A stretch of 33,651 bases of DNA from a virus. Below, piece by piece: positions 1 to 33,651 of the stretch. Positions within the stretch are counted from its first letter, which is position 1; each line of letters begins with the position of its first letter. The notes beneath the pieces were generated by a model, which worked only from the letters and a program-made list of their open reading frames with translations, had not been told where the DNA came from and ran no database searches. Location: the IMG/VR virus record IMGVR_UViG_3300021594_000191, positions 1 to 33,651 of that record; one strand, given 5' to 3'. The translations under genes and the position numbers were made by a program.

Positions 1-671
1 AAAAGAAATCCGTAGCAAACCCAATGATGTTAGCATCCGATTTGGCTGGTACGGAAGATATGGAAGGTAGATACGCTGTAATGATGAGTGTGGGTGTATC
101 TAAATCTTCAATGATGGGAGATAAATCATATTCAGCTACCGCACTTATTTGGAGTACCTTAGACCAATTTGCTATAAGTGGTGGGATTACTAAGATGGAT
201 TTTCAAGAAGGTAAATTAAATGCAATACATTCATACGGAACTACATTTGCATATCTTAAAGGAACTCTAATGAACCTTAATGGATACACTTGGATTAAAC
301 CACATCCTAAATATGGAACATATGGTTATAATGTTGGTTTGATTACCTTATTAATGCAGAATGCAAATAAAAGTGGATATGATGTAAGTTTAAGCACATC
401 GTTTGTAGGATTTTGGATGAAACCATATTCTTATAGTAGAAAGGTTACTCTAACTCCGCAGGTATTCGTAATGCAATCTCCAATAGCTTGGAATACAGTC
501 ACTGGAAATAGTTCAGTAAGTAGAACACCTGGTGCAATTTTGGGATTAGGATATGACTACAAATTGAGTAGAAGATTTGCACTATCCGCATCATATAAAG
601 CGGCTATGACATTTACTCCTGAATTTAATTTAATGAACAATATCCAAATTGGTTCAAAGATGGCATTTTAG
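1..671 (+). CDS. Beta-barrel-like outer-membrane-type protein, C-terminal part (5' end outside window)
   Basis: The reading frame is open from the window edge (first full codon at position 3), so the ATG at 24 is probably internal and the true start lies upstream. The visible ~222 residues are rich in aromatic and small residues in alternating beta-strand patterns, with Gly/Tyr/Asn turns. They end in an amphipathic strand with terminal Phe (IQIGSKMAF), the form of the C-terminal beta-signal recognised by the outer-membrane assembly machinery. I see no catalytic motif. It lies before two other envelope-type genes (790-1844) but is separated from them by a 118-nt gap with a late-type motif. By inference it is an outer-membrane barrel made by the phage, perhaps altering the host surface. 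It could instead be the C-terminal domain of a larger structural protein. The function is not recognised. Confidence 0.7.
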   Translation, partial: KKSVANPMMLASDLAGTEDMEGRYAVMMSVGVSKSSMMGDKSYSATALIWSTLDQFAISGGITKMDFQEGKLNAIHSYGTTFAYLKGTLMNLNGYTWIKPHPKYGTYGYNVGLITLLMQNANKSGYDVSLSTSFVGFWMKPYSYSRKVTLTPQVFVMQSPIAWNTVTGNSSVSRTPGAILGLGYDYKLSRRFALSASYKAAMTFTPEFNLMNNIQIGSKMAF

Positions 672-681
672 AATAAATCAA

Positions 682-689
682 TATTTATA
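682..689 (+). promoter_or_regulatory. TATTTATA late-promoter-like motif upstream of the envelope/accessory unit
   Basis: TATTTATA occurs 10 nt after the stop of the barrel gene, in the gap before the gene at 790. The same octamer recurs in almost every other intergenic gap of this window. The distance to the next ATG is about 100 nt, far more than at the other copies (6 to 32 nt), so either the leader is long or this copy is less certain. Confidence 0.45.
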
Positions 690-789
690 CACATAAATTA
701 TAGAAAAAAAGTAGATAATGAACTAACTCAAGTGGAAACAAGAGTAATAACAATAAACAAAAACATAACCGAAATTAAAAATAAGACAA

Positions 790-1200
790 ATGAAAAAGTT
801 GATGCTGTTAATAACTATACTCCTAGTGAGCTTATGTGGTTTTTCACAAACAGATACGAAATCGGACTCGATAGTACCATTAAAAGTACCGATAGCAAAA
901 TTAGTCATTAAGGATATTCTTAGTGGTGATGGAGCTAAAGCAGAGTTGAAGGAAGCGTATAAAATGATAGATGAAAAGAATCTACAAATTGGTCTATATA
1001 AACAAAAGGATAGTTTGAAAGATGAAAAAATCACTAACTTAAATGTTATTATAGATAAGAAAGACCAACAATTTGCTTTAGAGAGAGAAAAATCTAATAG
1101 CCTATTAAAAGAACTTAAAGCTCAAAAATTTAAGACATTTATTTATAAAGCAGGTTCTGGTATTGGTTTAATAATGACTGTATTATTTTTAGTTAAGTAA
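790..1200 (+). CDS. Small secreted/membrane coiled-coil protein, spanin-like candidate
   Basis: 136 residues. The N-terminus (about 1-20) is a Sec signal peptide: MKK, a hydrophobic core, then CGFSQ, with likely cleavage after Gln as often seen in Bacteroidetes. Residues ~50-112 are charged and heptad-like (Lys/Glu/Leu/Gln), predicting a coiled coil. Residues ~118-135 are a hydrophobic membrane segment ending in Lys. The topology would be a periplasmic coiled coil tethered by its C-terminus. The stop overlaps the next start by 1 nt (TAATG), so the two are translationally coupled. Such a pair of small membrane proteins suggests a lysis (spanin-like) or envelope role, which is inference only; no family is recognised. 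Cys16 is a poor lipobox because Leu precedes it. Confidence 0.75.
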   Translation: MKKLMLLITILLVSLCGFSQTDTKSDSIVPLKVPIAKLVIKDILSGDGAKAELKEAYKMIDEKNLQIGLYKQKDSLKDEKITNLNVIIDKKDQQFALEREKSNSLLKELKAQKFKTFIYKAGSGIGLIMTVLFLVK

Positions 1201-1844
1201 TGAAGAAAATATTTGACATAAGACATATAATAATTGTAATACTTTTGTTATTAGCAATTTTGGAATTTATTAATCCAAAAGGTATTATGCCAAATAGAAC
1301 TATTGCAGTGCACGATACTGTTGGTATTGAAGTACCTGTTCACGATACAATTGGTGTGGAAGTTGAAGTGCCGGTTGAAGTTGAAACAATAGTAGAGGTT
1401 GAGAAACCAGTACCATATGCGGTACATGATACAATTCAAGCGGTAGTGGATACCAACTTTATTGTAAACGAATATTTGAATAGTAAGAACGTATTTACAA
1501 ATGTATATAAGTTTGATAAAGGACAGGGTTCAATTTCAATAACCGATACTATAAGTAAAAATAAAATAGTAGGTAGAAAATACACAACAAAAATAACTCC
1601 AATAGTAGATACTCTTAGAATACCAGAACCTTTCAAAAGAAAAGTGTTCTTTGGTTTAGAAGGTGGATTCAATCAAGCGGATTTTATGAATTCAGTAGGA
1701 GCTGGGTTATTAATCAATAGTAAATCGGATAAAATATACAATTTGGGAATTGGAGTTAATAATAGAACAACCGATGGTACAAATGGTGAATTTACTCCAT
1801 ATATTAGAGGTGGTGTTTATTGGAAAATTAAATTAAAGAAATAA
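1200..1844 (+). CDS. Inner-membrane-anchored periplasmic protein with VHDT repeats and barrel-like C-terminus
   Basis: 214 residues. A single N-terminal membrane segment lies at ~10-24. It is followed by an extended Val/Glu/Pro stretch (~35-80) carrying VHDT three times (37-40, 47-50, 75-78) and a V-E-V-P-V-E-V-E type run, which should be a stiff rod like TonB or spanin linkers. Residues ~145-214 alternate hydrophobic and polar residues with many Gly (for example FFGLEGGF and TPYIRGGVYW), like strands of a small outer-membrane barrel. The protein could span inner membrane, periplasm and outer membrane. It is coupled to the preceding gene by a 1-nt overlap. The function is unknown; envelope bridging for lysis, or blocking of superinfection, are possible readings. 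Confidence 0.75.
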   Translation: MKKIFDIRHIIIVILLLLAILEFINPKGIMPNRTIAVHDTVGIEVPVHDTIGVEVEVPVEVETIVEVEKPVPYAVHDTIQAVVDTNFIVNEYLNSKNVFTNVYKFDKGQGSISITDTISKNKIVGRKYTTKITPIVDTLRIPEPFKRKVFFGLEGGFNQADFMNSVGAGLLINSKSDKIYNLGIGVNNRTTDGTNGEFTPYIRGGVYWKIKLKK

Positions 1845-1845
1845 A

Positions 1846-2115
1846 ATGATACGATTATCGCAACTAAACGAAGCATCGGAAGTACAACTAAAAGACTTAA
1901 AACCAACTCAACAAAAGCAAGTAATGGCTTTTGAAAAATTAATTGGTGGTAAAGTAGATTCTATATTTGATGGAATACATGGGTTCATTGTAGATATAAA
2001 AGTAAGTGGTGGACATGGTAATTATAGATTTGAAGCTGATGATTTGAAAAAATTATTATCTTTAAAAGTTCGTTGGATAGAAGCGGATGGTGATTACATT
2101 TCAATAGCATTTTAA
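1846..2115 (+). CDS. Small phage protein with N-terminal L-x-E tag, unknown function
   Basis: 89 residues. The N-terminus MIRLSQLNEA matches the tag shared by the next three genes (M-I-x-L...L-x-E) and would be cut after Glu9 if a T4 gp21-type prohead protease acts on it. The rest is a small alpha/beta protein with a glycine-rich turn (VSGGHGNYRF) and a short C-terminus ending in Phe. I recognise no enzyme motif. The gene starts 1 nt after the previous stop and is followed 9 nt later by the next tagged gene, so it belongs to the same operon. Confidence 0.7.
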   Translation: MIRLSQLNEASEVQLKDLKPTQQKQVMAFEKLIGGKVDSIFDGIHGFIVDIKVSGGHGNYRFEADDLKKLLSLKVRWIEADGDYISIAF

Positions 2116-2124
2116 TATAAAAAT

Positions 2125-2472
2125 ATGATAAGTTTAAAGAAAATATTAAAGGAAGCAAAAGCAGATTATCAAGTATATCACAAAACATATTCAGCAGCAA
2201 TAGCTACGGCTAAAGCATATGCGGAGAAAAAAGGATATGAAGTTGATGATGAAGATTCTTTTAGAAAAATTGGAATGGGCCCTAGAAAACCTTCTGCTGG
2301 TAAAACAAATAGATTTTCAATTGAATTAACAAAAAACGGAAAACCGCAAAAAAAATTATTACATATACAAGTTTATAATATGGGAACTTTCAAAAGAAAC
2401 CCAGATGGTTCTCAAACTAGAAGTATGTGGGGTGGACAAAACGAATACGAATTAAACGCTTATATCAACTAA
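2125..2472 (+). CDS. Small conserved phage protein with N-terminal L-x-E tag
   Basis: 115 residues. It begins MISLKKILKEA, the second copy of the shared N-terminal tag, with a putative cleavage site after L-K-E (residue 10). The body begins with a helical part (~13-40, rich in Ala/Lys/Tyr), then an acidic turn (VDDEDSF), then a beta-rich region containing GPRKPSAGKTNRF and a strand near HIQVYNMG. From memory, similar proteins occur as hypotheticals in other T4-like phages; the function is unknown. The stop overlaps the next start by 1 nt. Confidence 0.75.
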   Translation: MISLKKILKEAKADYQVYHKTYSAAIATAKAYAEKKGYEVDDEDSFRKIGMGPRKPSAGKTNRFSIELTKNGKPQKKLLHIQVYNMGTFKRNPDGSQTRSMWGGQNEYELNAYIN

Positions 2473-2987
2473 TGATATTACTAAAAGATATATTAGGAGA
2501 AGACCTTAGAAAATGGTTTGGTAAAGGTAAAGAAGGTTCAACTACTGGTGGTGGTTGGGATAGATACAATACCAAAGGTGAGAAGGTTGGTAAGTGTGGT
2601 GATAGTAAAGAGGGTTCGGCATATGCAGCGTGTTTATCAAAAGAAAAAGCAGCTAAATTAGGAAAAGATGGTAGAGCTGCATTTGTAAAAAGAAAAAGAG
2701 CAGCACAATCTGATGCGGGTGATAGTAAAAAAGGTGGAGAACAAAAGAAAGGTCAGAAACCTACATTTGTAAAGACTGGTGCTGGTAAAAATGAGAATAT
2801 GAAATTGACAGTAGAACAAAAGATGGAATTATTTTTAGAAAGAAATTGTCCAACTGACCCTGCTAAGTGGTCTGCATCAAAAGCAGCGGCAAAGAAAAAG
2901 TTTGATGTATATCCATCAGCGTATGCAAATGGATGGGCTGCAAAAAACTATAAATCAAAAGGTGGCGGTTGGAAAACCTGTAAATAG
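2472..2987 (+). CDS. Lys/Gly-rich basic protein with DUF5872-like C-terminal region and L-x-E tag
   Basis: 171 residues. I chose the ATG at 2472, not the in-frame one at 2427, because it overlaps the previous stop by 1 nt and gives the tag MILLKDILGED shared with its neighbours. Two regions are visible. Residues ~12-110 contain WFGKGKEG, a Cys pair (KCGDSKEG and AACLSKEKA) and basic stretches, a pattern common in small proteins of large marine phages. Residues ~120-171 contain CPTDPAKW, SAYANGWAAKNYK and a final GGGWK, which resembles DUF5872-type sequences (family name from memory). The very basic composition would suit DNA association inside the capsid, but that is inference. Confidence 0.75.
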   Translation: MILLKDILGEDLRKWFGKGKEGSTTGGGWDRYNTKGEKVGKCGDSKEGSAYAACLSKEKAAKLGKDGRAAFVKRKRAAQSDAGDSKKGGEQKKGQKPTFVKTGAGKNENMKLTVEQKMELFLERNCPTDPAKWSASKAAAKKKFDVYPSAYANGWAAKNYKSKGGGWKTCK

Positions 2988-2988
2988 A

Positions 2989-3537
2989 ATGATTAAATTA
3001 AAATCACTTTTAAAAGAAGATATATTTTATACAATTGCTATTAATGTAGCATTAACTGCTGCTATATGGGCAATCAAACAAGCTATACTTTCATTCAGAA
3101 GTACCTCTGTAAAAGAAAAAGAAATTGGTAAAGCTTATATAAAATGGTTAGATAGATTAGATAAAAACGATAAATTTAATAAATTTGTATATTACACTTT
3201 AAAAAATGATAATAAACTTAAAAGCTTAAAATCTAAAACAAAAGATGGTAAATTTGATTTTGAATCATTTGTTTATCAAAAATCTTTAGTTAAAAAATGG
3301 TTGACAAGTAAACCTGCGGAAGATGAATTAGAAAAAGTATTCAGAGATTTGTATCCATCTAAAGATAAAAATTCAAAAGATATAGAAGGGGATAATGGTA
3401 TAGAACTTACTTATAATCAATGGAAATTAAATACACTCAATAAAGCAGTAGAAGAATTTACCGATGTATTAAATAGTGGACATGTAAAGGGTTTTATTAA
3501 TCAATACGCAGAAAAACAAGGTTTAGTAAAGATATGA
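2989..3537 (+). CDS. Tagged protein with N-terminal hydrophobic helix, unknown function
   Basis: 182 residues from the ATG at 2989. An in-frame ATG at 2902 exists but lies inside the previous gene, and only the 2989 start gives the shared tag MIKLKSLLKED. Just after the L-K-E site (residues 8-10) comes a hydrophobic stretch (~12-32, with several Ala/Ile and a Trp), probably one membrane helix. It is followed by a lysine-rich, mostly helical soluble part. If the tag were removed, the protein would start with a membrane-inserting segment, which would suit a protein ejected with the DNA; this is inference. No family is recognised. The next gene overlaps it by 4 nt. Confidence 0.7.
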   Translation: MIKLKSLLKEDIFYTIAINVALTAAIWAIKQAILSFRSTSVKEKEIGKAYIKWLDRLDKNDKFNKFVYYTLKNDNKLKSLKSKTKDGKFDFESFVYQKSLVKKWLTSKPAEDELEKVFRDLYPSKDKNSKDIEGDNGIELTYNQWKLNTLNKAVEEFTDVLNSGHVKGFINQYAEKQGLVKI

Positions 3538-4022
3538 TAAACGAATGTATCATTGTATCCAAAGAAGTTGGTGATAAATTTATCCTAGCAAAAAATAGAG
3601 ATAGAGCTTACAAGCCAAAATTAGAAGTGGTTCATACTATTATAGATGGTATAGAAGTTGCGTATTTACATGATATAATTACCGATTGGAGTGAAGGATT
3701 GAATGCAAATGGTATTGGCGTTGTAAATGCAGCACTATTAGTTGGACACGATGAAGCTGAAGCTAAGCTTGTAAAAAAAGCTGGTAAACCTGGACCTGAT
3801 GGGGATAAAATGAGAAACATTATTAAGCAACCTACTCTAATGGATGCGGTAAGAGCTACACTATCATATAAGGGCAAGAGTGGATTATCTTTAAAAGGTC
3901 ATACATTTGTATCATCTCCAAAACATATGGTTAGTATTGAAACTACATCAAAGCATAAGCCTGATGTTAAACTTCAAAACTCCGAATCGCCTGTTGTTCG
4001 TACAAATCAAAATCTCAATTGA
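3534..4022 (+). CDS. Ntn-hydrolase-like protein, N-terminal part (probably truncated)
   Basis: 162 residues. The N-terminus has CIIV with Cys5, then ILAKNRDRAYKP at ~17-28. This resembles Ntn-hydrolase-fold amidases and acyltransferases (C45/C59 and NRDE/TANGO2-like), where a Cys near the N-terminus is the nucleophile and an NRD motif follows. The later WSEGLNANGIGVVNAAL also fits that fold. A second half would be expected after SPVVRTN, but the frame stops four residues later at a TGA. The next small ORF, in another frame, looks like the missing C-terminal strands. The protein is therefore probably a frameshifted or internally deleted remnant. The substrate is unknown. It overlaps the previous gene by 4 nt. 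Confidence 0.65.
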   Translation: MINECIIVSKEVGDKFILAKNRDRAYKPKLEVVHTIIDGIEVAYLHDIITDWSEGLNANGIGVVNAALLVGHDEAEAKLVKKAGKPGPDGDKMRNIIKQPTLMDAVRATLSYKGKSGLSLKGHTFVSSPKHMVSIETTSKHKPDVKLQNSESPVVRTNQNLN

Positions 4023-4204
4023 ATATGAGAAGACAATCAGACAGTATGTTTACATCTTCTCAAACTATAATGAACTTAACGGATAGAATATTAGAAATCG
4101 AATATTTTGCTGATAAAGTAGAATCTTTTGAAGGTATTAGAAATGAATTACCAAAAGGATATACCCCTAAAATCAAAATAGAAGTTAGAAAGGTACAATC
4201 CTAA
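4019..4204 (+). pseudogene. Probable C-terminal fragment of the Ntn-hydrolase-like gene
   Basis: The frame begins at a TTG (4019) overlapping the previous stop, with an ATG at 4025, and gives at most 61 residues. After a short basic start it reads SMFTSSQTIMNLTDRILEIE, two probable beta strands, then ESFEGIRNELPKGYTPKIKI. Terminal strands of this kind are expected at the end of an Ntn-type hydrolase rather than at the start of a new protein. No good ribosome-binding context or ATG sits at the overlap. I read it as the displaced tail of the preceding gene, with part of the middle lost. It could instead be a genuine small gene. Confidence 0.45.
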
Positions 4205-4220
4205 CTTTTTATACTATACA

Positions 4221-4228
4221 TATTTATA
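4221..4228 (+). promoter_or_regulatory. TATTTATA late-promoter-like motif before the hub/lysin unit
   Basis: TATTTATA preceded by CA and followed by GACA, in the 51-nt gap between the accessory block and the gene at 4256. The ATG lies 27 nt downstream, a normal late-promoter distance. It should drive 4256-8065, whose genes are packed with 1-nt gaps. Confidence 0.55.
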
Positions 4229-4255
4229 GACATACAAAATTAAAAGAAACAACGT

Positions 4256-4648
4256 ATGTCAACAGAATTCGAGTTATTTAAAGGAAAGAATTTAAGTTCT
4301 TTATTTGAAGATATTTACAACAATCAAATTTCTAAAAAACAAAAAATAAGTTCTCTAATAGAAGAATTAAAAAAAATGATTAAGCATGCGGGTGATGTTG
4401 CATCCGTGGGACCTATCCTATCCTCACTAATTGATAGTTCTGTAAAGAACGATGACCAATTGGTTAAACTTGCAACAATTGCAACTAAAATTATAGCATC
4501 TGAAAAGAAAACCGAAGGACAAGATGGATTCTTAACTGAATTTGAAAAAAATCAATTACTTAAAGAATTAGAAGAAACTAAACAAGAAGTTGAGAGAGTG
4601 GATGATTTAGAATTTGAATTGGAAGATTTAAAAAAGAAAATGAAGTAG
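4256..4648 (+). CDS. Helical T4-like phage protein of unknown function
   Basis: 130 residues, almost all helical and strongly charged. It starts MSTEFELFKGKNLSSLFEDI, has a central segment (~45-82) rich in Val/Leu/Ile with VKNDDQLVKLA, and ends in a Glu/Lys/Leu coiled coil (~105-130). The N-terminus looks like conserved hypotheticals found next to baseplate genes in marine T4-like phages (from memory). It is first in the unit and lies 1 nt before the hub gene. A virion or assembly role is likely by context. A small terminase subunit or scaffold cannot be excluded by length and helicity alone. Confidence 0.7.
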   Translation: MSTEFELFKGKNLSSLFEDIYNNQISKKQKISSLIEELKKMIKHAGDVASVGPILSSLIDSSVKNDDQLVKLATIATKIIASEKKTEGQDGFLTEFEKNQLLKELEETKQEVERVDDLEFELEDLKKKMK

Positions 4649-4649
4649 T

Positions 4650-5891
4650 ATGCAGAATCCACAATCAACAGCTGTAGCAGTATCACAAACTCCCGGTTCT
4701 AAGCAACCTATGGGATTTGGTATAGTTTATTCTGTTATACTTGATGAGAATCACCCATATTTAAAAAATGCAGGAGATAATCAAATTGAAGTAAAAGGTC
4801 AATCATCTTATATAGGTGCAGTTCAATATAGAATAGTAGGACAGCCATCATCAGATGATGCATCACTACCTCTTGCATTTCCTTATGATAAAAATTTCAA
4901 AACATTACCAGTTGTAAATGAATCCGTAGAAATTATACAAAACAACGGAGTATCTTATTATAGAAGAATTGGAACAGACAGAACTCCAAATGTTGATTCT
5001 AAAAAAACAATCATATCGGAATTATTTCCAGCTGAACAACAGGCGGTTGATAAAAAGAAAAATTATCAAACTGTTGGTGCAACTGGAACTGAAATGAGTA
5101 ATGTTAATGAATCTGGAAAATATGATAAATATGGTGAATATTTTCAAGAAGAGCCAGGTATACATAAATTAAAAATGTATGAGGGTGATACTCTTATTGA
5201 AACTAGATTTGGACAATCAGTTAGATTTTCTGGATTTAATAATCCAAATAATATATTTTCACCTACAATTATATTAAGAAACTCTGAAAATTCGGAATCA
5301 AAAAAGAAAGAAATCAAATTACCATCCGAAGAAGATGTAAACAGAGATGGTAGCATAATAGTACTTTCTGCAAATCAATATCAATTACCATTCCAACCTG
5401 GAACAGTAGATGATAAAGGTTCTAGCGATTTTGAAACAAAACCAAATACATTTAAATCATATCCATCAAAATTAATAGGTGACCAAATATTAATAAATTC
5501 TGGAAGAATAATTTTATCTGCAAAAAATGCAGAAATGATTTTCTATTCTAAAAAGAATTATGGATTTATTTCTGATGGTGCATTATCAATAGATAATAAA
5601 CTTGGTGTGGATGTAAATGTTGGTGATAATACAAATTATACAACTAACGATAGAGATATAAATTTAAATACTGGTAATGGTAAAATAAATTTGGGAAATA
5701 CAAAGTTAGAACCATTGGTTAAAGGAGATGCTTGGGTATCTTTGATGGAAGAATTAATTGATGCAATCGTTCAACAAGTATTTCTAACACCAGCCGGGCC
5801 ATCCGCAACGGGTCCTACAAATGTTCCTAAATTTAATACTATAAAATCAAAATTAAAATCGGTATTGAGTGAATTAAACAAAACATCTTAA
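4650..5891 (+). CDS. Baseplate hub/spike protein, gp5-like, without lysozyme domain
   Basis: 413 residues. The N-terminal ~110 residues are beta-rich and look like an OB-fold (GFGIVYSVILDENHP and a later SYIGAVQYRIVG). The middle has GDTLIETRFGQSVRF (~180-193), typical of gp5/gpV-type spike and hub proteins in T4-like phages, followed by IILRNS. Residues ~275-295 (GDQILINSGRIILSAKN) and ~300-350 are short repeated strands, as in a trimeric beta-helix or needle stem. A helical C-terminus (~355-413) follows. No lysozyme domain is present, unlike T4 gp5, and the two genes downstream supply wall-degrading enzymes instead. The role would be the central baseplate spike. A less specific virion protein of the same fold is possible. 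Confidence 0.6.
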   Translation: MQNPQSTAVAVSQTPGSKQPMGFGIVYSVILDENHPYLKNAGDNQIEVKGQSSYIGAVQYRIVGQPSSDDASLPLAFPYDKNFKTLPVVNESVEIIQNNGVSYYRRIGTDRTPNVDSKKTIISELFPAEQQAVDKKKNYQTVGATGTEMSNVNESGKYDKYGEYFQEEPGIHKLKMYEGDTLIETRFGQSVRFSGFNNPNNIFSPTIILRNSENSESKKKEIKLPSEEDVNRDGSIIVLSANQYQLPFQPGTVDDKGSSDFETKPNTFKSYPSKLIGDQILINSGRIILSAKNAEMIFYSKKNYGFISDGALSIDNKLGVDVNVGDNTNYTTNDRDINLNTGNGKINLGNTKLEPLVKGDAWVSLMEELIDAIVQQVFLTPAGPSATGPTNVPKFNTIKSKLKSVLSELNKTS

Positions 5892-5892
5892 A

Positions 5893-7095
5893 ATGTCTTG
5901 GGAAACGTTTAAACAAAATATATTAAGAGTAGCTCAAAACCCAGAAGCAATTAACGATATAGATGTTATCGCAACTGTATATGCTACTGAATATGATGCA
6001 GCGGTAAAAAGAGGTAAAGATAATTTGTTTCAAGCAAAGTTTAAAATGGGTGATTCTGGTTCTCTAAAAGAATTATTTAAATCGGCATTCGAAAAGGGAA
6101 ACTCACAAACACAACCATATGATTTAGTTGGTGAAATGGGTAAAGGTGTTTTAGCTTATTGGGGTACTGCACAATTAGACCCAACAACAGTCCCAAATCC
6201 ATCAGTAACACCACCTGCAATAGGAGCAATTCAAAATATACAAATAACTTCTATAAATTGTACAAATGCAGGGAGTTGGCAATCACCAGCACCATTCGCA
6301 GGTGAAGAAGATTTGAGAAATGAAAATGAAAAAAATGATGATACTCCTGATACTGAAATAGGAGAAACCGAAGCTATTATAGGAGAAGTTCCTGTTGATG
6401 AAGAAGTTGCAGAACCTGAAGTAATAGAAGATGTTAGTACTGAACTGAATTTACAAGCAGAAGAAGTTAATATAGAAATAAAAGAAGAAAGCTCTACCCC
6501 ACCAAAAGAAGGAGCTGAAGATGTTGTTCCAAAAATATCAAAGAATGTTGGAGCCACTGCACCACCAATACCACCGGGCCTTGCTCAATATGCGGTTGGT
6601 GGTAAGAATGGGCAGATACCTAGAAATAAATTAGGTAACATTGATGGTTCTTATGGGTCTGGTGTATTACATATTGAAGCCGCTAAGATGTACAATAAAA
6701 TGATAGCAAAGGCTAAGCAAGAAGGTGTACGTTGGAGAGTATCATCTACATATAGAGATTTAGCAGGACAAGAAGCTTGTTTTGCAAAATATGGATCTGG
6801 TAGTGCTGCTAAACCAGGTTATTCTCCTCATGGTTGGGGACTTGCTTTGGATTTTGGTGAAATATGTGGTATGCAACAAGATAGAGCAAAAGCATTGGGT
6901 GTAAGTAGAGCATCAGCATCGGCTGCACGATATACAAGAGAAAATTCAAAGATTTATCAATGGTTAGCTAAGAACGGACCTAATTACGGATGGTATAATC
7001 CATATAGATTAGCAGATGGTACTGGTATGGATGAAGCATGGCATTGGGAATATTGGGGATTTTATACATTAACTAAACAACAAAGAGAATCTTAA
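5893..7095 (+). CDS. Tail-associated M15-family peptidase (D-Ala-D-Ala carboxypeptidase/endopeptidase-like)
   Basis: 400 residues in three parts. Residues 1-~85 are a helical N-terminal domain (starting MSWETFKQNIL), probably for virion docking. Residues ~90-225 form a Pro/Glu/Val-rich acidic linker. Residues ~230-400 are an M15 peptidase domain with S311-x-H313-x-x-G-x-A-x-D320 (SPHGWGLALD) and E381-x-x-H384 (EAWHWEYW). These are the zinc ligands and catalytic Glu of VanY/VanX-type enzymes. The expected reaction is cleavage of peptidoglycan stem peptides or cross-bridges. There is no signal peptide, and the gene sits directly after the hub gene, so it is likely carried on the tail for entry; an endolysin role is also possible. 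Confidence 0.85.
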   Translation: MSWETFKQNILRVAQNPEAINDIDVIATVYATEYDAAVKRGKDNLFQAKFKMGDSGSLKELFKSAFEKGNSQTQPYDLVGEMGKGVLAYWGTAQLDPTTVPNPSVTPPAIGAIQNIQITSINCTNAGSWQSPAPFAGEEDLRNENEKNDDTPDTEIGETEAIIGEVPVDEEVAEPEVIEDVSTELNLQAEEVNIEIKEESSTPPKEGAEDVVPKISKNVGATAPPIPPGLAQYAVGGKNGQIPRNKLGNIDGSYGSGVLHIEAAKMYNKMIAKAKQEGVRWRVSSTYRDLAGQEACFAKYGSGSAAKPGYSPHGWGLALDFGEICGMQQDRAKALGVSRASASAARYTRENSKIYQWLAKNGPNYGWYNPYRLADGTGMDEAWHWEYWGFYTLTKQQRES

Positions 7096-7096
7096 T

Positions 7097-8065
7097 ATGT
7101 CAGCAGTTCCACCAACCAAAAATCACGAATTATTGATTGATGAGTTTATAAGATACGCTCAACAACATTTAACTACTGTAAGTGGTATTGTAAATACTGT
7201 ATCCACATATCCGCCAGCAAATACACCGGGACCCGGAGTTGCTAATTGGCAAGGTTATAGTGTAGACCCACCAAATCCACCAACTCCAGAAGTAAGTACG
7301 GAACAAATTGAAATGACTGATGCTCAATTATTAGCAGCAGAAGAAGCAAGTTTACAAGGAGCTGATATAAACGAATCAACTGCTGCAGCATTTGATACTG
7401 AAGCAGTAGTAGAACCAACAACTCCAGAAGAAACCGCAGAAGTAGAAGTAAAATTAGAAGAAGTTGAAGCTAAATTAGAAGAAGAAGCAGCTAATACACC
7501 AGACCCACCACTTACGGAAGAAGAAAAGCCAAAAAATAACATACAACAAGAACCAAATTTTAAAAGTAAATTAAAAGTACCAAATGAATTAGTTTTGGCT
7601 ATGCGAAAATATGGTATAGCTAGAAATCCATTAGAAAGAGCTCATTTTTTAGCACAAACCGCTCATGAGTCTGGTAACTATATTTATAAAGAAGAATTAG
7701 CTTCTGGAGCGGCATATGAGGGTAGAAAAGATTTGGGAAACACACAAACTGGTGATGGTAAACGATATAAAGGAAGGGGATATATCCAATTAACAGGTAG
7801 AGCTAATTATAGAAAATTTGGACCAGCTGCTGGTGCAGATTTTGAAGGAAACCCTACGATAGTTGGTTCTAAATATTACGCAGATACTGCTTGTATGTTC
7901 TGGAAATCGAATAGATTAGGTGAAAAATGTAAAGATTCAACAACAACCACAATTAAAGTAATAACAAAAAGAATCAATGGTGGTTATAATGGATTGGATG
8001 ATAGAACCAAAAAGTTTACAAGTTATTGGACAGATTTGCAAAAAGATAACACTTTATGGGCGTAA
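7097..8065 (+). CDS. GH19 (chitinase/muramidase-like) tail lysin
   Basis: 322 residues. A short N-terminal helix-rich segment (~1-40) and a long Pro/Glu/Ala-rich acidic linker (~45-155, with repeated VE, KLEE and EEVEAKLEEE patterns) precede a GH19 catalytic domain (~160-322). Visible motifs are HFLAQTAHESGNY with the likely catalytic acid Glu191, then ASGAAYEGR with Glu208, then GDGKRYKGRGYIQLTGRANY, the hallmark of phage GH19 lysozymes. It should hydrolyse the glycan backbone of peptidoglycan. It shares the domain-linker-enzyme design of the preceding M15 gene and starts 1 nt after it, so the two enzymes probably act together at the tail tip. A late lysis role is possible but no holin is seen beside it. 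Confidence 0.85.
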   Translation: MSAVPPTKNHELLIDEFIRYAQQHLTTVSGIVNTVSTYPPANTPGPGVANWQGYSVDPPNPPTPEVSTEQIEMTDAQLLAAEEASLQGADINESTAAAFDTEAVVEPTTPEETAEVEVKLEEVEAKLEEEAANTPDPPLTEEEKPKNNIQQEPNFKSKLKVPNELVLAMRKYGIARNPLERAHFLAQTAHESGNYIYKEELASGAAYEGRKDLGNTQTGDGKRYKGRGYIQLTGRANYRKFGPAAGADFEGNPTIVGSKYYADTACMFWKSNRLGEKCKDSTTTTIKVITKRINGGYNGLDDRTKKFTSYWTDLQKDNTLWA

Positions 8066-8088
8066 ATCCCAAAAATAATCAATTCAAA

Positions 8089-8096
8089 TATTTATA
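8089..8096 (+). promoter_or_regulatory. TATTTATA late-promoter-like motif before the wedge operon
   Basis: AATATTTATAAACA-type motif in the 51-nt gap between the GH19 gene and the ATG at 8117, with 20 nt between motif and start codon. It should drive the continuous unit 8117-14491. Confidence 0.55.
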
Positions 8097-8116
8097 AACA
8101 TAACAAATAAGGACGT

Positions 8117-8590
8117 ATGAATACTGACAAATTATTACAAGCCATTCAAATCTTAGTTAAAGAGGAACTTAAGCAACAACTTCCTACTCTTATTAAGGAA
8201 GCAGTAAGGTCTGAAATGAAGAAAGTATTGGCTGAACAAAAACAACCAAAAAATACTGGATTAAGTATGGCTAAGGCTATTTTGGGTGAAGAAACTACAA
8301 AAGTAGCTCAACCAAAACCAAAAGAATTTAGCAAAAATCCAATGATTAATCAAATACTAAATGAAACTAGAACAGCTGTTTCAACTGATGCTGGATTTAG
8401 AACTATGAGTTTTGGGCAGGCTGATATGGGTTCAATAGTAGGTAGAACTGCAATAGCTGAAAAAATGGGTTATGGTGAATTTGCTGGTGGTGGACAAAGA
8501 ACTGGATTGGGTGTTCAAACTGGTAATGAATCATTAGATAAAGCATTGAATAGAGATTATTCTGAGCTTGTTAAAAGATTTAAGAAGTAA
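8117..8590 (+). CDS. Conserved virion-associated helical protein upstream of gp25
   Basis: 157 residues. The N-terminal ~45 residues form an amphipathic helix (LLQAIQILVKEELKQQLP, then a Lys/Glu run). The middle is flexible with Lys/Pro (~60-75), then NPMINQILNET, and the C-terminus is glycine-rich (GEFAGGG and GLGVQTGN) with a final basic helix. L-G-E and L-N-E tripeptides (near residues 56-58 and 81-83) would suit a prohead-type protease, but this may be chance. From memory, similar proteins precede gp25 in marine T4-like phages. The stop overlaps the gp25 start by 1 nt, so a baseplate assembly role is likely; the exact function is unknown. Confidence 0.65.
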   Translation: MNTDKLLQAIQILVKEELKQQLPTLIKEAVRSEMKKVLAEQKQPKNTGLSMAKAILGEETTKVAQPKPKEFSKNPMINQILNETRTAVSTDAGFRTMSFGQADMGSIVGRTAIAEKMGYGEFAGGGQRTGLGVQTGNESLDKALNRDYSELVKRFKK

Positions 8591-9018
8591 TGGCAGTAGT
8601 ATTAGGACAAAAGCTTGTACAAGATACCAAAAAGTTTGATGATTTTGCGGTAGGTATAACATTGCCTATACAAATAGGAAATACTGCATTTAATCAAAGT
8701 TTTAAAACATTTGAGCAAGCAAGTTCTAATATAAAAAATTTATTACTAACCAAAAAAGGTGAAAGAGTAATGCAGCCTGAATTTGGAAGTGGGTTACAAG
8801 AATTATTATTTGATTTTAACGATGATAGTTTAGCTGGTAAAATAGAAGAAACTATTACAACAGCAATAGAAACTTGGTTACCTTATATAACAATTCAGCA
8901 AATTGATGTTGAAGCATCTAATTATGATAAAGATACTAATTCGGTAAAAATATCAATTAAGTTTAGTATATTAGGTAATGCTGAATTAAATACAGTAACA
9001 TTTAAAGTAGCTGCATAA
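8590..9018 (+). CDS. gp25: Baseplate wedge protein, gp25-like
   Basis: 142 residues, the usual size for T4 gp25 (132) and the GPW/gp25 family. The family signature is plain: a helix with FEQASSNIKNLLLT, then KGERVMQPEFGSGLQELLF with Glu58, Arg59, Pro63 and Phe65-Gly66. Two amphipathic strands at the C-terminus follow (SVKISIKFSIL). The protein forms the inner wedge of the contractile-tail baseplate, close to the hub, and helps start sheath assembly. The gp6-like gene follows 10 nt later, the neighbouring arrangement often found in contractile-tail operons. Confidence 0.92.
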   Translation: MAVVLGQKLVQDTKKFDDFAVGITLPIQIGNTAFNQSFKTFEQASSNIKNLLLTKKGERVMQPEFGSGLQELLFDFNDDSLAGKIEETITTAIETWLPYITIQQIDVEASNYDKDTNSVKISIKFSILGNAELNTVTFKVAA

Positions 9019-9028
9019 TAAATAGAAT

Positions 9029-11065
9029 ATGTCAATAACGATAACAAATAGAAATTTTAAAAATAAAGGAAAAGATATAAAATATCTTAATAAAGATTTT
9101 GCATCTTTTAGAAATAACCTTATTGAGTTTGCAAAAACTTATTTTCCAAAAACATATTCTGATTTTAATGAATCATCACCTGGTATGATGTTTATAGAAA
9201 TGGCATCGTATATTGGTGATTCTCTTTCTTATTATATAGATGATACTTTAAAGGAATCTTTAATGGTTTATGCCGAAGACCCACAAAGTGTTTTGGCATT
9301 ATCGCAATATTTGGGATATAAACCAAAAGTATCTTCCCCAGCAGTAACTACACTATCTGTTTATCAATTAGTACCTTCTGTTGGAACTGGTGTAAACAAC
9401 AAACCTGATTCAAAATATTATTTAAGAATTAAAGAAGGTATGCTTAGTAAATCATCTAAAGCTGGTATAATTTTTAGAACAACTGATTTAGTTGATTTTG
9501 CTGATGAAACTGATAGAGAAATAACAATCTATCAAAGAGATGCAAATACAGGTGAACCATTATTTTATTTAGTTAAAAAATATGTTCAAGCTATATCTGG
9601 TGAATTAAAACAAAAAGAAGTAACTTTCGATGCATATTCTCCTTTCCAAAAAATTACTTTGGATGATACTAATGTAGTTGACATATATGATGTTAGAGAT
9701 GGTAATGGTAATAAATGGTATGAAGTTCCTTATTTAGCACAAGAAATGGTTTTTATTGATGAACCAAATTTAGAAAAGAACGATCCCGATTTATATCAGT
9801 TTAAAACAACTGTACCATTCATATTAAAAACAATTAAAACATCTAGAAGATTTGTATCTAAAGTAAATCAAGATAATACAACATCTATTCAATTTGGTGC
9901 AGGGGATTCTTCAGCTAGTGATGAACAATTAATTCCAAATCTTAAAAATGTTGGACTTGGATTACCAAACTCAATAGATAGATTGGAAGAATCATTTGAC
10001 CCAACTAACTTTTTGAAAACAAAAACGTATGGTACATCCCCATCAAATACAACTATGACTGTAAAGTATTTAGTTGGTGGTGGTGTTGCATCAAATATAA
10101 CTGTTGGTGAACTTACAAAGGTAAATAAAATTGAATTCGATGAAGATACCGAAGCATTCACATCAGCACAAAAAGCAATATACAATACAGTTAAAAGTTC
10201 AGTAGCTATTGATAATGAAGTACCTGCAACTGGTGGTAGGGGTGCGGAAAGTTTAGAAGAAATAAGACAAAATGCATTAGCATTTTTTGGTGCACAAAAT
10301 AGAGCAGTAACCGCAAAGGATTATCAAGTTAGAGCATTATCTATGCCTGCAAAATATGGGGCAGTTGCAAAATCATACGCTGTTGCTGATGGCACATTGG
10401 ATAATAATTCACCATCATCTATATTAGCATCACCAAACCATTTGCAAGAATTTACGGATTTGGTTATGAGTTTTGTTAATAAGCCAGATTCAGAAGAACC
10501 AAGCCAACAAAGTATAAAAGAAGAAATTACAAAATATTTAATTGGTAAGACTTCAAATGAAAATGAAAAAAACAATCCATTTGCAATAAATCTTTATTTA
10601 TTGGGATATGATAATAATGGTAAACTTACAAATTTGAATAGAGGCGTTAAAGAAAATTTAAAGACTTATTTAAATGAGTATAGAATTCTTACCGATGGTA
10701 TTAATATGAATGATGGGTTTGTTATAAACATTGGACTTGAATTTGAAATTATAGTATTTAGTAATTACAATAAGAGTGAAGTTCTTTTAAAATGTATAAA
10801 TGAATTAAAGGATTATTTCTCAATAGATAATTGGACTTTTAATCAAACAATAAATTTGAGTGAAGTTGAATTACTTATAGCAAATGTTGAGGGTGTTTCA
10901 TCCGTACCATCATTAAAAATAACAAATAAATGCGGTGGAAAATATTCACCAAATTCATATAACATAGAGGCTGCAACTAAAGATAAGGTTGTTTATCCAT
11001 CTTTAGACCCTTCGGTTTTCGAAATTAAGTTTCCTGACTCAGATATAAAAGGTAGAGTAAGATAA
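9029..11065 (+). CDS. gp6: Baseplate wedge protein, gp6-like (baseplate J family)
   Basis: 678 residues, close to T4 gp6 (660). The N-terminus has YLNKDFASFRNNLIEFAKTY, a run ending DFNESSPGMMFIEMASYIGD (~45-66) and a dimer-helix segment typical of gp6/gpJ. The conserved baseplate J core lies at ~395-455: GGRGAESLEEIRQNA, then NRAVTAKDYQVRAL. The C-terminal part (~550-640) alternates strands and helices with GVSSVPSLKITNK. gp6-type dimers form the baseplate ring that joins wedges around the hub. It overlaps the following gene by 1 nt (TAATG). Confidence 0.9.
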   Translation: MSITITNRNFKNKGKDIKYLNKDFASFRNNLIEFAKTYFPKTYSDFNESSPGMMFIEMASYIGDSLSYYIDDTLKESLMVYAEDPQSVLALSQYLGYKPKVSSPAVTTLSVYQLVPSVGTGVNNKPDSKYYLRIKEGMLSKSSKAGIIFRTTDLVDFADETDREITIYQRDANTGEPLFYLVKKYVQAISGELKQKEVTFDAYSPFQKITLDDTNVVDIYDVRDGNGNKWYEVPYLAQEMVFIDEPNLEKNDPDLYQFKTTVPFILKTIKTSRRFVSKVNQDNTTSIQFGAGDSSASDEQLIPNLKNVGLGLPNSIDRLEESFDPTNFLKTKTYGTSPSNTTMTVKYLVGGGVASNITVGELTKVNKIEFDEDTEAFTSAQKAIYNTVKSSVAIDNEVPATGGRGAESLEEIRQNALAFFGAQNRAVTAKDYQVRALSMPAKYGAVAKSYAVADGTLDNNSPSSILASPNHLQEFTDLVMSFVNKPDSEEPSQQSIKEEITKYLIGKTSNENEKNNPFAINLYLLGYDNNGKLTNLNRGVKENLKTYLNEYRILTDGINMNDGFVINIGLEFEIIVFSNYNKSEVLLKCINELKDYFSIDNWTFNQTINLSEVELLIANVEGVSSVPSLKITNKCGGKYSPNSYNIEAATKDKVVYPSLDPSVFEIKFPDSDIKGRVR

Positions 11066-12150
11066 TGGCATACTATTTTTTAACAGCATCAAAAGATGCA
11101 ACAATTTATCTTCAACAACCCAACCAAAACACTGGGTTAGATGAAATATTAGAAATAAGCAAAATTTATTATGGTAACATTAAAGATGTTTCCCATACTT
11201 TAATAAAATTTGAATTAGGATACTTGTCACAATCATTATCAAATGGTAGTATTTCTATGGGAGATGCTAGACTGATAATGAAGGAAACCCAATCAGAAGA
11301 AATTCCATTAAAATATTCAATATACGCAAATCCAATTAGTGGTAGTTGGGAAATGGGTAAAGGAACTCGTTTTGATAATATATCAACTCAAGGTGTTACT
11401 TGGAATTATAGAGAAGGTGATTCTAAATTAGATTGGTTAGAAAATAATTTTAATTCATATACTACTGCTAGTATAAACAATGGTATTGGTGGTACTTGGT
11501 GGATTAATTATGGTGCATCTCAAAATTTTGATTATCAAACGGCTGATATTGATATGGATGTTAAATCAGTTCTTAGAGTTTGGATGAGTGGTTCTATACC
11601 AAATGATGGGTTTATGTTAAAATTCGCAAATGCAGATAATTCAAACTCTGTTGAAAGCGATACTATGGATTATGGAATTATAAAATTATTTAGTAAAGAA
11701 ACAAATACAATATATCAACCAAAAATTAGAGTAGGTTGGGATGACCAAACTTTTGTATCGGGTTCACTATCAGCATTGGAATCATTTGATATTAAAGTAG
11801 GTATTTCAAATTTAAAAAATGAATATAAAGTTGGAACTACTCCAAAATTTAGAATTTTTGGTAGAGAGCTATATCCTTTAAAAACTTTTACAAATAAATT
11901 TTCTTATAATACAACAAAATATCTTCCACAAACTACATATTATCAAATTAGAGATTTTGCATCAAATGATATTATCGTACCATTTAGTGAATATTCTAAA
12001 GTTAGTTGTGATTCTGAAGGAAATTATATTAAACCAAATTTTTCAAACTGGGAAGCTGGTAGAGTGTATAAAATAGAATTTAAAGTTGATTCAAACGGAG
12101 AGATTCAATATTTTGATGATGAATTGACATTTAAACTTGTAAAAGACTAA
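11065..12150 (+). CDS. Baseplate structural protein with DNRLRE-like beta domain
   Basis: 361 residues. Residues ~1-230 resemble DNRLRE-type beta-sandwich domains of secreted proteins. The opening reads DATIYLQQPNQNTGLDEILE, then HTLIKFELGYL, IPLKYSIYANPISGSW, GVTWNYREGDS, a Trp-rich turn (GGTWWINYG), the strand DIDMDVKSVLRVWMSG and GFMLKF. The remaining ~130 residues are further beta strands with many Tyr and Phe. No enzyme motif is visible. Position straight after gp6 suggests a wedge or peripheral baseplate subunit that may bind surface glycans. The domain assignment is by pattern and moderate only. Confidence 0.65.
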   Translation: MAYYFLTASKDATIYLQQPNQNTGLDEILEISKIYYGNIKDVSHTLIKFELGYLSQSLSNGSISMGDARLIMKETQSEEIPLKYSIYANPISGSWEMGKGTRFDNISTQGVTWNYREGDSKLDWLENNFNSYTTASINNGIGGTWWINYGASQNFDYQTADIDMDVKSVLRVWMSGSIPNDGFMLKFANADNSNSVESDTMDYGIIKLFSKETNTIYQPKIRVGWDDQTFVSGSLSALESFDIKVGISNLKNEYKVGTTPKFRIFGRELYPLKTFTNKFSYNTTKYLPQTTYYQIRDFASNDIIVPFSEYSKVSCDSEGNYIKPNFSNWEAGRVYKIEFKVDSNGEIQYFDDELTFKLVKD

Positions 12151-12152
12151 AG

Positions 12153-13169
12153 ATGTTGAAAACTGGATTAAAGAACGAAGAAAAAGTTGGAGAAATTTTA
12201 GTTAGTGGTTCATTAGCCATTAAAACTAAAAATTCTTTTGGTGTCCACATATTTAGCGGATCTGTTGTAGATGATGGTATTGTAACTGGTAAATTAACAA
12301 AACCAAAATATAAAGAATCAGAACTTTTAAAATCAATTGATACTACTATTATAGAATTAATTCCAGTAGAACCGCCGGTTTTACCAGAAATGGTTTTAAA
12401 AAGTTTGTATGATGCAGCACTTCAAGAAATAGCTGATAGAGATGTAATTATAACCCAATTAAATACTGAAATTTTAGACTTAAGAGCTAAAGTAAAAGAA
12501 TTGGAAATTGTAACACAAAGTTTATTAGTACAATTAGATGCAAAGGATTTAGTAGTAGCATCGGCAGAAAATCAAACTCAACAAGCAAATTCTAAAGTTG
12601 GTAGTACAATTGTAGAACTTCAAAATTCAATACAAAAAGCAACCGCAGAATCAATTCAAAGAGTTTCATTATTTGCAAGAAATCAAGCATTGGAAAAACA
12701 AGTAGACCAATTAAGAGATGAACTATTTGGTAAGCAAGCTAAAATTGCAGAAGGATTTAAAGTATCTGATGATTTTGGTGTAAAAGTGGTAAATATTTCA
12801 GATAAATCATACCCAGATATTACTTTTAGAGCAAGAGCTAAGGATGATGGTGATGGTGTTTGGATTAATGGACCTGAAATTAGAATTGTTAATTTTACTA
12901 AGAATGAAGTAACTGTAAATATAACACAAGATGGTGCAATTGCTGGTATCTTCAATCCCATAGGTTCTATAACATTAACTCCAGGCCAAAATTTAGGTTT
13001 TAAATTATCAACAAAAAAAGATAAAGTAGATGATTTTGCACCTACTTCCGGATTTGGAACAGTTGGAGATACCCCATACAATGGAAATATTGTATTTAAG
13101 AGTAAACTAGGTGTATTAAATTTACCAGTTGAATTACAAAAACAAAGAGGAAACCAATGGGGTGGCTAA
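12153..13169 (+). CDS. Structural protein with long coiled coil and beta C-terminal domain
   Basis: 338 residues. N-terminal ~65 residues are beta-rich (GEILVSGSLAIKTKNSFGVH). A Pro-rich turn (IPVEPPVLP) leads into a long heptad-type helix at ~85-205 with many Leu/Ile/Gln/Asn, clearly a coiled coil that is probably trimeric. The last ~130 residues are a beta domain (VWINGPEIRIVNFTKNEVTV, then GSITLTPGQNLGFKL) resembling an Ig-like or collar module. The architecture suggests a short fibre or connector attached to the baseplate. It starts 2 nt after the previous gene. No specific family is recognised. Confidence 0.65.
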   Translation: MLKTGLKNEEKVGEILVSGSLAIKTKNSFGVHIFSGSVVDDGIVTGKLTKPKYKESELLKSIDTTIIELIPVEPPVLPEMVLKSLYDAALQEIADRDVIITQLNTEILDLRAKVKELEIVTQSLLVQLDAKDLVVASAENQTQQANSKVGSTIVELQNSIQKATAESIQRVSLFARNQALEKQVDQLRDELFGKQAKIAEGFKVSDDFGVKVVNISDKSYPDITFRARAKDDGDGVWINGPEIRIVNFTKNEVTVNITQDGAIAGIFNPIGSITLTPGQNLGFKLSTKKDKVDDFAPTSGFGTVGDTPYNGNIVFKSKLGVLNLPVELQKQRGNQWGG

Positions 13170-13180
13170 AATAAATTAAA

Positions 13181-14491
13181 ATGGCAATAAAAACTTTTAA
13201 AGATATTATTGATTATAAGGGATACCGAATAAACTCAAAAGATAGAAAAATTTTTGAGGAAGGTAATCTACAAACTTTTTTTGGGTTTGGTGAAAGTGAT
13301 GCTATTGAATTTATAGTGTATGATATAAATGATAATCAGTTACCACAAATAAACGATGAATTGGTTAGATATGTACCAATGACAACACAAAATATTAAAG
13401 ATTATTTTTTAGTTGCAGAAGGAACATTATTTCAAAAAAACAAATTCCCATCAGAATATTTTGTAGATGCTGAACGATTACTTAGAGAGTCTGGATATGA
13501 TAATGGTATATTTAAAACTCAAATTACTTTATTAAATAAAAGAGTAGGTAGTGAGAAAAATCAAGACAAACTTTGGATTTCAGAAATATCACCATCAAGA
13601 ACGGAAGTTAGATTATTTCCAATAAGAAATGCAACATATAATAATCCTGAATTAGAAAAAAGATATAGTATGTTTATTGCAAATCAACAATTTAGAGATG
13701 ATGTGATAAACTCTGCATTTGTTTTTATAGAGCAAATAACACCAATAACTATATCTGAATTTTTAACAAAAAAATATAGTTCTGCTTGGTTTGAAAAATT
13801 AAAAGCTGAATATAAAATAAGTAATTTTGATTCGTTGGCTACAAACATTTATAATAAGTTTGTAGAATCTGCTATATATGCATTTACAAATAGAAATTCT
13901 ATTGTAACGAGTAACAACTATGGTAAACCATTAACAATAAAACCAAAATTAGATTTATCTAAAAACGAAATAAAAGATATTTGTAAAACTTTGTTAGCAA
14001 ATGCTACCGATTTTTATTTAACAAAAATTGATATTAAAACAGAAGCAACATCTACAAATAGAATGGATGCTAGTTTGGATGAAGTTGGAAAGGTAACTCA
14101 AAGATATGAATCTAATACTAAAATAGATACAACGCCTCCTGAAAGAAAAATTATAGAAATAAAAAAACCAATTTTAAACGATAAAGAATTAGAATTAAAA
14201 GAAAAAATAAAAATAGAATTTCCTGTTGTAGATGAACCAAAAATAGGAACTCCGGTAGAACCTGACATACCAATAGAAATTAAAGTACCTATTGAATCCC
14301 CAGATATAAAACCAATATCAGATGAAAAACCTGTTATAATAGAAACACCAGCTCCAACAACACCTACACCAGTTTATGGTGGCGGCGGTGGTAGAAGTGG
14401 TGGTGGTTTTATTGAAAGAGATTTCGGTACTGGTTTTGGTAGAGAGCAAGTTTTTGAATTTGATGTGGCTCAAAGAGAAAACATAAGATAA
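13181..14491 (+). CDS. Baseplate/tail structural protein with Pro-rich linker and Gly-rich tail
   Basis: 436 residues. Residues 1-~290 form a mixed alpha/beta domain starting MAIKTFKDIIDYKGYRI. A region at ~290-385 is rich in Lys/Glu/Pro/Ile with repeated charged proline motifs and looks like an extended linker. A short Gly-rich patch (YGGGGGRSGGG, ~393-405) and an acidic-aromatic C-terminus follow. The Gly-rich patch recurs in shorter form near the N-terminus of the next protein (FGGGGSASV), so these ends may lie together in the baseplate. Last gene of the wedge unit. T4 equivalents such as gp8 or gp53 are possible by position, not by visible motif. Confidence 0.65.
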   Translation: MAIKTFKDIIDYKGYRINSKDRKIFEEGNLQTFFGFGESDAIEFIVYDINDNQLPQINDELVRYVPMTTQNIKDYFLVAEGTLFQKNKFPSEYFVDAERLLRESGYDNGIFKTQITLLNKRVGSEKNQDKLWISEISPSRTEVRLFPIRNATYNNPELEKRYSMFIANQQFRDDVINSAFVFIEQITPITISEFLTKKYSSAWFEKLKAEYKISNFDSLATNIYNKFVESAIYAFTNRNSIVTSNNYGKPLTIKPKLDLSKNEIKDICKTLLANATDFYLTKIDIKTEATSTNRMDASLDEVGKVTQRYESNTKIDTTPPERKIIEIKKPILNDKELELKEKIKIEFPVVDEPKIGTPVEPDIPIEIKVPIESPDIKPISDEKPVIIETPAPTTPTPVYGGGGGRSGGGFIERDFGTGFGREQVFEFDVAQRENIR

Positions 14492-14493
14492 AA

Positions 14494-14501
14494 TATTTAT
14501 T
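14494..14501 (+). promoter_or_regulatory. TATTTATT late-promoter-like motif very close to a start codon
   Basis: AATATTTATTAAC lies only 5 nt before the ATG at 14507. If it is a -10-type element, transcription would begin at or next to the ATG, giving a leaderless or nearly leaderless mRNA. The motif may instead have another role here. Confidence 0.4.
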
Positions 14502-14506
14502 AACTA

Positions 14507-17500
14507 ATGGTAGCAAATAACGAACAGGCATTTGATAGTGGATTTGGTGATAACACCCAATTTAATAATTATTTATTAAATGATGCTATGCCTATTCAAG
14601 GGGTTTCCTTTGGTGGTGGCGGTAGTGCATCTGTAATAGGTTCGCCTGATTATGGATTTGTTGGTGTAGCGATACCGACGGTTAGTGATACTATTGTAAC
14701 AACACCTACTGGTGGAACAACAAATATTGGATATGTTCCTATTACAAATCAAGGTGGAACGCCAAACGTAGATACTCAATATGCTTTACGCATTACATCT
14801 AATGTAAAAGATGCATCTATTTTATTAAATGGTTCAAATACATTTCAAGTAACCCCACATGTAATAAGTGTAAAATTAAGTGAAGTATTACTTAATAATA
14901 TTGATATTACAATAGAAAAGCAAGGATATTTTACTGCTGAAAAATATACTTTAAGTGTAGTAGCAAATCCAAATTATAATTATGGTATAAATGTAAATCC
15001 ATATGAGAGTTTATTTGGGTATGCAACAAGAGGGTTAATAGATTTATCAAATACAGAATTAACATATTCATCAACACCATTATATACTTTAAAAATTGAT
15101 TATTTAGTTGATGGTAATACTCAAGAATTTCAATACAACATAGATGAAAGAATAAAGGTATTAGATTTTAATCAATTAAAACCCGTTGTAGTAAAAGAAG
15201 ACCCGCCAATTGAAGTTGTAAATACTACTGCTAACGTAAAAATAAATCTGCAGGGAGCAGATAATTCTATTGAAATCGTAAAAACAGGAATTAGTGTAGG
15301 AAGTAATTTAGCAAGTGAAGTTAAAAGTGGTACTAACGATATTATATTAACTAGACCTGCATCATACATAATAAAAACAACATCTAGCAGATACAAAATA
15401 GTTTTTATAGAATATACATTAACAACTAATAGTAATTATAAAGTTACTTGGACTCCGGATGTATTAGGTGATGGTTCTAATTGGGGATATTCACCAAGCG
15501 ATGCGGGTGATGTATTAAACATTACAGTAGAAGAAATACCATTAGCACAAACTATTGATTTTGCACGAGTTTCTTTATCAAATCCAGAAACAAAAAGAGA
15601 ATACAATATAAATTCAAAAGCGGATTTTCCAATTGGATTAATAAAAGAAACAGAAGTATCTAATGTAAAAATTTATATTGGACAAAAAGAATTTAACTTT
15701 GAACCATCGGAAGCAAAGCAATTTGTAGCAGTTATTCCAGCAAATACATTTAATGTAATTGGTTCATATAAAGTTGTAATAGTGCCATCAAATAGTAGAG
15801 GTGATGGTGAATTTGTAGAATTAACAATAAATGTAGTTGATGAATCATATGTTGGTATACCTGATATAAGAAATATAGTATATCCATCTGAATTATTTGG
15901 ACCTGATTATGTTGGTACTAATGTTAATTTTTCCATTTCATACGATTCGGTAAATACTGATTATGTTAGAATATATAAAGCCGGGTCAGATAAATATATT
16001 AAAGCAGTATCTTCTGGAAAGGTAGATTTAAACTTTCAAGAATTATTAAAATTTGATGGTAATTCTACATTCGAAGATACGGATAAAATATCAATTACTT
16101 TAAAATTAGTTCCGTATAACGAACAAGGTAAAGAAGTTGTGATTGGTAAAGCAGAATTAATAACAATTAATTTTGATAAAGGTGATTTAACCATACCAAG
16201 AGATATAGCAATCAGTAGAATAATAGAAGGATTTGTTAATCAATTTGATGATTCGGTATTCGTAACAGATACATCAAAGTATTTAACACACTTATTGCAT
16301 TTAGGTAAAGGTGATAATAAAGTAATTACAACTTGGACTGGTCATAATAGTTCATTAATTTTAAAATTATATGAGCCATTACCAACATCGGTACAACCAA
16401 ATCAACAAGTTTGGATTTCAAAACTACAAGCAAATCCTATTGTTGAAACGATTACAATAAGTGGAGTTGATACATCTTTTTGCCCACCATTAAAAGGACC
16501 TAATTTTTCATTAGAAGCTGATAATGGTATTGGTTTTAAAGTTTTTGATGAATTAATAGCAAGTGGTTCTCAAACATCAACTGATTTAATTAATAAGTTT
16601 GCAGAACAAAATACAATAGACACAGAAAAACTTAATATTCAATATGTAAGTGGTTCTGATTATGTTTGGGAAAATTTTGTACATTTTGGTTCTGGTGAAG
16701 AAAGGGCAAATAATTTTTATTATAAATTAAAAGTATTAGAAAATTTAACAACTAAATATAAAGAATTATATGCTGATACATTCACACCACCATATGAAAC
16801 TTTACAAGCATCATTATTAACTGAAGATGCTGGTGGTGCTGGTACTCCTGAAATTGATGGTGGTGAAGATATTCTTACTGAAGATAGTTTGTATTCTTTA
16901 AACTGGGAAGTTTATCAACAAAAAGGTTTATCTCAAACAGAAGAATTAGAAGCGTTAGCTACAAAGATAAATAATTTAGTAAGAAGTTTTGATGGTTTTG
17001 AAAAATGGTTGTATAAAACCGAACATCCATTGGCATTTCCTAAAGAAAACTATGTAGCACCAAATGGTAACGTATTCAGAGTTATTAGGTCATGGCAAAA
17101 CGCTGCTTCAATTAGTTGGTTAAATTTTGCATCAAATTCTGGTGCATTGTTTGATGTGGATAATCCGCATTCAATGAAAAATAATATGCCTGAATATTTG
17201 GTAGAGGATTATGAAAACGATGAGTTTTTATTATTCTTAGATATGATTGGGCAACACTTTGATATATTATGGTGTTATATAAATGCATTAAAAGCTAATA
17301 AAAATTTAGAACATAAGCAAGATATTGGTATATCAAATGCTATGATATATCAAATGTTAGATTCATTGGGTTGGAGAGGTAAAAGAGCATTTGATTCACA
17401 ATTTTTATGGGAATATGCATTTGGTACAACTCAAGATGGTGGTTATAAATACGGAAGAAGTTTAGAGGATGCAAACAATGAGGTTTGGAGAAGAATATTA

Positions 17501-19798
17501 AATAACTTACCTTACTTATTAAAGCATAAAGGAACTGGTAGAGCTATGAAGGCTGTAATGGCTTGTTATGGTGTACCACAATCTATGTTGACAATAATGG
17601 AATTTGGTGGACCTCAAGACCCATCAAAAGGTGGCAGTAGTAAATTTACATTTGAAGATAGAACAGCAGCTATTTATTTAAAAGATGATTCAAATGTAAG
17701 AGTACCTTGGAAAGTTATACCTGGTGTTGGTGATTATCCAAACGCTATTGAATTTAGATTCAAACCAACATATAGACCAAATCCATCATATACATTAATT
17801 AGTGGTAGTGAATGGAGTTTGGATTTAGTTCAAACAACTGGTTCTTTTGCAAAATTAGAATTAAATTTTGGTGGTGATAAATCAACAAGTACATATTTCG
17901 ATGAACCATTTGTAAGTGGTTCTGTAACTGCATCATATTATATATCATATATTAATGATGAACCATATGCATATGGACCTGATTATAAAACAGGAAGTTT
18001 AGATTTTCCTGTTTCAACAGAATATTATTCAAATGTTTTAATTAATAGACATAATAATCCAGATTCATCTTCTTGGTTTGAAGTTTTATTGGCAACAACA
18101 AATGGTACTAGAATTACAACATTTGTTAGTATGTCACTTCAAACGGATGATACTGAATGGGAAACCGGTTCTTATTTACAAATTGGTAGTAACAACTATG
18201 AAGGTAATTTAGATGAATTCCGTTTATGGAAAACTCCTTTGTTAAGAAGTAAATTTGAAAACCATACATTATTCCCAGATGCAATTAATGGTAACTCATA
18301 TACCGCATCTACTGCTGATTTGATATTCCGTTTAGATTTTGAATATCCAAAAGATAGAACTTTAGATGTTGGTATTAAAAACGTATCAATAAATACAAGT
18401 TATGATGAACCATTTGCATCAGCAAGTATGATGTATTCGGCACCAGCGTATCCGTATCAATATACTCCATATGATAGAACTGTAACAGCTACTGTTCCAT
18501 CGTTAGGATTTACATATTCAAATAAAATACGTTTTGAATCATCATCGTTGGTTGGTGACTTATCTTATAAACAAAGAGCAACAAAAAAATCATTTGACCA
18601 AGCTCCAATAGATTCTTCCCGTTTAGGTTTATTCTTCTCTCCAATTAAGGAGTTGAATATGGATATACTAAAAGCATTTGGTGATTTCAATATTGATAAC
18701 TATATTGGTGACCCATCAGATGAATATAGAGATACATACAAACAATTAGATTTATTAAGAGGATATTACTTTGATAGATTGGATAATAGAGACATTTATG
18801 AATATATTAGATTAATAAAATATATTGATAAATCTTTATTTGAAGTATTAGCAGATTTAGCACCAGCTAGAGCTAAAATATCAAAAGGTTTATTAATTGA
18901 ACCTCACTATTTAGAAAGAAGTAAAACTAAATGGAAAAAGCCAGAATCATTAAGAAATGATTATGAAACAAATGTAAATACAGCTGATGATACTAATGTT
19001 GAATTTAATTATGCAGTTCAAGACGCATTAATAGATAATCAAGAACTAACAACATTATCTGCTGATTTACCTAACTATGATACATTTGTAGATGCGAATG
19101 ATGTAATTATTTTAGAGGGTACTAATCCTAATTATGATACTACAATATTCTATAATTTAAATGATGGACTTCAAACAGAATTTCCAACATATCCTAATAC
19201 AGGCTCTGCAAATATTTTCTGTCCAACTGGAGAAACTTTACTTGGAAGTGTCGATGTATTTACATCTACCCAAATTGGAATGGAAAGAGATTCTTTAGCA
19301 AATGCTGGATTTGGATTATACGCTAAAAAAGGTACTGGTTTGGTTAGAAATTGGGAAGGTGTGTTTGGAAATGCAGAAACAACAGGAAGTAGAAAATCAA
19401 TATTTTTAGTTAAAGAACAATATACAGAATTTGTTAATGTTCAAATATCAGGCTATCCGGTTTCTGGATACCAGCCTGGTGACCAAGTAAAATATCAAAA
19501 ACAACCTGTAACGAAATACAAATATAGAGTATCTGTATTACCTTTTAGTGGAAGTGTTCAAATTGGAAATGATGTTGCTGAAGTTCAATCAGTAAATGGA
19601 TATTTACCAACTCACTATCGTTATAAAAATAATTTAGCGGAAGGTATGCAACGTTCATTCTGGAAAGGTTCTCAACAAACTGCAGCAACTACACCCGATG
19701 GATTGGACCCAGTAGAAACATTTACAACTAATCCTAACATTCTTAGAGTGGCTAAAACTGGTAGAGGTAGTGGTGAACCAATACTTGAAGTTGATTAA
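14507..19798 (+). CDS. Giant baseplate wedge/tail protein with PEGA-like, tail protein I-like and LamG-like regions
   Basis: 1763 residues. After a Gly-rich start, residues ~91-150 resemble a PEGA carbohydrate-binding-type domain (ASILLNGSNTFQVTPH, later ITIEKQGYF). Several beta-sandwich repeats follow up to ~700. Residues ~800-1045 are mainly helical and contain WRRILNNLPYLLKHKGTGRA with YGVPQSMLTIMEFGG (~994-1035), the pattern of P2 gpI-type tail proteins that join the baseplate to fibres. Residues ~1078-1262 look like a LamG/concanavalin sandwich ending NYEGNLDEFRLWKTPL. A helical region (~1370-1480) and a beta C-terminus finish it. By size and place it is the likely counterpart of T4 gp7 or gp10, with extra domains that may contact the host surface. 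Confidence 0.75.
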   Translation: MVANNEQAFDSGFGDNTQFNNYLLNDAMPIQGVSFGGGGSASVIGSPDYGFVGVAIPTVSDTIVTTPTGGTTNIGYVPITNQGGTPNVDTQYALRITSNVKDASILLNGSNTFQVTPHVISVKLSEVLLNNIDITIEKQGYFTAEKYTLSVVANPNYNYGINVNPYESLFGYATRGLIDLSNTELTYSSTPLYTLKIDYLVDGNTQEFQYNIDERIKVLDFNQLKPVVVKEDPPIEVVNTTANVKINLQGADNSIEIVKTGISVGSNLASEVKSGTNDIILTRPASYIIKTTSSRYKIVFIEYTLTTNSNYKVTWTPDVLGDGSNWGYSPSDAGDVLNITVEEIPLAQTIDFARVSLSNPETKREYNINSKADFPIGLIKETEVSNVKIYIGQKEFNFEPSEAKQFVAVIPANTFNVIGSYKVVIVPSNSRGDGEFVELTINVVDESYVGIPDIRNIVYPSELFGPDYVGTNVNFSISYDSVNTDYVRIYKAGSDKYIKAVSSGKVDLNFQELLKFDGNSTFEDTDKISITLKLVPYNEQGKEVVIGKAELITINFDKGDLTIPRDIAISRIIEGFVNQFDDSVFVTDTSKYLTHLLHLGKGDNKVITTWTGHNSSLILKLYEPLPTSVQPNQQVWISKLQANPIVETITISGVDTSFCPPLKGPNFSLEADNGIGFKVFDELIASGSQTSTDLINKFAEQNTIDTEKLNIQYVSGSDYVWENFVHFGSGEERANNFYYKLKVLENLTTKYKELYADTFTPPYETLQASLLTEDAGGAGTPEIDGGEDILTEDSLYSLNWEVYQQKGLSQTEELEALATKINNLVRSFDGFEKWLYKTEHPLAFPKENYVAPNGNVFRVIRSWQNAASISWLNFASNSGALFDVDNPHSMKNNMPEYLVEDYENDEFLLFLDMIGQHFDILWCYINALKANKNLEHKQDIGISNAMIYQMLDSLGWRGKRAFDSQFLWEYAFGTTQDGGYKYGRSLEDANNEVWRRILNNLPYLLKHKGTGRAMKAVMACYGVPQSMLTIMEFGGPQDPSKGGSSKFTFEDRTAAIYLKDDSNVRVPWKVIPGVGDYPNAIEFRFKPTYRPNPSYTLISGSEWSLDLVQTTGSFAKLELNFGGDKSTSTYFDEPFVSGSVTASYYISYINDEPYAYGPDYKTGSLDFPVSTEYYSNVLINRHNNPDSSSWFEVLLATTNGTRITTFVSMSLQTDDTEWETGSYLQIGSNNYEGNLDEFRLWKTPLLRSKFENHTLFPDAINGNSYTASTADLIFRLDFEYPKDRTLDVGIKNVSINTSYDEPFASASMMYSAPAYPYQYTPYDRTVTATVPSLGFTYSNKIRFESSSLVGDLSYKQRATKKSFDQAPIDSSRLGLFFSPIKELNMDILKAFGDFNIDNYIGDPSDEYRDTYKQLDLLRGYYFDRLDNRDIYEYIRLIKYIDKSLFEVLADLAPARAKISKGLLIEPHYLERSKTKWKKPESLRNDYETNVNTADDTNVEFNYAVQDALIDNQELTTLSADLPNYDTFVDANDVIILEGTNPNYDTTIFYNLNDGLQTEFPTYPNTGSANIFCPTGETLLGSVDVFTSTQIGMERDSLANAGFGLYAKKGTGLVRNWEGVFGNAETTGSRKSIFLVKEQYTEFVNVQISGYPVSGYQPGDQVKYQKQPVTKYKYRVSVLPFSGSVQIGNDVAEVQSVNGYLPTHYRYKNNLAEGMQRSFWKGSQQTAATTPDGLDPVETFTTNPNILRVAKTGRGSGEPILEVD

Positions 19799-19820
19799 GA
19801 TTGAAAATAATAAATGGTTA

Positions 19821-19828
19821 TATTTATT
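19821..19828 (+). promoter_or_regulatory. TATTTATT late-promoter-like motif
   Basis: GTTATATTTATTTTAG lies in the 61-nt gap between the giant wedge gene and the ATG at 19860, with 31 nt of spacing to the start. It would drive the two-gene unit that ends at the hairpin terminator at 21763-21784. Confidence 0.5.
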
Positions 19829-19859
19829 TTAGAAATAAAGCATTAAAAAACAATATCAA

Positions 19860-20486
19860 ATGGCATATTTAGATAATACCGAAATAACAGTAGATGCAAT
19901 TCTTACCAAAAAAGGAAGACAAAAATTAGCATCTGGTCAATCTTTGAACATTACAAAGTTCGCTTTGGGTGATGATGAGATTGATTATACATTATATGAG
20001 CCAGCACACCCAAAAGGTTCGGCTTATTATGATTCCGCAATTAGAGCAATTCCTGTAACTGAAGCATCACCTGATGAAACTCAAGTATTGAGATATAAAT
20101 TGGTGACTCTTCCAAAAGGAACAACACAAATCCCAACTGTAAGATTGGGTGTACCTTCAATAGCTGTAAATCAAACTGAAGGTGGTGTAGGATTAACTCC
20201 AACAACATCTCCATCAGGAAATACAAACGCAGGTTACACTGTTGTATTAGCAGACCAAAGAGCTGGTACTGTAGTTGCTACTAGAGGAGCTACAAGCGGA
20301 AATGGTACTGTGCCTGTATTCTTAGGTGAAGAAATTACAACAACTGCACAAGTAGTTAGTGGTTTAGAATTTAGATTCACACCGAATCCAAACTTAACAA
20401 TTGATGTTGCAACTACATTGACAGTTTATGGTAATGAAACTGGTGGTTCTCAAACTATACCTGTAACCGTAACATATAAAGCATAA
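19860..20486 (+). CDS. Conserved tail structural protein of unknown function
   Basis: 208 residues. The N-terminal ~85 residues are a compact domain that I recall from many uncultured T4-like phages: AYLDNTEITVDAILTKKGRQ, then ITKFALGDDEIDYTLYEP, then an HP-x-GS-A-YYDS turn and an acidic PDETQVLRYKL. The C-terminal part (~95-208) is a Thr/Val/Gly-rich beta domain (NLTIDVATTLTVYGN and PVTVTYKA), like an Ig-type or fibre-tip module. No enzymatic motif. Its place between baseplate and further tail proteins suggests a peripheral baseplate or fibre-attachment part. Confidence 0.7.
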   Translation: MAYLDNTEITVDAILTKKGRQKLASGQSLNITKFALGDDEIDYTLYEPAHPKGSAYYDSAIRAIPVTEASPDETQVLRYKLVTLPKGTTQIPTVRLGVPSIAVNQTEGGVGLTPTTSPSGNTNAGYTVVLADQRAGTVVATRGATSGNGTVPVFLGEEITTTAQVVSGLEFRFTPNPNLTIDVATTLTVYGNETGGSQTIPVTVTYKA

Positions 20487-20499
20487 AAAGATATAAAAA

Positions 20500-21738
20500 A
20501 TGGCATTAATTACAGACCCTAATATAACCGCCCAAATTAGAGATTTAGCTAATACGGGTACGGTAGATTCAAACCAATTAGTAACATTACTTAATAGTGT
20601 TCTACCAGCTGGTCAACAAATAGCAACTAATGCTGGTGTTACCAATGGTATCTATAAAAGATTTGGTGATTTCGATAAAGTAAACGCAAAAGTTGAAGTT
20701 GTAACAACTGGACTTTGGACTGGAGATTCTGGTTCATTGGGCAATATTTACACTTCATCTGCACAAATGTTAGGAACAAGCGGATACTATTATACCAATG
20801 TGTATGATTATAACCCTGTTGCTTACGCTGATTCTGCGGAAATACAATTTGCTATTGCATATGGACATGTTAATGGTAGTGGTTCTATGAACCTTGCCGA
20901 TAACGATAATGCACTTATGGCAACTAAAGCAACATACGCTCAGTATCGTTCAATGTTGTTAGACCCAACTGATACTAAATTCTCATTTGAAAATACATCT
21001 GGAATCGCAACTGATGCAAACGGAATTTATGTAATAAACATCGCTAGAGGAAGATTCAGAGAAAAAATGGATGCTGGTAACTGGTCAATGAAAGTAGCTG
21101 GTTCTAACGGTACGTTTACATTCATTGATAATAGTGGTAAGAAATTTGGTGATGACTTAGGTTTAAGTGGTAGAACATTTAAAGTTGTTTCTGGTTCTTT
21201 AAATTTAGGAACTGAAAATGAAGCAACAATAAATACCACTACCGATGCTACAACTGGAGAAGGATATGGTTTATTCTATCCTGATAGAGGAGTTATAGTT
21301 CTTAACGCAAAAGCAATTGGTTCTACTGTTGGAACATTAACGGCATTTAGAGCATATACTAAAGATGGCACTTATTTATTAAGTGGTAGTTTAAGTGGCT
21401 CTCATGCACAGGATAGAGAACAATTTAATCACTTAAGATTAGTAAAAGCTATTGAAGCAGGTGGTGATTTTGAAGCACGTAGAACTGAAAACATTTCTAC
21501 TCAACACTTCTTTGTAAGAGCAACAAATAGAGAATTTAACTATTCTAATAATCCTACTTACATAGATGCTGATGGATTCTTTGTAGAATCTACATTTGAA
21601 ACTGACCCACAAACTTATATTACAACTATCGGTTTGTATAATGATTCAAATGAATTATTAGCAGTTGCAAAAACATCCCAACCAATAGTTAAATCTTTTG
21701 ATAAGGAAGTATTGATTAAAGTTAAATTATCATTCTAA
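20500..21738 (+). CDS. Tail structural protein sharing a C-terminal domain with the gene at 21820
   Basis: 412 residues. The N-terminal ~60 residues are helical with Asn/Gln, followed by a Gly/Ser/Tyr-rich beta protein. Residues ~215-280 include FKVVSGSLNLGTENEATINT and GLFYPDRGVIVLNAKAI. The C-terminus (~340-412) contains FFVRATNREFNYSNNPTYI, then TTIGLYNDSNELLAVAKTSQ, a block found again in the protein at 21820. These blocks suggest a common polymerisation or docking module. It follows 13 nt after the previous gene and is closed by a strong terminator 25 nt after its stop, so 19860-21738 is a discrete unit. The specific T4 counterpart is not recognised. Confidence 0.7.
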   Translation: MALITDPNITAQIRDLANTGTVDSNQLVTLLNSVLPAGQQIATNAGVTNGIYKRFGDFDKVNAKVEVVTTGLWTGDSGSLGNIYTSSAQMLGTSGYYYTNVYDYNPVAYADSAEIQFAIAYGHVNGSGSMNLADNDNALMATKATYAQYRSMLLDPTDTKFSFENTSGIATDANGIYVINIARGRFREKMDAGNWSMKVAGSNGTFTFIDNSGKKFGDDLGLSGRTFKVVSGSLNLGTENEATINTTTDATTGEGYGLFYPDRGVIVLNAKAIGSTVGTLTAFRAYTKDGTYLLSGSLSGSHAQDREQFNHLRLVKAIEAGGDFEARRTENISTQHFFVRATNREFNYSNNPTYIDADGFFVESTFETDPQTYITTIGLYNDSNELLAVAKTSQPIVKSFDKEVLIKVKLSF

Positions 21739-21762
21739 TAAAAAATGAACTTTAAATAAGAT

Positions 21763-21784
21763 AAACCCCCGAAAGGGGGTTTTT
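21763..21784 (+). terminator. Rho-independent terminator
   Basis: A perfect 8-bp stem AAACCCCC/GGGGGTTT with a GAAA tetraloop, followed by a T-run, begins 24 nt after the stop at 21738. It is the strongest GC-rich hairpin visible in this AT-rich window and closes the 19860-21738 unit just before the next late-type motif. Confidence 0.93.
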
Positions 21785-21795
21785 CATTTGAGAAA

Positions 21796-21803
21796 TATTT
21801 ATA
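21796..21803 (+). promoter_or_regulatory. TATTTATA late-promoter-like motif
   Basis: GAAATATTTATATAA lies 12 nt after the terminator T-run and 16 nt before the ATG at 21820. Its place directly between a terminator and a gene is the clearest support for the motif being a promoter element. Confidence 0.6.
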
Positions 21804-21819
21804 TAAAATAAAAAAGTAG

Positions 21820-22761
21820 ATGTTTAAAGAAATTCCAAAATCAGATATTATAACAAGACCAATGAAGGTCTATAAGGAATGGAGTTTGGATGAAAACGAT
21901 GTATATCCTATCTTTGGCGAAAATCCAAATAGTACTCTTATTGATATAGAATCTGATGAAAAGAGTCAAGGTTTTGTAAAAAAGGTAATATACGAATCAA
22001 TAAAATCCCAATTTTATACAAATCCAGCAACTGCTTCTATATTAACTGAAGTTGGTAAAAGAAAATCTTATGCATCATCCGATGAAAGAATATTAAGAGA
22101 TGATATTGCTGTATTTTCTATACCACAAAAATATTATGGAGAAGGTATTAAAGTTGGAACTTTGACATTAGAGGATGAGCAAAGTGGTAAATTATACACA
22201 GATGATGGATATTCTAATATTTTAGATTCTGGTAGTAATATAGCTGGAAATATTTTTTACGATAGAGGACTTGTAGTTTTGACTAGAGATATTGTGAGTG
22301 GGTCAATACTATCACAGTTTACATTGAATTATCGTTCAACTACAACTATCTACGAAAATGAAATATTTGTATCTGTTTTAGAAAGTGAATTTAATGTATC
22401 ACAAAATCCAACTGCTGTATATGAAGATGGTGGTTCTCGAAAATTGCAAATAATTCAAAGACCCGGTTCAACAAAAGTTGGAGATTTAGTTACATCATCA
22501 TTTTATGATTCTGGAATTAGATGGATTAAAGGTCACAAACATCCTTTCCAATCTAGTTTAAATCCTGCTAAATTTGCTAGTTTTGATGAATATGATTATA
22601 GTTCATCATTAGACCCTACTGGTTCTTATTTAGCTCCGTTTATTACAACAATTGGACTTTATGATGATAATTTGGATATGGTTGCTGTGGCTAAATTACC
22701 ACAACCAATTAAATGTTTACCAGATTATCCTTTAAATTTCATTGTTCGTTTTGACACATAA
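21820..22761 (+). CDS. Tail structural protein, paralogue of the C-terminal half of the 20500 product
   Basis: 313 residues. N-terminal ~90 residues are mixed helix and strand (IPKSDIITRPMKVYKEWSLD). Residues ~110-185 include LTLEDEQSGKLYTDDGYSNI and IFYDRGLVVLTRDI, which parallels the GLFYPDRGVIVL segment of the protein at 20500. The C-terminus has IFVSVLESEFNVSQNPTAVY and TTIGLYDDNLDMVAVAKLPQ, then P-I-K, the same module in the same order. The two genes are thus related by duplication, or share a repeated building block. This one has its own late-type motif and forms a single-gene unit. A baseplate or tail location is likely; the exact part is unknown. Confidence 0.7.
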   Translation: MFKEIPKSDIITRPMKVYKEWSLDENDVYPIFGENPNSTLIDIESDEKSQGFVKKVIYESIKSQFYTNPATASILTEVGKRKSYASSDERILRDDIAVFSIPQKYYGEGIKVGTLTLEDEQSGKLYTDDGYSNILDSGSNIAGNIFYDRGLVVLTRDIVSGSILSQFTLNYRSTTTIYENEIFVSVLESEFNVSQNPTAVYEDGGSRKLQIIQRPGSTKVGDLVTSSFYDSGIRWIKGHKHPFQSSLNPAKFASFDEYDYSSSLDPTGSYLAPFITTIGLYDDNLDMVAVAKLPQPIKCLPDYPLNFIVRFDT

Positions 22762-22766
22762 GGTTA

Positions 22767-22774
22767 TATTTATA
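22767..22774 (+). promoter_or_regulatory. TATTTATA late-promoter-like motif
   Basis: GGTTATATTTATATTAG lies 5 nt after the previous stop, with 23 nt to the ATG at 22798. It resembles the copy at 19821, including the GGTTA just upstream. It should drive 22798-23613. Confidence 0.5.
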
Positions 22775-22797
22775 TTAGTAAACAATAATACAAAACA

Positions 22798-22989
22798 ATG
22801 GCAAGTATCTTAGAAATGTACGAAAAATCACTTCCAAAAACTGGTAAAGCTGATACTAAAGGTGGTGATAAAACTAAAATAGAAGCTGATGGTGGTTTAA
22901 ATTTATCTAAAGATGAGAAGAAACTATCAAAAGCTAGAGGTGGCGCGTTAAACGAAAAGAAGTATTCTGATAGCGTTACAAAAAAGTAA
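22798..22989 (+). CDS. Small charged phage protein, unknown function
   Basis: 63 residues. MASILEMYEKSLPKTGK at the N-terminus, then a low-complexity Lys/Asp/Gly stretch, then LSKDEKKLSKARGGALNEKK and a Lys-rich end. It is very hydrophilic and probably disordered, with a short helix at the start. From memory, sequences of this style occur as small hypotheticals in related uncultured phages, which supports a real gene. It is followed 3 nt later by the GIY-YIG-type gene. No function can be assigned. Confidence 0.65.
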   Translation: MASILEMYEKSLPKTGKADTKGGDKTKIEADGGLNLSKDEKKLSKARGGALNEKKYSDSVTKK

Positions 22990-22992
22990 TCA

Positions 22993-23400
22993 ATGTCTTG
23001 GAAATTTAAGGGAAATATTGTTACAGAAGAAAACACTCCAGAGGGTGCGATTGGTTTTGTCTATAAGATTGTACATACACCAACTGGTAAATTTTACATT
23101 GGTAAAAAATCACTCACTTCAACTCGCCGTTTGAAACCCCTAAAGGGTAAGGTTCGTAAAAGAGTAGTAAAGAAAGCTTCTGATTGGGAGAAGTATTATT
23201 CATCAAACGAATGGATTAAAAATGAAGTAAAAGAAGGTAGAGAAGGTGATTTTGAAAGAGAAATTATTCAATTCTGCTTTAGTAAAAAATCATTAACATA
23301 TTGGGAAGTTTGGTGGCAGTTCAAATTAGATGTATTGGCTAACCCTCAATCTATTAATGAAAATTTAATGGGTAAATTTTTCCGAAAGGATATATATTAA
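22993..23400 (+). CDS. GIY-YIG-type endonuclease, Seg-like
   Basis: 135 residues. The catalytic-domain opening is GFVYKIVHTPTGKFYIGKKS at ~21-40, a G-[FY]-V-Y...Y-I-G variant of the GIY-YIG motif. A basic stretch (~45-65) follows, then SDWEKYYSSNEW and an acidic helix with FEREIIQFC, then a YWEVWWQF segment and a C-terminal NENLMGKFF. The basic, short, single-domain form fits T4 Seg/phage-type nucleases that make site-specific cuts. It lies between the structural and replication blocks, a typical spot for a homing-type enzyme, yet it is co-transcribed with its neighbours. No separate DNA-binding domain is seen. It could be a stand-alone repair or host-DNA-degrading nuclease instead. Confidence 0.7.
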   Translation: MSWKFKGNIVTEENTPEGAIGFVYKIVHTPTGKFYIGKKSLTSTRRLKPLKGKVRKRVVKKASDWEKYYSSNEWIKNEVKEGREGDFEREIIQFCFSKKSLTYWEVWWQFKLDVLANPQSINENLMGKFFRKDIY

Positions 23401-23412
23401 TAAACAAACGTT

Positions 23413-23613
23413 ATGAACATTCAAGAAATTTGTAAAAAGTATGGTATTTCAGATGCATACCTAAACTCAAAAGATGATGCACATGCTATCGCAGCTGCAT
23501 CTCTTATAGACCTTAAAGGTATGGTCTTAAATAATACACCAAGAGAACAAATAGCTAATAAATTACAATTCTTAGCTGATTTCCTTAATGATGTAAAGAA
23601 TTCATCGTATTAA
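23413..23613 (+). CDS. Small helical protein, unknown function
   Basis: 66 residues. MNIQEICKKYGISDAYLNSK resembles a helix-turn-helix start, followed by DDAHAIAAASLIDLKGM and a last amphipathic helix (IANKLQFLADFLNDVK). All helical and mildly acidic. It is preceded by 12 nt after the nuclease gene and followed by the host-type promoter of the primase unit, so it ends the 22798-23613 unit. A regulatory or inhibitor role is possible but there is no direct evidence. Confidence 0.6.
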   Translation: MNIQEICKKYGISDAYLNSKDDAHAIAAASLIDLKGMVLNNTPREQIANKLQFLADFLNDVKNSSY

Positions 23614-23614
23614 T

Positions 23615-23645
23615 TTGGTTATATCAGATAATTTTCGTATATTTG
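23615..23645 (+). promoter_or_regulatory. Bacteroidetes-type sigma promoter for the replication island
   Basis: TTG at 23615-23617, a 20-bp spacer, and TATATTTG at 23638-23645, matching the Bacteroidetes consensus TTG-N(~19-21)-TAnnTTTG. The primase ATG lies 19 nt downstream, leaving a short leader. Unlike the other gaps it lacks the TATTTATA motif, which suggests recognition by the host sigma factor and early or middle expression. Confidence 0.7.
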
Positions 23646-23664
23646 TGATAATAATATCCAAAAT

Positions 23665-24600
23665 ATGCTATCTGGTAAGAACAAATTAAAAATAATCACC
23701 ATATTAGACTCGGCATTGGGAGTGGGTTCATCTTTGAAAGGAAATGAACAGGCACACCATTGTCCATTTTGTAATCACCATAAAAAGAAGCTACAAATCA
23801 ATTTAGATACTCAAAGATGGCATTGTTGGGTATGTGATTCCAAAGGTAGAAGTATTCAATCCCTTCTTCGCAAACTCAATGTAGATTTGAGGGATATTGC
23901 AGTTGTAAAGGATGTATATGGCGATGAGCCTGAATATGATACAAAAGAGGAATTTGTAGCAAAATTACAATTACCAAAAGAGTTCAAGCAATTATATTTC
24001 AAACCAAAAGGTATCAATCCTTTGTATAATCAAGCATTACACTATTTAAATAAAAGAGGTATCACAAAAGCTGATATTGTTAAATACAATATTGGATATT
24101 GTGAAGATGGCCTTTATGGTGGTAGAGTTATCATTCCTTCTTATGATGAGAGTGGTGACTTAAATTACTTTGTAGCTCGTTCATTCTATGAAGATGAGAA
24201 AATGAAGTATAAGAATCCACCAATTAGTAGAGATGTAATTGTATTTGAGAATATGATTAATTGGAACGAACCAATCACATTAGTTGAGGGAGTATTTGAT
24301 TCCTTCTCAGTCAAAAGAAATGTAATTCCATTGTTGGGTAAATTCTTACTCAGCAAACTCAAAAATAAAATTATGGAAAAGGGTGTTAAGGATGTAACTA
24401 TTATGTTAGATTCTGATGCCGTAGATGATTCCACAAAACATACTGAATGGTTTCAAAAGAATGGAATCAAAGTAAAGAATATTATTCCAACTGATAAAGA
24501 TGCTGGTGAAATGGGATTTCAAAAAGTAAACGAACTATTGAAAGGAGCTAAAGAAACTACATGGGATGATTTGGTTCTTTCAAAACTAAATAATATATGA
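23665..24600 (+). CDS. DNA primase, DnaG/gp61-type
   Basis: 311 residues (T4 gp61 has 342). An N-terminal zinc-ribbon is evident: H32-C33-P-F-C36 and H53-C54-W-V-C57, the primase template-recognition finger. The catalytic TOPRIM domain shows E208-G (LVEGVFDSFSV) and D249-S-D251 (MLDSDA), the acidic metal ligands. A helix-rich segment (~85-125) lies between, with YGGRVIIPSYDESG as the start of the RNA-polymerase core. It makes RNA primers for lagging-strand synthesis at the phage fork. It overlaps the next gene by 4 nt (ATGA), so primase and recombination nuclease are coupled. No helicase domain is attached. Confidence 0.92.
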   Translation: MLSGKNKLKIITILDSALGVGSSLKGNEQAHHCPFCNHHKKKLQINLDTQRWHCWVCDSKGRSIQSLLRKLNVDLRDIAVVKDVYGDEPEYDTKEEFVAKLQLPKEFKQLYFKPKGINPLYNQALHYLNKRGITKADIVKYNIGYCEDGLYGGRVIIPSYDESGDLNYFVARSFYEDEKMKYKNPPISRDVIVFENMINWNEPITLVEGVFDSFSVKRNVIPLLGKFLLSKLKNKIMEKGVKDVTIMLDSDAVDDSTKHTEWFQKNGIKVKNIIPTDKDAGEMGFQKVNELLKGAKETTWDDLVLSKLNNI

Positions 24601-27600
24601 GTAAATTAAAAAGAATTTATCACATTGCGGATATACACATTCGTAACATCAAAAGGCATAAGGAATTTAGAGAAGTTTTCTATGCTATGTTTGATGAAAT
24701 TAAAAAAAGAGGAACTGAAGATTCTATTATTTATTTAGCTGGAGATATAGCTCATGCTAAATTGGAAATGAGTCCTGAATTGGTGAAAGAAATTAGTTGG
24801 TTATTAACTGAATGTTCTAATACTTGTACAACTATTATGATTGCTGGAAACCACGATTGTAATATGAACAATGCAGATAGATTGGATGTACTAACACCAA
24901 TTGTAGATGCATTAAAGTTACCTAATTTACATTACCTAAGAGATACATCAGTTTTTTCATATCAGCAATGTGAGTTTGGGGTATTTTCTATATTTGATAA
25001 TCAAGCTAATTGGCCTAAAGCAGAAGATTTAAATGCAGAAATTAAAATTGCACTATTTCATGGACCTGTTGATAACTCTACAACCGATGTAGGTTATGTA
25101 GTTAGTAGTAGACACTTTACAACTGATATATTTGATGGATACCATTTAGCATTATTGGGTGATATTCATAAAAGACAAGAGATGATTTCACCAAAAGGAT
25201 GTAAGGTGGTATATGCCGGTTCTTTGGTACAACAAAACTTCGGTGAAACCTTAGATAAGCACGGATTCTTAGCTTGGGATTTGGATACAATGACTTACGA
25301 AGAAATTGATATACCAAACGATTATGGTTATTATACTTTAGATGTTGATGGTGGTATTGTACCGGATGTAACTGATATGCCTAAGTATCCTCGTTTAAGA
25401 GTAAGGGTAACTAATACGGATACTGCAGATACTAAAAGAATGATGGCTGATATTACGGCAAAGTATGGTGTAGAGGATTTTACTATAATCCGTACCGATT
25501 CATTCCAAAAGAAAAAGACAGGTGATAGAGAAGCAAGGTTGGAAGTTGATACTGTGGCTGATATAAACCATCAAAACTCTTTAATAGGGGAGTATATTGA
25601 ACGTATGATGCCATTTGTGACAAAAGAGGACTTGGAAGGTATAGAGAAAATCAATAGAGATATTAATAGTAGAATAACTGCGGACGATACCCAAAGAAAC
25701 ATAAGCTGGAAGCCGGTAAAGTTTGAATTCTCTAATATGTTCAGTTATGGTGAGAACAACGTAATCAATTTTGACAAAGTAAACGGACTGATGGGTTTAT
25801 TCGCACCAAACGCACAAGGTAAATCATCCCTATTTGATGCAATCTCATTTTGCTTGTTTGACAAATGTAGCAGAGCATATAAGGCAGCTGCAATAATGAA
25901 CAATCGTAAATCAGATTTCCATTGTCAATTGGACTTTACTATTGATGGAGTACAATACCATATCCGTAGAGAAGGTAGAACGATTAATAAGGGAAAGAAT
26001 GTAAAGGTGGATGTGGACTTTTGGAAAGATGGTGATAGTGGAAAGGAATCACTAAACGGAACGGAACGTAGAGATACAAACCAAGTAATTGAAGGGTATG
26101 TAGGCCGCTATGAGGATTTCGTAATGACTGCTCTATCACTACAAGCTAACAACGCCCTATTCATTGATAAATCACAATCGGAGAGAAAGGACTTGATGGC
26201 TCAGTTTATGGGACTTGACATTTTTGATAAGCTGTATGAAACGGCTACAAATGATATTAAGGATGTGAACGCTCTTATCAGAAATTTCAAACGTACTGAT
26301 TTTACGACTGAATTAGCCCAAAAGGAAACCGACTTGAATGAGAAGAAGGTTGAGTATGGTGAGTTGGATTCTGAAAAAACTGAATTAGAAAAAAGAAAAG
26401 GTGAGTTGGAAGAAAGAATAGTAGAATTATCTCAACTAATAGTTCCAATTCAAGGTAATTTAGATATTGATGAATTAAATCGTAAACTTAAAAAGATTGA
26501 AGGTGAATTAACAATTTGGGGAGATACTAAGTTTGATAAAGTACAAAAGCTAACCGAAGCAAAAGAGATGGTTAGAGAAGCTAAAGAAATGGTTGATTCT
26601 AAAGCTACTATAAACGAAATTGGTATAGAAGTTGCATATTCAAATTATCAAAAAGAACAAAAGAATTTAATTGAAGCAGAAAAAGTTTATTCAACAGTAA
26701 AATCACAATTAAATTCTGCGGAAGAAAAGATTAACCATTTGAATAAACATGAATATGACCCAAATTGTAAATTTTGTTGTGATAATGAGTTTGTTAAAGA
26801 TGCAATGCGAGCAAAAGAAGCATTGCCTGAATTACAAAGGTTTGTTCAAAACGCAACTATACAATGTACGGGTATCCAACAAACTTTGGATTCTTGGGAA
26901 GGTGTAGAAGAACAATTCAATCAATGGAAAGAGTGGACAGATGAACATAAGAGATTAATTACTATTAGAGAAAGATTAGAAGGTGATATAAGAACGGCAG
27001 ATTCTAAAATTGAATTATTACAAACTCAAACGGAAAGTGTAAACGCTGATATTCAAAGATACAACGATAACGAAGAAACAATCACTAAGAATCAGGCATT
27101 AGATGTTCAAATCCAAAATGTCCGTAGAGAGAAGCAAGGTGTAGAAAAGCAAATATCGGATGTAAATAAACTTATGTTGAAATTGATGTCAGATGTAGGA
27201 GCAACTAAAACCTATATTGATAATATGAAAGCTAAGATGGAAGAAGTAAAAGAATTGGAAACTAAAAACCAATTATATACATTCTACTTAGATGCAGTTA
27301 AGAAAGATGGAGTACCTTACGAACTAATATCCAAAGCACTTCCAGCAATTGAAAACGAAGTGAATAATATATTAGGACAAGTAGTAGATTTCTCAATCTC
27401 AATGGATACTGATGGAAAGAACATTAACGCTAAAATCGTTTACGAAGACCAGGAATGGGCTTTAGAGATGTGTAGTGGTATGGAGAAGTTCATTAGTGGA
27501 TTAGCGATTAGAGTGGCTCTAATTAACATATGCAACCTACCTAGACCTAACTTCTTAGTAATAGATGAAGGGTTTGGTACATTGGATGCGGATAACCTAT

Positions 27601-27743
27601 CTTCATTGTTTATGATGATGCAATATCTTAAAACCCAATTTGATTTCATTTGGGTAATTTCTCACTTAGAACAAATGAGAGATATTGTAGATGGGCTTAT
27701 TGAAATTAAAAAGATAGACGGTTTCTCTAAAATTAAGTTCTAG
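24597..27743 (+). CDS. Single-chain SbcD-SbcC (gp47-gp46-type) recombination nuclease
   Basis: 1048 residues, with nuclease and ATPase in one chain. In T4 these are separate proteins (gp47 ~340 aa, gp46 ~560 aa). Residues ~5-300 are the calcineurin-like phosphoesterase: ADIHIR (11-16), AGDI with D50, GNHD (84-87), FHG and LGDIHKRQ. Residues ~370-560 hold the ATPase N-lobe with the Walker A-type APNAQGKSS (403-411). Coiled-coil arms follow, with the zinc-hook C724-K-F-C727, then the returning arm. The C-lobe has the signature CSGMEKF (959-965) and Walker B FLVIDE with D990-E991. It resects DNA ends and supports recombination-dependent replication. There is no stop or frameshift between the halves. 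Confidence 0.93.
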   Translation: MSKLKRIYHIADIHIRNIKRHKEFREVFYAMFDEIKKRGTEDSIIYLAGDIAHAKLEMSPELVKEISWLLTECSNTCTTIMIAGNHDCNMNNADRLDVLTPIVDALKLPNLHYLRDTSVFSYQQCEFGVFSIFDNQANWPKAEDLNAEIKIALFHGPVDNSTTDVGYVVSSRHFTTDIFDGYHLALLGDIHKRQEMISPKGCKVVYAGSLVQQNFGETLDKHGFLAWDLDTMTYEEIDIPNDYGYYTLDVDGGIVPDVTDMPKYPRLRVRVTNTDTADTKRMMADITAKYGVEDFTIIRTDSFQKKKTGDREARLEVDTVADINHQNSLIGEYIERMMPFVTKEDLEGIEKINRDINSRITADDTQRNISWKPVKFEFSNMFSYGENNVINFDKVNGLMGLFAPNAQGKSSLFDAISFCLFDKCSRAYKAAAIMNNRKSDFHCQLDFTIDGVQYHIRREGRTINKGKNVKVDVDFWKDGDSGKESLNGTERRDTNQVIEGYVGRYEDFVMTALSLQANNALFIDKSQSERKDLMAQFMGLDIFDKLYETATNDIKDVNALIRNFKRTDFTTELAQKETDLNEKKVEYGELDSEKTELEKRKGELEERIVELSQLIVPIQGNLDIDELNRKLKKIEGELTIWGDTKFDKVQKLTEAKEMVREAKEMVDSKATINEIGIEVAYSNYQKEQKNLIEAEKVYSTVKSQLNSAEEKINHLNKHEYDPNCKFCCDNEFVKDAMRAKEALPELQRFVQNATIQCTGIQQTLDSWEGVEEQFNQWKEWTDEHKRLITIRERLEGDIRTADSKIELLQTQTESVNADIQRYNDNEETITKNQALDVQIQNVRREKQGVEKQISDVNKLMLKLMSDVGATKTYIDNMKAKMEEVKELETKNQLYTFYLDAVKKDGVPYELISKALPAIENEVNNILGQVVDFSISMDTDGKNINAKIVYEDQEWALEMCSGMEKFISGLAIRVALINICNLPRPNFLVIDEGFGTLDADNLSSLFMMMQYLKTQFDFIWVISHLEQMRDIVDGLIEIKKIDGFSKIKF

Positions 27744-27909
27744 AATTAACTGGTAATATATTTTTGGGTAGAGGTTTCTTTGAAGCTTCTACCTTTTCTT
27801 TTATAAGGGTTTCTACTAACCCATTTATTTTATATCCCTTCTCTTTACAAAATTCCTTTAATAAATGATGTATTTCAGCATCAATTTGTATCATTGCGTA
27901 TTTTTTCAT
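27733..27909 (-). CDS. Ribbon-helix-helix (CopG/Arc-like) small regulator
   Basis: 58 residues on the minus strand, start ATG at 27907-27909 and stop at 27733. N-terminal MKKYAMIQIDAEIHHLLKEF, then CKEKGYKI and NGLVETLIKEKV, reproduces the ribbon-helix-helix order: a beta strand with alternating residues (~4-10), helix A (~11-24), a Gly turn and helix B (~28-41). A Pro/Lys-rich tail follows. RHH proteins dimerise and bind operators through the paired strands. It overlaps the 3' end of the nuclease gene by 11 bp and is the only minus-strand gene I can support here. Just upstream lies a perfect 7-bp inverted repeat (27951-27967), a possible operator. It probably represses its own gene and/or the neighbouring late gene, by inference. 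Confidence 0.65.
   Translation of the reverse strand: MKKYAMIQIDAEIHHLLKEFCKEKGYKINGLVETLIKEKVEASKKPLPKNILPVNSRT
27766..27802 (+). terminator. Hairpin terminator of the replication island, inside the opposing RHH gene
   Basis: The plus strand from 27767 to 27793 can fold into a 12-bp stem with two G-T wobbles and a TTT loop, then TTTTCTTTT follows. It starts 24 nt after the stop of the nuclease gene and would stop its transcript. It lies within the C-terminal codons of the minus-strand RHH gene. Confidence 0.7.
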
Positions 27910-27950
27910 ATAGTTCTTTAGTTTTCTTTAGAATTCTTTAATAATTATAA

Positions 27951-27967
27951 ACATAAAAAATTTATGT
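27951..27967. repeat. Perfect inverted repeat between the RHH gene and the giant fibre gene
   Basis: ACATAAA and TTTATGT flank a 3-nt AAA spacer, giving perfect 7-bp arms. It lies 42 nt upstream of the RHH start codon and 3 nt before the late-type motif of the fibre gene. This fits an operator controlling both directions. There is no GC-rich stem, so a terminator is unlikely. Confidence 0.5.
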
Positions 27968-27970
27968 AAA

Positions 27971-27978
27971 TATTTATC
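27971..27978 (+). promoter_or_regulatory. TATTTATC late-promoter-like motif of the giant fibre gene
   Basis: GTAAATATTTATCTTAG with 20 nt to the ATG at 27999. It has one base different from TATTTATA at the last position, but the flanks match the other copies. It abuts the inverted repeat at 27951-27967, so a repressor bound there could block it. Confidence 0.5.
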
Positions 27979-27998
27979 TTAGAATAATAAAAAGACAA

Positions 27999-30900
27999 AT
28001 GGCAGTAATAAAAAAATACGCAGACGTATTAACACAAAATTTAACTTTATTTCAAACTTATATAACCGATACGGCTAGAAATTCTCAGTATTTTAAAATT
28101 ACAGAATTTAAAGATACGTTTACTGGTGGTAAGAATGGATTTCTTATTGAAGGTTCTGAGCATTTAAAAGAATCTACTGAAATTAAAATTCAAATTTTGG
28201 ATGTAAATGGTAACCCTATTTACTACGAACCTGGTAATGGTGTGCCTGAATATTATGAAGGTACATCTAAATTAGTTGCCGTTTATGTTTATGAAGATAC
28301 TCCAATTGGTAGCGCAAAGATTACAATATTAGGTGAATTAAAAACATATGTTGATGAAAATGGTATAGTACAACAAGTACCAGAAGAATGGCAAAATGTT
28401 TACAATTTAAAATGGGAAAGAACATTTCAAGTTAATAGATTACTTTCAAATGAAGATAAAGTAAGATTTTATAGAAGACCTAATGTTTTTATTAACGAAA
28501 TTGTTAAACCAATATTTTCAAATATTGTAACTACTGTAACTCAAAAAGGTCGTGTTGATGGTTTTCCGCAAGTACCCGGTGAAGGTGAAAAACTTACGGA
28601 TTATTCACTACCTGCAAACTATCTTATTCAAATAAATGATGGTGGTGCTTGGACCGGTTCAATTGCTGGAACTACTATTGAATTTACTGATTTAGGATTT
28701 AATTCTGTTGTAGATGATGTAATTAGTAAAACCGATTTAACATTACAAACACCATATTCAGTTAATGGATTGGTACAATCATTTGTAAACCAAAGATACA
28801 CCGCATCTTTTAATTATGTAGAAGGAGTTGATAATTTAAAAACAGCATTAACTGGTTCTTTTGCTAAAATTAATATTAGTGATTTAGAAACTTTTGTTGG
28901 TGATGTTGCTAGAGTTAAAATTTATAGAAGGTCTCAATCTGATTTAGCTGATTATCAATTTATTCAAGAAATACAATTAGAATCTAATGAAATATTAAAA
29001 GATTTAGAATCAACTATAAAGAATGAAGAATACTATGGTATATTTGACCAATTTAATTTTAAAAACTATTGGATAACTTCTTCAAATGATTTAACAACAC
29101 AATTTAATCAAAATTTTTTATATAATTCCGTTAAGTTGGATGGTAATGCAGTAAATGCAAATTATTTTTATACATCCAAATCATTGGACATAAATGAAGG
29201 TGTGGAATACACATTAACATTCAATACTAGATTGCAGCAAAATATTTCACCTGCAAATTATATTAAATTTTTTATAAGTGGTTCTAGAACATCAAATAAT
29301 GTTACTACTGCAGTATCTCAAACCATATTGACAGTAACATCTGATAATAGTATTCTTCAAAAATCTCAAATAACATCTAATTTCCAATCTGAGCAAATTG
29401 ATAATGCTAAATTATATGTTGAGGTAAGGGGAACTGGTTGGTATATTTCTGATTTAAGTTTAAGAGCATCTCAAGAAAGTTCATTTTCACCAAATGAAAT
29501 ATCTTTTATTCAACCAATCCCAAGAACATTACCTAGAGAAACCTTTGATTTTAGATTTCAATTTTACGATATAAATAATAACTATATTCCTGTTATTGTT
29601 GAAGAAAGTAAAACTTTTGATGGTGGTAATTTAAATGTAATTAATAAAAGTTTAGAATTAATCCCATCATCTTTATATTTTCAATTCGATTCTGGATCTG
29701 GATTCGGAAATCCGGTACCACCAACAACAATATTCATTGATATTGTAAAAAGTTATTTGACTGGCTCAGTAAACTTTACATCTCGTTCATTCGATTTTTA
29801 TAACAATGAACTTTCACAATCACAATATACACCCGGTCAATTTCCTGGTCTATTATTAGATAGAAATTTAGATACGGCAAGATTAACAGTTGAAAACTTT
29901 ACGGGTTCTAGAGAAGATATTCCGGTTCAATTTATAGAATTTACAGGAGAATGTGAAGGAGTTACAGATACCATTGTAATTACAAGAGTTGTTGATGGTA
30001 AGGGTGGTGTAAACTATGAAATTAGACCTTATAGAGGTACTACAATTAGAAACAATGACCCATCTGGTTCATTAGAAGTTCAAGCTATCCGTATTGATGG
30101 TATAAATGAAATAAATTTAAGAGCAGGATTACCAGCTGGCCGTTCATTAGTTCAAATGCACGTTTTATCTGGCTCACAATATCTTTTATTAAGTGAGGCA
30201 TCTGCTAGTGGATTTTTAAAAGGAGTTTCACCTGGTTTAAGTGGTTCTAAAGAACTTAACTATAATGCTATATTCAATAGAGATTCTATTGATGGACAAA
30301 GAACAATCTATTTAATAGGTTCTGGTTCTCAGAATTATTCATCATCAATATTCACAACACTAACTCTTACCGATTTATTAGATGGATTGGATGCTGGTGT
30401 TTTTGTTTATGATAACGATACGTTTACAATTAATCCAAGATTAGCATCAACGTTCACACCACCATCAGCATCGGCAACTGCATCTTTTTATAGAAGGGGT
30501 ACTAATTTATATCCAATATCAGCATCGGTATTTGTATATCCATCGATGTCTATTAATAATGATTTTGTTCCTGAATATTGGTTATATTATTATACATCGA
30601 GTGTTAATGCTGATATAAGTGTTGTAGCAACTGATGATAATAATTTTATTGTTCCATCTTTACCATTGGGTTCTTATGTACGTTCACCTTTATCACAAAG
30701 TAAAACACTTACTATTACTGCAACTTATTTAGAACCATACTCATCGGAATCGGTTAATGTAAGTAAAGTATTTTCTATTGTTCCAGAAGGTAAACCTGGA
30801 GATGAAACAATTATTTATGAAGTAACACCATCTGTTGTAAATTTAAATGCAAATTCAAGAGGCGCAGTACAAAGTTACTCTGCCTCAATAACTGATATAA

Positions 30901-33651
30901 AACTTAAGCAAGGTTCTCGTTATTTATCATTTACATCAAGCAGAGTTGCGGGTACATTCTGGGTTGCACAATCTTCTATAATAGGAAGTGATATAACTCC
31001 GGGTACAGTTTTAAATTCATTAGCACCAACTGGATTTGATAAAGATAATACTGGTTCTTTAAGAATTGGACCGGCTTCTAATATGACACAATTAAGTGGT
31101 AGTGTTACTTATAATTTAGAAATACAACCATATTACACATCTTCGGTTTACACTGGAAGTTATGTACAACAATATAATAAAACATTAGAAGGAGCACCAC
31201 CAATTCAAATTGTAATATCACCAACATCGGTAGCACTACCAGCTGATGAAGTTGGATATGTTTCTTCATATGCAAATGCAAATACAACAATAGTTGTAAA
31301 AGAGGGAGATGATTTTCTTACTTTCACAACTCGTTCTGCGGCACCTGGTACTTGGAGAATAAATTCAGTTGAGACAAGACAAGGAAATATTTGGAATATA
31401 AGAACGGGTTCTTTATCATCATCATCTCTAAGTACTGCAACTTTAAACTTTAATAGATTTGATTATCCATATGTATCCGGTAGTGCAATTTATACAATTC
31501 AAGTTTATCCTTTTGCATTAGGAGCTGGGCATTTATATACATCATCAATTTATCAAAGAACACAAACATTTACAAAAAATGTAGCACCACCAAATGCTCG
31601 TTCAGTTGATTTAAAAGCATCATCTTATACAATAAACTATAATAGAGATGGATTTAAAACAACACCTGAAGGTGGTGTTGATTTAATTGCAACGGCATTT
31701 AATACAACTGGTTCTGTTTGGTTTAGATGGTATTATATTGATACCGATGGTAGTGAAGTTCCTTGGCAAGGACCAGACCCAGAAACAACAGCTGGTTCTA
31801 GAGAAGCAATTCTTAATATAGATGCATCCGATGCAGCTGGGCCTAATGAAAATAAAACTTGGAAAGTAAAAATTTGGGATGGTGATTCTGATGGAGTATC
31901 ACCATATGCAGCTGGCAATAAACCAATTAGAGCAGAAGGTCAATTAACAATAGCTGGTATAAAAGCAGGAGCAGATTCTTATAAAATAGTTGGTACTAAC
32001 GAAAATACATCTATATCAGGAGACCTTTGGACAAAAAATTTAAATGGAACTGCAATACGATTAACAACATTTAAAGGTACAACTCAATTAGAAAATGTAA
32101 CAAGAAGTATTGTAACTAACAATGGATACCCAACTCCAAGACAACCTGATGATTATGATTATTTAGGAAACTTAATTGGTAATTTAGGATATTCATCTGC
32201 ATCTATTTTCTCAAAATCAAATTGGGTAACTCAAAGTATAAGTAGATTTACAACAACTCCGGCTCAAGCTCCAAATTTATCTGATTGGAGAAAATGGGGA
32301 GTTTCACAATCAGCAGAAATTGTTTATAAAATTGATTTTGAAAATAATAGACAAACACAATTTGTAACACAATCATTATCAGTTCAGTTTACACCACCAG
32401 CTCCATATAACGCTTATATGCAAAATGAAAATTCTGCAGTTGTATATAGAGTGTCTGGAGAATTAGAATTTAATGCAACCGGAAATGTAATTAAAGCATA
32501 TAGAGGTAATACGGAACTAACACATAAACCAAGCGGATTTACTGGTCCACAATGGGATGCATACGATGAAGTTGGTTATCCAAATCAATACAAAGTTTCT
32601 ATACTTTCATATTCAACTCACTTAACATTACCATCTCCATACAATACACCAAATGCGGTATTACCGGGAAATCCCGCATACATGCCACCAATTGTTGGGT
32701 GGGTGGATCCTGAAAATAATTTAACTGGTGAAATTGTTTATCAAATAGATTGTGAATACAACTCTGGAAGTATATCAAGACCGGGAAGTACATTATTTAA
32801 AACACAATCTTTATCAGTTCAATTTGAAGGAGCTGTTGGGCCTGGTATTGTGATGAGAGGTGAGTGGAGTAATCAAACTGATTATATAGGACAAGTTGAA
32901 ACTACTAACAATCGTAGAGATGCGGCCATTTATAATGCAGTACCTGGTACTACAAACTATTACGCAGCGGTTAGTGGTTCTGGTCCTAACACTTATGTAA
33001 ATCCAACAACTTCTACATTTTATGTAGGTGGCTCACCGCCAGCTGGATTTAATTTGATTGGTGCAAAACAACCTGATACCCAACCTGATTTTTGGGAATT
33101 TTTAGGACAAGAAGAATTCTTTGTAGCAGCTAAGATTGCAATATTTGAAGAATCGTATGTTAAGAATACAATTAATGTTGGTACTAAAAATGGTACTGGG
33201 GCATTTGCAAATATTGTAATTGCCGGTGGTAGAACTGACCCATATATTGCTATCGGACAAAACGCAACTATTGGTACATCCGGTGGTAGTGGTACAACTT
33301 TAAATCCTGGCGGAGCTGTTATTGGTTATGCTAGACCGGGTATTTTCTTAGGAATATATGAGCAAGGTGCTAGTGGTACAACTGGAAGATTTTCAATTGT
33401 AAATACTGCTGGTAATCGCTATCTTAAATGGAATGGTGATGGATTAGAGATAGCAGGTGATATAACTGTAACAGGTGGTAATGCCGCAACTCAAAATGGA
33501 GTAAGTGGTTCAGTTGCATCGGGCTCTTATACAACACTACAAGCAGCAAGTAGTTCTGCGGCAAGTGCATTGACAATATTTAGTGGTTCTTTAGGAGCTA
33601 TGGCTGCTATTAATGCTATTAATGCTGGAAATGATGCACTTACATATATTG
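27999..33651 (+). CDS. Giant tail-fibre/host-recognition protein, 3' end beyond window
   Basis: At least 1884 codons, open to the window edge with no stop in frame. The ATG at 27999 lies 20 nt after the late-type motif and begins MAVIKKYADVLTQN. The N-terminal ~180 residues are mixed (WERTFQVNRLLSNEDKVRFY) and may dock to the baseplate. Beyond them the protein is nearly all beta, rich in Ser/Thr/Gly (GSG and TGS turns) and lacks Cys-rich or enzymatic motifs. Ig-like modules repeat around residues ~945-1200 and a second pair of repeats around ~1440-1610. Near the edge LKWNGDGLEIAGDITVTGG (~1809-1827) matches the shaft motif of phage tail-tip/central-fibre proteins, so a fibre shaft and C-terminal receptor tip probably follow outside the window. 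Confidence 0.85.
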   Translation, partial: MAVIKKYADVLTQNLTLFQTYITDTARNSQYFKITEFKDTFTGGKNGFLIEGSEHLKESTEIKIQILDVNGNPIYYEPGNGVPEYYEGTSKLVAVYVYEDTPIGSAKITILGELKTYVDENGIVQQVPEEWQNVYNLKWERTFQVNRLLSNEDKVRFYRRPNVFINEIVKPIFSNIVTTVTQKGRVDGFPQVPGEGEKLTDYSLPANYLIQINDGGAWTGSIAGTTIEFTDLGFNSVVDDVISKTDLTLQTPYSVNGLVQSFVNQRYTASFNYVEGVDNLKTALTGSFAKINISDLETFVGDVARVKIYRRSQSDLADYQFIQEIQLESNEILKDLESTIKNEEYYGIFDQFNFKNYWITSSNDLTTQFNQNFLYNSVKLDGNAVNANYFYTSKSLDINEGVEYTLTFNTRLQQNISPANYIKFFISGSRTSNNVTTAVSQTILTVTSDNSILQKSQITSNFQSEQIDNAKLYVEVRGTGWYISDLSLRASQESSFSPNEISFIQPIPRTLPRETFDFRFQFYDINNNYIPVIVEESKTFDGGNLNVINKSLELIPSSLYFQFDSGSGFGNPVPPTTIFIDIVKSYLTGSVNFTSRSFDFYNNELSQSQYTPGQFPGLLLDRNLDTARLTVENFTGSREDIPVQFIEFTGECEGVTDTIVITRVVDGKGGVNYEIRPYRGTTIRNNDPSGSLEVQAIRIDGINEINLRAGLPAGRSLVQMHVLSGSQYLLLSEASASGFLKGVSPGLSGSKELNYNAIFNRDSIDGQRTIYLIGSGSQNYSSSIFTTLTLTDLLDGLDAGVFVYDNDTFTINPRLASTFTPPSASATASFYRRGTNLYPISASVFVYPSMSINNDFVPEYWLYYYTSSVNADISVVATDDNNFIVPSLPLGSYVRSPLSQSKTLTITATYLEPYSSESVNVSKVFSIVPEGKPGDETIIYEVTPSVVNLNANSRGAVQSYSASITDIKLKQGSRYLSFTSSRVAGTFWVAQSSIIGSDITPGTVLNSLAPTGFDKDNTGSLRIGPASNMTQLSGSVTYNLEIQPYYTSSVYTGSYVQQYNKTLEGAPPIQIVISPTSVALPADEVGYVSSYANANTTIVVKEGDDFLTFTTRSAAPGTWRINSVETRQGNIWNIRTGSLSSSSLSTATLNFNRFDYPYVSGSAIYTIQVYPFALGAGHLYTSSIYQRTQTFTKNVAPPNARSVDLKASSYTINYNRDGFKTTPEGGVDLIATAFNTTGSVWFRWYYIDTDGSEVPWQGPDPETTAGSREAILNIDASDAAGPNENKTWKVKIWDGDSDGVSPYAAGNKPIRAEGQLTIAGIKAGADSYKIVGTNENTSISGDLWTKNLNGTAIRLTTFKGTTQLENVTRSIVTNNGYPTPRQPDDYDYLGNLIGNLGYSSASIFSKSNWVTQSISRFTTTPAQAPNLSDWRKWGVSQSAEIVYKIDFENNRQTQFVTQSLSVQFTPPAPYNAYMQNENSAVVYRVSGELEFNATGNVIKAYRGNTELTHKPSGFTGPQWDAYDEVGYPNQYKVSILSYSTHLTLPSPYNTPNAVLPGNPAYMPPIVGWVDPENNLTGEIVYQIDCEYNSGSISRPGSTLFKTQSLSVQFEGAVGPGIVMRGEWSNQTDYIGQVETTNNRRDAAIYNAVPGTTNYYAAVSGSGPNTYVNPTTSTFYVGGSPPAGFNLIGAKQPDTQPDFWEFLGQEEFFVAAKIAIFEESYVKNTINVGTKNGTGAFANIVIAGGRTDPYIAIGQNATIGTSGGSGTTLNPGGAVIGYARPGIFLGIYEQGASGTTGRFSIVNTAGNRYLKWNGDGLEIAGDITVTGGNAATQNGVSGSVASGSYTTLQAASSSAASALTIFSGSLGAMAAINAINAGNDALTYI
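30831..31601 (+). repeat. Tandem Ig-like modules inside the giant fibre gene
   Basis: Two clear modules, beginning SVVNLNA (30831) and SVALPAD (31227), run in phase with spacing 396 bp. Both continue with a V-x-S-Y stretch, a K-[QE]-G-[SD] turn, F-T-[ST] and a closing Tyr-rich strand, ending in APP. A weaker third module seems to begin at SVDLKAS (31602). Confidence 0.6.
32316..32825 (+). repeat. Repeated EIVY...TQSLSVQF unit inside the giant fibre gene
   Basis: EIVYKIDFE leading to TQSLSVQF occurs at 32316-32390. EIVYQIDCE leading to TQSLSVQF occurs again at 32730-32825, 414 bp later and in the same frame. Residues between them differ, so this is an old duplication of a fibre segment. Confidence 0.6.

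Follow-up and report, generated by a model that had tools for sequence, protein, structure and literature searches.

A common N-terminal tag on four genes of an uncultured T4-like phage suggests a cassette of protease-processed cargo proteins of the head

Four consecutive genes of an uncultured T4-like phage very probably encode internal head (cargo) proteins of the T4 type, which would be targeted to the head by a common N-terminal tag, cut by a protease and expelled into the host. The genes lie in an IMG/VR record of 33,651 bases that encodes T4-type baseplate and replication genes (the window, meaning the whole stretch analysed). Megablast of the first 20 kb of the window against phages gave no match, and the phage collection holds no close relative. 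All four genes are on the + strand in head-to-tail order, start with ATG and adjoin tail/baseplate genes. An earlier sequence-only reading had described four ORFs with tag-like N-termini and unrelated bodies; all four are present, and the bodies are indeed mutually unrelated (best BLASTP cross-hit, E = 1.4).

Gene 1846 (1846–2115; 89 aa) begins MIRLSQLNE/A, where the slash marks the predicted cut; its 9-residue tag (1846–1872) precedes an 80-aa body starting at A10. Gene 2125 (2125–2472; 115 aa) begins MISLKKILKE/A, with a 10-residue tag (2125–2154), a predicted cut before A11 and a compact alpha/beta body. Gene 2472 (2472–2987; 171 aa) begins MILLKDILGE/D (10-residue tag, 2472–2501) and encodes a very basic protein with a DLRKWFG module followed by a DUF5872-like module. 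Gene 2989 (2989–3537; 182 aa) begins MIKLKSLLKE/D (10-residue tag, 2989–3018), with a predicted cut before D11 and a helical body. The ATG starts are supported by an in-frame stop three codons upstream in genes 1846 and 2125 and by stops close upstream of the same ATG in homologues of 2472 and 2989; the longer GTG/TTG starts proposed by the ORF tool at 2427 and 2902 are thus unlikely to be real. Downstream, a 162-aa ORF (3534–4022) is interrupted: homologues in relatives (e.g., L173, L009) reach about 270 aa, and the remainder of the protein lies in another frame at about 4019–4204. This interruption may be a sequencing error or a real lesion.

The tags resemble the capsid-targeting sequence of T4 internal proteins. 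Mutational mapping of T4 IPIII assigns targeting to residues 4 and 7 and processing to residues 8 and 10, and gp21 cleaves after L/I-x-E (PMC9026906). The three 10-residue tags carry L4, I/L7, L8 and E10, matching every mapped IPIII residue, and the tag of 1846 is one residue shorter than the IPIII tag MKTYQEFIAE/A. The T4 sequences themselves read MKTYQEFIAEA in ipII and ipIII and MAKINELLRES in gp24.

On this basis, the first 9–10 residues would act as a capsid-targeting sequence, whose amphipathic stretch (hydrophobic at 4, 7 and 8) would dock the precursor into the prohead core. A gp21-type serine protease would then cut after the Glu of [LI]-x-E and remove the tag, while the body would stay in the head with the DNA. 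Upon infection, the bodies would leave the head for the host along with the genome and would be the first to act there. Cargo genes would be swapped with the tag retained, and in relatives several modules would share a single chain, each junction bearing a cut site. The sequences lend targeting and cleavage good support; we infer actual packaging, cleavage, injection and anti-host action, as well as what each body does. In T4, IPI acts as an inhibitor of a restriction enzyme, and strain ECOR17 is one on which IPIII is required (PMC9391042); by analogy with these roles, early anti-host action is the most likely role of the cargo.

Homologues of all four bodies retain the tag. Relatives of the 1846 protein are encoded by 46 loci, and five diverse members of this family share L4, L7 and E9 without exception; L4, L8 and E10 are invariant in seven homologues of 2989. 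In the AlphaFold model of 2125 (mean pLDDT 80), the tag is disordered and lies outside the compact body; a PAS-like arrangement considered for this body was not accepted (Z under 5). The mature 2472 product has a computed pI of 9.9 and a charge of about +21, in agreement with the earlier description of one candidate as very basic. Its second module begins at about residue 124, is preceded by a second putative site (LFLE/R) and is named DUF5872-like because its match to DUF5872 (PF19197) is partial and sub-threshold (17.4 bits versus a Pfam gathering score of 27.5). A membrane helix had been proposed right after the cut in 2989. A hydrophobic segment is present at residues 16–34, but it is not a strong one: the best 19-mer has a mean Kyte–Doolittle hydropathy of 1.7, and the AlphaFold model (mean pLDDT 68) is a single long low-confidence helix spanning tag and body.

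Searches of the cargo bodies against Pfam and NCBIfam returned no family above cut-off, those against PADLOC no family and those against PHROGs none with a function; fold searches with the 2125 and 2989 models in BFVD and the PDB yielded no confident match. One BFVD fold match (E = 0.03) is no more than a lead; its target is a domain within a 1134-aa protein that bears the name anti-CBASS Acb1. With T4 57B, known as Acb1, tblastn found no relative in the fetched loci.

The window fragment of 33.7 kb contains neither a protease nor a capsid gene; both are known from relatives. The sequence-only reading had called for a search for a gp21-like protease, and this family (PF03420) was found in 12 of 20 relative records, including G001 and G018, in which protease and cassette occur in the same record. 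The motifs GELxHP and G[IV]SSRG of the catalytic region are conserved in these proteases and common to T4 gp21. In the relatives' gp23 (major capsid protein), a putative site [IVL]xE/A aligns with T4 FLTE/A, which suggests that head proteins share the cut motif. In G009 and G010, gp23 itself has a tag-like N-terminus (MKINNILNES in G009). G009 also carries tags on two genes adjoining gp21 (MKKLKDLLKES, MNLKKLITES), G010 has a tagged gene directly after gp21 (MKNLKELLNES) and G001 has a tagged 145-aa gene between terminase and portal; head-gene identities in these three records were assigned from gene order and similarity to annotated genes of Flavobacterium phage immuto. Immuto and Microcystis phage Mel-JY01 are among the nearest isolates by capsid protein. 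Immuto (MW353175) encodes a tagged homologue at 112261–112575 (MRLLELLRE/A) with 70% identity to the L017 protein. This gene, immuto26A_189 (L166:12261–12575), was deposited as 'tRNA(Ile2) C34 agmatinyltransferase', a name that looks wrong for a small tagged cargo homologue without a Pfam match. As a separate observation, large (780–1000 aa) cytidylyltransferase-like proteins with tag-like N-termini are encoded in the head gene region (L106:5026, L111:11457, L136:6310, L144:7914–10910), some of them with two successive L-x-E sites (e.g., FLIESILGEAA).

The tagged genes adjoining gp21 in G009 and G010 possibly encode scaffold or core proteins, and in T4 cleavage turns the core proteins gp22, gp67 and gp68 into fragments that mostly leave the head (PMC9026906). 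The tag could accordingly be a signal for core or scaffold docking and clearance, whose bearers would be fragmented and disappear from the head instead of being delivered. This alternative is improbable. Each window protein contains exactly one strict [LI]xE, in the tag, so that the bodies would remain largely intact after maturation, and tagged probable enzymes (HAD, DHH, kinase, lysozyme) make poor sense as scaffold. Bodies of 49 tagged representatives contain 48 [LI]xE versus 59.8 expected from shuffles, whereas untagged ORFs of relatives contain 334 versus 264 expected. The depletion (P = 0.017 for the window bodies; P = 0.064 for the tagged set versus shuffles) points to a modest avoidance of further sites, in the direction that a protease predicts.

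Under the preferred reading as packaged cargo, several of the tagged families in relatives are probable enzymes. Their domains include phage lysozymes, a cell-wall hydrolase, HAD, DHH and zeta-toxin-like kinase, several of these matches being below the Pfam cut-off, and HExxH metallopeptidase-like and ADP-ribosyltransferase-like proteins are recognizable by motif only. Phage lysozyme or cell-wall hydrolase domains carry the same tag at L031:2813, L036:3331 and L034:11965, suggesting that peptidoglycan hydrolases are packed in the head. Peptidoglycan hydrolases inside the head are known from other phages; relative to T4 internal proteins, a tagged lysozyme and cell-wall hydrolase are atypical, which counts against the cargo explanation. 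The tagged protein at L058:7664–8407 has motifs YRG, SWTT and ESE that recall ADP-ribosyltransferases, and PDB and family searches lent this assignment no support. T4 Alt is an injected ADP-ribosyltransferase (PMC9026906), so that a cargo of this kind would be in character here.

The interpretation of the N-termini as tags stood, and the sequence-only reading missed that the same cut motif also links modules inside fusion proteins. The motif [LIVMF]xE, with a background of 2% per position, immediately precedes the 2125 body in all 49 distinct homologues, both as N-terminal tag and at internal junctions. It likewise precedes, N-terminally and internally, the DLRKWFG module of 2472 in 54 of 55 homologues and the DUF5872-like module in 59 of 59, the internal forms occurring in 12 and 23 dissimilar upstream contexts, respectively. 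One homologue of 2989 has KLSEILKE/G deep within the chain, and a 77-aa cargo protein with the tag MITLKSLLKEE recurs in a 181-aa protein, where it forms the second half and follows TLKSFLKEE. These patterns are best read as movement of cargo modules between single tagged genes and putatively cleavable fusions. At the DLRKWFG and DUF5872-like junctions, the Glu could belong partly to the domain itself. Among 12 hits of the DUF5872-like domain in bacterial genomes, several look phage-derived and keep the xxE junction, and the copies in bacterial contigs L305 and L309 are without the junction motif; these two copies are a weak argument against the motif being part of the domain, suggestive with 12 hits, which are too few for proof. 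Multi-module proteins embedding homologues of the 2472 and 2125 modules are also encoded by Synechococcus phage S-BM3 (L163, 2818–3831), where the gene adjoins the small terminase gene, and by Methylophilales phage Melnitz-3 (L162, 4942–6330).

A broader proposal is a modular system of injection with a single protease-cut motif in two roles, as the head tag of single cargo and as the linker of multi-cargo precursors; we regard this as a tentative idea, close to evenly balanced and leaning slightly to doubt. If it holds, any module behind the motif would be loaded and released, and cleavage of the 2472 protein would yield two basic peptides. There would then be a large undescribed pool of injected early effectors, with probable kinase, phosphatase, nucleotidase, metallopeptidase-like, ADP-ribosyltransferase-like and cell-wall enzymes.

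The amphipathic character of the tag, the location of the cassette beside tail/baseplate genes and the existence of tagged lysozymes would also fit a signal to another destination (tail, membrane), and a translation or expression leader shared by recombination might produce similar N-termini. Both are highly improbable: tags occur on gp23 and beside gp21, the four tags are alike as protein while their codons differ, and a leader would not explain why internal junctions, too, conserve the Glu and its spacing.

The distribution of the tag was assessed in a sample of about 200 loci fetched via the four proteins, with internal ATGs in the same frames as controls. The T4-register tag, M-x2-h-x2-h-h-x-E (hydrophobic residues at positions 4, 7 and 8 and Glu at 10), stands behind 128 of the 2115 distinct start ATGs and behind 9 of the 4875 internal ones (odds ratio 35, p = 4e-56), the p value being indicative because the loci partly overlap and relatedness is not fully removed by the de-duplication of sequences. 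The looser 9-residue form carried by 1846 is much less specific alone (35 of 2115 start versus 40 of 4875 internal ATGs). Similar patterns number only 3–7 per relative genome or large contig and are grouped in cassettes and near head genes. Genome-wide in relatives, the tag recurs on a small protein set that includes capsid and core-region genes, in line with the cargo explanation. Chance, or a compositional artefact in an AT-rich genome with many genes starting M-I-K-L, would draw on the commonness of Ile, Lys and Leu and on the looseness of the 9-residue version, but the excess at start codons and the few, clustered matches leave this reading next to no probability. The consensus in the related loci is MIKLKDILNE; of 116 distinct N-termini, 111 have L at position 4 and 113 have I or L at position 7, counts for which the hydrophobic class formed part of the selection. 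The tagged proteins form 44 body clusters, a few of which match the motif only loosely, and the tag is spread over about 40 unrelated families.

Phage proteins injected with the DNA meet host defences first and are hard to recognize because their sequences are unrelated. A short N-terminal rule would make candidate injected proteins readable from environmental phage genomes, and for the present group, whose cultured members are all distant, it already indicates about 40 families. A further suggestion is a second T4-type packaging signal that could load foreign proteins into phage heads, in phages with other hosts. Searches of open-licence papers found no account of a tag of this kind for this phage group.

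The closest known counterparts are T4 IPI, IPII and IPIII (Mullaney and Black, 1996, reviewed in PMC9026906), which share with the window proteins an N-terminal tag of about 10 residues, the L/I-x-E cut motif, hydrophobic residues at 4, 7 and 8 with Glu at 10, and unrelated bodies in small, mostly basic proteins. No sequence relation of the bodies to those of T4 was found, and the consensus differs (MIKLKDILNE here, MKTYQEFIAE in T4). Moreover, cargo families are far more numerous here, and fusion proteins can contain cargo modules as internal units. The N-terminus of T4 gp24 (MAKINELLRES) has nearly the same pattern as the window tags; gp24 and gp23, whose propeptides are cut by gp21, are shell proteins, unlike the cargo here. 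In phage P1, the N-terminal 30 residues of DarB send a reporter to the capsid, and the Dar proteins are similar in that N-terminal capsid-targeting serves proteins acting early against host restriction (PMC9024508), whereas the signal is longer and the phage unrelated. The inner-body and ejection proteins of phiKZ and SPN3US resemble the present case in that many head proteins are matured by a gp21-type protease; the cut motif of phiKZ differs (S/A-x-E), and the passages of PMC9026906 drawn on here report no short shared targeting tag for these phages. The tag is therefore an already characterized type of element, the T4 capsid-targeting sequence, and the mechanism is not new; what appears new is the cargo, the phage group and the occurrence of modules in fused form.
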